Source: Halorubrum sp. CSM-61 (GTDB lineage: Archaea; Halobacteriota; Halobacteria; Halobacteriales; Haloferacaceae). Taken from it: DNA of 64,000 nt. The first letter of the stretch is position 1. The number at the start of each line of letters is the position of its first letter. Where the stretch lies: NCBI RefSeq assembly GCF_003781945.1, contig NZ_RJJW01000002.1, positions 186,015 to 250,014 on the forward strand, read 5' to 3'. The notes below the pieces were generated by a model that worked only from the letters and a program-made list of their open reading frames with translations, did no database searches and was not told the DNA's origin. Positions 1 to 64,000 of this stretch are shown here, piece after piece. Position numbers and translations under genes: made by a program.

Positions 1-80
1 ACAGAGCATACGTGACCGCTTCTCTCTTGAAAACCCGATCGTCCCTGGGCGTTTTCGCGGATCGCTGGAGCCGCAACAAG

Positions 81-90
81 ATATATATAC
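81..90 (+). promoter_or_regulatory. TATA box of the first zinc-finger gene
   Basis: The run ATATATATAC lies 24 nt before the ATG at 114. That is the spacing of haloarchaeal promoters that give leaderless or nearly leaderless transcripts. It supports the ATG at 114 over longer in-frame starts. Confidence 0.55.
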
Positions 91-113
91 TCGCGTGGCA
101 TTCACTAGCATGC

Positions 114-296
114 ATGTCTAGTAGTGCACCCAGCGCGGACGACGACGTGTTCGACGAGTTCCTGTCCGATCACGGCCACGAGACGGAGATCGTACGCTGG
201 GAGCGATCTTATAACAAGCTTCAGTGTCCGGAGTGCGGTGCGCTACACCCCGAGGGAACAGCGCGGTGTGACGTGTGCGACTGGCGTCCGACCTGA
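114..296 (+). CDS. Small HVO_0416-like zinc-finger protein
   Basis: This encodes a 60-residue acidic protein with two CxxC knuckles, CPEC at about residues 38-41 and CDVC at about 52-55, which together could bind one zinc ion. The N-terminal half is acidic and carries WERSYNKLQCPECG before the first knuckle. From memory it resembles a small haloarchaeal zinc-finger family typified by HVO_0416; that assignment is not tested here. The ATG at 114 was chosen because a TATA box lies 24 nt upstream and longer in-frame starts would have to begin upstream of the promoter. Its role is unknown; such proteins are often small regulators or interaction modules. It stands alone on the plus strand. Confidence 0.75.
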   Translation: MSSSAPSADDDVFDEFLSDHGHETEIVRWERSYNKLQCPECGALHPEGTARCDVCDWRPT

Positions 297-384
297 CGCC
301 GACGGCGTCGTACAGTCGATTAGCGGTTTTCTTTCGAGCGGAGTCGGCGGCAGTATTATGTAGTATCAATCGATAGTGGCGAGT

Positions 385-543
385 ATGCCGACCTGCCAGA
401 ACTGCGGTTCGTTCGTCACGACCGACTACGTTCGGGTGTTCACGCCGAACGAGGTCGATCGGCCCCGAGTCTGTCCCGCCTGCGAGGACCTCGTCCGCGA
501 CGGCGCCGACGTGCGCGAGGCGCGGGCAACGCGAAGCAACTGA
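385..543 (+). CDS. DUF7563-like small CxxC protein
   Basis: This 52-residue protein was too short for routine calling but has clear coding features. It has an N-terminal CQNC (residues 4-7) and a second CPAC (about 30-33), giving a four-cysteine zinc site, followed by a charged tail. The pattern MPTCQNCGSFVTxDYxRVF matches the haloarchaeal DUF7563 family as I recall it. An AT-rich TATA-like stretch (about 352-361) lies 25-30 nt before the ATG, consistent with a leaderless mRNA. The function is not known. The same-strand helicase begins 126 nt downstream and has its own TTTAAG promoter element. Confidence 0.75.
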   Translation: MPTCQNCGSFVTTDYVRVFTPNEVDRPRVCPACEDLVRDGADVREARATRSN

Positions 544-669
544 CGGCGGCGACCCGACAGCGACCATGTCGACGCCCCGACGGAAGACGCGGAGACGCCC
601 CGACGCGACGTTCCCTCCGGAGCGGCCCGAGCCACGGCGTTTAAGGAGAACCGGAGTCAGGAGTAGACA

Positions 670-2514
670 ATGACCGATCCCACGGTGACGCGACTGTTCG
701 GCGGTCCGGGCAGCGGGAAGACCACGGCGCTTCTGGACCGCGTCGAGGGGATCCTCGAGGACGACGAGGCCGACGTCCGCGACGTGCTCGTCGTCTCGTA
801 CACGCGCGCCGCCGCCGCCGAGATCCGCGAGCGGCTCGCCGAGCGCCTCGACATCTCCCCCCGCAGCCTCCAGGGGAACGTCTGTACCATGCACGCGAAG
901 GCGTACGAGCTGCTCGACCTCTCTCGCGGCGACGTGGTCGGCGAGGACGACAAGGAGGCGTTCTGCGAGGAGTACGGCATCGAGTTCGAGGACCAGCACG
1001 GCGGCGCGGGGCGGCGGACCGCGCGGTCGACGACGATCGGCAACAAGATCATCGCCACCTCGCAGTGGCTCCAGCGCACCGAGCGCGACGTGGCCGACTG
1101 GTACGACGTGCCCTTCCAGTGGAACGTCGAGGAGGTCCGGCTCCCGCCCGAGGAGGACCCGAACGCCCAGCAGGGGAACAAGTACACGCCGACGTGGCCC
1201 TCCGACGACGACCGGATCGACATCCCCGAGACGATCCGCGCGTGGCGCGGCTACAAGGGCGACCACGACCTCGTCGGCTTCGCGGACATGCTCGAACGCG
1301 TCGCGCAGCGCTCGCTGGTCCCGAACGTCGAGTACCTGATCATCGACGAGTTCCAGGACATCACGACGCTGCAGTACAACGTCTTCGAGGAGTGGAAACC
1401 GCACATGCGGAAGGTGCTCATCGCCGGCGACGACGACCAGGTCGTCTACGCGTGGCAGGGCGCCGACCCCGACCTCCTGCTGGACACCGAGGTCGACGAG
1501 GACGTCGTCCTCCCGAACTCCTACCGGCTCCCCTCCGAGATCCTCAACGTCGTCAACGCCGAGATCCGTCACATCGACAAGCGACAGGAGAAGGACCTCC
1601 ACCCCCGCAAGGAGGGCGGCACCGTCGAGGCGATCGAGTCGCCGTCGATGCTCGAGCTCGTCCGGAACGTCCGGTACACGGTCGAGGACGACGAGGGCAG
1701 CGTGATGTGTCTGTTCCGGGCGCGCTACCAGATGTTCGACTTCATCGACGAGTTCATCGACCACGGGATCCCCTTTACCATGCTGACCGACGGCCGGATG
1801 TGGACCGACCGCGTGCAGGACTACGTCAGCGCCATCGAGAAGGCCGACGCCGGCGACCCCGTGAACGGGCTGGAGGCCCGACGCCTCGCCGACATGCTGC
1901 AGGACTCGGCGTTCGGCACCCACGAGCGCGACGAGTTCTACGACTTCCTCGACGACCGCGAGGAGGCGGCCGACGCCGACGACGTCTCCCTGATCGAGGT
2001 GACGCGCGACGAGCTCGACGAGTTCATCCCCTTCATGCCGGACGCCGCGAGCGCCGACGACATGGTCCGGAAGGTGACGAGCTTCCAGCGGAAGTCGATG
2101 GGCGCGTACTTCGGCGGCGACTACGAGGGAGCGGACCCGACCCGCGTCCGCGTCGGTACCATCCACTCCGCGAAGGGCCGCGAGGCCGACCACGTGTTCG
2201 TCGCGACCGACCTCACCGAGAAGGTGGTCGAGCAGATGGCGGCCTCGCTCGACGACCCGACCGACGTGGACGGCGTCGAGGAGTTCACGAAGACCACGAG
2301 CCCCGTCCCCGTCCTCACCGACAACGAGCGCCGCGTGTTCTACGTCGGGATGTCCCGCGCCCGCGAGCGGTTGGTGATCATGGAGAGCCTCATCAGCGGG
2401 GCGCCGACGCTCCCGATCAGCGTCCTGCTCTTCAACGAGCTCCGCGACGAGCCCGCACAGGAGCTCGTCGAGGAGGTGCAGGCGGAGCTGGCCGTCCCCG
2501 AACCCGAGCCGTGA
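670..2514 (+). CDS. UvrD/Rep-family superfamily I DNA helicase
   Basis: The 614-residue protein shows the superfamily 1A helicase motifs in order. Walker A is GGPGSGKT (about residues 11-18) and motif Ia includes VVSYTRAAAAEIRERL. DEFQD is Walker B/motif II (about 226-230), GDDDQVVYAWQGA is motif III, and NSYRLPSEI is motif IV. GTIHSAKGREADHVF is motif V and YVGMSRARERL is motif VI. The family unwinds DNA 3'-5' using ATP in repair and in removing proteins from DNA. It is shorter than bacterial UvrD (about 720 residues), so accessory subdomains are reduced. A GTTTAAG element about 30 nt upstream supports the ATG. The stop overlaps the GTG of the following peptidase gene, suggesting co-transcription and translational coupling. 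Confidence 0.93.
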   Translation: MTDPTVTRLFGGPGSGKTTALLDRVEGILEDDEADVRDVLVVSYTRAAAAEIRERLAERLDISPRSLQGNVCTMHAKAYELLDLSRGDVVGEDDKEAFCEEYGIEFEDQHGGAGRRTARSTTIGNKIIATSQWLQRTERDVADWYDVPFQWNVEEVRLPPEEDPNAQQGNKYTPTWPSDDDRIDIPETIRAWRGYKGDHDLVGFADMLERVAQRSLVPNVEYLIIDEFQDITTLQYNVFEEWKPHMRKVLIAGDDDQVVYAWQGADPDLLLDTEVDEDVVLPNSYRLPSEILNVVNAEIRHIDKRQEKDLHPRKEGGTVEAIESPSMLELVRNVRYTVEDDEGSVMCLFRARYQMFDFIDEFIDHGIPFTMLTDGRMWTDRVQDYVSAIEKADAGDPVNGLEARRLADMLQDSAFGTHERDEFYDFLDDREEAADADDVSLIEVTRDELDEFIPFMPDAASADDMVRKVTSFQRKSMGAYFGGDYEGADPTRVRVGTIHSAKGREADHVFVATDLTEKVVEQMAASLDDPTDVDGVEEFTKTTSPVPVLTDNERRVFYVGMSRARERLVIMESLISGAPTLPISVLLFNELRDEPAQELVEEVQAELAVPEPEP

Positions 2515-3863
2515 GCGACGACGGATTCGGCCAGATTCGTCCCCTCCGAACCGACCTCGCCCCGATCGCCGAGGCGGTCGCGGACGCGGGCGCCGACGCC
2601 TTCGTCGCCGTCGGCGACCGGTTCGACGACGACCTCCGGTACCTCACGCGCTTTGCCGGTCCGGACCGGGCGTACGCGCTGGTGGTCGTCCCGAGCCACG
2701 ACCGGGACGGCGAGAGCGGCGCCGCGGGCCGCGCCGTCCTCTGTGCCCCCTCGCTGTTCCGCGAGCAGGCCGAGCGGGAGTTCGTCGCCGGGGCGCGCGA
2801 CGGGGGTGGAGATGACGCCGAGTTCCACGACGGCGTCGCCCGCGAGGTGCGGACCGAGCGCGTCGGCGACCACGCGGGCCAGCGCGCCGCGGCGGTCGTG
2901 CGCGACCTGCTCGGCGGTAGAGATCACGGTGGCGAGGACGGCGAGAGAGACGACGGCGACCCCACCCTCCTCGTTCCCCCGCCGATCCCGCACGACGCGG
3001 CGGTGTACCTCGAACGGGCCGGCAACGCGCTCGCGTCGACCGGTGCGGTCGAGGACGCCAGATCGCGGAAGACCGACGCCGAGGTCGACCGGCTCCGCCG
3101 CGTCCAGCGCGCGGCGGTCGCGGGGATGGCGCGCGCGGAGACCGCGCTGGCCGCGAGCGAGGTCGTCGGGGCGGCGTCCGCGGGAGGGACGTCGCCCGAC
3201 GGCGACTCGGAACCCGACCGCAGGCCCGCCCTCCGCTGGGAGGGCGCCCCCCTGACGACGGAGCGCCTGCGGCGGGCGGTGAACGCGACGCTCGCGGCTC
3301 ACGGCGTCCGGGACGCGGGCGACACCGCGATCGGCGCCGGCCCGTCGGCGGCCGACCTCCACTTCGTCGGCGACGAGCCGATCCGCGCGGGCGAGACGGT
3401 GCTGATCGACGTCTCGCCGCGCGGCCCCGACGGCTACCGCGGCGACCTCACCCGGACGTTCGTCGTCGACGGCGACGGCGGCTGGGAGCGGCGGGCGTAC
3501 CTCGCGGTCGAGTCGGCCCGGAAGGTCGCGCTCGGCGAGATCGAGCCGGGCGTCCCCGCGAAAGCCGTCCACGGCGAGGCCGCCGCCGAACTGGGCGCGT
3601 ACGGGTTCGACCCGAACGCGAGGGAGGGCGAGCCCGGGTTCACCCACGGGGCCGGCCACGGCGTGGGCGTGAGCCTCCACGAGTCGCCGTCGCTGTCGAG
3701 CGGGACGGAGCTGCGACCGGGCCACGTCGTGACGGTCGAGCCGGGCGTGTACGACCCCGAGGTCGGCGGCGTCCGGCTGGAGGACCTCGTCGTCGTCACC
3801 GAGGACGGCTGCGAGGTGCTGGCCGAGTACCCGTTCGGGATCGTCCCGGCCGATCGGGAGTGA
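2511..3863 (+). CDS. M24-family metallopeptidase (Xaa-Pro peptidase-like)
   Basis: This is 450 residues from a GTG that overlaps the helicase stop (GTGA). The N-terminal creatinase-like domain is followed by a C-terminal pita-bread M24 domain. The metal ligands are visible: Asp in [10 protein letters not shown] and in GDLTRTF, His in [15 protein letters not shown], Glu in VTVEPGVY and Glu in VRLEDLVVV. These predict a two-metal aminopeptidase acting on Xaa-Pro peptides or related substrates in the cytoplasm; no signal peptide is seen. Acidic low-complexity inserts, such as around residues 105-165, are typical of halophilic versions. Annotating it as Xaa-Pro dipeptidase would be reasonable, but the substrate cannot be fixed from sequence. 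Confidence 0.9.
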
Positions 3864-3878
3864 ACTCGGACGGAGAGC

Positions 3879-4205
3879 CTACTTCTCGACCGCGGTCGCG
3901 TCCTCGGGTCTCGACTCGGTCTCTTCCGCCGTCGAGTCCGCGTCGGTCGAGCCCTCGTCCGCGGGATCGAGAGCGGCGAGCCCGCGGAGCTGTCGGGGGA
4001 GCAGCCCCGCGAGCAGTCCCCGAACGATCCGCCCCGGATCGAGGAAGTACTGCGGGAGCACGACCATCGCGGCGGCGACGACGAGCAGGCCGACGCCGAG
4101 CGCGACCTCGCCGGCGAACAGCCGGACGACCGCGTAGTTCGCGAGCGGGAGGGCGAAGATCAGCGACGCCGCCAGCCCGATCATATCGGTCAACCCGAGT
4201 CTCAT
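3879..4205 (-). CDS. Small two-TM membrane protein (DUF7533-like)
   Basis: This 108-residue protein runs convergent to the peptidase gene. Residues about 5-28 and 32-54 are strongly hydrophobic and form two helices. Then comes a short amphipathic segment around [20 protein letters not shown] and an acidic, Thr/Glu-rich tail that is probably cytoplasmic. Similar short haloarchaeal membrane proteins carry the DUF7533 label, which I give from memory. There is no catalytic motif and no operon partner; riboflavin synthase is divergent. Function unknown. Confidence 0.7.
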
Positions 4206-4332
4206 TGCGACCGGGTTGGCTCCCGGGGGTCAAAAGGGGCGCGGCGTCGGCGGCGCGGAGTCGTGGGACGCGGCCGCAGCGGGTCCCGAGCGAACACCGA
4301 ACCGATATGTGTCGCGCGCGCCCAGTTCCGGT

Positions 4333-4980
4333 ATGTTCACCGGCATCGTCGAGGACACCGGAACCGTCCGGGAGCGGACCGAGACCGAGGACGGGCTCCG
4401 GCTCCGGATCGCCGTCGACGGGTTCGACGACCTCCACCACGGCCAGTCGATCAGCGTCAGCGGCGTCTGTCTCACGGTCGAGGAGTACGGCAGTGGCGCG
4501 GACGCCGGCGAGAGCGACGACGGAGGCACCGACGACGGCGACGCAGACGCCGATTGGTTCGAAGTGTTCCTCGCGAGCGAGACGGTCGCGAAGACGTACC
4601 TCGGCGAGGTCGCCGCGGGCGACGCGGTCAACGTCGAGCGGGCGATGCCCGCCGACGGGCGGTTCGACGGCCACGTCGTGCAGGGCCACGTCGACACCGT
4701 CGCCGAGGTGACGGCGAGCGAGCGCGTCGGCGAGGACTGGCGGTTCACCTTCTCGATCCCCGAGGGACACGACGACTACCTCGTCGACAAGGGGTCGGTC
4801 ACGCTTGACGGCATCTCGCTGACGGTCGCCGAGAAGCGGGCCGAGGAGTTCGACGTCGCGATCATCCCGACGACCTACGAGCTGACGACGCTCTCGGCGA
4901 AGTCGGTCGGCGACCCGGTCCACCTGGAAGTGGACGTGATCGCGAAGTACGTCGAGAACATGATCGGCGGGGACGTCTAG
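4333..4980 (+). CDS. ribE: Riboflavin synthase (alpha-type, two lumazine-binding domains)
   Basis: This is 215 residues from an ATG giving the diagnostic N-terminus MFTGIVEDTG. Two lumazine-binding barrels follow. The first contains GQSISVSGVCLTV and the second GHVVQGHVDTVAEV and DKGSVTLDGISLTV. The C-terminus ends KYVENMIGG as in trimeric riboflavin synthases. It catalyses dismutation of two 6,7-dimethyl-8-ribityllumazine molecules to riboflavin plus the pyrimidinedione. An acidic Gly/Asp/Glu-rich insert of about 23 residues (about 55-77) sits in the first barrel and looks like a halophile-specific surface loop. It is a single gene here; no other rib gene is adjacent. Confidence 0.95.
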   Translation: MFTGIVEDTGTVRERTETEDGLRLRIAVDGFDDLHHGQSISVSGVCLTVEEYGSGADAGESDDGGTDDGDADADWFEVFLASETVAKTYLGEVAAGDAVNVERAMPADGRFDGHVVQGHVDTVAEVTASERVGEDWRFTFSIPEGHDDYLVDKGSVTLDGISLTVAEKRAEEFDVAIIPTTYELTTLSAKSVGDPVHLEVDVIAKYVENMIGGDV

Positions 4981-5200
4981 CTGACGTTCGGGGCGGGAAG
5001 CGCGGGAAGATGACCCTCAGTATCGTGGCCTGGACCCTCTGGGGTTGAGACGACGCAGCCGGAGTCGGTTTGTGACGCCGATCGCCTCAGTTCCGCATAC
5101 CAGTGATTTTTCGGTGAATAAAAATGCAAAAAGGACCTGTACCTAGACTTATACCATTACTCAAGTAATTATATCTCCTTTCTCCCCACATACATCAATC

Positions 5201-5210
5201 TTATATACAA
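5201..5210 (+). promoter_or_regulatory. TATA box of the amine-oxidase-like gene, in an AT-rich tract
   Basis: Positions about 5100-5220 are strikingly AT-rich against the GC-rich background. TTATATACAA at 5201-5210 lies 23-32 nt before the ATG at 5233, predicting a nearly leaderless transcript. The remaining 4981-5100 gap shows nothing recognisable. Confidence 0.5.
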
Positions 5211-5232
5211 CTCTTTGTGACAATTGGTCGCA

Positions 5233-7212
5233 ATGTCAGAGAAACGATCGGTTAAATCGCTACCACGCAGGACGTATCTCAAACTCGCTGGAGCGGCTGG
5301 CGGTGTGACAGCACTCGCCGGGTGTTCGGGGTTCGGCGACTCACAGGAATCTCCCTCACAGGAGTTTGAAGGAGCCTCTGAATCCGGCGAGAGGGAAGGG
5401 CTGACGAGTAGTATTCCGGACATCCGACTGGACACCGCAAGGTTCGCTTCCGAGCGCTCGTTCGACAACGACGGGTACGAGCGGATGCATCTCTACCGGA
5501 AGAGCCGTGCGGTCGAGACGCTGCTCGGGGATCCCCGGGTTAACGATCTGGTCGGGGACTGGATCGGCGCGTTCGAGGTCTACGAGGTGCTGACGAACCA
5601 CCTCGAGGTCGTCAGTCTCCAAGGGCCGGCGTCGTTCACCGTCGAGGAGATCGGGTTCCCGTACCCCGGCGAGGAGATCAGCGAGGACGCCGAGGCGACC
5701 TTCGAGATCACCGCGGAGGAGCGGCAAACCGTATACGGGCTGATCGACCGGCACACCGACGAGATCGTCGGCCTAGAGATTACGGAACCGGAGGACGTGA
5801 GCTGGGAGAAGACCCAGAATGCCGAGGACATCGAACACGGACACCTGATCCTCGAGAGTGATGTCGTCCAGGAGGAGTTCGGCGATCTGAGCGAGTATAA
5901 GTGGTACCCCTCTTGGAAGGGGTCCGGCGGCGGGTTCACCGGTCTTGGCGCGGGGGATCTCAGACACGGGATGGGCGGTACCGCGGCGCTGTACGTTGAG
6001 GACGACGGCGAGTTGAAGGTAATAAGCGCGTTCTTAGACGGGTCCGGAGACGAGCCCGAACTGATCAACGTCACCGTTGTCGACAACGCCGTCGAGTACC
6101 AGCCACCGGACCTCGCCAGCGACGTCGTCCCGGTGGAGAACTCCGTCGTCGACGAGGTCCCCGGCGTGCCGTTCGAAAAACGCCCCTACTACACTGCAAA
6201 CGAGGGCTGGCACCGGATCGAACCGCCCGAGAGTAGCTTCGAGCAGAGCGACTGGTCGATCGAGTGGCAAGATCCCACGTATGAGGGGATCACGATGACG
6301 GGATCGTACAACGGCAAACCGGTGTTCGAGGCGTTAAACACGCCGATGACGATCACCGGGTACTACCTCCCGCCCCGCGAGGGCCGGATGACACGCGAGT
6401 ACTACTTCCCCGACGACGACACGGTCTTCACCGGCGATCTCGCCTTCTGGGATGTTCACGGGACCGATTTCGGCGGACCCGGACTGCTCTCGAAGATCGA
6501 CTTTCCCGCGGACAATGGACGGCCGAGCGGCTTCCAGCTTAAAACGCATTACCACACCGGTGCGGAGGGGCTCGAGAGCGTCGACTTCCACTCTGGGTTC
6601 CGGTTCGGCCCGTACAACTACGACATCGCCTACGACTTCTACGAGGACGGCGTGTTGCGGCCGGTGTTCCGGCGGGCCGGCCCCGGCTTCGTAAAGCAGT
6701 TCGTGAACAAGGTGCAAGCGAACTCCGAGAGTTACGCCGAAAACGGCAGCTACGAGGAGCGCGTCGTTCAGCACTACACCTCGACGCAGGCGTTCGACAT
6801 CACGCCCGGAACCGAAAGCGGCGTGGCGGTCGAGCTGTTCGACGGCGACGAGTGGACGGAACCCGACGAGGAGTTCTACGTCGGCGGCGACCCGGGCATG
6901 AAAGCGCGCTTCAGTAACCCCGACGGTCCCGAGGCGGTCGATATTCCGCTCGACGACGACACCGAACTCGTCGTCGTCCGCCGCCACGAGGACGAGATAG
7001 GACCCGGCGAGGCGACGGCAGAACGGCTCGTGGACGAGGAGACGCCGTCGAATCTATATCACCCCGCGCAGTACGTCGACGGCGAGTCGATCCAAGGCGA
7101 GCGGCTGATCGTCTGGCTGTTGATGGTGGGAGCGACCAACCAGGTCCCCTACCCCTCCGGGACGACGAACTTCACGACGACCGGTCACATCGAACTCACC
7201 GGCTACGAGTAA
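5233..7212 (+). CDS. Exported copper-amine-oxidase-like lipoprotein with altered copper site
   Basis: The 659-residue protein has a Tat signal (RRTYLKLAGAAGG, about 12-24) and a lipobox ending LAGC, so it should be exported folded and lipid-anchored. The body resembles copper amine oxidases. GKPVFEALNTPMTI matches the family's GRPVLYRASIAEM region. PYNYDIAYDFYEDG matches TVGNYDYGFYWYFYQDG, where the Tyr of NYD becomes the TPQ cofactor; here it is Tyr463. In the family two copper His lie about 49 and 51 residues after TPQ. Here those positions are Val512 and His514. The third His, in the GVTHIP motif near the C-terminus, appears as Asn636 (GATNQVP). One of three ligands remains, so classic amine oxidase activity is doubtful. 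It precedes the DyP-like gene by 4 nt. GC looks lower than in neighbouring genes. Confidence 0.7.
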   Translation: MSEKRSVKSLPRRTYLKLAGAAGGVTALAGCSGFGDSQESPSQEFEGASESGEREGLTSSIPDIRLDTARFASERSFDNDGYERMHLYRKSRAVETLLGDPRVNDLVGDWIGAFEVYEVLTNHLEVVSLQGPASFTVEEIGFPYPGEEISEDAEATFEITAEERQTVYGLIDRHTDEIVGLEITEPEDVSWEKTQNAEDIEHGHLILESDVVQEEFGDLSEYKWYPSWKGSGGGFTGLGAGDLRHGMGGTAALYVEDDGELKVISAFLDGSGDEPELINVTVVDNAVEYQPPDLASDVVPVENSVVDEVPGVPFEKRPYYTANEGWHRIEPPESSFEQSDWSIEWQDPTYEGITMTGSYNGKPVFEALNTPMTITGYYLPPREGRMTREYYFPDDDTVFTGDLAFWDVHGTDFGGPGLLSKIDFPADNGRPSGFQLKTHYHTGAEGLESVDFHSGFRFGPYNYDIAYDFYEDGVLRPVFRRAGPGFVKQFVNKVQANSESYAENGSYEERVVQHYTSTQAFDITPGTESGVAVELFDGDEWTEPDEEFYVGGDPGMKARFSNPDGPEAVDIPLDDDTELVVVRRHEDEIGPGEATAERLVDEETPSNLYHPAQYVDGESIQGERLIVWLLMVGATNQVPYPSGTTNFTTTGHIELTGYE

Positions 7213-7216
7213 CAGG

Positions 7217-8524
7217 ATGGATCGATCGGAGGTTCCGGCGGTGACATCGAGCGAGAACGAGTCCGGCGCGTCCCGGCGACAGTTCGTGCGCCGCGTCGTG
7301 GCCGCCGGCGGGGCGACCGCGCTTGCGGCCTGTCTCGACGGGCAGGGCCGCGACGCGCTCGACGCGCCGCCCGGGAGCGATCCAGAGACGCTCCCCGACC
7401 GACAGCACGCCTGGAACCAGACGCTCCCGACCGACTCCGACGGAACCGTCGGCCGGGCGTCACACCACGTGTTCCTGCGCCTGGCGCTGACGAGTGCCCC
7501 GAACCGGACGGACCGCGAACGCGTCGAAGCGGCACTCCGGAGCGTAGAGCGGGCGCTCGAATGGGGACCAGATGGCGTACTCTTTACGCTCGGGTACACA
7601 CCGGCGTACTTCAACCGGTACGAGCAGTCAATCGACGCCGTCGATCTTCCCGACCCGGATCCGATCACCGCCATCACCGCCGAAAGCCGGATCGACGTCG
7701 ACGACGGCGACGCCATGTTACATCTCGCGAGCGAGGATCCGGCGGTGGTCCTCGCAGTCGAAGAGGCGCTCTTCGGCGAGAACGACTCGCTCAACGGCCA
7801 TGACGTCGGGGAGACGCTCGCGCCGGTCTTCGAGCGGACGAACCGTCGGACCGGATTCGTCGGGTCGGGACTCCCAGCCGACCGTCAGACCGGACTTGAC
7901 GGGGTTCCAGAAGGCGAACCCGTGCCCGAGGAGGCGCCCTTCTTCATGGGATTTCGGTCCGGGTTTCGGAAGAGTCAGGCGACCGAGGACCGCGTGACGA
8001 TCCGGTCCGGGCCGTTCGCGGGCGGTACGACCCAACACTTCGAGTCGATCGAACTCAACCTCGACATCTGGTTCGACGACAACGACCACGAACAGCGCGT
8101 CGCGCGGATGTTCAGCCCCGAACACGCGGCAGAGGAAGCAGTCGGAACCGTGGGTGAGCGACTGGGAGCGGCGACCGGAGCCACCGACGTCACCGACGAT
8201 ATCCACGATCACGCCCGGGAGCACGGCACGGTCGGCCACGCCCAGAAGCTTGCTCAGGCACGCGAGGACGGAGAGCCGGTACTTCTCAGACGGGATGTCA
8301 ACACGACGGAGGGCGACGCCGCAGGGCTTCAGTTCCTCTCGCTCCAGCGACGGATGTCGGAGTTCACCGCCGCTAGAGAGGCGATGCTCGGCGAGCGGTT
8401 CCACCAGTACGGACTCGGTCCGCGACAGCCAAACGGGATCCTCCAGTACATCCGCGTCCGCAGCTGGGGGAGTTACCTGATCCCCCCGCGGGGGAGCCGG
8501 GCGCTCCCGCGGCCGTCCCAGTGA
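7217..8524 (+). CDS. Exported DyP-peroxidase-like lipoprotein (DUF7405-like)
   Basis: The 435-residue protein has a Tat signal (SRRQFVRRVVAAGG, about 20-33) followed by LAAC, a lipobox. The core matches the dye-decolourising peroxidase fold. MGFRSGFRKS sits where DyP has the GxxDG motif. VGHAQK (His341) sits at the proximal haem ligand, then VLLRRD, then LQFLSLQRRMSEFTAAREAM like the family's GLLFIAFQ..QF segment. The spacing between the two key positions is 93 residues, as in EfeB-type members. The catalytic Asp of GxxDG is Ser248 here, so peroxidase chemistry may be changed. Haem binding through His341 remains plausible. Four nt separate it from the amine-oxidase-like gene, so the two form an operon. 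The haloarchaeal family name DUF7405 is from memory. Confidence 0.7.
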   Translation: MDRSEVPAVTSSENESGASRRQFVRRVVAAGGATALAACLDGQGRDALDAPPGSDPETLPDRQHAWNQTLPTDSDGTVGRASHHVFLRLALTSAPNRTDRERVEAALRSVERALEWGPDGVLFTLGYTPAYFNRYEQSIDAVDLPDPDPITAITAESRIDVDDGDAMLHLASEDPAVVLAVEEALFGENDSLNGHDVGETLAPVFERTNRRTGFVGSGLPADRQTGLDGVPEGEPVPEEAPFFMGFRSGFRKSQATEDRVTIRSGPFAGGTTQHFESIELNLDIWFDDNDHEQRVARMFSPEHAAEEAVGTVGERLGAATGATDVTDDIHDHAREHGTVGHAQKLAQAREDGEPVLLRRDVNTTEGDAAGLQFLSLQRRMSEFTAAREAMLGERFHQYGLGPRQPNGILQYIRVRSWGSYLIPPRGSRALPRPSQ

Positions 8525-8659
8525 ACGGCGAGCGGGGCATCCACGGCGGCCCCGATCATTCGCCGATCCCTGCCTCCGACGGATCCGATAGCACAGACCG
8601 GTCCGAAAGCACCAAGAAGCGATGGACGATTCGGCGGAAAACCACCGAGTCTCGATTCC

Positions 8660-9358
8660 TCAGGCGTCCTTCGCGCCCTCGACGGTCTCGCGGACGGCGT
8701 CGACGCCCTCGTCGTGGAGCAGGTCGCCGACGACGATCACGTCGCTGTGGGCGGCCATCTCGTTGGCCGACTCGTAGCCGTGGATCCCGCCGCCGTAGAA
8801 GAGGGCGGCCTCGTCGAGCGCGTCGTGGGCGGCCGCGACCTTCTCCGTGTCGCCGAACGTGCCCGAGTACTCGACGTAGACGATCTCCTGGCCGAACATG
8901 CGCTCGGCCACCTTCGCGTACGCCTCCACGTCGTCGGCGCTGAGGTCGCAGTCGGCCTCGGTCAGCTGGGCGACCGACGCCTCGGGGTTCATCACGATGT
9001 ACGCCTCGGTGTGCGTCCGGTCCCAGTCGAGGTCGTCGATGCGGACCCACTCCTTGTGCGCGCCGGTGATCCAGAACGGGCCGCCCGCGTTGAACACGGT
9101 CGGGATCAGGTAGCCGTCGAGGGCGGGCGAGTCGATGACGACGCCCGGGTTCGACGGCTCCTGGTACAGCGGCACGTCGTACTCTGCGGCGGCGTCGACG
9201 ACGCGGCTCATCTTCTCCGCGGTGACGTCGAGGGTCCCGCCGATCTCGATCGCGTCGGTCCCGGTCCGGCAGACGTCCTCGAAGGTGTCGTCCCCGTACA
9301 GCTCCTTGTCGGGGTCGACCTTCAGCACGTGGTCCCAGTCGTCCCACGGGTTGTTCAT
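8660..9358 (-). CDS. Phosphoglycerol geranylgeranyltransferase (GGGP synthase)
   Basis: The 232-residue TIM-barrel enzyme makes the first ether bond of archaeal lipids from sn-glycerol-1-phosphate and geranylgeranyl diphosphate. The haloarchaeal group I sequence is recognisable. It starts [20 protein letters not shown], followed by [15 protein letters not shown], then [12 protein letters not shown] and [32 protein letters not shown] is the phosphate-binding loop region, and [13 protein letters not shown] follows. The ATG at 9358 was chosen because upstream in-frame sequence is low-complexity and lies outside the family's usual length. It is 74 nt downstream of cetZ on the same strand. Confidence 0.93.
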
Positions 9359-9432
9359 CGGAAACGACTCCACCGGCAGGAACCAAAAAGGTGCGGAACC
9401 TGTCTCGCGAGCGGGCGGCTCGAGAGCCGAGA

Positions 9433-10512
9433 CTACAGCAGGTCGTCGATCTCGTCGTTCTGGAACGCGTCGGCTGGATCGGCCTGTTCCTCCGGCTCGT
9501 CCCGGACCGCCTGCCGCGCGCGTTCGAGGAACTCCTCGACGCGGCGCGAGCGCTCGACGCCGCCGAGGAGGACGAGGGCGGCCACCCGGTCGGAGTCGAG
9601 CGGGAAGTCGCCGCCGCGCACCTGCATCGACCCGGTCTCCTCTTGGAGCCACTTGCGCGCCTTCTCCGCGCCCTTCCGAGAGATCCGGTCGGGGTCGCCC
9701 GCGATGGCGACGAGGGCCGCGTCCGCCTCGGTCGCGTTCGGGAGCGACATCCCGGTCATCACCGCGCTCCGGACCGCGCTCATCACGGTCGTGACGTTCT
9801 CCTCGGGGTCCTCGGCGGCGGGCGCGGAGGAGAACCCGACCGCGGCCATGCCGCCGGCGCGGAGCGTGTTGATCACCTCGCTCGTGTCGACGACCGACTC
9901 CGCGACGCCCTCGACGGATTCGCCCGCCGCGAGCAGGAGCCCGACCCGCTTGGCCATCGAGGCGTTGATCGCCGCGTAGCCGCCCTCGACCGACTCGCCC
10001 GAGGAGCGCCACGCGTCGTTGTCGAGCAGGATCGTCGCGTCGGCCTCGCGAACGAGCGTCTTCAGCGAGCGTCCGGCGTTCACCTGGTACATCGCCCCCT
10101 CGTCGCGGCCGGGGAGGACCCCGAGCGCGTACACGGGCACGTCGTACACGCGGCTCAGCTCGCGGACGAGGATCGGCGCGCCGCCGGAGCCGGTGCCGCC
10201 GCCGAGCCCCGCGACCACGAAGATCGCCTCCGCGTCGGCGGTCACCTTCGGCGCGAGCGCGTCCAGCACCTCGACGGCGTCTTCTTCCATCACTTCGGCG
10301 CCGAGCTCGTTGTCGCCGCCGACGCCGTGTCCGTTCACCCGGGACTGCCCGACGAGGACCGTGTCGAGCGGGAGGGGTTCTAAGTCCGCCGACGCGGTGT
10401 TCACCGCGAGCGCGTCGAGCACCGCACCGTAGCCGGCGTCGGCGTCGAACTCGGCGAGCGCGGTCGTGAGCTTCCCGCCCGCCTGTCCGACGCCGAGGAG
10501 GACCGCTTTCAT
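9433..10512 (-). CDS. cetZ: CetZ-family tubulin-like GTPase
   Basis: This is 359 residues from ATG at 10512. It has the FtsZ/tubulin GTPase fold: [15 protein letters not shown] (T1) and the tubulin signature [12 protein letters not shown] (T4, about residues 100-111). [17 protein letters not shown] marks the T5 region, ILLDNDAW T6 and a T7-like stretch follows near [10 protein letters not shown]. The haloarchaeal CetZ group controls cell shape and motility-linked rod formation. The tail is short and acidic (QNDEIDDLL), as in CetZ proteins. It is somewhat shorter than the well-studied CetZ1/CetZ2, so a paralogue is possible. It is divergent from the pilus-like locus with only 76 nt between starts. 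Confidence 0.92.
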
Positions 10513-10588
10513 GATCGTAAGGTAACCGATCGCGCGGTAATACCTTTTCCCCCGAGGTTTAAGTGCGGAACCGCGGCCAGTCGGCCGC

Positions 10589-11347
10589 GTGACCGACGAC
10601 ACTCGCGACCGCGACCGACCGTTCGCCGACGGCGGGGAGACGGCGGAGACGACGAGCGACGGGCGTACCGGCCACTCTTCCTCCTTCGGCCGAGCCGATC
10701 GCACGCCGGCCGGAACCGCCGACTCCACGCGATCGACGGCGCAGCGTCCGACAGACTCCGACCCGAGTGGAGCTCCGGGTGAGGACTCGAACGCCGTTCC
10801 GAACGCCGGATCGAACGGTGACCGGCTCGAAGAGCGGCTCCGCGCGGTCGAACGCGCGCTCACCGGGACCGACGACGCCGTCGCCGACCTCGGCGACGAG
10901 GCGACCGCGAGCGCGGAGCGGGAGGAGCTGTCGACGCGGCTCGGCGACCTCGAGGCGCGCGTCGAGGAGCTGGAGGCGGCAACGCAGGCGATCAGGGGGT
11001 ACGTCGGATCGATCCGGTCAGTGAATCAAGCGGTCGAGCGCCGTGCCGACCTCGCGCTCGCGAAGGCCAGCGAGAACGGCGACGCCGGTGTAAACGGCGG
11101 AACGAACGCGAGGGACGGCAGGGCCGCGGGCGAAGTCGCGATCGACGACGCGACCGCGGACGACGCGCTCGACGGCGGCGTGCCGAGCGAGGCCGACCTC
11201 GACGCCGCCGTTCCGACGGATCGGCGGCGAGGAAACGAACGGAGATCGGCGGCCGAACCCGCGGTCGATCGCCCCGAGACGGACGGCGAGAGCGCGGGCG
11301 ACTCGTGGCGCTCCGGCGCCCTGGATCGGCTCCGTGACTCGCTGTAA
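10589..11347 (+). CDS. DUF7310-like coiled-coil protein
   Basis: This is 252 residues from a GTG, with TTTAAG about 28 nt upstream (10558-10564). A long disordered acidic N-terminus (about 1-75) is followed by a predicted coiled coil. That region includes LEERLRAVERALTGTDD and LSTRLGDLEARVEELEAATQAI with clear heptads (about 78-145). Another disordered tail ends in a short amphipathic SWRSGALDRLRDSL. It is soluble with no signal peptide. It opens the plus-strand pilus/Tad-like locus, so it may be a cytoplasmic adaptor for that machine. The DUF name is from memory. Confidence 0.75.
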   Translation: MTDDTRDRDRPFADGGETAETTSDGRTGHSSSFGRADRTPAGTADSTRSTAQRPTDSDPSGAPGEDSNAVPNAGSNGDRLEERLRAVERALTGTDDAVADLGDEATASAEREELSTRLGDLEARVEELEAATQAIRGYVGSIRSVNQAVERRADLALAKASENGDAGVNGGTNARDGRAAGEVAIDDATADDALDGGVPSEADLDAAVPTDRRRGNERRSAAEPAVDRPETDGESAGDSWRSGALDRLRDSL

Positions 11348-11365
11348 CCGACTTCGCGGCGCGAG

Positions 11366-11839
11366 GTGGGAGCCGTGATCCGCGTCGTCCTCACGGTCCT
11401 CGTCGCCGTCGCGCTCCTCGCGGTATCGATGCCGGCGCTGGAGGACTCCCGGACCGGGACGACTGACGAGCGGCTCGGTACCGAATCGGACCGCGTCGAG
11501 CGGGCGATCGGCGGGCTCGCCGCCGGGTCGATGAGCGTCTCGGATCCGTCGCTCGCCGCGCGAACGACGGTGACGGTCCGCGCTCCGAGCGGCGTCACGG
11601 CCGCGCGGGTCGACCGACTCGCGCTCGTCGAGACGGAGCGACCGGAGAGCGAGCCCGTCCCGGCGCTCCGCTATCGGATCGACGGCGGGCGCGAGCGAAC
11701 CGCCTCGATCGCCCCCGAGGTGACGACCGCGACCGTCGAGATCGTCGACGGGCCGATCGAGCTCCGGACGCGCGGTGAGAGCCGTCTGGAGCTCCGCCTC
11801 GTCGACGGCCCGATCGTCGAGATCGCGCGGATCGGGTGA
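11366..11839 (+). CDS. DUF7311-like single-TM exported protein
   Basis: This is 157 residues from GTG 11366; GTG 11375 is an equally plausible start (154 residues). Residues about 4-22 (VIRVVLTVLVAVALLAVSM) form one hydrophobic segment followed by PALEDSR, giving an anchored protein with an extracellular domain. The C-terminal half is beta-rich with repeats of the type GPIELRTRGESRLELRLVDGPIVEI. It lies between the coiled-coil protein and the secretion ATPase, 18 nt after the former. It is probably a minor component of the secretion/pilus system; there is no enzymatic motif. Confidence 0.72.
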   Translation: MGAVIRVVLTVLVAVALLAVSMPALEDSRTGTTDERLGTESDRVERAIGGLAAGSMSVSDPSLAARTTVTVRAPSGVTAARVDRLALVETERPESEPVPALRYRIDGGRERTASIAPEVTTATVEIVDGPIELRTRGESRLELRLVDGPIVEIARIG

Positions 11840-11842
11840 GGG

Positions 11843-11850
11843 TTTATAAG
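11843..11850 (+). promoter_or_regulatory. TATA box of the secretion ATPase gene
   Basis: TTTATAAG lies 22-30 nt before ATG 11873 and immediately follows the stop codon of the preceding gene. The ATPase/TadC part of the locus therefore has its own leaderless promoter. Confidence 0.65.
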
Positions 11851-11872
11851 TGATACCGCGGCCACGCTCGCC

Positions 11873-13822
11873 ATGAGCTTCGATCTCCCCTCGATGTCGT
11901 CGCTCGGGAGCGACGACGCGCCTCTGCACGCGCTCCCGTGGGTCGACGACGAGGCGGACGACTGTCGGTGCGAACCGTCGTTCAGGGAGCCGGTTGGCAC
12001 CGGCGTCGACGACCGAGTCGTGCTCGCGGTCGACGCCGGCGACTGCCCCGGACGCGGCGATCTCGCCGCGAGTCCCGCCTGTCTCGCGACGGTCGTGGAG
12101 GCGCTGACGGAGCGCGACGCCGACGTGGTCCGGACCCGCCACGCCGGGCGGGAGCGGACCTACGCCGGGCGGGCGGCGGCGTGTCTGATCGCCGCCGGAC
12201 GGTTCCGCGAACGGATCGAGTTCCACGAGACGCGGCTCGCCGATCGCGTGACCCGGGAGCCGATCGCGGCGGCGCGGGAGGCGAGCGGCCGCGAGGGACC
12301 GCCGAAGCGGATCGCCGCGGAGACCGGACTGGCCGAGACGGTCGCGGACGCGGAGGAAGTCGGCGAGGTGTTGCGGGCGCACGCCGGGCCGACGATCGCG
12401 GCCACGCGCGTCGCGTCGGCGCCGCCGCCGGACGCGGCGCTCGTCGATCGGTGGGAGGTCGACACGGGCGCGACCGTGCGGCTGTACGAGGGGGCGGGAC
12501 CGCTGCGGACGTACCACCTCACGCCCCCCTCGGCGCGGCTCGACGACGAGGCCGTCGAGCGACTCGCCGCCGCGAAGGACCGGCTGCTCGACGACCCGAC
12601 CGGCGGCGACAGGGCTCCGGGGCGAGCGGTGCGGTCGGTGGCGGCGGCCGGCGACCCAGTCTCGACGCTGGGCGACGTGCTCCGTCGACACACCCGCGGG
12701 TACGGCGCGTTCGAACACGTGTTCGCCGACGACCGCGTGAGCGACGCGACGCTGTCGGCGCCCGTCGCGGAGAATCCCCTTCGGGTCGTCGTCGACGGGG
12801 AGCGCTGCCGGACCAACGTCAGGCTCCCGCCCGAGGGCGCGGCGACGCTCGCGTCCCGCCTCCGGCGGACGAGCGGACGGGGGTTCTCCCGCGCGAGCCC
12901 GACGCTCGACGCCACGATCGAGGCCGAAGCCGGGCGCGTCCGGGTCGCGGCGACGACGGACCCCGCCAGCGACGGCCTCTCCTTTACGTTCCGGCGTGGC
13001 GATCCGGACGCGTGGACCCTCGCGCGGCTCGTGAACGTCGAGACGGTCACGCCGGCGGCCGCGGGCCTCCTCTCCGTGGCGGTGGAGCGTGGCGTGACCG
13101 GGCTCGTCGCCGGCGGCCGCGGCGCGGGAAAGACGACCGCGCTCGGGTCGCTCCTCTGGGAGCTACCGGCCGAGACGCGCTCGATCCTGATCGAGGACAC
13201 GCCGGAGCTGCCGGCCGAAGCGGTGACCGCGGCCGGACGCGACGTCCAGCGGCTCCGCGTGGGCGACGGCGCGGAGCCGTCGCCGAGCGAGGCGGTGCGG
13301 ACCGCGCTTCGACTCGGCGGCGGCGCGATCGTCGTCGGCGAGGTCCGCGGCGAGGAGGCGGCGGCGCTGTACGAGGCGATGCGTGTCGGCGCGGCCGGCG
13401 AGGCGGTCCTCGGGACGATCCACGGCGAGACGCCCGAGGCGGTCCGCGAGCGGGTCGTCAGCGATCTCGGCGTTTCCCCGTCCTCGTTCGCCGCGACCGA
13501 CCTGATCGTCGTGCTTGACGACCATCGCGTCGAGACGATCGCCGAGGTCGTCGGCCACGACGGCGAGGCCTCGTTCGAGCCGCTGTTCGAGCGGACCGGA
13601 ACGGGGCTGGTCCCCACCGGACGGATCGACCGCGGAGAGAGTCGACTCGTCGAGTCGCTCACGGAGACCGGCGAGTCGTACGCCTCCGTCCGCAGTGCCA
13701 TCGACCGACGGGGGAAACGGATCGGGGAGGCGGCGAGAACCGGACGGACAGCGCCGGAGCGCTACGTCGACCGTGACGATCCCAGCCGACGGAACGACGG
13801 CTTCGGCGGTGGCGAGCGATGA
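11873..13822 (+). CDS. Type II/IV secretion or archaeal pilus assembly ATPase (PilB/VirB11-like)
   Basis: This 649-residue protein belongs to the VirB11/PilT/PilB superfamily. An N-terminal region of about 260 residues precedes the secretion domain. Walker A is GGRGAGKTTAL (about 418-428), the Asp box is SILIEDTPELP and Walker B is GGAIVVGEVRGEEA. The His box is LGTIHGETPEAV. The enzyme would form a hexameric ring energising assembly of type IV pilus-like filaments. The N-terminus contains CRCEP and lacks an obvious zinc module. The gene overlaps the TadC-like gene by 4 nt (ATGA), a conserved pairing in archaea. It is unlike ArlI in context because no arl genes are nearby. Confidence 0.92.
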   Translation: MSFDLPSMSSLGSDDAPLHALPWVDDEADDCRCEPSFREPVGTGVDDRVVLAVDAGDCPGRGDLAASPACLATVVEALTERDADVVRTRHAGRERTYAGRAAACLIAAGRFRERIEFHETRLADRVTREPIAAAREASGREGPPKRIAAETGLAETVADAEEVGEVLRAHAGPTIAATRVASAPPPDAALVDRWEVDTGATVRLYEGAGPLRTYHLTPPSARLDDEAVERLAAAKDRLLDDPTGGDRAPGRAVRSVAAAGDPVSTLGDVLRRHTRGYGAFEHVFADDRVSDATLSAPVAENPLRVVVDGERCRTNVRLPPEGAATLASRLRRTSGRGFSRASPTLDATIEAEAGRVRVAATTDPASDGLSFTFRRGDPDAWTLARLVNVETVTPAAAGLLSVAVERGVTGLVAGGRGAGKTTALGSLLWELPAETRSILIEDTPELPAEAVTAAGRDVQRLRVGDGAEPSPSEAVRTALRLGGGAIVVGEVRGEEAAALYEAMRVGAAGEAVLGTIHGETPEAVRERVVSDLGVSPSSFAATDLIVVLDDHRVETIAEVVGHDGEASFEPLFERTGTGLVPTGRIDRGESRLVESLTETGESYASVRSAIDRRGKRIGEAARTGRTAPERYVDRDDPSRRNDGFGGGER

Positions 13823-15642
13823 CCGGTCCGAATGGCGATTTCGACGGAACGCCGGGACGGGGTGCGGTGGACGGCGACGAGGGATCGGCGGAGCTTCGCC
13901 GCGCAGTCGCGTTCCTCCGGTGGGACGCCACGAGCGCGCGGGTGATCGAAGCGGGGTACCGGGCCGGCGTGGGAGTCGGCCTCGCCTGCGCCGTCGTCGT
14001 CGCGTTCGTCTCCGGGCCCGTCCCGGGCCTGCTGTTCGGGCTCGCGGGGGGACTGGGAGCCACGCACGCCGTGCATCGCGGACCGGTGTGGCTCGCCTCG
14101 CTCCGCCGGACCAGGGCCCTCGGGGCCGCGCCCGGGCTCGTCGGACGGCTCGTGTTGCGGATGCGGTTGGACCCGTCGACGGAGCGCGCCGTCCGGTTCG
14201 CCGCACGGACCGGCGACGGACCGCTCGCAGACGGCCTCGCGCGGCGCGAGCGAGCGAACGCCGACGGACCGACCAGCGGGCTCCGGGAGTTCGCCCGCGA
14301 GTGGCAGCCGTGGTTCCCGGCGATCGACCGGGCTGCGGCGCTCGTCCGGACGGCGGCGTCCGCCCCGTCGGAGCGTCGGGGACGGTGTCTGGACCGTGCG
14401 CTCGACGCGACGATCGCCGGAACGACCGATCGCCTCGCTACCTTCGTCGGCGAGGTCCGCGGCCCGGTCTCGGCGCTGTACGCGTTCGGCGTGCTGCTCC
14501 CGCTCGCGCTCATCGCCCTCCTCCCGGCGGCCGCCGCGGCGGGCGTCCCGATCGGTTCCGGCGTCGTCGCGGCGCTGTACCTCGGCGTGCTCCCGATGGG
14601 ACTGCTCGCGGCGGCGGCGTGGCTGCTCTCCCGTCGCCCGGTCGCGTTCGCGCCGCCGAGCATCGACGGGGACCATCCGGACGTTCCGGAGAGACGGATT
14701 CACGCCGCTGCCGCTGGGGTGGGGACCGGAGCCGTCGCCGCCGCCGTCGCGGCGCGGTTCGTCGCCGGGTGGACCGCACCGGTCGCGGGGGTCGGCGTCG
14801 GTGCCGGCGTCGCGCTGTTCGTCGCCGTCCGACACCGCAGGGCGGTGCTGTCGGACGTCCGCGCCGTCGAGCGCACCCTCCCGGACGCGATGACGGTGAT
14901 CGGCGGCGACGTGGCCGAGGGCGTCGCCGTCGAGACCGCGATCGCGAACGCGGGCGAGCGGATCGACGGCGCCACCGGCGAGCTGTTCGAACTCGCGGGG
15001 CGACGGAGCGACACGCTCCGCGTCGGCGTCCGAGAGGCGTTCCTCGGCCGCGGCGGTCCGGCGGTTCCGGTGCCGTCGCCGCGGGTGCGGGGCGCTGTCG
15101 CGCTGCTCGCCGTCGCCGCTCGGGAGGGGCGACCGGCGGGCGACGTACTGCTCGAGCTCGCCGACCAGCTGGAGGACCTCCGCGAGCTCGAGAGCGACGC
15201 GCGGCGACAGCTCGCGACCGTAACGGGGACGCTGACGAACACGGCGGCGGTGTTCGCGCCGCTCGTCGGCGGGGCGACGGTCGCGCTCGCCACCGGCATC
15301 GACGCGGTCGACGCCGGAGGGCTCGGTGCCGGGGCGACCGCCGGAGCGGACGCGCTCGGCGTCGGCGGTGCCGGCGGCACCGGCGCTTCCGGCAGCGGAG
15401 GGGTCGGAACGGCCGGCGAACCGTCCGCGGGATCGAACGGAGGCGGCGCGCTCTCGGTTCCGGTGCTCGGACGGATCGTTGGCACGTACGTGCTGCTCCT
15501 CGCGGCGCTGCTCACCGCGCTGGCGACCGGCCTTGAACGCGGATTCGACCGGACCCTCGTCGCTTATCGGATCGGGATCGCGCTCCCGACCGCGACCGCG
15601 ACGTATCTCGTCGCGTTCCTTGGGGCCGGACTACTGCTGTAG
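13819..15642 (+). CDS. TadC/PilC-like polytopic membrane protein of the pilus locus
   Basis: The 607-residue membrane protein overlaps the ATPase stop by ATGA. It has two T2SSF-like halves. The first is a soluble helical part and then hydrophobic segments near residues 48-75 and 215-275. The second has RTLPDAMTVIGGDVAEGVAVE and further helices near the C-terminus (about 550-607). A Gly/Ala-rich low-complexity stretch (about 500-545) separates the last cytoplasmic domain from the final helices. Proteins of this type form the membrane platform on which the PilB-like ATPase acts. No pilin peptidase gene is in the window. Confidence 0.88.
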   Translation: MTGPNGDFDGTPGRGAVDGDEGSAELRRAVAFLRWDATSARVIEAGYRAGVGVGLACAVVVAFVSGPVPGLLFGLAGGLGATHAVHRGPVWLASLRRTRALGAAPGLVGRLVLRMRLDPSTERAVRFAARTGDGPLADGLARRERANADGPTSGLREFAREWQPWFPAIDRAAALVRTAASAPSERRGRCLDRALDATIAGTTDRLATFVGEVRGPVSALYAFGVLLPLALIALLPAAAAAGVPIGSGVVAALYLGVLPMGLLAAAAWLLSRRPVAFAPPSIDGDHPDVPERRIHAAAAGVGTGAVAAAVAARFVAGWTAPVAGVGVGAGVALFVAVRHRRAVLSDVRAVERTLPDAMTVIGGDVAEGVAVETAIANAGERIDGATGELFELAGRRSDTLRVGVREAFLGRGGPAVPVPSPRVRGAVALLAVAAREGRPAGDVLLELADQLEDLRELESDARRQLATVTGTLTNTAAVFAPLVGGATVALATGIDAVDAGGLGAGATAGADALGVGGAGGTGASGSGGVGTAGEPSAGSNGGGALSVPVLGRIVGTYVLLLAALLTALATGLERGFDRTLVAYRIGIALPTATATYLVAFLGAGLLL

Positions 15643-15680
15643 CGAAGTGGGTGACCCTCCGAACGGCTCCCGGAGCGATC

Positions 15681-15690
15681 CTTTAAGTAC
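15681..15690 (+). promoter_or_regulatory. Internal TATA box before the surface-protein genes
   Basis: CTTTAAGTAC lies 22-31 nt before GTG 15712, the spacing of leaderless promoters here. The four downstream surface-protein genes can therefore be transcribed separately from the ATPase/TadC pair. Confidence 0.5.
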
Positions 15691-15711
15691 GAAGCCGCGG
15701 CCAGCCGCCCC

Positions 15712-16200
15712 GTGTTCGAGACCCACCTCGACGCCACGTACGCGTGGCTTGGCCTGGCGCTGGTGAGCGTCGCGACCGTCGGCGTCGCCGCCGCGCTCCC
15801 GGCCTCCCCGCCGCCGGACGCGAGCGGCGTCGCGCACACGATCGACTCGGTCGCCGACGGCGAGCATCCCGCGACGGCGGAGCACGGACTCGCCGCGGAC
15901 CGAATCCGCCTCACCGAGCGCGCCGTCGCGCTGGAAGGCGGCGGCGGAACCGCGCGGGCAGCGCTCCGCGCGCCGCGGATAACTCCCGTCCCGGCGGGCC
16001 GACACGGAACCACCGAGGCCGACGGGCTCCACCGCGTACTCGGCGGGGTTCCACCGGACGCCGCGTTCGACGATCCCGAGGCGTTCGCGGCGGCCGCCGA
16101 GCGCGCCCGGGCGAGGGACCACGAGTGGCGTCCGGCGCCGGATCGGCTGACGGTGAGACGCGTTCACTACGGAGGGACACATGTCACGCTCGTCGGGTGA
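15712..16200 (+). CDS. DUF7283-like single-TM surface protein
   Basis: This is 162 residues from a GTG. One N-terminal hydrophobic helix, AWLGLALVSVATVGVAAAL (about 10-29), is followed by an extracellular domain. There is no cleavable Sec site. The first TM-bearing product after the TadC-like protein is where haloarchaeal genomes usually place DUF7283, the basis for this name. It overlaps the next gene by 20 nt, indicating tight coupling. Likely a minor pilin-like or tip-complex protein; not demonstrated. Confidence 0.7.
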   Translation: MFETHLDATYAWLGLALVSVATVGVAAALPASPPPDASGVAHTIDSVADGEHPATAEHGLAADRIRLTERAVALEGGGGTARAALRAPRITPVPAGRHGTTEADGLHRVLGGVPPDAAFDDPEAFAAAAERARARDHEWRPAPDRLTVRRVHYGGTHVTLVG

Positions 16201-16621
16201 GGGGTTCCTCCGCTGGGAACGGACCGAGGGTCGCGCCGCGGTCGAGCCGATCGCCGCGCTGGTCGCCGTGCTCGTCGTCGGCACGGCGCTCGGACTGTAC
16301 GCCGTCGCGCTCGACGACGCGGCGCCGGAGCGGGAGCGGCCGACCGCCGAAGCCACGCTCGATCGGATCGAGCCGGCGGTGACGACCGGCGGCGTCGTGA
16401 AGCCGGAACGGTTGCGTGGCGTCGGTGAGTTCCGATACGCCGCGACCGTCGCGATCGAGGCCGACGGCGAGACGTGGACGGTCCAGTCCGGCGACGAGGC
16501 CCCGGCGGCGGAGATCGCTCGGAACACGGACGGGATTGCGGTCGCCGAGCGACCGGTAACGGTTAAGATCGGACCGGGGCGGAACGTCCGCGGAACGCTT
16601 CGAGCAGTGGTGTTCCGATGA
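16181..16621 (+). CDS. Pilin-like surface protein (DUF7284/7285 group)
   Basis: This is 146 residues. The N-terminus has a charged leader ending TEGRAAVEPIAALVAVLVVG. A short basic segment followed by an uninterrupted hydrophobic stretch with Glu near its start (AVEPIAA) resembles class III prepilins and TadE-like pseudopilins. A beta-rich ectodomain follows. It starts inside the preceding gene and its stop overlaps the next start (ATGA), so all four surface genes are probably made in fixed ratio. A prepilin peptidase site before AAVEP is possible but not certain. Confidence 0.72.
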   Translation: MSRSSGEGFLRWERTEGRAAVEPIAALVAVLVVGTALGLYAVALDDAAPERERPTAEATLDRIEPAVTTGGVVKPERLRGVGEFRYAATVAIEADGETWTVQSGDEAPAAEIARNTDGIAVAERPVTVKIGPGRNVRGTLRAVVFR

Positions 16622-17352
16622 CGAGTACCGTGCTCGACGTGACGGTGCTGCTCCTCTGCGTCTCCGCGAGCGTCGTCGCGCTCGGCGCGGCCGAGGGCGA
16701 CCGCGGGACTGCGGGGCCGGAAGCCAGCGAGGTCGCCGATCTGATCGCGACGGAGACGGTGACGGTGACGTACGCGTCGAACGAGGCGCCGAACGGGACC
16801 CGGACGGTTCACGCGACGCGTGCCGAGCTGCTGGCGGCGGTGGTGGCCGGAGGCGGAGGAGACGGTGAGGAACCCGCAGCGAGAGGATCGTTCGAATCAG
16901 AATCCCTGTCGGCCGTCGAGCGTGGGACCGGACCACGGACGCGGATCGACGTTGAGGTGGAGATGCAGGAACCGAGGCGGGACGCGAACGAGAGCGTCGG
17001 GGGAGCGGAGGAATCCCCGTCGGACGCCGCGACTGGAGCGCCGCGCCGGAATTCGAACGAGTCCGCGCTGCCGGCCGGGCCCGGTGGATGGGACTTCGGT
17101 TCGGACGGAATCGATCGAGACCCGACCGGAGCGGCCGGGACGGGCGTTCCGTGGCGTATCGATCGGAAGGAAGACGGTGACGGGAGCTCCGAAGCGGAGG
17201 GACCGGTGACCGGCTCCGAACCTCCGGAGCCGATCGCGGTCGGGAGAGAGCCGCCGCGGGACGCCGACGTCACGGTCGCCGTGATCACGCATCCGGTACC
17301 GAACGACGGGGACTCGATCGGTCGGGTTAGGATCGTGATCAGGAGGTGGTGA
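16618..17352 (+). CDS. Single-TM surface protein with low-complexity ectodomain (DUF7284/7285 group)
   Basis: The 244-residue protein starts MTSTVLDVTVLLLCVSASVVAL, an N-terminal hydrophobic anchor with very few preceding residues. A small folded part follows (about 30-80) and then a long acidic Ser/Gly/Glu/Pro-rich linker (about 85-205). It ends in a beta segment, VTVAVITHPVPNDGDSIGRVRIVIRRW. The overlap with both neighbours (ATGA upstream, GTGA-type downstream) places it firmly in the pilus-like operon. Function unknown. Confidence 0.72.
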   Translation: MTSTVLDVTVLLLCVSASVVALGAAEGDRGTAGPEASEVADLIATETVTVTYASNEAPNGTRTVHATRAELLAAVVAGGGGDGEEPAARGSFESESLSAVERGTGPRTRIDVEVEMQEPRRDANESVGGAEESPSDAATGAPRRNSNESALPAGPGGWDFGSDGIDRDPTGAAGTGVPWRIDRKEDGDGSSEAEGPVTGSEPPEPIAVGREPPRDADVTVAVITHPVPNDGDSIGRVRIVIRRW

Positions 17353-17354
17353 GC

Positions 17355-20300
17355 GTGCGAAATGGGTCGGCGAACGACCGGACGTCCGACTGCGGATCGC
17401 GGTGTCGGTCCTTCACCGTCGACGAGCGCGCGCGAGTCCCGTTCGCGCTGATCGGCGTGCTCCTCCTCGTGACGAGTTCGACGTACGCTGCGGGACTCGC
17501 GGATCAGGGGCTCGTCGGCGAGGACCGGAGCGTGGAGCGCGCCGTCGAGCGCGTCGACGCCGATTCGACCGCCGCGCTCAGGACCGCGGCGCGGCAGGCC
17601 GCGCACGACGCAGCCGCGGAGCCGGTGACGCGGGCGCCGTCCGAGACGGCCGCCGACTCGGGAAGCGAGCGGGGAGCGACCGCCGTCAGGAGCGGTTCCG
17701 CCTTCGAGGACGCGTTCCGTATCCGGCTCGCGCTCGCCGGCTCCGAGGCGCTGTCGGCCGTCGACGCCGAGGTGGGCGGCGCGAGGGCGACGGCGTCGCT
17801 GCCGGCGGTCGACGATCCGAGCGAGCTGGCGGCGGCGCGCGACCGGGTCCGCGTCGAACCCGCCGCGAACGGAACGGCGACGCGCGTGACGTTCGAGGGA
17901 GTAGAGACGACGGCGACGCGGAACGGGCGCACGGTCGTCGAACGAACGGATGACCGGACCGTCGTGGTGGCCGTGCCGACGTTCGCGGCGCACGACCGGA
18001 CGGAACGGTTCGAGGAGCGGCTCGGCCGCGGTCCGGTCGAGGGACCGGGGCTGGGTCGCCAGCTCACCGCGAGCCTCTACCCCATGACGTGGGCTCGCGG
18101 GTACGCCCAGTACGCCGGCGCGCCGGTCGAGAACGTCCTCGCGAACCGCCACGTGGAGCTGTCGACGAACGCGGGGATCGTCCGGACGCAACGCGACGTG
18201 TTCGGCGCGAGCGACCCGAACGCGCGCGGGGGAGTGGCGCGCGCGACGGCACGAACCGGGGCCACCGACCTGCTCAAACCGACCGGCGTCGACGAGGGGT
18301 CGTGGAGTGAGGCCGTGCTCGACGCGCCGACGCCCGGAGAGGGCGACGGTCCGACCGATCGGCCGAGCGAGGACGGCGCGTTCGAGCTGGGGGAGGACCG
18401 GACGGACGAGCGCACTCCGGTCCCGGTCGGTCGCGCGGCCGACGAGGGAGCGACGCACGTTTACGACGATCTTGACGCGATCATCGAGGATGCGTATCGA
18501 GTCGAAGCGAGCGTCGAGACGTCGACGACGCGTGTTGTCGACGGCGGGCGGCCGACGCCGCCGACGCCCTCTCCCTCGGAATTCACGACGACCGGTGACT
18601 GGGAACGCGTCGACCTGACGCGGACGGAGCGGTCGCCGGTCGTCTCCGGGAGCGGCGTGCCCGAGGGCGTTCCCGCGGGAACGGTCGACCCCGGCGAGCG
18701 CGTCTCGTTCGGCGTGGCGACCCGCGAGGCGACCGTGGAGCGCGTCGCCGTCGCGGAGTGGGAGCGGGTGTTCGTCGAGCGCGGGCCGAACGGAAGCGTC
18801 GTGGACGAGCGGGTCCACCGAGTGACCACGCGCGACGCCGTGACCGATCGCTACCGAGTGCAGGTGTCGGTGTCGGGAGAGCACGCGCCGACCGACGGGG
18901 CGCCCGACCGGGCCGCCGCGACGTTCGGATCGGGCGACGCGACCGACGGTCCGGATCTCCGCGATACGCCGCCGGCCGCCCGCGACGATCTGGGTGTCGA
19001 CACCGACGGCGGCGTCGACAGGATCGCCGAGGAGGCGGTCGACGGCGGGGAGGTCCGCGAGTCGACGGCCGTCGTCGGCTCCCGCTCGTCAGCTGACCGA
19101 GACGCCGTCGCGGCCGACGTGGCCGCGCTCGCGAGCGACGTGCGCGACATCGAGACCGAGGCGTCGATGGGGGACGCGGCGATCGGCGAGGCGGAGCCGT
19201 ACGCCGACCTCGCGGATACGCTCCGCGATCGACGCGCGGAGCTCGTCGACGCGCCGGGAACGTACGACGGCGCCGCCGACCGGGCCGGCACAGCCGCCCG
19301 CGTCGCGTACCTCGACGCCGTGGTCGACGAGCTCGAGAGTGCTGCGGACGACCGCGAACGCGCGACGGACGGGTTCCTCGACCGCGTGAACGGCGCGTTC
19401 GACGGGCCCGACGTGGGCGACGCGCTCGCCAGCCGCGAGGCCGCCCGCGATCCCGGGACGTATTCGGTCGGCGACGAGGGCCCCGGCGGAGCGGTGACGT
19501 TCGCGCCGAACGGCTCCCCCGGATACCTCCCGCGCACGACCGTCGACGGAGGGGCCGTCGACGGCCTGGACGGGACGACGACCCGGCCGCTCGCGGCCCG
19601 CAACGTGAACTACGTCACCGTCCCGTACGGCGAGGTGTCGAGCGGCGTCGTCGATCGGATCCTCGGCACCGAGGACACGGTGCGGGTCGGGACCGCCGGG
19701 CGGTCGCTCCTGTTGGCGAACGAGGCGCTGGCGACCGGCGACGACCCCGAGCTGCGGGCGGACCGGGACGCGCTCGCCCGACAGATAGACGAGTCGCTGG
19801 ACGAGGTGGACGGAGAGCTCCGATCGACGCTTCGCGTCCGAACCTCGCTGTCGCGCGACGAGCGACGCAGGGCGCTCGACGAGGCCGCTGCGAGCTACGG
19901 CTCCCCGGGCGAGCGTGCGGTCGCCGTCGGGAACGGATCCTATCCCGAGCGAGTCGCCGCCGAGGCCGCCAGCGTCGGATCGCTGTCGCGGGCGTCCGAG
20001 GAGGCGCTCGCCGCGAACCTCCGAGTCACGACTCGGACCGCGGCCGGGAGAGACGCGGTTCGGGTCCCCACCCGATTCGTCGAGGGGACGACGAGCGGCG
20101 CGCGAGTGGTACTCAGAGACCGGCTGGAGAAGGAGATCGAGAACCGAGCGGCGCGGGCCGGCGACGCGGCCGCCGAAAAGGCGAGCGAGAAGGCGGCGGA
20201 GGAATTGGGCGAGAAGTGGTCGCTGAAGCCCGCCCGAACCGTGGGTGCGGGGCTCCCGGTCGCGCCCGTGCCCGGGTACTGGGTGACGACGGTGAACGCG

Positions 20301-20618
20301 TGGCGCGTGCAGGTCCGCGGGGAGTACCCGCGGTTCGCGCTGCACGCCGACGTCGGCGCGCCCGGCGAGCGCTTCGAGTACGTCCGGAGCGAGGGCGACG
20401 TGACCGTCGACGTCGGCGGCGAGACGGTGCGGCTGGGCAAGACCGAACCGGTCGCGTTCGAGACCGAGACGGTGATCGCCGTCGCGGTTCCGGCCGGCCC
20501 GCCCGGTGTGGGCGACGTGGACGGGACCCGCGACGAGCGGTCCGGGGGGTGGCCGTGTCCCGGCGCGATGGGCGAGTCCTCGGACGGAGACGGCGATAGA
20601 GCGTGTGCGGACCCGTGA
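17355..20618 (+). CDS. Giant anchored surface protein of the pilus-like locus (DUF7286-like)
   Basis: The 1,087-residue protein starts at a GTG at 17355, chosen because GGAGGT (17342-17347) sits 7 nt upstream; GTGs at 17346 and 17349 overlap that Shine-Dalgarno sequence. An N-terminal helix, RVPFALIGVLLLVTSSTYAA (about 25-44), anchors a very large ectodomain. The ectodomain is rich in acidic and Thr/Ala residues, with long helical stretches (about 545-680 and 800-900) and a beta-rich C-terminal region. The last about 40 residues are acidic and contain one Cys near SGGWPCPGAMG. The N-terminus resembles the TadE/TadG type, whose members decorate Tad pili. It closes the operon. The name DUF7286 follows its position and size, from memory. 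Confidence 0.75.
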   Translation: MRNGSANDRTSDCGSRCRSFTVDERARVPFALIGVLLLVTSSTYAAGLADQGLVGEDRSVERAVERVDADSTAALRTAARQAAHDAAAEPVTRAPSETAADSGSERGATAVRSGSAFEDAFRIRLALAGSEALSAVDAEVGGARATASLPAVDDPSELAAARDRVRVEPAANGTATRVTFEGVETTATRNGRTVVERTDDRTVVVAVPTFAAHDRTERFEERLGRGPVEGPGLGRQLTASLYPMTWARGYAQYAGAPVENVLANRHVELSTNAGIVRTQRDVFGASDPNARGGVARATARTGATDLLKPTGVDEGSWSEAVLDAPTPGEGDGPTDRPSEDGAFELGEDRTDERTPVPVGRAADEGATHVYDDLDAIIEDAYRVEASVETSTTRVVDGGRPTPPTPSPSEFTTTGDWERVDLTRTERSPVVSGSGVPEGVPAGTVDPGERVSFGVATREATVERVAVAEWERVFVERGPNGSVVDERVHRVTTRDAVTDRYRVQVSVSGEHAPTDGAPDRAAATFGSGDATDGPDLRDTPPAARDDLGVDTDGGVDRIAEEAVDGGEVRESTAVVGSRSSADRDAVAADVAALASDVRDIETEASMGDAAIGEAEPYADLADTLRDRRAELVDAPGTYDGAADRAGTAARVAYLDAVVDELESAADDRERATDGFLDRVNGAFDGPDVGDALASREAARDPGTYSVGDEGPGGAVTFAPNGSPGYLPRTTVDGGAVDGLDGTTTRPLAARNVNYVTVPYGEVSSGVVDRILGTEDTVRVGTAGRSLLLANEALATGDDPELRADRDALARQIDESLDEVDGELRSTLRVRTSLSRDERRRALDEAAASYGSPGERAVAVGNGSYPERVAAEAASVGSLSRASEEALAANLRVTTRTAAGRDAVRVPTRFVEGTTSGARVVLRDRLEKEIENRAARAGDAAAEKASEKAAEELGEKWSLKPARTVGAGLPVAPVPGYWVTTVNAWRVQVRGEYPRFALHADVGAPGERFEYVRSEGDVTVDVGGETVRLGKTEPVAFETETVIAVAVPAGPPGVGDVDGTRDERSGGWPCPGAMGESSDGDGDRACADP

Positions 20619-20660
20619 CCCGACCGCAGCCGTTTTGAGACGCGGCGACCGAGGGCGACC

Positions 20661-21110
20661 ATGTTTCACGAGATCGTCGTCGACGGTGCGACGGGAACCG
20701 AGAGCGAGCCGGACGAGGTGACCGCGGCGGCGCTTTTGGCGTCGTTCGAGACGCTGGTGAACGAGGCGATCGCGGAGGTCGGGCGCGACCGGATCGCCGA
20801 GAAGACGATGGTCGACAGCGAGGCGCTCGACGCCGCCGCCGACGGCGACGCAGCCGGGATTCGACTCGAAGACGGGGCCGCGATCGTCGCCGCGCCGACC
20901 GACCGGGACGCCGACGCGGTCGTCGCCGAAGTCCGCGACCACCTGCTGATGGGGATGGCGACGGCGGTGCTCGACGTCGACGCGATCGCCGCCGCGATCG
21001 ACGCGGACCTCACGGGACAGGAGGTCCAGCAGGCCCTGGAGGGGCGCGCCCCGATGACGCTCGGCCAGCTCGCGGAGATTATGGCGGTCATCGAACGCCG
21101 GAAGCCATGA
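20661..21110 (+). CDS. DUF5791-like small cytoplasmic protein
   Basis: This is a 149-residue acidic, mostly helical protein without membrane segments. The start MFHEIVVDG and the C-terminal MTLGQLAEIMAVIERRK pattern recall a haloarchaeal family labelled DUF5791; this is from memory. A PxxFxxGxRx promoter element cannot be assigned confidently, but GTTTTGAG lies about 25 nt upstream. Its stop overlaps the following SDR gene start (ATGA), so the two are translationally coupled. Function unknown. Confidence 0.7.
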   Translation: MFHEIVVDGATGTESEPDEVTAAALLASFETLVNEAIAEVGRDRIAEKTMVDSEALDAAADGDAAGIRLEDGAAIVAAPTDRDADAVVAEVRDHLLMGMATAVLDVDAIAAAIDADLTGQEVQQALEGRAPMTLGQLAEIMAVIERRKP

Positions 21111-22054
21111 GGGTCGTCGTCGTCGGGTGCGGCTACGTCGGCCTCGAACTTGCTCGGCAGCTCGCCGAGCGCGGCCACGCCGTGACGGGGGTCCGGCGGT
21201 CGGACGCCGGACTAGAGGCGATCGAGTCGGTCGGGGAGGAGGTAGCGAGCGGCGGGAGAGACGGCGACGCAAACGCGGAGGGCGAGGTAGACGCCGTCCG
21301 CGCGGACGCGACCGACCCGGCGTCGCTCGACGCGCTCCCGGACGCGGACGCGATCGTGTTCGCGGCCAGCTCCGGCGGGCGCGGCGCCGCGGCCGCCCGC
21401 GAGGTGTACGTCGACGGCCTCCGAAACGTGATCGAGGCGTACGGGTCGCGAGCGACGACCCCGGACAGGCTCGTCTACACCTCCTCGACGGGCGTGTACG
21501 GCGACCACGACGGCGCGTGGGTCGACGAGGAGACGCCGATCGAGCCCACGACCGAGAAGACCCGCGTCCTCGCCGAGGCGGAGCGGACCGCGCTGGAGAC
21601 GGCGGCCGAGTTCGGGATCGACGGGACGGTCGCGCGCTTCGCGGGGCTGTACGGGCCGGACCGGTACCGGCTCGAACGCTACCTCGACGGGCCGGTCACG
21701 GCCGGCTACCTCAACATGGTCCACCGCGACGACGCCGCCGGAGCGGTCAGGTACCTCCTCGAAGCCGACCGCGCTCGCGGCGACGCCGTCCTCGTCGTTG
21801 ACGACGAGCCGGCCGACAAACACGCGTTCGCCGACTGGCTGGCCGAGGCGTGCGGCGTGCCGCGGCCGGAAAAGCGGTCGAAGGCCGACCGGATCGCGGC
21901 CGGCGGCCTCTCCGCGGCGGCCGAACGACGGATCCGGACCAGCAAGCGCTGCTCGAACGACCGCCTGCGGGCGCTCGGCTACGAGTTCGCCTACCCGACC
22001 TTTCGCGAGGGGTACCGCGACGCGGTGCGGGCGTTCCGGGCGGCGAAGCGGTAA
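21107..22054 (+). CDS. NAD(P)-dependent SDR-family sugar epimerase/reductase
   Basis: The 315-residue Rossmann protein starts MRVVVVGCGYVGLELARQL, a GxGxxGxE/L nucleotide-binding loop. LVYTSSTGVYGDHDGAWVDE carries the extended-SDR Ser and Tyr region. The catalytic Lys of the usual YxxxK is not clear; EKTRVLAEAERTALE occupies the position, as in YeeZ-like members. HRDDAAGAVRYLLEA is the C-terminal substrate-domain motif. It resembles YeeZ/GDP-L-fucose-synthase-like atypical SDRs rather than typical GalE. Coupled to the upstream small protein by a 4-nt overlap. Confidence 0.83.
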   Translation: MRVVVVGCGYVGLELARQLAERGHAVTGVRRSDAGLEAIESVGEEVASGGRDGDANAEGEVDAVRADATDPASLDALPDADAIVFAASSGGRGAAAAREVYVDGLRNVIEAYGSRATTPDRLVYTSSTGVYGDHDGAWVDEETPIEPTTEKTRVLAEAERTALETAAEFGIDGTVARFAGLYGPDRYRLERYLDGPVTAGYLNMVHRDDAAGAVRYLLEADRARGDAVLVVDDEPADKHAFADWLAEACGVPRPEKRSKADRIAAGGLSAAAERRIRTSKRCSNDRLRALGYEFAYPTFREGYRDAVRAFRAAKR

Positions 22055-22196
22055 CCCGGCCGACTGATCGCCCCGACCGCTCCGACCGGTCGCCCTGGCC
22101 CCCGACCGACCGCACTGGCCGCGGCCACCGCGTCGTTGCCGGCGGGTCGAAACGGTAACGAACCTTGATGTACCGGGAGCGAGTCGACCGGCACGT

Positions 22197-23372
22197 ATGT
22201 GGTCTCCGAGCGCGGTCGACGACCGGCTCTCGCAGGCGGAGGTGCTGGCCCGGGAGAGCCCGGAACTCGTCGTCGTGTTCGCGGTCGGCGCGCTCGTCGC
22301 GGTCGTCGGCGCGTACGTAGTGTTTCGGGCCCGCAGGACGCCCGGCGTCAGGTTCCGCCGGCTGTTGGCCGACCACGACGAGATCGCGGTGTTGATGCAT
22401 CCGAACCCGGACCCCGACGCGATGTCGGCGGCGCTCGGCGTCGCGTCGCTCGCGGAGCAGCTCGACGTCGACGCGGCGGTCCAGTACCCCGGACAGATCC
22501 GCCATCAGGAGAATCGAGCGTTCCGCACGGTGCTCGACTTGGACCTGGAGCCGATCGAGCACGTGAGCGATCTGGCCGCCGAGTCGGTCGTGCTGGTCGA
22601 TCACAACGAACCGCGGGGGTTCGCCGGCGCCGACGGCGTGCTTCCCCTCGCCGTCGTCGATCACCACCCCGGCGACGGTGCCGGGAAGGCGTTCACCGAC
22701 GTACGGACCGACTACGGCGCGACGGCCTCGGTGGTCGCCGAGTATTTCGAGCAGAACAAGGCGATCCCGGTCCCGCCGGACAAACACGCGAGCGAGACGG
22801 ACAGCGACCTCACGCTTCCCACCAACACGGCGACCGGGCTCCTGTACGGCATCCTCACCGACACCAAACACCTCACGGTCGGCGCGAGCGAGCCGGACTT
22901 CGCGGCCGCGGCGTACGTGTACCCCGGCGTCGACCAGGACCGCCTCGACCGGATCGCCAATCCGGCGGTCGACGCCGAGGTGCTGGAGGTGAAGGCGCGG
23001 GCCATCGCCGGCCGTCGGATCGAGGGGTCGTTCGCGGTCGCCGACGTGGGCGGCGTGAACAACGTCGACGCGATCCCGCAGGCGGCCGACGAGCTGATCC
23101 AGCTGGAGGGCGTCAGCGCCGTCGTGGTGATCGGGGAGCGCGACGAGACGGTCCACCTCTCGGGGCGGTCGCGGGACGACCGCGTCCACATGGGCAACGC
23201 GATCGACGCCGTCCTGTCCGACCGCGAAAACGGCAACGGCGGCGGCCACTCGCGGATGGGCGGCGGGACGATCGCCCCGGCGATCGACCCGACCGAGGAC
23301 GAGGAGCCGGAGAGCGTGGACCGCGATCGGCTCGCCGACGACCTGTTTCGCGCGCTCGCCGGCGACGTGTGA
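22197..23372 (+). CDS. Membrane-anchored DHH-family phosphoesterase
   Basis: This 391-residue protein has one N-terminal TM helix (about 25-45, VVVFAVGALVAVVGAYVVF) and then a DHH domain. The metal motifs are MHPNPDPDAMSAALG, VVLVDHNEPRG and LAVVDHHPGDG, which bind two Mn ions. The DHHA1 domain holds GGGHSRMGGGTI near the C-terminus. Relatives act as oligoribonucleases (NrnA) or cyclic-dinucleotide phosphodiesterases (GdpP/Pde2). The TM anchor followed directly by DHH resembles the architecture of membrane phosphodiesterases but lacks PAS and GGDEF domains. The substrate could be c-di-AMP or pApA; sequence alone cannot decide. Confidence 0.88.
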   Translation: MWSPSAVDDRLSQAEVLARESPELVVVFAVGALVAVVGAYVVFRARRTPGVRFRRLLADHDEIAVLMHPNPDPDAMSAALGVASLAEQLDVDAAVQYPGQIRHQENRAFRTVLDLDLEPIEHVSDLAAESVVLVDHNEPRGFAGADGVLPLAVVDHHPGDGAGKAFTDVRTDYGATASVVAEYFEQNKAIPVPPDKHASETDSDLTLPTNTATGLLYGILTDTKHLTVGASEPDFAAAAYVYPGVDQDRLDRIANPAVDAEVLEVKARAIAGRRIEGSFAVADVGGVNNVDAIPQAADELIQLEGVSAVVVIGERDETVHLSGRSRDDRVHMGNAIDAVLSDRENGNGGGHSRMGGGTIAPAIDPTEDEEPESVDRDRLADDLFRALAGDV

Positions 23373-23454
23373 GCCGGGGGCGACCGACAGGCGAGAGGAC
23401 GCGGCGGGGCGGCTCGCCACCGAGACTTAAGTCGGCGGCGGCGAAGTCACGGGT

Positions 23455-23601
23455 ATGAGTCCCGACATCTCGCTACGGAGCCTGCCCGCGGACGACGGCT
23501 GGCGCGCGCTCGCCGGCGTCGGCGTCGGGTACGCGATCGCGACCGGCCTGATCTTCGCGCTGCTCTTCGTCGTGCCGTACCTAGTGCTGCGAGGACTGTA
23601 G
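23455..23601 (+). CDS. Small single-TM membrane protein (48 residues)
   Basis: This very short gene lies between the DHH gene and pan. Its 48 residues begin MSPDISLRSLPADDGWRAL and continue into one strong hydrophobic helix ending FVVPYLVLRGL. A CTTAAG element (about 23426-23431) lies 24-30 nt upstream of the ATG, matching the promoter spacing of neighbouring leaderless genes. That position and the clean TM pattern argue it is real. The function is unknown; similar tiny membrane proteins often assist transporters or proteases. Confidence 0.6.
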   Translation: MSPDISLRSLPADDGWRALAGVGVGYAIATGLIFALLFVVPYLVLRGL

Positions 23602-23667
23602 CGACCGGCGCGAGCGACGAGTTCGAACGACCGGCGAGAAATCGGAGATCGACGGCGACGAGCCGCG

Positions 23668-24885
23668 TCAGGCGAACGCGAGCGAGTCGTCGGCGCCGGT
23701 CTCGTCGTCCTTCTGGAGCTTCTCGTGAGCCCCGAGGAAGTCGTCGAGCGTGACCTCGGTGCGGTCGTCGCGGATCGCGAACATCCCGGCCTCCGTGCAG
23801 ATGGCCTTGATGTCGGCGCCGGACGCGTCCGGCGTCATCTCGGCGAGCTCGGTGAAGTCGATGTCGCTCGCGAGGTTCATCTTCCGGGTGTGGATCTGGA
23901 AGATGATCTCGCGGCCCTCGGTGTTCGGCTTCGGCACCTCGATGAGGCGGTCGAAGCGGCCCGGCCGGAGGATGGCGGGGTCGAGCATGTCGAAGCGGTT
24001 GGTCGCAGCGATGATACGGACCTCGCCGCGCTCGTCGAACCCGTCCATCTCGGAGAGCAGCTGCATCATCGTCCGCTGGACCTCGGCGTCGCCCGAGGTC
24101 TTCGAGTCCGTCCGCTTCGAGGCGATCGCGTCGATCTCGTCGATGAAGAGGACGGCGGGCTGGTTCTCGCGGGCGACCTCGAACAGGTCACGGACCAGCT
24201 TCGCGCCCTCGCCGATGAACTTGTGGACGAGCTCGGAGCCGGCCATCTTGATGAAGGTCGCGTCCGTCTCGTTGGCGACCGCCTTCGCGAGCATCGTCTT
24301 CCCGGTCCCGGGCGGCCCGTACAGCAGGACGCCGCTCGGCGGCTGGATGCCCACGTCCTCGAACATGTCGGGGTGTTCGAGGGGCATCTCGACGGTCTCG
24401 CGGACCTCCTGCATCTGGTCTTCGAGCCCGCCGATGTCGGCGTACGTGACGTCGGGGGAGTGCTCGACCTGCATCACGCGGGCGCGCACGTCCGTCTCCT
24501 TCTCCAGCTTCTTGACGACGGACAGCGAGTTGTTCACCGCGACCCGGTCGTCCGGGTCGAGCTTCTCGCGCATCTCGGCGGTGACCTCGGTGAGCGCCTC
24601 CTGGTTGTTCCCGTGCTGCTTGATGACGGCGCCGTCGGGCGTGATCTCCTGGACCGTCGCCACGAACAGCGGGGACTGCTTCAGCTTCTTGTTCTCGTGG
24701 GTGAGCCGTTCGAGCTTCTGCTGGTACTTGTTGTTCTCCGCGTTCGCGTCGAGGAGCTTGTCGCGCATCTCCTCGTTTTGCGACTCGAGCACGTCGAGCT
24801 CCTCTTGGAGGGACTCGATCTTCTCCTGTCTCGACGCCGACCCCTCGTCGTAGGGTAGCTCGACGTCGTCGACGGTGTCTGTCAT
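23668..24885 (-). CDS. pan: Proteasome-activating nucleotidase (PAN)
   Basis: The 405-residue AAA+ ATPase unfolds proteins for the 20S proteasome. An N-terminal coiled coil (about 17-70) precedes an OB domain containing PLFVATVQEITPDGAVIKQHG. The AAA domain holds GPPGTGKT (Walker A, about 191-198), VLFIDEIDAIA (Walker B) and AATNRFDMLDPAILRPGRFDR (second region of homology with Arg finger). It ends DDSLAFA, lacking the C-terminal HbYX motif (hydrophobic-Tyr-any) that docks many PANs into the 20S alpha ring. This suggests a paralogue with weaker docking or a different partner. Pan1 versus Pan2 naming is left open. Confidence 0.95.
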   Translation of the reverse strand: MTDTVDDVELPYDEGSASRQEKIESLQEELDVLESQNEEMRDKLLDANAENNKYQQKLERLTHENKKLKQSPLFVATVQEITPDGAVIKQHGNNQEALTEVTAEMREKLDPDDRVAVNNSLSVVKKLEKETDVRARVMQVEHSPDVTYADIGGLEDQMQEVRETVEMPLEHPDMFEDVGIQPPSGVLLYGPPGTGKTMLAKAVANETDATFIKMAGSELVHKFIGEGAKLVRDLFEVARENQPAVLFIDEIDAIASKRTDSKTSGDAEVQRTMMQLLSEMDGFDERGEVRIIAATNRFDMLDPAILRPGRFDRLIEVPKPNTEGREIIFQIHTRKMNLASDIDFTELAEMTPDASGADIKAICTEAGMFAIRDDRTEVTLDDFLGAHEKLQKDDETGADDSLAFA

Positions 24886-24954
24886 TGTGCGTAATAAGGC
24901 GTCTCGCGGGTAAGAGGTTTCGGGTGGGGGAGAGATACCGGGGTGCGCCTGATC

Positions 24955-24964
24955 AATATATACC
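24955..24964 (+). promoter_or_regulatory. TATA box of the winged-helix regulator gene
   Basis: CAATATATAC lies in an AT-rich tract upstream of the winged-helix gene. The predicted start point (about 24988) falls on the palindrome at 24986-25000, allowing autorepression at that site. Confidence 0.5.
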
Positions 24965-24985
24965 CGATGGTAATAAAATACGATA

Positions 24986-25000
24986 GTAAATATTATTTAC
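24986..25000. promoter_or_regulatory. Palindrome, possible operator of the winged-helix gene
   Basis: GTAAAT-ATT-ATTTAC is a perfect 6-bp inverted repeat with a 3-nt centre, 4 nt before ATG 25005 and 25 nt before ATG 25026. A looser GTA-N6-TAC copy lies at about 24970-24981. Its position over the predicted start site fits an operator; this is inferred from sequence only. Confidence 0.4.
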
Positions 25001-25025
25001 CAGCATGAAAAAGGAAGAGGTACAC

Positions 25026-25289
25026 ATGAGCGCCACCGACGCCGTCGTCACCGAGGAGAACGCCGCAGACCGCTGGAGCGCCGTCCGGGACCTGCCGCCG
25101 AGCGCGAAGCTCGTCGCGAAGGTCCTCGACTACAACGACACGCTCACGCAGAGCGAGCTCGCCGAGGAGACCCTGCTTCCGCCTCGGACCGTCAGGTACG
25201 CGCTCTCGCGGCTGGAAGAGGAGGACGTCGTCGACTCCCGGTTCTCCTTCGCCGACGCCCGGAAGCGGCTGTACACCCTCTCGGTGTAA
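25026..25289 (+). CDS. Small winged-helix transcriptional regulator
   Basis: This is 87 residues if translation starts at ATG 25026, preceded by GAGGT; an in-frame ATG at 25005 would add seven residues. The sequence is one winged helix: LPPSAKLVAKVLDYNDTL, QSELAEETLLPPRTVRYALSRLEEEDVV and a wing ending RKRLYTLSV. It resembles haloarchaeal MarR/TrmB-type single-domain regulators near proteasome genes. The palindrome just upstream could be its own operator. Divergent from pan with 140 nt between starts. Confidence 0.8.
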   Translation: MSATDAVVTEENAADRWSAVRDLPPSAKLVAKVLDYNDTLTQSELAEETLLPPRTVRYALSRLEEEDVVDSRFSFADARKRLYTLSV

Positions 25290-25401
25290 GGGCCGATCCG
25301 GGATCGACCGCGCCCTCTCGTCCCCGTTCCGGTCTCCGCCTCCCCTTCTCGCCATTCCCCCACCTCTCCGTTTCCGCACCCCCTCTCGCGAGCCGTCCCT
25401 T

Positions 25402-25818
25402 ATGAGCGATGCCGACCCACTCGGCCCCATGGTCTCGACCACCGACGTCAAACGGGCGCTCTCCGCGCTGGCGACGCGCACCGACACCGCGACCCGGCCC
25501 TCCGTCGCCGTGATCGACGAGGCCGACGACGCGCGGTCCGACCTCCGACGGGCCGCGGGGTTCGTCGACGCCGACGGGCTCGACCGGTTGGACGAGGCGA
25601 TCGCCGCCGCCGAGCGCGCGGGCGACGAGGCCGCCGCGGAACGCGGGCGCCGAGCGCGCGCGGCGTTCCGGCGGTTTCGCGAGGCGGCCGCCGGCGGCGA
25701 CAGCTGCGGCGGCGACAACGACCGAGCCGGCGACGGGAGCTCCCGGCAACCGCCGGACCACTTCCGCCCCGCCCCCGGAACCCCTAAACCGGATACCGGC
25801 CAAGACCCGGGCAGATGA
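25402..25818 (+). CDS. Small protein encoded before mre11
   Basis: This 138-residue protein is acidic and Ala/Arg/Asp-rich, with helices to about residue 95 (MVSTTDVKRALSALATR, then LDRLDEAIAAAERAGDEAAAERGRRARAAFRRF). The C-terminus is low-complexity, Gly/Pro-rich. The ATGA overlap with mre11 argues that it is a real, co-translated member of the repair operon. The N-terminal start is uncertain because ATG 25429 (residue 10) could also serve. I do not recognise the family. Confidence 0.6.
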   Translation: MSDADPLGPMVSTTDVKRALSALATRTDTATRPSVAVIDEADDARSDLRRAAGFVDADGLDRLDEAIAAAERAGDEAAAERGRRARAAFRRFREAAAGGDSCGGDNDRAGDGSSRQPPDHFRPAPGTPKPDTGQDPGR

Positions 25819-27131
25819 CACGGGTGATCCACACCGGCGACACCCACGTGGGGTACGCGCAGTACCACTCGCCGGTCCGACGACAGGACTTCCTCGACGC
25901 GTTCGCGGCGGTGATCGACGACGCGATCGAAGGGGAGGTCGACGCGGTGGTCCACGCCGGCGACCTCTTCCACGACCGGCGGCCGGAGCTCGCCGACCTG
26001 ATGGGGACGATCACGGTCCTCCGCCGGCTCGACGACGCCGGGATCCCCCTCCTCGCCGTGGTCGGGAATCACGAGTCGACCCGAGGGGGCCAGTGGCTCG
26101 ACCTGTTCGAGCGGCTCGGACTCGCGACGCGGCTCGGCGATGAACCCACCGTCGTCGGCGACACCGCCTTCTACGGGCTCGATCACGTCCCCGTCTCCCG
26201 CCGCGACGACCTCGACTACGCGTTCGCGGACCACGACGCGGAGTACGCCGCCCTCGTCGCACACGGCCTCTTCGAGCCGTTCGGCTACGCGGACTGGGAC
26301 ACGGAGGAAGTGCTCGCGGAGAGCGACGTGGCGTTCGACGCGATGCTCCTCGGTGACAACCACACGCCCGACTCCGCACAGGTCGACGGCACGTGGGTCA
26401 CGTATCCCGGCTCGACCGAGCGCGCGAGCGCGAGCGAGCGCGAGGGGCGCGGGTACAACCTCGTCACGTTCGACGCCGACGCCGCCGGGGGCGACGACCG
26501 CGTGGAGATCCGGCGGCGCGCGCTCGACACCCGCCCGTTCGTCTTCGTGGAGGCCGACCTCCGCGAGGGGGAGGGCGCGGCGCGCGTGCGCGAGAAGATC
26601 CGCCAGCACGACCTCGAGGACGCGGTCGTCCTCGTCGACGTAGCCGGCGAGGGCGATCCGGTCACGCCGGCCGCGATCGAGGAGTTCGCGACCGACGAGG
26701 GGGCGCTGATCGCCCGCGTGACCGACCGGCGCGAGGTGGAGACGGACGCCGAGGTCGACGTGAGCTTCGCCGACCCCGAGGACGCCGTCCGGGAGCGCGT
26801 CGAGGAGATGGGGCTGTCGGCGGCCGCGCTCGACGTCGAAGAGGCGGTTCGGGCCGACACGATCCCCGACACGAACGTCAGGGAGACCGTGAAACGGCGG
26901 ATCGAGGAGCGGGTCGACGACATCGACGACCTCGGAGCGTTCGACGGGGGCGAGGCCGCAGAGGGGAACAACCAGAGCGAGTCCGAGGTCGATGGAGTCG
27001 AAGCCGACGGCGACGCCGGCGAGGAAGCGGCTGACGACGAAGCGACGGACGACGCCGACAGCGCTGACGACGAAACGACCGACGGCACCGCCGATACCGA
27101 CGGACAGGTCTCCATGGAGGACTACCTGTGA
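25815..27131 (+). CDS. mre11: Mre11 double-strand-break nuclease
   Basis: The 438-residue metallophosphoesterase has motifs I-V in order. These are HTGDTHVGY (about 5-13), VHAGDLFHDRRPE, VVGNHESTRG, the His region YAALVAHGLFEPF and GDNHTP/YPGSTERAS near residues 178-200. It has Mn-dependent 3'-5' exonuclease and endonuclease activity with Rad50 in end processing. The last about 70 residues are an acidic, low-complexity tail ending QVSMEDYL, a plausible PCNA- or Rad50-contact motif. Its stop overlaps rad50 (GTGA), typical of the mre11-rad50 operon. Confidence 0.96.
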   Translation: MTRVIHTGDTHVGYAQYHSPVRRQDFLDAFAAVIDDAIEGEVDAVVHAGDLFHDRRPELADLMGTITVLRRLDDAGIPLLAVVGNHESTRGGQWLDLFERLGLATRLGDEPTVVGDTAFYGLDHVPVSRRDDLDYAFADHDAEYAALVAHGLFEPFGYADWDTEEVLAESDVAFDAMLLGDNHTPDSAQVDGTWVTYPGSTERASASEREGRGYNLVTFDADAAGGDDRVEIRRRALDTRPFVFVEADLREGEGAARVREKIRQHDLEDAVVLVDVAGEGDPVTPAAIEEFATDEGALIARVTDRREVETDAEVDVSFADPEDAVRERVEEMGLSAAALDVEEAVRADTIPDTNVRETVKRRIEERVDDIDDLGAFDGGEAAEGNNQSESEVDGVEADGDAGEEAADDEATDDADSADDETTDGTADTDGQVSMEDYL

Positions 27132-29821
27132 ACTTCGATCGCGTCCGGCTTACGAACTTCAAGCCGTACGGCGACGCTGACCTCCGACTGACCGAGGGCG
27201 TCACGGTCATCCACGGCCTCAACGGCAGCGGGAAGTCCTCGCTTCTGGAGGCCTGCTTCTTCGCGCTCTACGGGGCGAAGGCGCTCGACGGCACCCTCGA
27301 AGACGTGATCACGAACGGCGAGGAGGAAACCGAGGTCGATCTGTGGTTCACCCACGACGGCGTCTCCTACCACGTCGAACGACGGCTCAAGGAGTACGAC
27401 GGGCGGATCGACCACCAGTGTACCCTCGAAGCGACGGACGGCAGCGGCGTGACCCGCGACGGCGCCCGCGCGGTGCGGGAGTTCGTCACCGAGCTCCTCC
27501 GGATGGACGCCGAGGCGTTCGTCAACTGCGCGTACGTCCGGCAGGGCGAGGTGAACAAGCTGATCAACGCCACGCCGCGCGAGCGTCAGGACACGATCGA
27601 CGACCTGCTCCAGCTCGGGAAGTTAGAGGAGTACCGCGAGCGCGCCGGCGACGCCCGGCTCGGCGTCGAGGACGTGTTGGAGAACCGCCGCGGGCGGCTC
27701 GACCAGCTCGACGACCAGATCGCGGAGAAAGAGGAGAAGGACCTCCACGATCGGCTCAACGGGCTCGAAAGCGACCTCTCGGAGGTCACCGACGAGATCG
27801 ACCGCTACGAGAGCCAGCGGGAGCAGGCGAAGGAGACCCGCGAGGCCGCCGCCGAGACGCTGTCGACCCACGCGGAGAAGCGGGAGAAGCTGGAGTCGGT
27901 CGAGGCGGAGATCGACGAGATCGAGGCGGCGATCCGGACGACCGAGCGCGAGCGCGACGAACACCGGGAGGCGATCCAAGAGGCCCGCGAGCGGATCGAT
28001 GAGATCGAGGGCGAGATCGACGACCGGCTCGACGACGCCGGGCTCGACGCCGCGAGCGACGAGGCCATCGCGGCCCGGCGGGCCGAGCTCGACGACCGCG
28101 AGACCGAGATCCGCGGGGAGCTCGGCGACGAGCGGGTGAGCGCCGAGGCGTTTCGCAACCAGGCGACGAACCTCGCCGGAAAGGCCGACGACCGCACCGA
28201 GCGCGCGGCGGAGGTCGAGGCCGAGGCCGACGATCTCGCCGACGAGGCGGAGGCGGCGGCGGACGAGGCCGACGAGCGCGAGTCTTCGATCGAGGAACTC
28301 CGAGAGGAGGCCGGTGAGCTTCACGAGCGGTTCGAGACCGCGGACGTCGACGTCGACCGCGATGAGGTCTCTGACGAGCGCGATCGGCTCCACGAGCGGC
28401 GCGGCGAGGTCCGCGAGCGGATCGCGGAGCTGTCCGCGGAGCTGAAGAACGCCCGGGAGCGCGTCGAGGAGGCCGAGGAGCTGCTCGCGGCGGGGAAGTG
28501 TCCGGAGTGCGGCCAGCCGGTCGAGGACTCGCCGCACGCGAGCGGGATCGACGAGGACCGCGAGCGCGTCGCCGAGCTGGAGGCGGAGCTCGAGGCGGCC
28601 CGCGAGCGCGAGAGCGACCTCGACGACCGGATCGCGGAGCTGGACGAGCTCGCGAGCGCGGCGGACCGCCTCGACGAGATCGACGAGACGACGGAGATGC
28701 TCGAAGAGCGGGTCGAAGAGAGGCGCGCCGAGGCGGAACGGAAGCGGGAGGCGGCCGCGGAGAAGCGCGAGCGCGCCGACGACCTCCGCGAGGAGGCCGA
28801 GGAGACCCGAGAGGTCGCCGCCCAGAAGCGCGAGGAGGCCGAGGAGGCCGCGGCGCGCATCGAGGAGCTCGAAGCGGCGCTCGCGGCGGTCGACGACGCG
28901 CGGGAGGCGGTGGCCGCGATCGAAGAGCGCCTGTCGGCGGTCGCGGACGCGGAAGACGAGATCGAACGGCGCCGCGAGAAGCGGGAGAACCTGAAAGAGG
29001 TGAACGACGAGCGGCGCGACCGGCTCGCCGACAAGCGCGAGCGCCGCGACGAACTCGCCGACGCGGTCGACGAGGACGCGGTCGAGGAGGCGAGGGGGAA
29101 GAAGGAGCGGGCCGAGGAGTACCTCGAGAAGGTCGAGGGTGAGCTCGACAGCCTCGCTGAGCGCCGGACGGAACTAGAGAACGCGATCGGCGGAGTGAAG
29201 GGGGAAATTCGGGAGTTGGAGAACCTCCGCGACGAGCGCGACGAGCTGGCCGACACCGTCGCGGCGCTCGAGGACCTCCACGAGGAGACGAGCGAGCTGG
29301 AGGCGATGTACGGCGACCTCCGGGCGGAGCTCCGCCAGCGCAACGTCTCGGAGTTGGAACGCACCCTCAACGAGACGTTCGAGCTCGTCTACGGCAACGA
29401 CGCCTACTCGCACATCGAGCTCGACGGCGAGTACGTCCTCACGGTCTACCAGAAGGACGGGGAGCCGCTCGACCCCGAGCAGCTCTCCGGCGGCGAGCGC
29501 GCGCTGTTCAACCTCTCGCTGCGCTGTGCGATCTACCGGCTGCTCTCGGAGGGGATCGAGGGCGCGGCGCCGACCCCGCCGCTCATCCTCGACGAGCCGA
29601 CCGTCTTCCTCGACTCGGGCCACGTCTCCCGGCTCGTCCGGCTCGTCGAGGAGATGCGCGGATTCGGCGTGCGGCAGATCCTCATCGTGAGCCACGACGA
29701 CGAGCTCGTGGGCGCGGCCGACGAGCTGGTGACCGTGGAGAAGGACCCGCGCTCGAACCGGTCGACGGTGCGGCGGGAGGACGCCGCCGCGCTCGACGCC
29801 GCCGAACTCGCCGACGACTGA
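27128..29821 (+). CDS. rad50: Rad50 ATPase with zinc hook
   Basis: This 897-residue SMC-like protein starts at a GTG overlapping the mre11 stop. N-terminal Walker A is GLNGSGKSS (about residues 34-42). Two long acidic coiled coils (about 180-445 and 470-735) flank the hook CPECGQPV at about residue 458, which dimerises through zinc. The C-terminal half has the ABC signature LSGGERALFNLSLR and Walker B LILDEPTVFLD, then HDDEL as the H-motif. With Mre11 it bridges and processes DNA ends. No recognisable gene follows for 224 nt; a repeat element starts there. Confidence 0.96.
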   Translation: MNFDRVRLTNFKPYGDADLRLTEGVTVIHGLNGSGKSSLLEACFFALYGAKALDGTLEDVITNGEEETEVDLWFTHDGVSYHVERRLKEYDGRIDHQCTLEATDGSGVTRDGARAVREFVTELLRMDAEAFVNCAYVRQGEVNKLINATPRERQDTIDDLLQLGKLEEYRERAGDARLGVEDVLENRRGRLDQLDDQIAEKEEKDLHDRLNGLESDLSEVTDEIDRYESQREQAKETREAAAETLSTHAEKREKLESVEAEIDEIEAAIRTTERERDEHREAIQEARERIDEIEGEIDDRLDDAGLDAASDEAIAARRAELDDRETEIRGELGDERVSAEAFRNQATNLAGKADDRTERAAEVEAEADDLADEAEAAADEADERESSIEELREEAGELHERFETADVDVDRDEVSDERDRLHERRGEVRERIAELSAELKNARERVEEAEELLAAGKCPECGQPVEDSPHASGIDEDRERVAELEAELEAARERESDLDDRIAELDELASAADRLDEIDETTEMLEERVEERRAEAERKREAAAEKRERADDLREEAEETREVAAQKREEAEEAAARIEELEAALAAVDDAREAVAAIEERLSAVADAEDEIERRREKRENLKEVNDERRDRLADKRERRDELADAVDEDAVEEARGKKERAEEYLEKVEGELDSLAERRTELENAIGGVKGEIRELENLRDERDELADTVAALEDLHEETSELEAMYGDLRAELRQRNVSELERTLNETFELVYGNDAYSHIELDGEYVLTVYQKDGEPLDPEQLSGGERALFNLSLRCAIYRLLSEGIEGAAPTPPLILDEPTVFLDSGHVSRLVRLVEEMRGFGVRQILIVSHDDELVGAADELVTVEKDPRSNRSTVRREDAAALDAAELADD

Positions 29822-29848
29822 GGGGGCGACCGCTTCGCCGTCACGGTG

Positions 29849-30010
29849 TATAAATCGAATCCGACAGTCCACGTCGGCGCGCCTCCGAGCGCCCGCTTAT
29901 AATCGGGCGCGAGGAGTCCGCGAGGGAGTCGGTCGGCGCTTTTAAGCGCCGACCGACGAGGCTGGGGAGGCGCGAGGCACACACGCGGCCGATCGAGGAC
30001 AGACGCGACG
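29849..30010 (+). repeat. Truncated copy A of the intergenic repeat family
   Basis: After rad50 there is TATAAAT (29849-29855), then GCGCGCCTCCGAGCGCCCG as in the full copies. The first hairpin pairs 29889-29895 with 29904-29910. The second is a perfect inverted repeat (14-nt arms, TT centre) at 29928-29957. Then follows the core word GAGGCTGGGGAGG at 29958-29970. The second half of the family (the GGGACTCAAAGGGG segment and the long-range stem) is absent, so this copy is truncated. GAGGGAGTCG just before the big hairpin is shared with full copies. Confidence 0.75.
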
Positions 30011-30045
30011 GCCGCGAACGGCCTCGGATCGCGCTTATAAACGGG

Positions 30046-30510
30046 TCACTCGTCGCCCGACCCGCCCCGCAACAGCCCCATCGCTTCGACTGCGACCGGC
30101 GTCGCCTCGTAGCCGCGCCGCCCGGCCACGTCGACCTCGTCGATCAGGCCGGCGGCGCGGAACTCCGTGATCGCGCCGTGGAGATCGGACTCGCACATGT
30201 CGGCCGAATCGAGGAGGTCGATCGCCGCGATCGGTCCCTCGTCGACGACCACCGCGAGGAGGCCGAGCGACTCGTCGTCGTGGACGGCCCGGAGCAGCCG
30301 ACGAACCGGTTCCGGAACGCCGGACGCGGCGGTCGCGAGCGGCGACTCGCCGTCGACGACGCGGAGCTCGTCGTTGTCGACGTACCGCTCCTCGCCGGTG
30401 GTCGGGTCCCGCACCCGGCTCGACTCGGCGGAGCGTTTCACGAGGAGGTACGTCTCGCCGGCCGCGTCACGAACCGTCTGCATGGTCGGAGAGAGCGGTC
30501 GCGCGGGCAT
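30046..30510 (-). CDS. DUF7346-like winged-helix protein
   Basis: This is 154 residues from ATG 30510, which shares one base with the upstream stop codon (TAATG), so the start is firmly placed. The first part, QTVRDAAGETYLLVKRSAESSRVRDPTTGEERYV, is a beta-rich module. The second (about 75-150) looks like a winged helix (LLRAVHDDESLGLLAVVVDEG, then FRAAGLIDEVDVAGRRGYEATP). The family (DUF7346, name from memory) commonly sits near rad50/polB. It may bind DNA or another repair protein. Acidic, soluble, no signal. Confidence 0.8.
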   Translation of the reverse strand: MPARPLSPTMQTVRDAAGETYLLVKRSAESSRVRDPTTGEERYVDNDELRVVDGESPLATAASGVPEPVRRLLRAVHDDESLGLLAVVVDEGPIAAIDLLDSADMCESDLHGAITEFRAAGLIDEVDVAGRRGYEATPVAVEAMGLLRGGSGDE

Positions 30511-30986
30511 TACGCTTCCGGGGGCGAGGCGTCCGCGTCGGGGTCGTCGTTGTCCGCGTCGTCGCGCACACCGTCGTTGTCCACGTCTACGTCGTCGGGG
30601 TCCGACTCGTCGTCGACCTCGTCGCCTCCCGAGTTCGACTCCGCCGCGTCCTTCGACCGCTCCCACGACCGATACGTCTGGTAGGTCCGCACGCCCGCGA
30701 GGAGCCCGGCGACGAACAGGGCCGGGCCGAGCCGCGACCGCCCCTCGAAGAACCACAGCATCGGGCCGAGCGCGACGAGGAGCACGGCGGCGTTGGCGTA
30801 GATGACGGCGACGACGAACGCGCGAAGGGTCCCCGAGTCGACGTCGCTCGCGCCCTCGAAGTCGCCGCCGTTGTCGAACGTCTTCACCGAGGGCGCCGTC
30901 GGAATCTCGGGCGTCATCTCCCGCTCGGCGTCGGAGCTCTCGCCGAAGGAGACCTCGCCCTCGTCGTCCTCGTCGAGGCTGAACAC
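30510..30986 (-). CDS. DUF7322-like two-TM protein with acidic Asp/Asn tail
   Basis: The 158-residue protein starts at a GTG (VFSLDEDDEGEVSFGES). Residues about 52-76 (LRAFVVAVIYANAAVLLVALGPML) and 82-100 form a hydrophobic hairpin. The C-terminal about 45 residues are extremely acidic. They contain DPDDVDVDNDGVRDDADNDD, a thrombospondin-type-3-like DxDNDGxxDxxDND pattern that often binds calcium. The stop overlaps the next gene by one base. Topology would place both ends on one side. Family name from memory. Confidence 0.78.
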   Translation of the reverse strand: MFSLDEDDEGEVSFGESSDAEREMTPEIPTAPSVKTFDNGGDFEGASDVDSGTLRAFVVAVIYANAAVLLVALGPMLWFFEGRSRLGPALFVAGLLAGVRTYQTYRSWERSKDAAESNSGGDEVDDESDPDDVDVDNDGVRDDADNDDPDADASPPEA

Positions 30987-31113
30987 GCCCGGACGTACGC
31001 GGGGACGAGGCAAAGGGGTTCCGTCCCGTCTTCGATCCGCGAGCACCGCGAGCCGCGGCTGCGGAGCGAAGCGAGACGGACTGAAGCGGGACGGGGCGAA
31101 AGACCGACCGTCG

Positions 31114-31287
31114 TCAGATCGCGTCGGCGAGCCGGACCGTTCGGCTCGCCTCGACCCACGCGAGGGGGTTCGCGGCGTCGAAAAGCACCACGTTCCCGTC
31201 GTCCTCGTACACCTCCACCTCGGCGTCGACCTCGTCGCGATCGACCGGGCGAGCCGCCTGGGATTCGGAACGTGGGTCCGAAGACAT
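31114..31287 (-). CDS. DUF7331-like 57-residue protein
   Basis: This tiny acidic protein contains VYEDDGNVVLFDAANPLAWVEASRTVRL, a conserved haloarchaeal small domain that I associate with DUF7331. Its minus-strand TATA (GCATATAA, 31311-31318) lies 24-31 nt upstream, so the mRNA should be leaderless. It is divergent from polB and near rad50. Function unknown; the conserved VEASRTVRL stretch could contact a partner. Confidence 0.78.
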   Translation of the reverse strand: MSSDPRSESQAARPVDRDEVDAEVEVYEDDGNVVLFDAANPLAWVEASRTVRLADAI

Positions 31288-31310
31288 GGACCGTGGTAAG
31301 CCATCACACA

Positions 31311-31318
31311 TTATATGC
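31311..31318 (-). promoter_or_regulatory. TATA box of the DUF7331-like gene
   Basis: On the minus strand GCATATAA lies 24-31 nt before ATG 31287. The divergent polB promoter (TTTTTTAG at about 31359-31366) is 24-31 nt before ATG 31390, so both genes appear leaderless. Confidence 0.6.
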
Positions 31319-31389
31319 CTTTCTGTGGCGGGATAGCTCGCCGCACCCGAAAGCCGAGTTTTTTAGCCCGGTGCCGCCGAAGGACCGAT

Positions 31390-34300
31390 ATGACTCAGTC
31401 GGGGCTGTCGGACTTCTCGCCGTCCGGAGACGCTGACGGCGGGTCGGGAGGCAGCACGGAGGCCGAACGGGAGGAGCTGGCCGCACAGGAGGCGGCCGTC
31501 GTCGCCGGCGGCGGGCGCGGACGCGTCAGCGACGTCGTCGACGTCGACGAGGCGAAGTTCCCGGAGTCGACCGGGACCGTCGAGCTGATGATCACCCAGA
31601 TCGATTACGCCGTGGAGGGGTACGGCAGCGACGAGTACCCGGTCGTGCACGTGTTCGGGCGCCGACCGGCGGAGCACGTCGACGGCGCCGACCACGACAC
31701 CGTCGAACACCTCCGCGTGCTCGGCGTCGAACCGTACTTCTACGTCCCCACGGCCGACCTCGACCGCGACCCGGTCGAGGAGTACGACGTGGTGATCGGC
31801 ACCCGAGAGGAGAACGTCGAGGGGGAGCCGTACGAGAGCATCCGCGGCGAGCCGCTCACCCGGATCGTCGCGCGCACGCCCCGTGACGTGGGGAACATCC
31901 GCGACGACTTCGCGACGACGTTCGAGGCGGACATCCTCTTCCCGAATCGCTTTCTTATCGACAACGGAATCAACGGCGGGATCCGCGTGGAGGAGCGCCG
32001 CCTCGACGACGGGGAGGGGACGATTCAGGTCCACGAGGGGATGCTCGAGCCGGCCGCGGTCGACGCCGAGATGCGGGTGAACACCTTCGACATCGAGGTC
32101 GACGACCGCCGCGGCTTCCCCGAGGACGGCGAGGAGCCGATCATCTGTCTCACCAGCCACGACTCCTACGACGACGAGTACGTCGTCTGGCTGTACGACG
32201 CGCCGGAGGCCGAGATCCCGCCGCCGGAGGACCTCCCGGACTACGAGGGGATCGTCGGCGACGGCGGAGAGGTCGACTTCGAGGTCCGCACCTTCGAGGA
32301 GGAGGCCGCGATGCTCGACGCGTTCGTCGAGTACATCCAGGAAACCGACGTAGATCTTATGACGGGGTGGAATTTCGAAGATTTCGACGCACCATATCTC
32401 CTCGATCGGATGGAGGTCCTTGACGACGGCAGTCAGTACGACCTCTCCGTCGACCGGCTCTCCCGGATCGGCGAGGTGTGGCGCTCGGGCTGGGGCGGCC
32501 CGGACGTCAAGGGCCGGGTCGTCTTCGACCTGCTGTACGCCTACAAGCGAACGATGTTCACTGAGCTGGAGTCGTACCGGCTCGACGCGGTCGGCGAGCG
32601 CGAGCTCGGCGTCGGCAAGGAGCGCTACACGGGCGACATCGGCGACCTCTGGGAACAGGACCCCGAGCGCCTCCTTGAGTACAGCATCCGCGACGTGGAA
32701 CTCTGCGTCGAGATCGACCGGAAGCAGGACGTGATCGCCTTCTGGGACGAGGTGCGGACCTTCGTCGGCTGCAAGATCGAGGACGCGCCGACCCCGGGCG
32801 ACACCGTCGACATGTACGTCCTCCACAAGGCGTTCGGGAAGTTCGCGCTCCCCACGAAGGGCCAACAGGAGTCGGAGGAGTTCGAGGGCGGCGCCGTCTT
32901 CGATCCCATCACCGGCGTCAAGGAGATGGTGACGGTCCAGGACCTGAAGAGCCTCTACCCGATGTGTATGGTGACGATCAACGCGGGCCCGGAGACGAAG
33001 GTCGACCCCGACGAGTACGACGGCGAGACGTACGTCGCGCCCAACGGGACGCACTTCCGCAAGCAGCCGGACGGGATCATGCGCGAGATGGTCGACGAAC
33101 TGCTCTCCGAGCGCGAGGAGAAGAAGGCGCTCCGGAACGACCACGAGCCCGGCACGGAACCGTACGAGCAGTACGACCGACAGCAGGCTTCTGTCAAGGT
33201 TATTATGAACTGCTTCACGCCGGATACCGAGGTCGTGACCCCCGACGGCGTTCGGTCGATTACGGAGTTGGAGGTCGGCGACGCCGTGTACTCGCTCGAT
33301 CCCGAGACGGAGGAGATGGCGGTCAAGACCGTCGAGGAGACCCACGCGTACCCCGACTACCGGGGCGAGCTCGTCGACATCGAGACCTCGAAGATCGACT
33401 TCCGCGTGACGCCGAACCACCGGATGCTGGTCCGGAAAAACGAGACGAACGGGATCACGGAAGACGGGTACAGTTTCGTGGAGGCCGGCGACCTCGATCG
33501 GGCGACCAACTACGAACTGCCCCACGACTGGGACGGGCCCGACGGCGAACGGGTAGAGGAGGTCGACCTGACCGAGCTCGTCGACGGCGAGTACGAGGTG
33601 TGGGTCCGGCCGAGCGTCCACGGTCACACGTTCACGGCCGAACTCGGCTGGACGCCGCGACGCGTGCCGAAGGCGGACGTCGGCGAGACCGGCTACGTGT
33701 TCACGGCGGCCGAGTTCGAGGAACATCGCGAGTACGTCGAGTCGGTGTGCGAGATGAGCTTCGTCCACCGCGAGTCCGGTCGGAAGTGGATCCCGCGGAC
33801 GTTCGACGGCGACGACTTCTTCGAACTGCTCGCGTGGTACGTCACGGAAGGGAACGTGTACACGTCAGCGGAGAAGCGGTTCGGCGACAACCTTCGCGGC
33901 TCCGCGACCACGATACAGATCGCGCAGGACGCCGTGGCGGACGGCGGGGACTCCGACCACGAGACGATCGGGGATCTCCTCAATCGGATGGGGCTGGACT
34001 ACTACGTCGACGACCGCAGCTATCAGTTCACCTCGGCGCTGCTCGGGGACCTCCTCCGGGACCGCTGCGGCGACGGGAGCTTCGAGAAGCGGATCCCGGA
34101 CCGCGTCTTCGAGGCGACGAGGGCGCAGAAACGCGCGTTCTTGGAGACGCTGATCGACGGCGACGGTGACCGGCAGACCGGATCGTGGCGGTACACGACG
34201 TCAAGCGAGGAGTTACGGGACGACGTGCTCCGTCTGTGTGCCCACCTCGGGCTCACCGCGAACTACAACCGAGACAGCGGGAGCTGGCGGGTTTACGTCA

Positions 34301-35418
34301 CGGAAGAGGCGAAGAACACGCTTCGAATGCACCGGAGTGGAAGCCGAAGCGGGGCCGAAGACGGCGTCTACTGCGTGACCGTCGAAGATAATCACACGCT
34401 CCTCGCGGGACGGAACGGGAAGTTCCAATTTGTCGGACAATCCCTGTACGGAGTGACAGGTTGGGATCGGTTCCGGCTTTACGACAAAGAGGGCGCAGCA
34501 GCCGTCACGGCGACCGGTCGCGAGGTCATCGACTTCACCGAGGAGGCCGCAGAGGAGCTTAATTATCAGGTAGCTTATGGGGATACTGACAGCGTTATGC
34601 TATCTTTATCTGACATGTCGAAGGAGGAGGCGATCGAGACCTCCTTCGAGATCGAGGACCACATCAACGAGCGCTACGACGACTTCGCGCGCGACGAACT
34701 CAACGCCGAGTTCCACCGCTTCCAGATCGAGTTCGAGAAGCTCTACCGCCGGTTCTTCCAAGCCGGCAAGAAGAAGCGGTACGCCGGCCACATCGTCTGG
34801 AAGGAGGGGAAAGACGTCGACGACATCGACATCACCGGCTTCGAGTACAAGCGGTCGGATATCGCCGGGATCACGAAGGAGGTCCAACAGAACGTCATCG
34901 AGACGATCGTGACGGGAGACGACATCGACGAGGACCTAGAGGAGATAAAAGCGTACCTCGTGGACGTGATCGCCGAGGTGCTCGACGGCGACGTGGACCT
35001 CGACGAGATCGGTATCCCGGGCGGGATCGGCAAGAAGCTCGACGCCTACGAGACCCCGACCGCGCAGGTGCGCGGGGCGAAGTACGCCAACCTCATGCTC
35101 GGAACCAACTTCGGCAGCGGCTCGAAGCCGAAGCGGCTCTACATCGAGAAGGTCCACCCCGACTTCTGGCAGCGGATGGAGGACGAGGAGGGGCTCGACC
35201 CGCAGCGAGACCACCTGTACGGGGAGTTCAAACGCGATCCGGACGTGATCTGTTTCGAGTACGCCGATCAGGTCCCCGACGAGTTCGAGGTCGACTGGGA
35301 GAAGATGCTGGACAAGACCCTGCAGGGACCGATCGAGCGCGTCATCGAGGCGCTCGGGATGTCCTGGGAGGAGGTCAAGACGGGACAGGAACAGACCGGG
35401 CTCGGCTCGTTCATGTGA
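31390..35418 (+). CDS. polB: Family B replicative DNA polymerase with intein
   Basis: The precursor is 1,342 residues; removing the intein (608-1017) leaves 932. Exonuclease motifs are FDIEVDDR (Exo I), GWNFEDFDAPYLL (Exo II) and YSIRDVEL (Exo III). Polymerase motif A is DLKSLYPM; the last residue differs from the usual S. Motif B is KVIMN-SLYG, split by the intein, and motif C is YGDTDS. The ATG at 31390 is 24 nt after a TTTTTTAG box. Two or three stretches around Exo II, motif B and motif C use unusually AT-rich codons against a GC-rich gene. It replicates the chromosome with PCNA. The C-terminus ends QTGLGSFM, a PIP-like motif (QxxLxxF). Confidence 0.97.
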   Translation: MTQSGLSDFSPSGDADGGSGGSTEAEREELAAQEAAVVAGGGRGRVSDVVDVDEAKFPESTGTVELMITQIDYAVEGYGSDEYPVVHVFGRRPAEHVDGADHDTVEHLRVLGVEPYFYVPTADLDRDPVEEYDVVIGTREENVEGEPYESIRGEPLTRIVARTPRDVGNIRDDFATTFEADILFPNRFLIDNGINGGIRVEERRLDDGEGTIQVHEGMLEPAAVDAEMRVNTFDIEVDDRRGFPEDGEEPIICLTSHDSYDDEYVVWLYDAPEAEIPPPEDLPDYEGIVGDGGEVDFEVRTFEEEAAMLDAFVEYIQETDVDLMTGWNFEDFDAPYLLDRMEVLDDGSQYDLSVDRLSRIGEVWRSGWGGPDVKGRVVFDLLYAYKRTMFTELESYRLDAVGERELGVGKERYTGDIGDLWEQDPERLLEYSIRDVELCVEIDRKQDVIAFWDEVRTFVGCKIEDAPTPGDTVDMYVLHKAFGKFALPTKGQQESEEFEGGAVFDPITGVKEMVTVQDLKSLYPMCMVTINAGPETKVDPDEYDGETYVAPNGTHFRKQPDGIMREMVDELLSEREEKKALRNDHEPGTEPYEQYDRQQASVKVIMNCFTPDTEVVTPDGVRSITELEVGDAVYSLDPETEEMAVKTVEETHAYPDYRGELVDIETSKIDFRVTPNHRMLVRKNETNGITEDGYSFVEAGDLDRATNYELPHDWDGPDGERVEEVDLTELVDGEYEVWVRPSVHGHTFTAELGWTPRRVPKADVGETGYVFTAAEFEEHREYVESVCEMSFVHRESGRKWIPRTFDGDDFFELLAWYVTEGNVYTSAEKRFGDNLRGSATTIQIAQDAVADGGDSDHETIGDLLNRMGLDYYVDDRSYQFTSALLGDLLRDRCGDGSFEKRIPDRVFEATRAQKRAFLETLIDGDGDRQTGSWRYTTSSEELRDDVLRLCAHLGLTANYNRDSGSWRVYVTEEAKNTLRMHRSGSRSGAEDGVYCVTVEDNHTLLAGRNGKFQFVGQSLYGVTGWDRFRLYDKEGAAAVTATGREVIDFTEEAAEELNYQVAYGDTDSVMLSLSDMSKEEAIETSFEIEDHINERYDDFARDELNAEFHRFQIEFEKLYRRFFQAGKKKRYAGHIVWKEGKDVDDIDITGFEYKRSDIAGITKEVQQNVIETIVTGDDIDEDLEEIKAYLVDVIAEVLDGDVDLDEIGIPGGIGKKLDAYETPTAQVRGAKYANLMLGTNFGSGSKPKRLYIEKVHPDFWQRMEDEEGLDPQRDHLYGEFKRDPDVICFEYADQVPDEFEVDWEKMLDKTLQGPIERVIEALGMSWEEVKTGQEQTGLGSFM
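33211..34440 (+). other. PolB intein with LAGLIDADG endonuclease domain
   Basis: This is a 410-residue intein inserted between Asn607 and Ser1018 in motif B (KVIMN/SLYG), the classic pol-a site. Block A is CFTPDTEVVTPDGVRSI with Cys1 as nucleophile. Block B contains VTPNHRMLV with the conserved His. The DOD endonuclease shows LLAWYVTEGNVY and FLETLIDGDGD. The C-terminal splice block is CVTVEDNHTLLAGRNGKFQFVGQ, ending Gly-Gln rather than the usual His-Asn, followed by Ser as +1 residue. Similar Gln-ending inteins exist, so splicing may still work. The endonuclease catalytic Asp/Glu pair looks partly intact (E in TEG, D in DGD). Confidence 0.93.
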
Positions 35419-35566
35419 CTCGGCCCGGGGCCTGAGTCCAAATTTTGGAAACAGCTTTTCGATCGTCGGAAAAATTCTTGCCGATCTCGAGAGATTCTAC
35501 GGGGAGATGCGTAACCATTAACCCGCCGAGAGACCACTATACGGACACGAGGCAACGAGAATACAT

Positions 35567-36484
35567 ATGGCAACTCTCGAAATCAACGATCTTCACGCGC
35601 GAGTGGCGGAAGAGGACGGCGAACGCATCCTTCGGGGAGTCGACCTGACCGTCGAGTCCGGTGACATCCACGCGCTGATGGGCCCGAACGGCTCCGGGAA
35701 GTCGACGCTCGCGAAGGTCATCGCCGGCCACCCCGCGTACGAGGTCACCGGCGGCGAGGTCCTCCTGCATCTCGACGAGGAGGACGTCGCCGACATCGAC
35801 GCCGAGCTCGACGACGAGGACTACCACTGGGAGCTGCTCGAGCTCGAACCCAACGAGCGCGCCGCGCTCGGCATCTTCCTCGGGTTCCAGTACCCGGCGG
35901 AGATCGAGGGTGTCACCATGACGAACTTCCTCCGACAGGCGCTCAACGCTAAGGCGGACGAGCGCGAGGAGCTGTTCGAAGACGAGGACGAGGAGTCGGC
36001 CGAGGCCGACGACGACGAGGGCTACGAGACCTCCCCGATGGAGGGTCCCGCGGACGACGGCGAGATCGGTGTCGCCGAGTTCCAGGAGATCCTCTCGGAG
36101 AAGATGGAGCTGCTCGACATGGACGAGAAGTTCATGCAGCGGTACCTCAACGCCGGCTTCTCCGGCGGCGAGAAGAAGCAGAACGAGGTGCTGCAGGCGG
36201 CGATGCTCGAGCCCGCGGTCGCGGTGCTCGACGAGATCGACTCCGGACTCGACATCGACCGACTGCAGGACGTCTCGAAGGGGATCAACGCGCTCCGCGA
36301 CGAGCAGGGCACGGGCGTCCTCCAGATCACTCACTACCAGCGGATTCTCGACTACGTCGAGCCCGACCACGTCCACGTAATGCTGGACGGCGAGGTCGTC
36401 AAGAGCGGCGGCGCGGAGCTCGCCGAGAAGCTCGAGGACAAGGGGTACGACTGGGTCCGCGAGGACGCGTTCGAGACCGCGTAA
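35567..36484 (+). CDS. sufC: SufC ATPase of the Fe-S cluster assembly system
   Basis: The 305-residue ABC-type ATPase has Walker [10 protein letters not shown] (about 45-53). The signature [16 protein letters not shown] and Walker [12 protein letters not shown] are those of SufC, not of transport ATPases. An acidic insert of about 30 residues (about 125-160) between the Q-loop region and the signature is a halophile addition. SufC dimerises with SufBD and powers cluster assembly on the scaffold. It begins the sufCBD operon, 52 nt before sufB. The 35419-35566 upstream gap holds a T-rich palindrome (CCAAATTTTGG) and an AT-rich promoter. Confidence 0.96.
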
Positions 36485-36536
36485 CCGAATCCAGTCACGC
36501 GATACACGTAAACACGGGAACCCGTAACAATACACT

Positions 36537-37967
36537 ATGAGCTCACAACAGGACGAACTGAAGGAGACAGACACCGAGGCCCGCTTCGAGTTCAAGAAGG
36601 AGGAGAAATCCGCCTTCCAGACCGAGAAGGGTCTCACCGAGGAGACGGTCCGCGTCATCTCGGAGGACAAAGACGAACCGGAGTGGATGCTGGAGCGGCG
36701 CCTGCGCGCGCTCGAGCAGTTCCAGGAGATGCCGATGCCGACCGACTGGCCCGGACAGCCCGACCTGAGCGAGGTCGACGTCGACGAGATCATCCCGTAC
36801 ATTCGGCCCGACGTGGACGTCCGCGCCGGCGTCGACGACTGGACCGAACTCCCGGACGAGATCAAAGACACCTTCGACAAGCTTGGGATCCCGGAGGCCG
36901 AGAAGAACGCGCTCTCCGGCGTCGGCGCCCAGTACGAGTCGGAGGTCGTCTACCAGAACATGCAGGAGCGGTGGGAAGAGAAGGGCGTCATCTTCTGTAA
37001 CATGGACGAGGCGGTCCAGGAGCACGAGGAGCTCGTCCGCGAGCACTTCATGACGAAGTGCGTCCCCCCGAGCGACAACAAGTTCGCCGCGCTCCACGGC
37101 GCGATCTGGTCCGGCGGCTCGTTCGTCTACGTGCCGGAGAACACCACCGTCGACATGCCGGTGCAGGCGTACTTCCGGATGAACTCCGAGGGGATGGGCC
37201 AGTTCGAGCACACGCTCATCATCGCCGAGGAGGGCTCCGAGGTCCACTACATCGAGGGCTGTTCCGCCCCGAAGTACTCGGCGTTTAATCTTCACTCCGG
37301 CGGCGTCGAAGTGTTCGTCGGCGAGGACGCCCACGTCCAGTACTCCACGGTGCAGAACTGGTCGAAGAACACCTACAACCTGAACACCAAGCGCGCCATC
37401 GCCGAGAAGGGCGGGCGCATGGAGTGGATCTCCGGGTCGATGGGGTCGAAGGCGACGATGCTGTACCCCTCGACGATCCTGAAGGGCCGCGGCGCCTCCG
37501 ACAACCACATCACCATCGCCTTCGCGGGCGAGGGACAGGACATCGACACGGGCGCGAAGGTGTACCACAACGCGCCGAACACCAAATCGACCGTCGAGTC
37601 GAAGTCGATCGCGAAGGACGGCGGCCGCACGAACTACCGCGGGCTCATCCACATCGCCGACGGCGCCGAGAACTCCTCGACCGCCGTCGAGTGCGACGCG
37701 CTGATGTTCGACAACGAGTCGACCTCCGACACCATGCCGTACATGGAGATCAACGAGTCGAAGGTCGACGTCGCCCACGAGGCGACCGTCGGGAAGATCG
37801 GCGACGAGGACATCTTCTACCTGCAGTCGCGCGGCCTCGACGACGACGACGCCAAGCAGATGATCGTTTCGGGCTTCATCGAGCCCATCACGGAGGAGCT
37901 GCCCATCGAGTACGCCGTCGAGCTCAACCGGCTCGTCGAGCTGGAGATGGAGGGCTCGCTCGGATAA
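36537..37967 (+). CDS. sufB: SufB scaffold subunit
   Basis: This is 476 residues. Family blocks are visible: EPEWMLERRLRALEQF, KCVPPSDNKFAALHGAIWSGG, FVYVPENTTVDMPVQAYFR and the conserved EGCSAPKYS. NWSKNTYNLNTKRA and CDALMFDNESTSDTMPYME follow. It forms the beta-helix scaffold on which Fe-S clusters are built with SufC and SufD. It is one nt from sufD. Length matches the family. Confidence 0.96.
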   Translation: MSSQQDELKETDTEARFEFKKEEKSAFQTEKGLTEETVRVISEDKDEPEWMLERRLRALEQFQEMPMPTDWPGQPDLSEVDVDEIIPYIRPDVDVRAGVDDWTELPDEIKDTFDKLGIPEAEKNALSGVGAQYESEVVYQNMQERWEEKGVIFCNMDEAVQEHEELVREHFMTKCVPPSDNKFAALHGAIWSGGSFVYVPENTTVDMPVQAYFRMNSEGMGQFEHTLIIAEEGSEVHYIEGCSAPKYSAFNLHSGGVEVFVGEDAHVQYSTVQNWSKNTYNLNTKRAIAEKGGRMEWISGSMGSKATMLYPSTILKGRGASDNHITIAFAGEGQDIDTGAKVYHNAPNTKSTVESKSIAKDGGRTNYRGLIHIADGAENSSTAVECDALMFDNESTSDTMPYMEINESKVDVAHEATVGKIGDEDIFYLQSRGLDDDDAKQMIVSGFIEPITEELPIEYAVELNRLVELEMEGSLG

Positions 37968-37968
37968 C

Positions 37969-39201
37969 ATGAGCACGCAAGCAATCGAGAGCCTCTCTGA
38001 GGACACGGTACGACGCATCGCCGACGAACGCGACGAGCCCGAGTGGCTCCTCGAGACCCGTCTGAACGCGCTGTCGGCGCTGGAGACGGCCGAGCTGCCG
38101 GACGTGATCCAGACGCCCGGGCGACGCTGGACCGACCTGGAGGCCCTCGACTTCGAGTCGCTGGTCGACCCGCTGAACCAGTCCGACGCCACGGAGCGGA
38201 CGGTCGGCGACGACGAGGTCGTCGTCCTCCCCTTCACGGAGGCGTTCGACGAGTACGGCGACGTCATCGAGGCGAACTTCGGCTCGGTGCTCGACCCCGA
38301 GCACAACTACCTCACCGCGCTGTCGGTGGCGCTGTTCACGACCGGGACGTTCGTCTACGTCCCCGAGGGCGTCGACGTCGAGGACGTGACGGTGCGCGCG
38401 GAGATGAACTCCCGTTCGCTGTTCAGCCAGACGCTCGTCGTCGCCGAGGAGTCGTCGTCGGTGACGATCCTCGAATCGATCGAGTCCGGGGATAGCGAGG
38501 CCGCCGCCTCGGAAGGCGTCGACGGCGACCGGTACTTCTCGAACCTCGTCGAGATCGCCGCGGGTGAGAACGCGAACGTCCAGTTCGGCTCGCTCCAGAA
38601 CCTCGACGACGACTCGTACACCTACTCGCTGAAGCGCGGCGTGACCGACACGTATGCGACGCTCGACTGGATCGAGAGCAACTTCGGCTCGAAGCTCACG
38701 CGCTCCGACGTCGAGACCGAACTGAACGGCGACGGCTCCGAGAGCCAGATCGTCGGGACGTTCTTCGGCACCGAGGACCAGCACTTCGACATCAACGCCC
38801 GCGTCTGGCACCAGGCCGAGCACACGACGGCCGACCTCGTCACGCGCGGCGTGCTCGACGACGTGGCCCGCTCCGTCTACGAGGGGGTTCAGGACGTCGG
38901 CAACGACGCGTGGAACACCTCCAGCTACCAGCGCGAGAACACGCTGATGCTATCGGACGACGCCGAGGCAGACGCGTCCCCGAAACTGATCATCCACAAC
39001 CACGACACCGAGGCCTCGCACTCCGCGACGGTCGGACAGGTCGACGCCGAGGACCTGTTCTACCTCGAGAGTCGCTCGATCGACTCGCACACGGCTCGGA
39101 ACATGCTCGTCGAGGGCTTCTTCGTGCCCGTGTTAGAGGAGATCGCGGTCGACGAGTTCCGCGACGACGTCGAGGAGCTCGTCTTCGAGCGCCTGCAGTA
39201 G
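37969..39201 (+). CDS. sufD: SufD scaffold subunit
   Basis: The 410-residue SufB paralogue starts at ATG 37969, one nt after the sufB stop. The N-terminus repeats the SufB-like EPEWLLETRLNALSALE. Blocks such as FVYVPEGVDVEDVTV, SNFGSKLTRSDV and SRSIDSHTARNMLVEGFF identify SufD. It lacks the SufB cysteine block. It forms the SufBC2D complex with the neighbours and is needed for iron loading. Confidence 0.95.
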   Translation: MSTQAIESLSEDTVRRIADERDEPEWLLETRLNALSALETAELPDVIQTPGRRWTDLEALDFESLVDPLNQSDATERTVGDDEVVVLPFTEAFDEYGDVIEANFGSVLDPEHNYLTALSVALFTTGTFVYVPEGVDVEDVTVRAEMNSRSLFSQTLVVAEESSSVTILESIESGDSEAAASEGVDGDRYFSNLVEIAAGENANVQFGSLQNLDDDSYTYSLKRGVTDTYATLDWIESNFGSKLTRSDVETELNGDGSESQIVGTFFGTEDQHFDINARVWHQAEHTTADLVTRGVLDDVARSVYEGVQDVGNDAWNTSSYQRENTLMLSDDAEADASPKLIIHNHDTEASHSATVGQVDAEDLFYLESRSIDSHTARNMLVEGFFVPVLEEIAVDEFRDDVEELVFERLQ

Positions 39202-39333
39202 TCGCGGATCTCGGAGCAGGTCGATTTCCGTTTGCCGTTTTTCCGCGTGCAACGCCCCCGAGCCGCGGCGCTCGCGATCGAACGGCGATCGAAGGGGAAC
39301 TCCTTAAGTCGGACTACGTCCGAGTGCACGTGT

Positions 39334-39375
39334 ATGCGTACGGTCGTATCGAACGGTGACGGGTGGTCGCCGTGA
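39334..39375 (+). CDS. Possible 13-codon leader ORF before the ferritin-like gene
   Basis: A TTAAG promoter element (39304-39308) lies 26-30 nt before this ATG, which would make the ATG the 5' end of a leaderless mRNA. It encodes 13 residues (MRTVVSNGDGWSP). Its TGA overlaps the downstream GTG (39372) as GTGA. The overlap would couple translation of the two. The pattern resembles the leader at 61.1-61.3 kb. It may also be chance. Confidence 0.35.
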   Translation: MRTVVSNGDGWSP

Positions 39376-39857
39376 GCGTGAGCCAGCGGATCGCCTCGGA
39401 CGACCAGCTCGCCCGGTTGTTACAGATCGGAATCGTGCTGGAGGAGGTCGTGGAGGCGCGGGCGCACCACCACTACCAGAGCCTCGACGCCGAACTCGAC
39501 GAGGAGATCGAAGAGCTGCTCGCGGACGCCGCCGACGAGTCGGCCGAACACCGCCAGCGGCTCGAGTCGCTCATCGAGGGGCTCGGCGTCGACAGCGTCC
39601 CGTTCGACGAGATCGAGTCGCTCGTGGGCGCGCGGTACGGGCGGACCCAGCCGGAGGACTTCGACGGCGTGCTCTACGACCAGCTGTGTAACGAGGAGAC
39701 CGCCTACAAGTTCTACGACGATCTCATCCAGGCGATCGAGGAGTCGGACGCCGAGTTCTCGGTCGACCGCGCGGAGCTGTTAGACGAGCTGCGCGCGATC
39801 CGCGAGGAGGAGGCCGAGGGAGTCAGCGAAGTGACGGCGGTCATGGAGCGACGATGA
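39372..39857 (+). CDS. Ferritin-like / rubrerythrin-type di-iron protein
   Basis: This is 161 residues from GTG 39372; GTG 39363 or 39378 are possible. The four-helix pattern has EEVVEARAHHHY, ESAEHRQRLESLIEG, CNEETAYKFYDDLIQAIEE and RAELLDELRAIREEE. Glu and His residues at these positions suit a di-iron centre. It is shorter than rubrerythrins that have a rubredoxin domain, so it is a bare ferritin-like domain. It lies between the suf genes and a DtxR-type regulator, so a role in iron storage, oxygen stress or iron delivery is plausible. Confidence 0.75.
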   Translation: MSVSQRIASDDQLARLLQIGIVLEEVVEARAHHHYQSLDAELDEEIEELLADAADESAEHRQRLESLIEGLGVDSVPFDEIESLVGARYGRTQPEDFDGVLYDQLCNEETAYKFYDDLIQAIEESDAEFSVDRAELLDELRAIREEEAEGVSEVTAVMERR

Positions 39858-39900
39858 ACCGGGGGATCGAACCGACGACGAACGCCGACGGAGGGAAGCC

Positions 39901-40341
39901 GTGAACACCGCAGACCAGTACCTCAAGACGATATACGTCGTACAGAAGCAGGAAGACGGTCCCGCCTCGACCGGTTCGATCGCCGACTCGCTCGGCGTGA
40001 GCCCGGCGAGCGCCAACGAGATGATCGGGAAGCTCGAAGAGCGCGGGCTCGCCGAACACGAGAAGTACAAGGGGGTCCAGCTCACCGACGACGGGATCGT
40101 GCGGGCGCGCGACGCGCTCCAGACCTACTGTATCATCGAGCGCTTCCTGGCGAACGTCCTCGCCGTCGAGGACTTCCAGGCGGAGGCTCGCGAGCTGGAG
40201 GCGGTCATCGACGACACGGTCGCGGAGCGGCTCGACACGATCATCGACCGACAGCCGGAGTGCCCGGACTGCTTCGACCCCGAGACGGACGCCTGCGCGT
40301 GTCTGGAGATCGCGGCGGCACCGGTCGAACCCGAGCAGTAG
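39901..40341 (+). CDS. sirR: DtxR/SirR-family metal-dependent transcriptional regulator
   Basis: This is 146 residues from GTG. The N-terminal winged helix (DQYLKTIYVVQKQ, then GSIADSLGVSPASANEMIGKLEERGLAEH and GVQLTDDG) matches the MntR/SirR/IdeR DNA-binding domain. The second domain is helical. It is followed by a Cys-rich tail, CPDCFDPETDACACLE, which may bind iron or zinc. It lacks an SH3-like third domain. It is the best candidate to read the TTTAGG-N4-CCTAAA boxes at 47.6, 49.8, 54.6, 55.8 and 57.0 kb, but this is inference; its own promoter has no such box. Confidence 0.88.
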   Translation: MNTADQYLKTIYVVQKQEDGPASTGSIADSLGVSPASANEMIGKLEERGLAEHEKYKGVQLTDDGIVRARDALQTYCIIERFLANVLAVEDFQAEARELEAVIDDTVAERLDTIIDRQPECPDCFDPETDACACLEIAAAPVEPEQ

Positions 40342-40366
40342 CGGGGTCGCCTTCGGAAAACCGTCC

Positions 40367-41617
40367 TCAGACGCCCGTCGAGTAGCGCAGAATCCCCGCG
40401 ATCCCGCCGAACGCGTCGAGCAGCTGTTCGCCCTTCTCGAAGTCGGTGGAAATGAACTTGGTGTCGGTACCGCGCTGCTCGGCGATCGCCATCAGGTGCT
40501 CGATCACGTCCTCGCGCTCGTCGACCTCCGCCTCTTCGCCGCACTCCGAGCACTCGTGTGCGGGAGTGGAGTGTCGCGCGTCGATGACCTCGTACTCCTC
40601 GTGGCCGTTCGGGCATTCGTAGACGACCACGTCGGACCGGAGGTCCTCGGAGATGAGCAGGCGGTCGACCGAGCCCATGATCAGGTTCCGGCGGGTCTGG
40701 TCGAAGCCGTACGTGGCCTCGTCGCCGGTGTTGAGGTTCTCGAAGAACGTCTCCATGTGCCGTTTGTCCTCGACGATCTCCTGGTCGGCGAGCGCCTCGC
40801 TGGCGTTGTCGACGAGGTCCTTCAGCCCGGACTCGTCGGTGTACGCCACGTCGAACTTGCCGAGCACCTTGTCCTGGAGCTCGTGGTGGAGGTAGTCGCC
40901 GTCGAGGAACTCGTCTTTCGTCGGTGAGGGACCGCCCACGAGGATGCCGTCGAGCTCGTGGCGCTTGTCGACGAACAGGTCGTTGGCCATCCCCGCGACC
41001 TCCTGGTAGAAGTTGTCGATAGCCTCGAGGCGGAGACGGGCGAACCGCTGTGCGGACTGACCCCCTTTCCGCTGTTTGCCGGGGACGAGCGAGGAGGCGG
41101 ACTTGACGGCCTCGACCCGCTTGCCCTTCAGCCAGCCGACGTTCGCTTCCCGCCTGTCGAGGACGATGAGCCCGAACAGCCCGGAGTCCTCGAGCATGTG
41201 CTCGAGCGGCTCGGTGAGGAACTCGGAGTCGCAGTGGTACCGGAACGACTCGATTGGCTGTGGCGGCGACTCCAAGGTCCGGGTGACCATGTCGGTCTGG
41301 CCCCCGCCGGCGTCGATCGCTCCCGAGAAGATCACGATCCCGTTTTCGGGCGGGAAGGTGTCGTAGTAGCGGAGGCGGTCCTTGATCGACGTGAGCGCGT
41401 CCTGAACCGCGGTCCGGGTCTGCTTGGACTTGATGTTGGACGCCTCGCTGTGCTCCTGCGTGACGTGGGCGACCACGTCGGAGATCTGCCGATCCTCGGG
41501 GATGTAGATGGTGACGAGCTGCGTGCCGGAGCCCTCGAAGTCGCGGAGCTCCTCGATGACCTTGCGGAACTCGTACTTCCGCCGGTCCTCGCTCGCCTCT
41601 TGGGCGTCGCTACTCAT
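40367..41617 (-). CDS. prf1: Peptide chain release factor aRF1
   Basis: The 416-residue class I archaeal release factor starts at ATG 41617. SNIKSKQTR carries the NIKS stop-codon reader (about 65). GKQRKGGQSAQRF carries the GGQ loop that triggers peptidyl-tRNA hydrolysis. The C-terminal domain has EYEVIDARHSTPAHECSECGEEAEVDE with a Cys pair. It recognises all three stops with aRF3/ABCE1. Convergent to sirR, 26 nt apart. A promoter-like TTACTTAC lies about 27 nt upstream of the start on the minus strand. Confidence 0.96.
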   Translation of the reverse strand: MSSDAQEASEDRRKYEFRKVIEELRDFEGSGTQLVTIYIPEDRQISDVVAHVTQEHSEASNIKSKQTRTAVQDALTSIKDRLRYYDTFPPENGIVIFSGAIDAGGGQTDMVTRTLESPPQPIESFRYHCDSEFLTEPLEHMLEDSGLFGLIVLDRREANVGWLKGKRVEAVKSASSLVPGKQRKGGQSAQRFARLRLEAIDNFYQEVAGMANDLFVDKRHELDGILVGGPSPTKDEFLDGDYLHHELQDKVLGKFDVAYTDESGLKDLVDNASEALADQEIVEDKRHMETFFENLNTGDEATYGFDQTRRNLIMGSVDRLLISEDLRSDVVVYECPNGHEEYEVIDARHSTPAHECSECGEEAEVDEREDVIEHLMAIAEQRGTDTKFISTDFEKGEQLLDAFGGIAGILRYSTGV

Positions 41618-41708
41618 TACCCTAAATACGGCAGGTGCGTGTAAGTAAGCTTTGACCTCCCCGTCAGCGCGGCGATACCGGTTCACACGGGCCGTCGATC
41701 GGGGAGTT

Positions 41709-41965
41709 GTTTATAAAGCGAACTGTGGTGGCGTCGCCGGCGCTGCGCGCCGGCTGCCAGAGGGACCTTCGGTCCCTCGCTGGAGTCGGTGGTCCGGAGC
41801 GAAGCGGAGGACCACCGAGAGGTTGGGGAGGCGTGAGGTGCGGGGCGGTGCTGTGCGGGGTGGGACTCAAAGGGGCAGCCGGTGAGGACGAAACACGACG
41901 ACGAAAGCACCGCAGCGAGTCGCGCGAGTCCTCACCGGCTGGGGCTTTGAAGGAGTTCACCGTCG
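41709..41965 (+). repeat. Copy B of the intergenic repeat family (structured)
   Basis: This fills the 472-nt gap between aRF1 and argS. It begins with TTTATAAAG (41710-41718). Hairpins follow: CGCCGGC arms near 41735-41755, AGGGACC/GGTCCCT near 41761-41776, and a 10-bp stem near 41786-41818 with loop GGAGCGAAGCGG. Then comes the core GGTTGGGGAGG and GGGACTCAAAGGGGCAG. The final long-range stem pairs 41876-41889 with 41928-41941 (CAGCCGGTGAGGAC with its exact complement), then GGGGCTTTG. No protein with plausible halophilic composition is encoded. Confidence 0.8.
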
Positions 41966-42089
41966 ATCAGTCAGGTCCGCCAGTAACCGTTTGTGAATGA
42001 CTCGTCGAAGACGGAGCGACGCTCATCACACCGCTGCCGCCAAAATCCCGATCGAAGAAACCCGAACCGTGGCCCCAATCGCCCCGTTC

Positions 42090-43898
42090 CTACATCGACT
42101 CGGGCGCTTCGACCCCGAGCACGTCCAGCGCGTTCGCCATCGTGTGCTTCGCGGCCGCGACGAGCGCGACGCGGGCGGCCCGGAGCGCCTCGTCCTCCGC
42201 GGTCACCACCGGACACTCCCGGTAGAAGGCGTTGTACGCGTCGGCGAACTCGCGGGTGAACGTGGCGATCGTGTGCGGCTCCAAGTCCTCGGCCGCCGCC
42301 TCGATCGCGGCCGGGAAACGGGCGATCTCGCGGAGGAGGTCGCGGGCTTCCTCGGTCTCGAAGACCGCGGCGTCGACGTCGAGCGCGTCGGCGTCGACGA
42401 CTCCCTCTGCGTCCGCCGTCACGCCCGGCACCTCGATCCCGGCGTCGGCCGCCTCGTCGAGGATGCCACAGCAGCGCGCGTGGACGTACTGGACGAACGG
42501 GGCGGACTGCCCCTCGAAGTCGAGCGCGTCTTCCCACTCGAAGGTGATCGCCTTCGCGGGCTGCTTCGAGATGATGTCGTACCGGACCGCGCCGATGCCG
42601 ACCTGATGGGCGATGCGCTCGACGTCTTCCTCGGTGAGGTCGTCGTCGCGGATGCGGTCGTCCATCCGGCTCTCGACCGCCTCGCGGGCGCGGTCGATCG
42701 CCTCGTCGAGCAGGTCGTCGAGCATCACGCCGGTCCCCTTTCGGGTGGACATCTTCCCCTCGGGGAGGTTCACGTACGAGTAGATGACGTGGCCGAGCCG
42801 ATCGGTGTCGTTGCCGAGCAGCTCCAGGGTCGCGTCGAGCTGGTCGGCCTGCAGCTTGTGGTCCTCGCCGAGCACGGTGACGGCGCGGTCGTAGTTCGCG
42901 AACTTCCACTCGTGATGGGCCAGGTCGCGGGTGGTGTAGAGGCTGGTGTCGTCGGAGCGTAAGAAGACGAGGTTCTTGTCGATCCCCCAGTCGTCGAGCT
43001 CTAACTGCCAGGCGTCCTCCTCGTAGACGGCGTGGTCCGTCTCCTTGAGCCGCGCGGCGATCTCGTCGGTGGAACCGTCGCGCATGAACCGCGTCTCCTT
43101 GACGAACTCGTCGAACTCCGCGGGCAGGCGAGCGAGACACTCCTTCATCCCGCCGAGCACCGCGTCGACGACCTCGCCGACGCGCTCATACGTCTCCTCG
43201 TCGCCGGCTTCGAGCCCCTGTAAGATCGCGGCGATCTCCTCTTCGGCCGCCTCGGCATCCTCGGGCTCCGCCTCCTCCAAATAGGCGTTCCCCTTGCGGT
43301 AGTAACGCACGAGGTCGTACTCGGCGCGGTCGCGGGCGGGCTCTTCCTCCAAGTCGGACTCGTCGAACCGTTCGTACGCCCACGTGAACACCGCCATCTG
43401 GCGGCCGGCGTCGTTGACGTAGTAGTGGCGGTCGACGTCGTAGCCCGCGTACTCCATGAGGTTCGCGACCGCGTCGCCGACGATCGGGTTGCGCGCGCGG
43501 CCGACGTGGACCGGGCCGGTCGGGTTCGCGCTGGTGTGCTCGACGACGACCGAGGTGTCGCGGTCGGGGAGCGCGCCGTAGCCCGCGTCGGGGGCGGCCG
43601 CGTCGAGCGTGTCGGCGAGGTAGCGCTCGCCGGCGTGGAAGTTGACGTACGGGCCCGCGGTGTCGACCGCGGCGAGGTAGTCGTACCCGTCGACGTCGAC
43701 CGCGTCGGCGACCGTCTCTGCCACGTTCGGGGGCGCGTCGCCGACCTCGCCCGCGAGGCGGAAGGCGACGCTGGAGGCGAGCGTCGCGTCCATGTCGTCG
43801 GGCGGGCGTTCGATGCCGAGGTCGTCGGTCGGGAGGTCCAACGCGTCGAGCGCGTCGCCGAGCGCGTCGGCCACCTCCGACCGGAACTGCCGGAACAT
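42090..43898 (-). CDS. argS: Arginyl-tRNA synthetase
   Basis: The 602-residue class I synthetase has the HIGH motif as HVGRA (in [16 protein letters not shown], about 125-130). The KMSKS loop is [10 protein letters not shown]. The N-terminal Add-1 domain and the C-terminal DALR-type anticodon domain ([18 protein letters not shown] and on) are present. It charges tRNA-Arg. Minus-strand TTTTAGG about 25 nt before the start gives a leaderless promoter. It sits between repeat copies B and C with no operon partner. Confidence 0.96.
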
Positions 43899-43980
43899 AC
43901 CGTCCGTTCGTGGGTCGGCCTAAAAGGCCCTTCCGAAGCGCTCGCGGGAAGAAGATTTGCACGATGTGCGTGAGACCTCG

Positions 43981-44310
43981 GTGGCGCGCGCCTCCGAGCG
44001 GTCGTCTCTGACGACCGCGAGGAGCGCGTGCGAGGGACGCGGTGAGCGCTCGAAGAGCGCGAACCGCGAGGCTGGGGAGGCGTGAGGCGGTGCGGTTGCG
44101 GGGCGGGGTGGGACTCAAAGGGGCAGCCGGGAGGACGGCGCAGACGACGTAAGCACTGCAGGGAGCGAGCAACGCGAGCGACCGAAGCGCGTGGTTCGAG
44201 AGAGCGAAGCTCTCTCGTCATCACGAAAGGCGCTCCGCGCCTTTCGAACGACAGCGAGTGTGCGCCGTCCTCACGGCTGCCCCTTTGGAGGTGTTCACCG
44301 CGAAGGTATC
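43981..44310 (+). repeat. Copy C of the intergenic repeat family (long variant)
   Basis: This fills most of the 493-nt gap between argS and the epimerase. GGTGGCGCGCGCCTCCGAGCG starts it, hairpin GCGGTCGT/ACGACCGC follows, then the second hairpin near 44038-44067, the core GAGGCTGGGGAGGCGTGAGG (44068-44087) and GGGACTCAAAGGGGCAG. The long-range stem is extended here: 44120-44142 pairs with 44261-44283 at 22 of 23 positions. Two extra hairpins (GAGAGAGCGAAGCTCTCTC type at about 44198-44218; GAAAGGCGCTCCGCGCCTTTC type at about 44225-44246) sit inside the large loop. They are absent from copies B and E. Confidence 0.8.
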
Positions 44311-44391
44311 GATCACGCGGTATCGAGCAACTGAAAACACGGAGCAGTTCACTCCGCAGTCATCAATGTCAACGACGTATACCCGCGAGTC

Positions 44392-45324
44392 TCAGACGAT
44401 CTCGTCGATCAGCTCCCGCGCGCTCCGCCGGACCGCCTCGTCGCTCTCGATCGAGGGCTCCCAGCCGAGGCCGACGAGCCGCTCGATCGACAGCCGCATC
44501 TTCGGCACGTCGCCGGTCCAGCCGCGGTCGCCGCCGGTGTAGGCGTACTCGGGATCGACGCCCAGCTCCTCGCTCACGATGTCGGCGATGTCGGTGACGG
44601 AGGTGGTCGTCTTCGTCCCGAGGTTGTACACGTTCAGATCGTCGTCCGCGTGTTCGACGACGTGCTGGATGGCGTCGACGCACTCCGAGACGTGCATGTA
44701 CGACTTCTCCTGTCGGCCGTCGCCGAGGATCTCGAGCTCGCTCGGGTCCGCGTCCAGCTTCTGGATGAAGTCGGGGATCACGTTTCCGCGCTGGTGCGGC
44801 CCGACGATGTTCGCGAACCGGAACACCCACGACTGAACCCCGTACGAGTGGGCGTGCGTCGAGATCAGCGCCTCGTCGGCGAGCTTCGAGGAGCCGTAGA
44901 TGGAGATGGGTTCGAGGGGGCCGTACTCTTCGGGCGTCGGGCGGGGCGCCTCGCCGTACACCGTCGAGGAGGAGGTGAACGCGAGCCGGTCGACGCCGAC
45001 CTCGTGCATGCGCTCTACGACGTTGTACGTCATCGCCGTGTTCGCCTCGAACAGCTCCCGGTCGTCGTCGTAGTTCGTGTCGGTGTACGCGGCGAAGTGG
45101 AAGACGATATCGAGGTCGCCGGTGACCGCCTCGGCGACGTCGTCGGGGTCGGTGAGGTCGGCCCGGACGAACTCGGCGCCGTCCGGGACGCGCTCGCGGT
45201 CGCCCTTCGAGAGGTCGTCGGCCACGCGGACGGTCGCGCCTCGATCGAGGAGCCGCGCCGCGAGGTGGCTCCCGACGAGCCCCGCGCCGCCGGTGACGAG
45301 TGCGGTCGAATCGGTGAGATCCAT
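44392..45324 (-). CDS. NAD-dependent nucleotide-sugar epimerase/dehydratase
   Basis: This is a 310-residue extended SDR. The Rossmann loop is VTGGAGLVGSHLAARLL (about 9-25). SSSTVYGEAPRPT holds the active-site Ser region and YGSSKLADE the YxxxK (Tyr of IYGSSK). SYMHVSECVDAIQ and NLGTKTTTSVTDIADIV are C-terminal GalE-type motifs. It likely acts on UDP-glucose/galactose or a related sugar for N-glycans or exopolysaccharide. No other glycan gene is adjacent; it is flanked by repeat copies C and D. Confidence 0.88.
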   Translation of the reverse strand: MDLTDSTALVTGGAGLVGSHLAARLLDRGATVRVADDLSKGDRERVPDGAEFVRADLTDPDDVAEAVTGDLDIVFHFAAYTDTNYDDDRELFEANTAMTYNVVERMHEVGVDRLAFTSSSTVYGEAPRPTPEEYGPLEPISIYGSSKLADEALISTHAHSYGVQSWVFRFANIVGPHQRGNVIPDFIQKLDADPSELEILGDGRQEKSYMHVSECVDAIQHVVEHADDDLNVYNLGTKTTTSVTDIADIVSEELGVDPEYAYTGGDRGWTGDVPKMRLSIERLVGLGWEPSIESDEAVRRSARELIDEIV

Positions 45325-45424
45325 ACCGGTTCTCTGGGACGGAGCGGAGTAAGTAGGTGGGGGATATAGGCGCGAACGGAGTCGGATCGATAATTGTTCG
45401 CTTATAAACGGTTGGTTGCTGACG

Positions 45425-45805
45425 GCTCTGCAGTGAAGTCCTCAAAAGTCCCAGCCGCTCGCTCATAAGTCGTTGCTGACGACGGATCGGCAGTGAACTC
45501 CGCCAAATCCCCAGCCGCGACGACTCGCGCGACTCGCTGCGCTCCTCAACCGCTCACTTCGTTCGCGGTCTGCGGTGCTTGCGTCGTCGAGCGTCGTCCT
45601 CGCGACTGCCCCTTTGAGTCCCACCCCGACCGCACCGCCCCGCACCTCACGCCTCCCCAGCCTCGTCACCGGACTACGTCCGGTTGCTAGCGAGAGCTTC
45701 GCTCTCGCCCTGTCGCTGGCGGCTGTCGCCGCCAGCGACTCCCTCGCACGCGCTCCTCGCACCCTTATCAGGGCGCTCGGAGGCGCGCGCCACCGCGCCG
45801 AGGAT
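45425..45805 (-). repeat. Copy D of the intergenic repeat family (minus strand), with a tail remnant
   Basis: Read on the minus strand from about 45805, the same order appears: GGTGGCGCGCGCCTCCGAGCGC, GAGGGAGTCGCTGGCGGC hairpin, core GAGGCTGGGGAGGCGTGAGG, GGGACTCAAAGGGGCAG and the closing GGCTGGGG. An extra pair of hairpins (CGAGAGCGAAGCTCTCG type, ACCGGACGTAGTCCGGT type; about 45665-45712) is inserted between the big hairpin and the core. The long-range stem pairs 45596-45608 with 45511-45523 with one mismatch and one G-U. A further tail remnant (AGTCCTCAAAAGTCCCAGCCG) lies at 45438-45458. This gap (45325-45868) has no other gene. Confidence 0.75.
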
Positions 45806-45868
45806 CGGTAATCACACGCCTGACTGACCGGAAATTGAGCCACCCGTAATACCGGAACCGCTACCGCT

Positions 45869-47479
45869 TCACAACCCGTCCTCGCCGCCCTCCTGTCCGA
45901 GCATGACGACCATCGAGAGCCCGGAGATGAGCAGGAGGAGGAGGGTGGGGACGACCGCGTACTGGTAGAGCCCGGACTCCTGTGCGCGCCAGATCTGCGT
46001 GACGATCGTCTCGAAGTTGGAGGGGCGGAGGATGAGCGTGACCGGGAGCTCCTTCATCGTCGTGAGGAACACGAGGGCGGCGCCGGCGACGATCCCGGAC
46101 CGCACCAGGGGGAAGGTTACGCGCCGGAACGACCCCATCGACGACTCGCCGAGCGCCCGGCTCGCCTCCACCAGCCGGGGGTCGACGCCCAGGATCGAGG
46201 TCCGCGTCGACCCGACGACCTGCGGCAGGAACCGGATGACGTACGCGAACACCAGCAGGGGGAGCGTCTGGTAGAGCCACGGGAGGTAGCTCGATCCGAA
46301 GTAGACCAACGCGAGCGCCAGCACGATCCCCGGGACCGCGAACCCGACGTACGTCGCCCGCTCGAACAGCGTCGACAGGGGGGAGTCGTGGTTCGCGGCG
46401 AAGTACGCGACCGGGAGCGCCGCCAGCGCGGCGACGACCGCGGCCGCCGCGGCGACCGACACCGAGTTGAGCGCCTGTACCCACTCGAACGCCATCGAGG
46501 GGCGCCGGCCGGCGTCGGTGCGAACGAGCCACAGGAGCAGGATCCAGAGGGGGACGAGGAGCGCGACCGCGGACACCGACGCGGGAAGGAGGGTCGCCGG
46601 CCAGCGCCACCGCCCCAGCCCGACGAGCCGGTCGGTGTTGCCCGCGTCGTCGCCGTGGGCGGTGCGGTCGGACCGGACGAACCACTCCAGTGCGAGCACG
46701 ACGAGCACCACGGCGAGCAGCTGCAGCGAGAGGAGGGCGGCGTAGTCCCGGCCGAAGGAGTTGTACTCCACGTAGATCTGGCGCGTGAACACGGGCAACC
46801 GCATGATCGTCGGCGTTCCGAAGTCGGACACCGCGTACAGCGCCGCGAGCAGCGACCCGGCGGCGATCGCCGGGCGGATCACGGGGAGCGTCACGCGGCG
46901 GAACGCCTCGACCCGCCCGTGGTTCAGCGTCCGCGCCGCCTCGATCAGCGTCGTGTCGAGCGAGAGGAGCGCGGCGCGCGTGGTCAGGTAGACGTACGGG
47001 TACGTGTAGAGGGTGATGACGAGAATCGTCCCCGGGAGCCCGTAGATCTCGGGAAGCCGCTCGATCCCGAGCGGGGAGAGCAGGTCGTGGAACTCGCCGC
47101 GGGGGCCGAACGCGGAGACGAAGGAGAACGCGCCGACGTAGCTCGGGACGACGAGCGGGAGCGCGACCGCGATCGACCAGAACCGGCGGAACGGGAGGTC
47201 GGTTCGGGCCGTCAGGTACGCCAGCGGGACGCCGAGCAGGATCGAAAACGCGGTGACGCCCGCCATCAGCAGCAGGCTGTTCACCAGGACCTCGGCGGTC
47301 CGGGCGCTGAACAGCAGCTCCGCCGCCCGCGACCGCTCGACGGTGACCGCCTCGATCACCAGCCACGCGAGCGGGAACACCAGCGTGCCGGCGATGGCGG
47401 CCGAGAGCAGGGTCAGCCCCACCGGTAGCCGATCGTCGCCGTCTGTCAGGATGTCGCGGATCCGACGTGTCCAGTTCAT
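45869..47479 (-). CDS. Iron(III) ABC transporter permease (FbpB-like)
   Basis: The 536-residue membrane protein has two fused permease halves (about 12 TM helices), the usual form for Fe3+ (FbpB/SfuB) and related systems. Each half has an EAA-type loop: LIEAARTLNHGRVEAFRRVTLP in the first and LVEASRALGESSMGSFRRV in the second. These bind an ATPase. Start ATG 47479. It is divergent from the gluconate-dehydrogenase-like gene; the iron box lies between them. The binding protein is 6.9 kb away and no ABC ATPase gene is in this window, so the ATP subunit must be elsewhere. Confidence 0.88.
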   Translation of the reverse strand: MNWTRRIRDILTDGDDRLPVGLTLLSAAIAGTLVFPLAWLVIEAVTVERSRAAELLFSARTAEVLVNSLLLMAGVTAFSILLGVPLAYLTARTDLPFRRFWSIAVALPLVVPSYVGAFSFVSAFGPRGEFHDLLSPLGIERLPEIYGLPGTILVITLYTYPYVYLTTRAALLSLDTTLIEAARTLNHGRVEAFRRVTLPVIRPAIAAGSLLAALYAVSDFGTPTIMRLPVFTRQIYVEYNSFGRDYAALLSLQLLAVVLVVLALEWFVRSDRTAHGDDAGNTDRLVGLGRWRWPATLLPASVSAVALLVPLWILLLWLVRTDAGRRPSMAFEWVQALNSVSVAAAAAVVAALAALPVAYFAANHDSPLSTLFERATYVGFAVPGIVLALALVYFGSSYLPWLYQTLPLLVFAYVIRFLPQVVGSTRTSILGVDPRLVEASRALGESSMGSFRRVTFPLVRSGIVAGAALVFLTTMKELPVTLILRPSNFETIVTQIWRAQESGLYQYAVVPTLLLLLISGLSMVVMLGQEGGEDGL

Positions 47480-47560
47480 GGTCCGGAAGGGACGAGTTAC
47501 CGATAGAAGACCGCACCGACCGTTAGCAGTTGCGATCCGGTCGTCGATCGGGTCCGACGG

Positions 47561-47569
47561 ATATAATAG
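47561..47569 (+). promoter_or_regulatory. TATA box of the gluconate-dehydrogenase-like operon
   Basis: ATATAATAG abuts the iron-type palindrome at 47570-47585; both lie within 31 nt of ATG 47592. A repressor on the palindrome would block the transcription start directly. Confidence 0.6.
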
Positions 47570-47585
47570 TTTAGGGAAGCCTAAA
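47570..47585. promoter_or_regulatory. Iron-type operator palindrome, site 1
   Basis: TTTAGG-GAAG-CCTAAA, 6 nt before ATG 47592 and 91 nt from the divergent permease start. It resembles the DtxR/IdeR box (TTAGG...CCTAA). Confidence 0.7.
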
Positions 47586-47591
47586 TCACGT

Positions 47592-48173
47592 ATGGAACTG
47601 ACGCGGCGCGACGCGACGGCCGCGCTGGCCGCCGTCGGAGCGACCGGCGGGATCGCGCTCGCCGCCCGGAGAGAGGCGGACGGTCCCGGAGCGGAGAGCG
47701 GGGAGGCCGATCGCGATGGGGCAGATCCCGGTACGGAAGCTGGCGGCGCGCTCTCCGACGACGACACGGTTCGCGCGGCGATGATCGCGGTCGCGACCGT
47801 GGTCTACCCGGAGGAAGTCGAGGGCGTAGAGGGATTCGTCGACGAATTCCTCGACGGACGCCTCGACGGGTCGGCCCACGCGTCGGGCGTGCGCGCGGCG
47901 GTCGGCGAGCTCGACGGCGCGGCCCGGTCGTGGCACGGGGCGCCGGTCGCCGAACTCCCCGAGAGCGACCGGGACCGGCTCCTCCGCGAGGTCGGCGCCG
48001 ACACCGCCGACGAGAACCCCGACGGGACCCTCGCCGAACGGGTGCGGTACTACGTGGTCAACGAGCTGCTCCTGGCGCTGTACGCCTCGCCGACCGGCGG
48101 CGAGCTGGTGGGCCTAGAGAACCCGCAGGGTCACCCCGGCGGGACCGAGAGCTACCGGCGGGGACCGCGATGA
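47592..48173 (+). CDS. Gluconate 2-dehydrogenase subunit 3-like protein
   Basis: This 193-residue protein starts MELTRRDATAALAAVGATGG, a Tat-like RR motif with a hydrophobic stretch. An acidic linker (about 30-60) follows, then the GDH3 domain (RAAMIAVATVVYPEEVEG; VDEFLDGRL; LLREVGADTADENPDG; RVRYYVVNELLLALYASPTGGELVG). Its partner is the FAD enzyme that overlaps its stop (ATGA). In bacteria such pairs form periplasmic membrane-bound sugar or alcohol dehydrogenases with a cytochrome. No cytochrome gene is adjacent here. Confidence 0.86.
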   Translation: MELTRRDATAALAAVGATGGIALAARREADGPGAESGEADRDGADPGTEAGGALSDDDTVRAAMIAVATVVYPEEVEGVEGFVDEFLDGRLDGSAHASGVRAAVGELDGAARSWHGAPVAELPESDRDRLLREVGADTADENPDGTLAERVRYYVVNELLLALYASPTGGELVGLENPQGHPGGTESYRRGPR

Positions 48174-49804
48174 GCGCGGGGGACGCCCGAGGGGGGGAGA
48201 CGGAGCGAGCTGCAGTCCGCGACGTCGACCGCTCGGCGGTCGAGAACGCGGACGTCTGCGTGGTCGGCGCGGGGCCGGCGGGCGCCTTGGTCGCGGACCG
48301 GCTGGCCGCCGACCGCGAGGTGGTCGTCCTCGACGCCGGTCCCCGGTTCGATCCCGAGGACCGGCTCGCGCGACAGGAGCGGGCGATCCGCCCGAGCCGC
48401 GACCGGCCCGACGTGTGGGACGTGGGGGGCGATCGCGACGCCCACGCCAACTCCGGCGAGTGGTTCTACCCGCTGAACCACGCCCGCGTCAAGGGGATCG
48501 GCGGGTCGACGCTCCACTGGCAGGGGATGGTGATGCGGCTCCACGAGGACGACTTCGCCTCGGGGACCGAGCGCGGCGTCGGCCCGGACTGGCCGATCGA
48601 CTACGCCGACCTCCGGCCGTACTACGCCGAGGCGGAACGCGAGCTAGGCGTCGCCGGCGCGTCGGACAACCCCTACGCGCCGCCGCGAGAGGAGCCGCAC
48701 CCGATGCCCGCGTTCGAGCCCTCCCACAGCGACTCGCTGTTCGCCGAGGCCTGCGAGGAGCTCGGGCTCGACATGCACTCGGTGCCGAACGCGCGCAACT
48801 CCGAGCCGTACGACGGTCGCTCCCCCTGCGTCGGCTACGGCACCTGCCAGCCCGTCTGTCCGGCCGGCGCGAAGTACGACGCGACGGTCCACGTCGAGCG
48901 CGCGGAGGAGAAGGGCGCGACCGTCATCGACCGCGCCCCCGTACAGCGGCTCGAACACGACGCTGACCGCGTCACCGCGGCGGTGTACGCGACCCCGGAC
49001 GGCGAGGAGCGCCGGCAGACCGCCGACGCCTTCGTCGTCGCCTGCGGCGGGGTGGAGACGCCGCGGCTCCTGCTGCTCTCCGAATCGGAGGCGTACCCCG
49101 ACGGGCTCGCCAACTCCAGCGGGGCGGTCGGGAAGTTCTTCATGGACCACCTGTTCGCGGGCGTCGGCGGCACCCTCGACGAGCCCACCCGGCAGAACCA
49201 CGTCGGCTTCTACACCAGCGCGTGCGACCAGTTCTACGACGAGGCCGACGAGGAGGTCGGTCCGTTCAAGCTGGAGTTCCTCAACTACGCCGGCCCCTCG
49301 CCGGTCGAGGAGGCGCTCACCGGCGACGACTGGGGCGACGACCTCTTGGAACGGCTCCGCGACGGCTACGGGACCCACGTCGCGATGGGCGGACTGGTCG
49401 AACAGCTGCCCCGGTCGGACAGCTACATCGGGCTCGATCCCGACCGCACCGACGACCGCGGCAACCCGGTCCCGGAGGTCCACTGGAACGTCGGCGACCG
49501 CGCGCTCCGGACGATCGAGCGCGCCAACGAGATCCAGCGGGCGGTCCTCGAGGAGCTCGGCGCCGAGATCGAGTGGGTCGCGGGCCCCGACGCGACCGGC
49601 CCCGCCTACCACCACATGGGGACGACCCGGATGAGCGCGGACCCCGACGCCGGCGTCGTCGACGCCGACTGCCGGACTCACGACCTCGACAACTGCTGGA
49701 TCGCCTCCAGCAGCGTCTTCCCCACGGGCGGCGCGATGAACCCCACCCTGACGATCGCCGCGCTCGCGCTGCGCGTCGCCGACGACGTCCGTGAGCGCCT
49801 CTAA
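48170..49804 (+). CDS. GMC-family FAD oxidoreductase (gluconate 2-dehydrogenase-like)
   Basis: The 544-residue flavoprotein starts at ATG 48170, overlapping the upstream stop. FAD-binding VVGAGPAGALVADRL is near residues 29-43. The HWQGM and NARNSEPYDGRSPCVGYGTC regions fit the GMC fold, with a Cys-rich CPAGAKYD. The C-terminal catalytic block is PAYHHMGTTRMSADP and SSVFPTGGAMNPTLTIAAL. It oxidises an alcohol or sugar acid and passes electrons via the subunit 3 complex. It lacks a signal peptide of its own, so it is probably exported with the Tat-signal partner. Confidence 0.9.
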   Translation: MSAGDARGGETERAAVRDVDRSAVENADVCVVGAGPAGALVADRLAADREVVVLDAGPRFDPEDRLARQERAIRPSRDRPDVWDVGGDRDAHANSGEWFYPLNHARVKGIGGSTLHWQGMVMRLHEDDFASGTERGVGPDWPIDYADLRPYYAEAERELGVAGASDNPYAPPREEPHPMPAFEPSHSDSLFAEACEELGLDMHSVPNARNSEPYDGRSPCVGYGTCQPVCPAGAKYDATVHVERAEEKGATVIDRAPVQRLEHDADRVTAAVYATPDGEERRQTADAFVVACGGVETPRLLLLSESEAYPDGLANSSGAVGKFFMDHLFAGVGGTLDEPTRQNHVGFYTSACDQFYDEADEEVGPFKLEFLNYAGPSPVEEALTGDDWGDDLLERLRDGYGTHVAMGGLVEQLPRSDSYIGLDPDRTDDRGNPVPEVHWNVGDRALRTIERANEIQRAVLEELGAEIEWVAGPDATGPAYHHMGTTRMSADPDAGVVDADCRTHDLDNCWIASSSVFPTGGAMNPTLTIAALALRVADDVRERL

Positions 49805-49811
49805 CAAACGC

Positions 49812-49827
49812 TTTAGGTAAACCTAAA
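49812..49827. promoter_or_regulatory. Iron-type operator palindrome, site 2
   Basis: TTTAGG-TAAA-CCTAAA, 32 nt before ATG 49860 and 7 nt after the upstream stop. The same arms as at the other four sites. Confidence 0.7.
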
Positions 49828-49859
49828 AATTCAAGTGCGTGGGGCGGCACCTCGGAGTA

Positions 49860-50651
49860 ATGAGTTCGATCACGACGCCCGACGACGAGGCGACCGACGG
49901 GGCCGACTCCGTCGACGTCGACGCGACTACGGGAACTGACGGCGACGCCGCGACGAGGACCGACGACGCATACACCTTCGACGACCTGAGCGTCGTCATG
50001 GGGACGTACAACGAGGAGGAGGCGATCGGGACCGTCCTCGACGACATCGAGCGCGTCACGGACGGGCGCGCCGAGGTCGTCTGCGTCGACGGTTCCTCGG
50101 ACCGGACCCCCGAGATCGCCCGCGAACATGGCGCGACCGTGATCGAGCAGGAGCCGCAGGGATACGGAGTCGCCGTCCGGGAGGCCGTCCTGACGCCCGA
50201 CCGCCCGGTCGTCGTCACGACCGACTGCGACGACACCTACCCGATGGACCGGCTGCCCGACTTCCTCGACGCGATCAACGACGGCGCCGACGTGGTCAGC
50301 GGCGACCGGCTCTACCACGGCGCGGACGCGATGCCGGCGTTCAACCGGCTCGGGAACCAGGCGTTCGCGGCGCTCGCGTCCCTCCTGATGGGCGAGCGCG
50401 TGCACGACACCACGACCGGAATGCGGGCGTACCGTCGCGAGGTCGTGCAGGACATCGGCTGGACAGAGAACACCGGGCTCTCCGCCGAGCTCCTGATCCG
50501 CCCCCTGATGCGCGGCTACGACGTGCGCGAGGAGCCGATCGAGTACGCCGAGCGGCTGGGCGAGACGAAGCTCGACCCGATCGAGGGCGGCGCCGCCATC
50601 GCGAAGTCGATCGTGACCGTCTGTCTCGAAGAGCGACTGCGACGGTTCTGA
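49860..50651 (+). CDS. GT2 glycosyltransferase (dolichyl-phosphate mannose/glucose synthase-like)
   Basis: This is 263 residues from ATG 49860. The GT2 fold has VVMGTYNEEEAIGTVL (about 43-58), VVCVDGSSDRTPEIAREHGA, TTDCDDTYPMD (DxD-like), GDRLYHGADAMP and DTTTGMRAYRREVV. Lacking a C-terminal TM it resembles soluble DPM-type enzymes. It likely makes a dolichyl-phosphate-linked sugar for the membrane transferases encoded nearby. An iron-type palindrome precedes it. Confidence 0.9.
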   Translation: MSSITTPDDEATDGADSVDVDATTGTDGDAATRTDDAYTFDDLSVVMGTYNEEEAIGTVLDDIERVTDGRAEVVCVDGSSDRTPEIAREHGATVIEQEPQGYGVAVREAVLTPDRPVVVTTDCDDTYPMDRLPDFLDAINDGADVVSGDRLYHGADAMPAFNRLGNQAFAALASLLMGERVHDTTTGMRAYRREVVQDIGWTENTGLSAELLIRPLMRGYDVREEPIEYAERLGETKLDPIEGGAAIAKSIVTVCLEERLRRF

Positions 50652-50680
50652 GGGCTGAGCGGGCCTCAGAGGACGGAAAG

Positions 50681-50690
50681 TCTTTTTTAA
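50681..50690 (+). terminator. T-rich terminator after the GT2 gene
   Basis: TCTTTTTTAA lies 30 nt after the stop of the GT2 gene. Haloarchaeal termination usually uses such T-tracts. Repeat copy E begins shortly after. Confidence 0.5.
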
Positions 50691-50715
50691 GCCAACACGG
50701 ACTGACGGCGTCGAA

Positions 50716-51052
50716 TATTTATAAATAAACGAGGCGGTGGCGCGTGCCGCCGAGCGCCCGCAGGGCGCGAGGTGCACGCGCGAGGGAGTCGCTGGCGGCG
50801 ACAGCCGCCAGCGACGAGGCTGGGGAGGTGTGAGGTGCTGTGCGGTGCTATAGAGGGTGGGACTCAAAGGGGCAGTCGCGAGGACGAAGTCCGACGACGT
50901 AAGCACCGCAACGAGGGAGCGGTAGCGACTGAGTGAGGAGCGCAGCGAGTCGCGCGAGTCCTCGCGACTGGGGCTTTGGAGGCCTTCACCGCAAAGTCAC
51001 CGATCACGTACTACCGAGCGGCTGGGGCTTTGAAGGTTCCCACCGTCGATCC
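50716..51052 (+). repeat. Copy E of the intergenic repeat family, plus an extra tail
   Basis: This fills the 440-nt gap between the GT2 gene and the membrane glycosyltransferase. It starts with TATTTATAAATAAAC, then GGTGGCGCG, hairpin GCGCCC/GGGCGC, GAGGGAGTCG with a hairpin of the same sequence as copy D, and core GAGGCTGGGGAGGTGTGAGG. Then come GGGACTCAAAGGGGCAG, the long-range stem (50873-50885 with 50958-50970, 13 perfect pairs) and GGGGCTTTGGAGG. A second tail (GAGCGGCTGGGGCTTTGAAGG) lies at 51017-51037. Another TTTATAAATA lies at 51064-51073. Confidence 0.8.
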
Positions 51053-51091
51053 GCTGTCAGCCATTTATAAATAGTCGCCAGAAGATCGGCG

Positions 51092-53353
51092 CTATCCGTC
51101 AGCTTCGACACCGTCAGCGTCCGTCTCGAAGACCACCCACTCCGCGTGGGCGTCCGGGTTCTCGGGGAGGTACGTCCCCTCGGTGCCGCACTCGGTGACC
51201 AGCCGGCACACCGAGCGCTCCGGGGGCCAGACGACCTCGACGCCACCACCCGCGACCCGAGCCGTCGCCTCCTGCCGATACGTGAACGTCGCTCCCGTGG
51301 GGTCGACGAGCGTCACCGTCACGATGACCTCGTCGCCCTCGGGGTCGATCGGGACGGTCGCGTTCGGCGCGCCGGCCAGCCGCGCCCCCTCGGGACCGAT
51401 CGACCAGTCGACCGAGAGCGAGCCCTCGGGGTCGTCCACGACGTGGCGCGCGAAGTCGTCGCCCTCGATCTCCTCGCCGCCACCGCGCGCGGTCTCGACC
51501 CGAATCCGCGCGCTCTCGACGCGCTCGGGGACGCCGACGGTCGTCGTCGCCTCGATCCGCGGCCCCTCCCGAACGTCGAGGGATTCGAGCTTCGGGGCGA
51601 CGTGGAGGTTCGGGTCCGGCGTCCACTCCCCCTGATACGCGTACCGGTGGAGCTCGCGGTCGGGGTACGCGTCGATCACCGCGAAGTCCTCGACCGGGTC
51701 GCGGTCGAGCGCGTACACAACCTCGCCGTCGAGCCCGGGGTCGTTCCGGAGCGACTGGAACGGGTGGTGGAGCCACTCGCCGTACGGCGTCGGGACGAAC
51801 GCGAGGTCGTCGTCGAACTCGGCCGCCTCGATCGGCTCGTAGGCCGTCTCGTACTTGTCGGCGTGCGCCGCGTGTCGGTCGAGCGGCGCCTCGACCGCGG
51901 CGGCGGCGCCGAGCGCTCCGCCGAGCAGCGCGAGGACTGCGACCGCGAAGACCGCGGCGCGCGCGGGCCGCGGCGCGAACCGCGAGGCGAGCCGCGCGCG
52001 AGCGCGAGAGAGCCCCCGGCCGCCGGCGACGACGGCGACGCCACCGAATATCGACAGCGGGACGAGGAGATCGAAGTGGTAGAACGGCCCGAACCCGGCG
52101 ACGAGCCCGTCGGTGGGGTCCGAGAGCGTCGCGAGGAGGTTGTTCGTCCCCCAGAAGAAGAGGTTCCCGACGACGACGGAACCGACGACACCGACGAGGA
52201 GGAGCCCCGCGGTGCGCTCGAACCGGCGGCCGTCCGCGCCGCCCGCGCCGTCTGCGCCGTCCGCGCCGACACCGCCGAACGCGCGCCGCCCGAGCAGCCA
52301 CCGCCGCGCGGCCAGCCCGCCTCCCGCGAGCGCGAGCAGGGTGCCGAACTGGCCGGCGACGAACCAGCGCGTGGCGAGGTACCACAGCGCGTACCCGTTC
52401 GACCGGAGCGCCAGTTCGGGCGTGTACTCCTCGGTGTGTCCGAGGATCCGCCGATCGCCGAATCCGGGCCCGTCCATGGGCGCGAACGCCTCGTACGGGA
52501 AGGTCAGGGGCGACCCGGTCATCCGCAGGTTGTACGCGAGGGTGACGCCGACGAACAGGACGCCCAAAAGCGCCGTGAGACCGTGGCGACGGATCGGACC
52601 GGGAAGGGGAACCGGCGGAACTCCCGCCTCCCGGACCGCGACGGTGACGCGACCGAGCGCGTGCAGGATGAACGGCGCCGCGAACAGCACCGCGGTGAAC
52701 GGCCGGGCGAAGAAGGCGAGCCCGATCGCGACGCCCGCGATCCCGGCGAGCGCGATCGACCGATCGCGGACGCCCCGGAGGTACGCGACCGCGAAACAGA
52801 GGTTGAGAAACGTCGTCGGCGCGTACGGCAGGAACACGGAGGAGGTGACGAGCGCCAGCGGCGACGCCGCGAACAGGACGGCGGCCGCGAGGCCGACCCG
52901 GCGGTCGAACACGGTCGATCCAAGGAGGTACACGAGCGCCGCGTTGCCGGCGGCGACGACCGCGAGCGTCAGCCGCGGCTCCCCGAACAGCCACATCGAG
53001 ACCGCGTACATCGCGGCGGGGACGGGGTTGTACTTCGGGTAGAGCCGGTCGCCGTCCTCGACGAAGAACCACGGGTGGACGGCGTCGGTCAGTTCGCCGG
53101 CGTGGATCTCCAGCTGGCCGGAGAGGAGCATCGCGGCCTGCATGAGGTACACGCCCTCGTCGTGGTTGACGGAGTGGCGCGCGAAGACGGTCGCGGCGAT
53201 GACGAAGGTGAGGACGCCGGTCGCGACGGCGACGAGGACGGCCGCGAGCGTGAAGCGGTCCGCGCGGGCGATCCGGGCGCGGCCGCGGCTCGCGAGTCGG
53301 CGCGCGAGGGGACGGAGAGGACGGAAGCCGCGGGAGTCCGAACGGGATGACAC
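51092..53353 (-). CDS. Membrane glycosyltransferase (GT39/ArnT-like) with C-terminal ectodomain
   Basis: The 753-residue protein has a GTG start (53353). The N-terminal about 470 residues are polytopic: repeated hydrophobic segments, with NHDEGVYLM and YPKYNP in the first extracellular loops, the Asp/Glu pattern of GT-C enzymes. A soluble region (about 510-753) faces outside. GT-C enzymes use polyprenyl-phosphate sugars, such as the GT2 product encoded nearby. It starts 21 nt after fbpA ends, so it is in an iron-box operon with the binding protein. The target could be S-layer glycans, lipids or exopolysaccharide. Confidence 0.8.
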   Translation of the reverse strand: MSSRSDSRGFRPLRPLARRLASRGRARIARADRFTLAAVLVAVATGVLTFVIAATVFARHSVNHDEGVYLMQAAMLLSGQLEIHAGELTDAVHPWFFVEDGDRLYPKYNPVPAAMYAVSMWLFGEPRLTLAVVAAGNAALVYLLGSTVFDRRVGLAAAVLFAASPLALVTSSVFLPYAPTTFLNLCFAVAYLRGVRDRSIALAGIAGVAIGLAFFARPFTAVLFAAPFILHALGRVTVAVREAGVPPVPLPGPIRRHGLTALLGVLFVGVTLAYNLRMTGSPLTFPYEAFAPMDGPGFGDRRILGHTEEYTPELALRSNGYALWYLATRWFVAGQFGTLLALAGGGLAARRWLLGRRAFGGVGADGADGAGGADGRRFERTAGLLLVGVVGSVVVGNLFFWGTNNLLATLSDPTDGLVAGFGPFYHFDLLVPLSIFGGVAVVAGGRGLSRARARLASRFAPRPARAAVFAVAVLALLGGALGAAAAVEAPLDRHAAHADKYETAYEPIEAAEFDDDLAFVPTPYGEWLHHPFQSLRNDPGLDGEVVYALDRDPVEDFAVIDAYPDRELHRYAYQGEWTPDPNLHVAPKLESLDVREGPRIEATTTVGVPERVESARIRVETARGGGEEIEGDDFARHVVDDPEGSLSVDWSIGPEGARLAGAPNATVPIDPEGDEVIVTVTLVDPTGATFTYRQEATARVAGGGVEVVWPPERSVCRLVTECGTEGTYLPENPDAHAEWVVFETDADGVEADG

Positions 53354-53374
53354 GGGGATCGGTACGGAGGGGAC

Positions 53375-54547
53375 CTACACCTCGACGCCGGCCTCGCGCA
53401 TGAGGTCGATGGTCGCTTCGAGGTCGGACAGCCCGGTCAGGTCGATGTCGGGGACGTCGAGCTCGTCGATCGTCGGCAGGTCGCCGACCGGCTCGACGTC
53501 GGGGATGAGCGGGTACTCGAACGTCGACCGGGCGAAGTAGTCCTGCGCCTCGGCCGACAGCAGGTGGCGGACGAAGTTCCCGGCGAGCGTCGAGTCGCTC
53601 GACGTGTCCACGACCGCGGCGCCGGCGACGTTGAACACCGCGCCGGCGTCGCCGCTGGTGAACGCGGTGGCGATCGACGCGTCGGGGTTACCGTCGAGGA
53701 CGCGCTGGATGTAGTAGTGGTTCGTGAACGCCGCGTCGATCTCCCCGTCGGCGATCCCCTGACAGGCGGCGAACTCGTCGTTGTACGGGGTGATACCCGA
53801 CTCGACGACGGCCTCGAGCCACTCGCGGGTGGCCTCCTCGCCCTCGATGAGCCGCATCGCCGTGACGAACGCCTGACAGGACCCGTAGGAGGGCGCCCAG
53901 CCGAGGTCGCCGTCGAACTCCTCCGGGTACGACATGACGTCGTCGGGGACCTCGTCGGCGGAGAACGCCTCGGTGTTGTACGGGACGGTGCGCGCGCGGC
54001 CCGACGTGCCGATCCACTGCTCCGTCCGGAACTCCTCGCGGACCAGCTCGGCCACGTCCTCGGGGATCGCCTGCGTGCGCCCCGCGTCCGCCAAGGCCCC
54101 CAGCGCGCCCGCGTTGACGGAGTAGAACACGTCGGCCGGCGACCCGTCGCCCTCGTTGGCGATCTGGTTCACGAGGTCGGTGGCGCCGCCGTACCGGACC
54201 GTCAGGTCGAAGTCGTCGTACTGGTCCTCGATGTACCCGACGAGCTCGCCGACGAGGAACTCGCCGCGGCCGGAGTAGACCGTGAGCTCGCCCTCCAAGT
54301 CGGGCATCTCGGCCATCGAAGTGCCGCCGGGAGCGTCGCGGCCCTCGCGTCCGGAACCGATCTGTCCGACGGACGATCCGCCGTCCCCGGCTCCGCCGTC
54401 GCCGCCGTCGCCGCCGTCGCCGCCGTCTTCACTGTCGTCGCCCATACACCCGGCGAGACCGACGACGCCGACGCCCCCGGCCGCCGCGAGGAAGCGTCGA
54501 CGTCGAACGTCGCGTCCGTTTCGTTCGTTGGATTCGTGGTTCGTCAT
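53375..54547 (-). CDS. Iron(III)-binding lipoprotein (FbpA-like)
   Basis: The 390-residue protein has a Tat signal (RRRRFLAAAGGVGVVGLAGC, lipobox LAGC). A short Asp/Gly-rich linker follows, then a periplasmic binding fold. ELTVYSGRGEFLVGELVGYIED is the N-terminal strand of FbpA/ThiB types; NEGDGSPADVFYSVNAGALGAL and YIQRVLDGNPDASIATAF are also typical. It captures Fe3+ (or a ferric chelate) for the FbpB-like permease at 45.9-47.5 kb. An iron-type palindrome sits directly before its start. Followed by the membrane glycosyltransferase gene. Confidence 0.88.
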   Translation of the reverse strand: MTNHESNERNGRDVRRRRFLAAAGGVGVVGLAGCMGDDSEDGGDGGDGGDGGAGDGGSSVGQIGSGREGRDAPGGTSMAEMPDLEGELTVYSGRGEFLVGELVGYIEDQYDDFDLTVRYGGATDLVNQIANEGDGSPADVFYSVNAGALGALADAGRTQAIPEDVAELVREEFRTEQWIGTSGRARTVPYNTEAFSADEVPDDVMSYPEEFDGDLGWAPSYGSCQAFVTAMRLIEGEEATREWLEAVVESGITPYNDEFAACQGIADGEIDAAFTNHYYIQRVLDGNPDASIATAFTSGDAGAVFNVAGAAVVDTSSDSTLAGNFVRHLLSAEAQDYFARSTFEYPLIPDVEPVGDLPTIDELDVPDIDLTGLSDLEATIDLMREAGVEV

Positions 54548-54551
54548 GTGT

Positions 54552-54567
54552 TTTAGGCTTGCCTAAA
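54552..54567. promoter_or_regulatory. Iron-type operator palindrome, site 3
   Basis: TTTAGG-CTTG-CCTAAA, 4 nt before the fbpA start (ATG 54547, minus strand). Confidence 0.7.
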
Positions 54568-54586
54568 TGGTTTTAGTCGTGTCGGT

Positions 54587-55768
54587 TCAGTCGTCCGCGA
54601 CCGCCGGCGTCCGACGGATCGCGTCGAGGCAGTCGAGCCAGTCGCGCATGTACTCGCCGCAGTGGTTGAGGAACGCGCCGTTGTTCCACTCAGAGAACTC
54701 CCCGTCCGCGAGCGCGTCGGCCATCTCGTCGAACACTGCCGCGAAGGCGTCGGCGTCGTCCCCCGCCTCGTCGACGACCTCCCAGACGTGTTCGTTCAGC
54801 TCTAAGCCCGCCACCTCGTTCGCGAGGTCGTCGAACGTCGAGCGGGCCGCCTTGTTGTGCTCGCACAGCGGGCCGCCGTTGTAGATCCGCTTGCCGAGCA
54901 CGTCGCAGGCCCGCTTGAGGAACAGGCCCGACCAGATGTCGTCGAAGCGGCCGACGTCCCACTCGTTGTCGTCCATCGGGAGCTGGTAGAACGCCGGGAT
55001 CACCTCGCGGCGGAACGCGAGGTTCATCGAGCAGACCGTGAGGTAGTTGCCGCGCGCGGCGACGAAGTCGTCCCCGAAGTCGTCGGCGGTCGTCCGCGTC
55101 TGCGCCTGCCCCTCCAGGTCGCCGTCCATCAGGATCCGGACCGCGTCGAGGTCGGGCACGTTCGTCCACAGGCCCTGCGAGGCGACGACCTCGCCGGGCT
55201 CGACGTCGACCGCGTCGGTCTCGACCGTCTCGTCCATCGCCGAGTACGGGTACCCGCGCGGGTAGAGCCCGTGCTCGTCGGCGTTCTGGTAGAGGACGTT
55301 GACCCAGCTCTCGTCCGAGCGAACGCGCTCGATCTCGCCCCCGAACGCGAGGTTCTCCATGTGACGGCCGAAGTAGTCCTCGTCGTCGTGCGGGAGCGTG
55401 TCGTCGTCGATGAAGATCCCGTACTCGAAGGCGTCGTCGGCCCACATGTAGAGGAGCCCGAAGCTCGTCTCGGCGTGGCTCGCGGCCGGAACGACGTGCC
55501 CGTACTCCGCGACGCCGTTGGCCTCGTACCACTCCTCGCGGCGGGTGCCGTCGAACACCTCTCCCGAGACGTCGAGGTCGTCGAGCATGGCGCGCATCTC
55601 CTCGACGTCACAGAAGTCCTCGGTGACCAAGACGAAGTGGAGCCGGGAGACGTCGAACCCGTGGTCGCGGGCGTTCGCGACGTACTCGCGCAGACACTCG
55701 TACTCTCGGATCGTGGGGACGATCACGCAGATGTCCCCGCTCGCGGTCGACGGATTGCCTGCTTCCAT
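54587..55768 (-). CDS. RGP/GT75-like glycan protein (alpha-1,4-glucan-protein synthase family)
   Basis: The 393-residue protein starts at ATG 55768. CVIVPTIREYECLREYV begins a GT-A-like fold. FIDDDTLPHDD carries the DxD metal motif, and YPRGYPYSAMDETVETD and CSMNLAFRREVIPAFYQLP follow. The sequence belongs to the reversibly glycosylated polypeptide family, whose plant members are UDP-arabinopyranose mutases and bacterial/archaeal members glycan-linked enzymes. It is preceded by an iron-type palindrome, and fbpA follows. Substrate unknown; sugar rearrangement or transfer is likely. Confidence 0.82.
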   Translation of the reverse strand: MEAGNPSTASGDICVIVPTIREYECLREYVANARDHGFDVSRLHFVLVTEDFCDVEEMRAMLDDLDVSGEVFDGTRREEWYEANGVAEYGHVVPAASHAETSFGLLYMWADDAFEYGIFIDDDTLPHDDEDYFGRHMENLAFGGEIERVRSDESWVNVLYQNADEHGLYPRGYPYSAMDETVETDAVDVEPGEVVASQGLWTNVPDLDAVRILMDGDLEGQAQTRTTADDFGDDFVAARGNYLTVCSMNLAFRREVIPAFYQLPMDDNEWDVGRFDDIWSGLFLKRACDVLGKRIYNGGPLCEHNKAARSTFDDLANEVAGLELNEHVWEVVDEAGDDADAFAAVFDEMADALADGEFSEWNNGAFLNHCGEYMRDWLDCLDAIRRTPAVADD

Positions 55769-55779
55769 ACTTCCCAATT

Positions 55780-55795
55780 TTTAGGGCAGCCTAAA
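55780..55795. promoter_or_regulatory. Iron-type operator palindrome, site 4
   Basis: TTTAGG-GCAG-CCTAAA, 11 nt before the RGP-like start (ATG 55768, minus strand). Confidence 0.7.
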
Positions 55796-55830
55796 AACTT
55801 GGCGGTCCGGATTCCGACGCGCCACGGCGT

Positions 55831-56973
55831 TCACCGCGAATCGTCGGCGACACTTCCCCCGTCGGTCTGTACCGAAGCGGTCGGCTCCCCGTCTCCCGCC
55901 GGACCGGCCGTCGGCGAGAGGCCGAGCGCGAGCGCCGCGGCCCCGCCGCCGGCGAGCGTGACGGCGTTCTTCAGCGCGTGGTCGAGGATCGCCGCCGCGA
56001 GCGCCGTCTCCACCGGAAGCCCCGTCGCGCTCACGACGAGGCCGGTGAACGCCGCCTCGTACAGTCCGATCCCGCCCTGCGAGAGCGGGAGGACCTTCGC
56101 GAGGTTGCCGACGCTGACCGCGAGCGTCCCGACGACGAGCAGCGTCGGCGTCGGCACGACTCCCCCGACCCCGCCCGTGAGCGCGGCGAGCACGAGGACG
56201 GCCGTGAGGACGTCGAGCGCCCAGACGAGGAGGCTCCAGAGGAACACCGCGCCGAGGCGTCGGGGGTCCGCGGCGACGACCCGAACCGACGAGCCGAACC
56301 GGACCGCGGCGTCGACGACCCCCGAGAGGCGCGACTCCGCAGTTCGAGCGCGGATCGCGGGACCGAACCGGCGGTCGCTCCGGGCGACGGCGACGGTCGC
56401 GGCAGAGAGGACCGCGGCGACGGCGGCGATGCCGGCGGCGACCGCGAGCGCGGTCGAGGGCGCGACGGCGCCGACCGACTCGCCCGACCCGGGCGACCGA
56501 CCGGTCGGGAGCAGGAGCGCGAGCGCGACGCCGCCGAGGACGCCGACGGCCACGAGGTCGAACGCGCGCTCGACCGCCAGCGACGCGACGCCGGTCGGGT
56601 ACGGAACGTCCCGACGGTCCTTGAGCAGGTACGCCCGGACCCCGTCGCCGGCCCGCGCCGGGATCGCGAGGTTCGCGGTCTGGCTCGCGAACACCGCCGC
56701 CGTGAGGAACCCGACCCGGCAGCGTCGACCCATCGCCGCGAGCACGTCGGCGTACCGACGCCCGCGGACCGGCCACGAGAGGAGGTAGGCGAGGAGGGCC
56801 GCACCGAGGAGCGCCGGATCCGCCGCCGACACCGCTCCGACGACGGCGTCGGCGTCGAGAGTACGCGTCAACACCGCGCCCCCGACTGCGAGCACGAGGA
56901 CCGTTCCCGCGATCGTAAACGATCCCCGAGGGAGCCGCTCACGGAGCCGAGCGACGGCGACGCGTGGAGTCAT
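55831..56973 (-). CDS. UPF0104/flippase-like membrane protein
   Basis: The 380-residue polytopic protein has about eight to nine TM helices. GDGVRAYLLKDRRDVP and ERAFDLVAVGVLGGVAL, together with LAKVLPLSQGGIGLYEAAFTGL, match the lysylphosphatidylglycerol synthase TM/UPF0104 family. Archaeal members such as AglD-associated proteins are proposed lipid-linked sugar flippases. An iron-type palindrome sits before the start. Likely moves a polyprenyl-linked glycan made by the GT2 and RGP-like enzymes across the membrane, used by the GT39-like protein. Confidence 0.83.
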   Translation of the reverse strand: MTPRVAVARLRERLPRGSFTIAGTVLVLAVGGAVLTRTLDADAVVGAVSAADPALLGAALLAYLLSWPVRGRRYADVLAAMGRRCRVGFLTAAVFASQTANLAIPARAGDGVRAYLLKDRRDVPYPTGVASLAVERAFDLVAVGVLGGVALALLLPTGRSPGSGESVGAVAPSTALAVAAGIAAVAAVLSAATVAVARSDRRFGPAIRARTAESRLSGVVDAAVRFGSSVRVVAADPRRLGAVFLWSLLVWALDVLTAVLVLAALTGGVGGVVPTPTLLVVGTLAVSVGNLAKVLPLSQGGIGLYEAAFTGLVVSATGLPVETALAAAILDHALKNAVTLAGGGAAALALGLSPTAGPAGDGEPTASVQTDGGSVADDSR

Positions 56974-56980
56974 CCATTCG

Positions 56981-56996
56981 TTTAGGTTGGCCTAAA
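56981..56996. promoter_or_regulatory. Iron-type operator palindrome, site 5
   Basis: TTTAGG-TTGG-CCTAAA, 7 nt before the flippase start (ATG 56973, minus strand). A minus-strand TATA (GTTATAC, about 57000-57007) is directly upstream, so the site lies between TATA and start. Confidence 0.7.
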
Positions 56997-57109
56997 GAGT
57001 ATAACGCTGGCGGTTCGCAGAGACGGGTCGGCGCGGCGCTCTCACGGCCCGGAGGCCGGTCTGACCCGGACGTTCCCCTTTAATTCGCTTCGGGACGAAC
57101 GTCAGTTCG

Positions 57110-57670
57110 ATGCGCGCCACGCTCGAAACGCTCGCGGTCGCCCTCCTCGTCGGACTCGCACAGCTCGCGTTGGGCGTCGCGGGCCTCGCAGGGATCTTCG
57201 CGCTGTCGACGCCCCTGGCCGTCGCGCCGTGGACCGTCGTCACCAGCGTGTACGCGCACGGGTCGATCGGCCACCTGCTGGCGAACGGACTCGCGCTGCT
57301 GCTCGTCGGTCCGCTCGTCGAGCGCCGGACCACCCGGCTCCGATTCCACGCGTTCGTGGTCGGGACCGGCGCGCTCGCCGGGATCGTGCAGGTGATCCTG
57401 GGACGACTGTTCGCCCCCTCGGCGGCCGTGTTGGGGTTGAGCGGCGCCGTCTTCGCGCTCGGCGGCTACCTACTGACGGGAAACGTCGTGAGCGCGACGC
57501 TGTTCGACCGGCTGCGGCTCTCCTCGCGGACGCAGATCCTCCTGTTCGGACTCGCGGCCGTCGCCCTCACCGCGACGGCCGCGGCGCCGGGCGTCGCGCT
57601 GATCGCTCACGCGACCGGCGCGTTCTGCGGGCTCGTCGCCGGGCGCGCGCGGCTGCTCGACGTGCGGTGA
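57110..57670 (+). CDS. Rhomboid-family intramembrane serine protease
   Basis: The 186-residue protein has six predicted helices. AHGSIGHLLANGLALLLVG holds the HxxxN oxyanion residues. GLSGAVFALGG carries the catalytic Ser (GxSG, about 111-117) and IAHATGAFCGLVAG the catalytic His. It is the minimal rhomboid core without extra domains. It cleaves transmembrane substrates. CTTTAATTCG (57078-57087) is a TATA about 25 nt upstream of the ATG. Confidence 0.88.
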   Translation: MRATLETLAVALLVGLAQLALGVAGLAGIFALSTPLAVAPWTVVTSVYAHGSIGHLLANGLALLLVGPLVERRTTRLRFHAFVVGTGALAGIVQVILGRLFAPSAAVLGLSGAVFALGGYLLTGNVVSATLFDRLRLSSRTQILLFGLAAVALTATAAAPGVALIAHATGAFCGLVAGRARLLDVR

Positions 57671-57716
57671 GGGGTACCGGGAGAACCGATAGACGGCGCC
57701 TCCGCTGGGCGCGTCG

Positions 57717-57721
57717 AAAAA
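57717..57721 (-). terminator. T-tract terminator after rpsJ
   Basis: On the minus strand, TTTCGTTTTT lies about 25-40 nt after the rpsJ stop. T-tracts like this end haloarchaeal transcripts. Confidence 0.4.
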
Positions 57722-57752
57722 CGAAAGGGGTGAAAGAGAAACGCCCTAGCGC

Positions 57753-58061
57753 TCAGTCTTCGAGAACGATCTCGATGCTGACGTCGTTCGGCACTTGGAC
57801 GCGCATGAGCTGACGGAGCGCGCGTTCGTCGGCGTCGATGTCGATCAGACGCTTGTGGACGCGCATCTCCCAGTGCTCCCACGTCGCCGTCCCCTCACCG
57901 TCCGGGGACTTGCGCGACGGGATCTCGAGCGTCTTCGTCGGCAGCGGGATCGGGCCCGACAGGGCGACCCCCGTCGAGTCCGCGATCTCGCGGACGTCGT
58001 CGCAGATGTCGTCGAGGTCCTCGGGGCTCGTGCCGGCGAGGCGGACGCGTGCCTGCTGCAT
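57753..58061 (-). CDS. rpsJ: Ribosomal protein S10
   Basis: The 102-residue protein has the S10/uS10 pattern: [45 protein letters not shown] and [23 protein letters not shown]. It is in the archaeal str-like cluster downstream of EF-1alpha, with 3 nt between the genes (TAA TCG ATG). It is part of the 30S head. Confidence 0.97.
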
Positions 58062-58064
58062 CGA

Positions 58065-59330
58065 TTATCGCTCGTTGACTTCGAGCACCTTGCCGGCCGC
58101 GATGGTCTGACCCATGTCGCGGATGGCGAAGCTGCCGAGTTCCGGGATCTCGCCGGACGGCTCGATGCTGAGCGGCTTTTGCGGGCGCACGGTGACGACC
58201 GCGGCGTCGCCGGACTTGATGAAGTCCGGGTTCTCCTCGGCGACCTCGCCCGAGGACGGGTCGATCTTCTGATCGATGGACTCGATCGTACAGGCGACCT
58301 GCGCCGTGTGGGCGTGGAAGACGGGCGTGTACCCGGCCGTGATGACGCTGGGGTGCTGCATGACGACGACCTGCGCCTGGAACGTCTCGGCGACGCTCGG
58401 CGGGTCGTCCGCGGGGCCACAGACGTCGCCGCGGCGGATGTCGTCCTTGCCGATGCCGCGGACGTTGAATCCGACGTTGTCACCGGGCTCGGCCTTGGGG
58501 ACTTCCTCGTGGTGCATCTCGACCGTCTTCACTTCGCCGCCCACGTCGGACGGCTGGAAGGAGACGTTGTCGCCGGTGTTGAGAATCCCGGTCTCGACGC
58601 GTCCCACGGGGACGGTCCCGATGCCGGAGATGGTGTAGACGTCCTGGATGGGGAGTCGGAGCGGCGCGTCCGTCGGCGGCTCGGACTCCGGCAGGTCGTT
58701 CAGCGACTCCAGCAGGGTGTCGCCGTCGTACCACGGCGTGTTCTCGGACTCCTCGGCGATGTTGTCGCCCTCGAACGCCGAGATCGGCACGAACGTCGTG
58801 TCGTCGGTCGCGAAGCGGACCTGGTTGAGCAGGTCCTCGACCTCGCCGATGACCTCCTTGTACGTGGACTCCTGGTAGTCGACCAGGTCCATCTTGTTGA
58901 CGCCGATGATGAGCTCGTTGATGCCCAGCGTGCGGGCCAGGAACACGTGCTCTCGGGTCTGGGGCGCGACGCCGTCGTCGGCCGCGACGACGAGCACCGC
59001 GTTGTCGGCCTGCGAGGCGCCCGTGATCATGTTCTTCACGAAGTCACGGTGGCCCGGGCAGTCGACGATGGTGAAGTAGTAGTTGTCCGTGTCGAACTCC
59101 TGGTGGGCGATGTCGATGGTGACGCCGCGCTCGCGCTCCTCGGCGAGGTTGTCCATCACGTAGGCGAACTCGAAGCCGCCCTTGCCCTTCTCTTCGGCTT
59201 CCTCGCGGTGCTGCTCGATTACGTGCTCGGGGACGCTCCCCGTCTCGAAGAGGAGGCGACCCACGAGCGTACTCTTGCCGTGGTCGACGTGGCCGATGAT
59301 GGCCAGATTCTGGTGCGGTTTGTCACTCAT
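58065..59330 (-). CDS. tef1a: Elongation factor EF-1alpha
   Basis: The 421-residue GTPase starts at ATG 59330. G-1 is GHVDHGKST (about 13-21); [12 protein letters not shown] is switch II and [10 protein letters not shown] is the NKxD motif. Switch I is around [12 protein letters not shown]. Domains II and III (from about 215) end [16 protein letters not shown]. It brings aminoacyl-tRNA to the ribosome. Highly expressed; low-GC-like TTACTCAC about 30 nt upstream. Operon with rpsJ. Confidence 0.97.
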
Positions 59331-59517
59331 GGGGTAATCACGCGCTAAGGCGCTCTGTGAGTAAGTTTCGGTAGATTCCACTAAAACGGTTTCGATACGG
59401 CCTACAGACGATCGCGACGCCGTCGAGCGATTCTCGACAACGCGGGGCACGGCAGCGCGTCCCACGGCAGGGGCCCGCGTCTCGGAGGCCCGCGACGCGA
59501 GTCGGGACCGGGACCGC

Positions 59518-60504
59518 CTACTCCAACCGCCCGACGTCGCCGAGCACCGCGCTGGCGGTCTCCGGGCCGCCGGCGCCCCGCCCGGAGATGTTGAGCCGGC
59601 CGGCGTGGCTGGTCTCGATCTGGACGATGTTCTGGGTCCCGGAGACCGCGAGCGTCCCGTTTTCGGGGACGAGCCGCGGCGCGACCCGGACCGTCTCGCC
59701 CGTCGCCTCCCCGATGAGCCGGACGGTCCGGCCGTCTTCGGCCGCGAGTCGGAGCGCCGAGCCGGGCACGTCGCGGATCCCCTCGACGTCGGCGTCGTCG
59801 AGCGTGAACTCCCGGGCGTCGGCCGGGTCGTCGACCGCGCCGAAGGATAGCACGTTCGCGAGAATGACGCACTTCAGCGCCGCGTCGGTCCCGTCCACGT
59901 CGAACGAGGGATCGGCCTCGGCGACGCCGAGGTCCTGCGCCTCCGCGAGCACGTGGTCGTAGTCGAGACCCTCGGCGGCCATCCGGGTGAGGATGAAGTT
60001 CGCCGTCCCGTTGAGCACGCCCCGGACCGCCGTGACGTGGCCCGGCTCGATGTCCTCGACGGTCGAGACCGCGGGGATCGCGCCCCCCACCGTCGCCTCG
60101 AACCGGATATCGCCCTCGCTGTCGTTCACGAGCGCGCGCAGGTCCCCGAACCGCTCCGCGACCGGGCCCTTGTTCGCCAAGACGGCGTGGCGGTCGCGCT
60201 CCAGCGCGGTCCGGACGTGCGAGAAGCCGGGCTCGGCGTCGCCCAGCGTCGTCGGCGTCGCCTCCACCAGCGCGTCGTAGTCGGCCGCGAGCGCGTCCGC
60301 GGGGTCGTCGTCGCCGACGATCCCTCGGTCGGCCTTGCGGGCCACCACCGCGTCGGGGTCGACGCCGACGTTCCGGCCGTCCGTCCCGTCCGCGACGACT
60401 GCCGACGAGGAGTCCGCGACCGCGACGACCTCGTGGCCGTACTCGCCCGCGAGGTCGACGACCGAGCGCCCGACCGCGCCCGCGCCGACGACGGTGAGTC
60501 TCAC
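59518..60504 (-). CDS. hom: Homoserine dehydrogenase
   Basis: The 328-residue enzyme starts at a GTG that overlaps the ACT gene stop. Rossmann loop [12 protein letters not shown] (about 7-18); [12 protein letters not shown] and [31 protein letters not shown] are the catalytic domain signatures. The Lys of [13 protein letters not shown] is the proton-transfer Lys. It reduces aspartate semialdehyde to homoserine for Thr, Met and Ile synthesis. It lacks a C-terminal ACT domain; the neighbouring ACT protein may replace it. Confidence 0.95.
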
Positions 60505-61094
60505 GCCTCCACCCCCGTGAGCGGCTCCACGAGACGCAGGTCCTTCTCGTCGGCCAGCTCCCGGACCGCCGCGACCGCGGCCTCCGTCTCCCCGGCGCGG
60601 GCCTCCAGGCGGAGCCGCGCGCTCGACGCCTCCTCGGTCCCCTGCGGCGCCGCCAGCGACACGTCGGCGACGGAGGCCGACTCGCAGGCCTCGATCCGCG
60701 AGAGGGTGTCCGAGAGGTCCGTGTCGATGAGGTGGCCGAAGAGCAGGATGGTCACCTCCTCGGCGTACCGCTCAGTTCCCGCCTGCATCACGTTCACGCC
60801 CTCGGTCCGGAGCGCCTCGACGATCCCCTCGAACCGCTCCGGGGTCGCCTCGAAGTCGACCTCGACCGGGATCCGACCGCGGGGCGTCTTGTTCCCGCGC
60901 TCGTGGTAGATCGAGAGGAGGTTCCCGCCGTTGTCGGCGATCGGGTGGAGCGCGGCGAGCAGCTGCCCCGGCTCGTCGGCGAGTTCGAGCCGCACCGTGT
61001 GCGTCGACGGCGTCGCCGAGGCGCGGCCGCCGTCCGGCGTGGCGTCCTCGTCGTCCGCCGCCTCCTCGGGGACGCCGTCGCGGGCGTCGCTCAC
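60501..61094 (-). CDS. ACT-domain amino-acid-binding protein, partner of homoserine dehydrogenase
   Basis: This is 197 residues from GTG 61094, set by GGAGGTG about 5-6 nt upstream and by the GTGA overlap with the leader ORF. The N-terminus is acidic and disordered. The ACT part begins HTVRLELADEPGQLLAALHPIADNGGNLLSIYHERG (about 33-68) and a second ACT-like half follows (VTILLFGHLIDTDLSDTLSRIE). It probably binds threonine or another aspartate-family product and regulates hom, overlapping it by 4 nt. Confidence 0.85.
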   Translation of the reverse strand: MSDARDGVPEEAADDEDATPDGGRASATPSTHTVRLELADEPGQLLAALHPIADNGGNLLSIYHERGNKTPRGRIPVEVDFEATPERFEGIVEALRTEGVNVMQAGTERYAEEVTILLFGHLIDTDLSDTLSRIEACESASVADVSLAAPQGTEEASSARLRLEARAGETEAAVAAVRELADEKDLRLVEPLTGVEA

Positions 61095-61258
61095 GCCGCC
61101 ACCTCCGCGTCGGGGGCGGTCGGCGGCGCGGCGAGTGGCGTTCCGGCGGTCGCCGTCGCCGCTGTGGTCGCGATTCGGCACGGTCCTGTCGGCGGGGCGG
61201 AGCGGTCGCTTGCTGGCTCCGTCGCGGTGCGCCGAGCGGGAGTCGTGCCCGTCTGCAT
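61091..61258 (-). CDS. Thr-rich leaderless upstream ORF (possible leader peptide)
   Basis: From ATG 61258 a 55-codon frame runs to a TGA that overlaps the GTG of the ACT gene (GTGA). Twelve of the 55 residues are Thr, including TTAATATAGT near the centre; Ala and Pro are also frequent. The TATA (61283-61290, minus) is 25-32 nt upstream, so the ATG would be the 5' end of the mRNA. If translated it would couple to the ACT-hom operon for threonine biosynthesis. GC-rich codons for Thr/Ala could also produce this by chance. No homologue is known to me. Confidence 0.4.
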   Translation of the reverse strand: MQTGTTPARRTATEPASDRSAPPTGPCRIATTAATATAGTPLAAPPTAPDAEVAA

Positions 61259-61282
61259 ACCCGAAACGAGTCGGGGGATCGG

Positions 61283-61290
61283 GTATAAGC
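61283..61290 (-). promoter_or_regulatory. TATA box of the ACT-hom operon
   Basis: On the minus strand, GCTTATAC lies 25-32 nt before ATG 61258. Transcription should start at or next to that ATG. Confidence 0.6.
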
Positions 61291-61578
61291 CTTCGGCGAT
61301 GGCAGGCGTTGCCTCACTCCCGTCCGTGTGAACTCACGGCACGGAAGTCGGCGGAAAAGCGGAGCGGATCGTCGCCGGGGACCCCACCGACAACCGTCTC
61401 GATCGCTCTCCGAACGGGACCGTTCCGACGCCTGTGACTAGTCCGTTCGAACGGATAAAATGCGTTATAAACCATAAATGTGGTTCTTTTCAATATTCTT
61501 CCTAACGAGAACGCCATACGGACTACGATCGTCGAATTGTTCCGAGGCCTTTTGAGTACGCTTATCGTATGAGACACG
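61291..61578. other. Intergenic region, promoter-like AT-rich part
   Basis: No gene is seen. From about 61435 to 61560 the sequence is AT-rich (ATAAAATGCGTTATAAACCATAAATG), with several TATA-like words. It may hold promoters for the downstream small gene at 61579 and perhaps an unrecognised RNA. Confidence 0.4.
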
Positions 61579-61848
61579 ATGTCACGAATTCCCGAGTCCG
61601 AAGCGGTCGAGGAGGGCGACGAGTACTACCACGTCCGGTATCGGGACCCGGACCGGTTCGACGAGATCCGAACACCGGACTGGGCGGACCGCGTCTCCGG
61701 CTCCGTCTCGGAGGGCAGCGAGGTGCGGATGGGAAAGCGGGAGGACGACGACGATTGGGTGGTTCAGTCCGTGTTGATCAAGAAGAACGCGGGCGAAACG
61801 AAGGCCCGCGAGCAAGCGGACGAGATCATCGAAAAGATCGAGACGTGA
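61579..61848 (+). CDS. Small conserved-looking acidic protein (89 residues)
   Basis: The protein starts MSRIPESEAVEEGDEYYHVRYR, then RTPDWADRVSGSVSEGSEVRMGKR, DDDDWVVQSVLIKKN and EQADEIIEKIET. It looks like a single beta-rich domain ending in a helix. CTTATCG about 15 nt upstream is not ideal for a leaderless promoter. It is convergent to EF-2. The coding composition is typical for a halophile. I do not recognise the family. Confidence 0.7.
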   Translation: MSRIPESEAVEEGDEYYHVRYRDPDRFDEIRTPDWADRVSGSVSEGSEVRMGKREDDDDWVVQSVLIKKNAGETKAREQADEIIEKIET

Positions 61849-61941
61849 CGGAGTCGAGACGTGAGAGGGATCGAGGTGTGAAAGGGATCGAGGCGTGACG
61901 GAGCCGAGAGACCGCGGAAAACCGCGGACCGCGTCGGCGAC

Positions 61942-64000
61942 TTAGAAGTAGTCGATCGACTGCGGCAGTTCCAGCTTCATGCCCTTCCGCTCGCGGATCT
62001 CCATGATCTTCTCGCGCTGGAGGTTGTCGACGAGCACGCGGAAGCCCGCGTTCTCGGTGTTCCACGAGGCGCGGCCCTCGGTGGCCGAGCGGATGTCGGA
62101 GGAGAACCCGATCATCTCCTCGACGGGCGCGATGCCCTCGACGACCATGAGGTCGCCCTCCTGGTACATGTCGTCGACGCGGCCGCGGCGGCCCTGGATC
62201 TCGCCGGACGCCGCGCCCATGTGCTCCGAGGGCACGTCGATCCGGACGTCCTGAATCGGCTCCAGCAGGCGGACCTCGCCGTCGATCAGCGAGCGGTGGA
62301 CCGCGTCGCGGACCGCGGGGATGACCTGCGCGGGACCGCGGTGGATGGTGTCCTCGTGGAGCTTCGCGTCGTGCAGGCGGAACAGCGACCCCTGGACCGG
62401 CTCGGCGGCGAGCGGCCCGTCGTCGAGCGCCTCCTGTAGCCCTTCTAAGACGAGCTCCATCGTCTCGTTGAGGTGCTGGATCCCCTTCGTGTCGTCGATG
62501 AGGATGTTCGTCCGGTGGATGTGCTCGACGTTCTGGGAGGTGTCCTTGTCCATGCCGGCCTCCTGGAGCGCCTCGCGGCGCTCCAGTTCGGGCATGTCCA
62601 TCGAGACCTCGCCGAGCTGGATGGCGTCGACGATCTCCTGGGCCATCGGCTCGACGGTGAGGTAGAACTTGTTGTGGCGGTTCGGCGACTGCCCCTCGAC
62701 CTCGCGGGAGGCCTCCTGGGGCTGCTCGCGGAACACGACGATCGGCTCCCCGGTGATGACCGGGATGCCCTGGTTGTCGCGGATCCGCTGGGTGATCACT
62801 TCGAGGTGGAGCTCGCCCTGCCCGCTGATGAGGTGCTCGCCCGTGTCCTCGTTGATCTCGATCTGGATCGTCGGGTCCTCCTTGGCGACCTGCTGGAGCG
62901 TCTCGATGAGCTTCGGCAGGTCGTCCATGTTCTGGGCCTCGACGGACTTCGTGATGACCGGCTCGGAGATGTGCTCGATCGACTCGAACGGCGTCATCTC
63001 CACGGAGGAGACGGTGGAGCCGGCGATGGCGTCACGCAGGCCGGTGACCGACGCGATGTTCCCGGCCGGGACGCGGTCCACCTCCTCGCGCTCGGACCCC
63101 ATGAAGAGGCCGACGCTCTGGATGCGGTTCTTGCCCGCGGTCCCGGAGACGTACAGCTCCTGTCCCTTCTCCAGCGTGCCGGAGAAGACGCGACCGGTCG
63201 CGATCTCGCCCGCGTGCGGGTCCATGGAGATGTCGGTGACCATGAAGACGACGTCGCCGTCCTCGTCGACGAGCTGCATCCCCTCGGCCAGTTCGGAGTC
63301 CGCGTCGCCGCGCCAGATGCGCGGGACACGACGGGGCTGGGCGTCGACCGGGTTCGGGAAGTGCTCGCAGACCATGTCGAGCACGACGTCCGAAAGCGGC
63401 GTCCGCTCGTGGAGCTCGTCGCGCTTGTCGTTCCGTTCGAGCTCCATGATGTCGCCGAAGTCCATGCCGGTCCGCTGCATCGACGGCATCGAGACGCCCC
63501 ACTTGTACAGCGCGGAGCCGAACCCGACCGTCCCGTCCTCGACGGAGACGGTCCAGTCCTCGGGGATGTCGTCCATGTTCTCGGCCATCCCGCGGATGAG
63601 CTCGTTGACGTCGGCGATGACCGACATCAGCCGCTCCTGCATCTCCTCGGGCCCCTCCTGGAGCTCGCTTATGAGGCGGTCGACCTTGTTGATGAACAGC
63701 GCCGGCTTCACGCCCTCGCGGAGCGCCTGCCGGAGCACCGTCTCGGTCTGGGGCATCGCGCCCTCGACGGCGTCGACGACCACTAAGGCGCCGTCGACCG
63801 CGCGCATCGCGCGGGTGACGTCGCCACCGAAGTCGACGTGGCCCGGGGTGTCGATGAGGTTGATGAGGTGGTTGGTGTCCTCGTACTCGTGGGTCATCGA
63901 AACGTTCGCCGCGTCGATGGTGATGCCGCGCTCCTGTTCGTCCTCCTTCGTGTCCATCGCGAGCTGCTCGCCCGCGGTGTCCTGGGAGATCATGCCGGCA
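61942..64000 (-). CDS. fusA: Elongation factor EF-2 (N-terminus outside the window)
   Basis: About 685 C-terminal codons are in the window; the start and Walker A lie beyond position 64000. Visible motifs: [13 protein letters not shown] (switch I), [13 protein letters not shown] (switch II), FINKVDRLI (NKxD). The ribosome-contact tip [19 protein letters not shown] holds the His normally converted to diphthamide. The C-terminus ends [10 protein letters not shown]. It translocates tRNA and mRNA on the ribosome. Confidence 0.96.

Follow-up and report, generated by a model that had tools for sequence, protein, structure and literature searches.

Leader-peptide translation controlling biosynthetic operons is a textbook bacterial mechanism, and the locus described here raises the question of whether a short threonine-rich ORF preceding homoserine dehydrogenase could act as such a leader in an archaeon. 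Among the open-access papers searched, none described leader-peptide control of amino-acid genes in Archaea. In the start-site map of Haloferax volcanii (PMC4983044), the uORFs listed are those of 5'-UTRs 150-250 nt long, and the homoserine genes do not come up in the main text.

Locus organization and conservation of the upstream ORF

The window analysed is a stretch of 64,000 nucleotides from the chromosome of Halorubrum sp. CSM-61. On its minus strand, a promoter is followed by a 55-codon ORF, an ACT-domain gene and the homoserine dehydrogenase gene (hom), the three ORFs being linked through two GTGA overlaps, the second of which joins the ACT stop to the hom start (60504-60501). The upstream ORF (uORF) translates as MQTGTTPARRTATEPASDRSAPPTGPCRIATTAATATAGTPLAAPPTAPDAEVAA and includes 12 threonines; this frame, its threonine count and its overlap with the ACT gene had all been given in a preliminary description of the locus and were found again in the sequence. 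Coordinates of the features are given in Table 1.

Table 1. Features of the ACT-hom leader region; positions are those of the window.
Feature	Position	Strand	Basis
Operator-like imperfect palindrome GGCAACGCCTGCC, upstream of the promoter	61301..61313	-	conserved in Halorubrum leaders
BRE/TATA region GCCGAAGGCTTATA	61284..61297	-	fixed distance to ATG 61258
Thr-rich leaderless uORF, 55 codons + stop (candidate leader peptide)	61258-61091	-	frame kept in 50/51 Halorubrum loci
Conserved hairpin, mRNA nt 10-82	61177..61249	-	pairing across Halorubrum leaders
Hairpin P1	61249-61244/61182-61177	-
Hairpin P2	61234-61229/61198-61193	-	one mismatch in the window copy, which may pair in a shifted register
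Hairpin P3	61220-61216/61203-61199	-
Rare Thr codon ACT, leader codon 6	61241..61243	-	usual in the genus
Rare Thr codon ACA, leader codon 24 (proposed control codon)	61187..61189	-	in-frame ACA in 16 genera
Shine-Dalgarno motif GGAGGTG, inside the uORF end	61100..61106	-	sequence
GTGA overlap, uORF TGA with ACT GTG start	61094-61091	-	sequence
ACT-domain protein gene, second ORF of the operon	60501..61094	-	Pfam ACT, E=2.6e-5, under the curated cut-off
Homoserine dehydrogenase	59518..60504	-	Pfam Homoserine_dh, E=2.4e-48

The first T of a TTATA element (61288-61284) lies 30 nt upstream of ATG 61258, and the same spacing recurs in the Halorubrum orthologues (in L051 only after picking the second of two close ATGs), with distances of about 28-33 nt in other genera. 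The spacing is consistent with a leaderless mRNA whose transcription would start at this ATG. The palindrome upstream of the promoter, whose combination with TTATA is unique in the genome, is likely a transcription-factor site. GGCAACG also occurs upstream of the thrC promoter in several relatives (L171, L172, L176-L178, L180) and, since it is found before both hom and thrC promoters, a transcription factor probably acts here too; a shared regulator of the threonine genes is a possibility. In the readable thrC loci, which look leaderless, we saw no leader uORF.

We compared 51 Halorubrum loci, the window's own copy included. In 50 of them an ORF opens at the fixed ATG and its stop overlaps the start of ACT, always by the same 4 nt; the length of this ORF varies between 17 and 67 codons. 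The frame is kept across 23 different lengths, which implies many indels in steps of three, and on this comparison the presence of the uORF is beyond chance. Nearly all Halorubrum relatives have GGAGGTG or GGGGGTG as the Shine-Dalgarno (SD) motif. The single exception, L026, has one C missing from a C run that breaks the leader frame, which could be a sequencing error or a natural loss. Some Halorubrum carry a second copy of the ACT gene (L053-L057), with its own leaderless uORF of 11-13 codons and an ATGA overlap.

Among 80 loci from other haloarchaeal genera, 71 display a leaderless uORF that extends to the ACT start, and several of the nine misses have by eye the same arrangement but fall below the TATA threshold (e.g. 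L089, L095, L148). Distant families retain the leaderless uORF in a shorter form, mostly of 7-18 codons. A programmed frameshift from the uORF into ACT was rejected, as the offset of their overlap differs between lineages, from -8 to +4.

Threonine and isoleucine codons in the leader

At the genome-wide threonine frequency of 5.3%, about 2.9 residues would be expected per 55 codons, against the 12 observed. Those conserved in the genus occupy leader codons 3, 5, 6, 13 and 24, codon 11 alternates between Thr and Ile, and the other six of the 12 sit in a linker that is variable between species. Threonine accounts for 18.5% of codons in frame in the Halorubrum uORFs versus 3.9% and 3.0% out of frame, and for 15.3% versus 5.8% and 8.4% among 35 long uORFs from other genera, counts which, the leaders being homologous, are not independent events. 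By frame, Ile codons number 49/18/7 in Halorubrum and 54/7/22 in the long uORFs of other genera, and ACA codons 58/6/0 and 66/16/12, respectively. The locus therefore presents a short ORF before a pathway operon with codons for the end product enriched in frame, as in leader peptides. Threonine richness in relatives, on which the preliminary description had made its interpretation depend, holds, in frame only, for Halorubrum and, mostly within one family, for about 15 further genera; it does not extend to distant lineages, where 36 short uORFs lack enrichment (8.6, 9.6 and 7.5% by frame).

The codons involved are uncommon ones. Counted over about 114,000 codons from this genome, ACA and ACT represent 2.5% and 2.8% of Thr codons and ATT 3.7% of Ile codons; the leaders outside Halorubrum have ACA in 66 of 215 Thr codons and ATT in 24 of 54 Ile codons. 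With one leader per genus in 16 genera, Thr is the top residue at codons 20-30 (20.5% versus 2.8 and 5.7% out of frame). Of 36 leaders, 31 carry an in-frame ACA at codons 22-28, a placement found in 16 genera, compared with 3 and 0 in the other frames; the distance of this ACA from the ATG differs between genera by whole codons. The surrounding peptide takes forms such as ..PTTTSG.. (Haloferax marinum), ..PTTTVAT.. (Halogranum amylolyticum), ..SGTTTATA.. (Natronocalculus) and ..SPITIITATG.. (Haloferacaceae archaeon XH8), with Thr/Ile swaps and, in some genera, Ile-Thr-Ile-Ile at the control-codon site. The further expectation that the threonine signal would be kept while the sequence changes is thus borne out in Halorubrum and about 15 genera, and our argument rests on this signal staying in frame while the neighbouring sequence gets replaced.

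The uORF of aspartate kinase provides an internal negative control for an end-product codon signal held across about 16 genera. Scanning 1.25 of the 3.7 Mb of the genome for leaderless uORF overlaps yielded 18 candidates among 1091 genes, one of them in front of aspartate kinase. The aspartate kinase gene (L311, contig C12:25871-27049; L312-L337) has a leaderless uORF of 29-47 codons conserved in Halorubrum, where Thr takes up 42 of 708 in-frame codons, against 64 and 45 in the other frames, and ACA is absent in frame, which indicates that Thr-richness is not a general property of leaderless uORFs. This uORF is Ser/Arg-rich, with a stable frame and a fast-changing sequence, and runs about 10 nt into the gene start (..GTATGCGCGTAG). 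On contig C7 (L271-L287 joined), at 67906 of the minus strand, we also noted a Thr-rich candidate leaderless uORF of 30 codons, MHSPSTDTDATGAPATGTIRSTETNEVTRR, which precedes a dihydroorotase-like gene (MTEFVEIRNGRVVTPSG..).

The leader hairpin

By comparison, the Halorubrum leaders share a long hairpin of three helices, with the ACA of codon 24 on its 3' side. In the 20-pair model 94.8% of cells are paired, versus 32-43.5% when the model is slid, a control that favours the model because the structure was derived from these same sequences. The covariation is weak to modest, with five double-change cells and a score reached by 7 of 500 shuffles. First, second and third codon positions vary to an equal degree within the conserved core, which indicates that constraint at the nucleotide level is at least as strong as constraint on the peptide. 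A search with the hairpin model (R1) gave matches in Halorubrum and two nearby genera, a single one in each genome, so that no extra copies of the RNA element were seen. Across genera, 41 leaders show some tendency for the sequence just ahead of the control codon to pair upstream (mean z of 1.1 against shuffles), which is no more than suggestive.

The even variability and the extent of pairing, together with the location of ACA between helices in many predicted folds, are also what a structured RNA would give, either riboswitch-like or protein-binding, with an unpaired ACA motif that is in frame by accident. However, the ACA moves between genera in whole codons, in frame throughout and with Thr/Ile swaps, and three Halorubrum species (L039, L041, L047) have lost the hairpin yet keep a short Thr-containing uORF and its N-terminal Thr. 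The leader RNA has no match in Rfam, the best being at chance level (15.4 bits versus a cut-off of 40). We consider this structured-RNA explanation improbable.

A role for the hairpin in sequestering the SD motif through its 3' arm was also rejected, given that the predicted accessibility of the SD ranges from 0.02 to 0.86 and that its pairing partners are scattered, from which no conserved SD switch emerges.

The leader recalls E. coli thrL in being a short Thr-rich peptide with Ile placed directly before a homoserine-dehydrogenase operon, and in having an RNA hairpin beside the control codons. This likeness is what speaks for a classical thr-operon transcription attenuator, where the stalled ribosome selects between terminator and antiterminator hairpins. 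In contrast to thrL, the haloarchaeal leader has a leaderless start, a stop overlapping the first gene and no terminator, and its hairpin sits 5' of the main control codon, in an archaeal host; the main control codons lie on the hairpin's 3' side, which also counts against such an attenuator. The longest T run in the uORFs is 1-4 nt, mostly 1-2, and never above 4; no terminator-like U tract was found in them, and the leader overlaps ACT, so that an intrinsic terminator between the two was rejected. Archaeal termination is not known to be hairpin-driven, which counts further against an attenuator of this kind, and we give it hardly any credence. The bacterial thr-type scheme evoked in the preliminary description is thus not upheld as such; the coupling of translation in haloarchaea argues instead for a translational gate.

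Translation coupling and the proposed control of the operon

In H. volcanii, the same ACT/hom pair is strictly coupled by termination-reinitiation, a stop in the upstream ORF abolishing translation of the downstream one, and de novo SD initiation is non-functional (PMC6728339). The uORF/ACT junction bears the hallmarks of coupled pairs, namely a GTGA stop/start overlap and a GGAGGTG motif within the upstream ORF, the difference from the H. volcanii pairs being that the upstream partner here is a tiny leaderless uORF and no ordinary gene. Considering the strict coupling of ACT and hom in that species, which by analogy would apply in Halorubrum, the uORF is probably the ribosome entry gate of the operon, and translation of ACT, and via ACT that of hom, should depend on ribosomes completing the uORF.

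Ribosome delivery might be all that the uORF does, the Thr codons being incidental or merely slowing the ribosome. The strict coupling just described is in agreement with this explanation, as are the ribosome-delivering uORFs covered in a review (PMC12548453), the class-wide occurrence of the uORF, often at 7-18 codons without Thr enrichment, and the unrelated leaderless uORF of aspartokinase. It leaves unexplained the in-frame Thr/Ile codons with rare ACA in 16 genera, a signal missing from the aspartokinase uORF, and the conserved hairpin, and we regard it as rather unlikely.

We lean towards the 55-codon ORF encoding a leader peptide whose translation serves as the translational gate of the ACT-homoserine dehydrogenase operon, and the comparison suggests an archaeal Thr/Ile leader acting at the level of translation and no classical transcription attenuator. 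Ribosomes would load on the 5'-terminal AUG, translate the leader, terminate in the GTGA overlap, re-initiate on ACT and then again on hom. The rare Thr codons near codon 24 (Ile in some genera), along with Thr at codons 3-6, would tie ribosome passage to the supply of charged Thr/Ile tRNA. The hairpin, which begins 9 nt after the predicted 5' end, could form again once a fast ribosome has passed and so impede loading of the next one, whereas a ribosome that lingers on codon 24 would mask the hairpin 3' strand and leave the 5' end open for leaderless loading, such that a moderate Thr shortage would bring more ribosomes onto the operon. The sign of this response is uncertain, since under strict coupling prolonged stalling within the leader ought to reduce expression of the operon. 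A more tentative proposal, plausible on the sequence evidence, is that haloarchaea sense Thr/Ile-tRNA charging via a leaderless leader peptide in which control codons on the hairpin's 3' side regulate loading of the coupled operon. Against the leader-peptide reading stand the distant families that retain the uORF without Thr, the even variability over codon positions in the core, the weak covariation and the lack of a conserved SD switch.

This scheme resembles bacterial translational attenuation leaders such as those of erm, where a ribosome dwelling on the leader alters mRNA structure and translation. It differs from them in that the signal would be aminoacyl-tRNA supply and the step affected leaderless loading, and no conserved SD switch is seen. 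If true, it would amount to amino-acid leader-peptide control in Archaea by a mechanism unlike bacterial attenuation. Sensing of amino acids through leader translation would become directly testable in Haloferax, where coupling reporters exist and where the motif occurs in several species, for example as MRTGTSPDSCRVDAEPRLSHASPTTPSGRPTEVGR in H. profundi.
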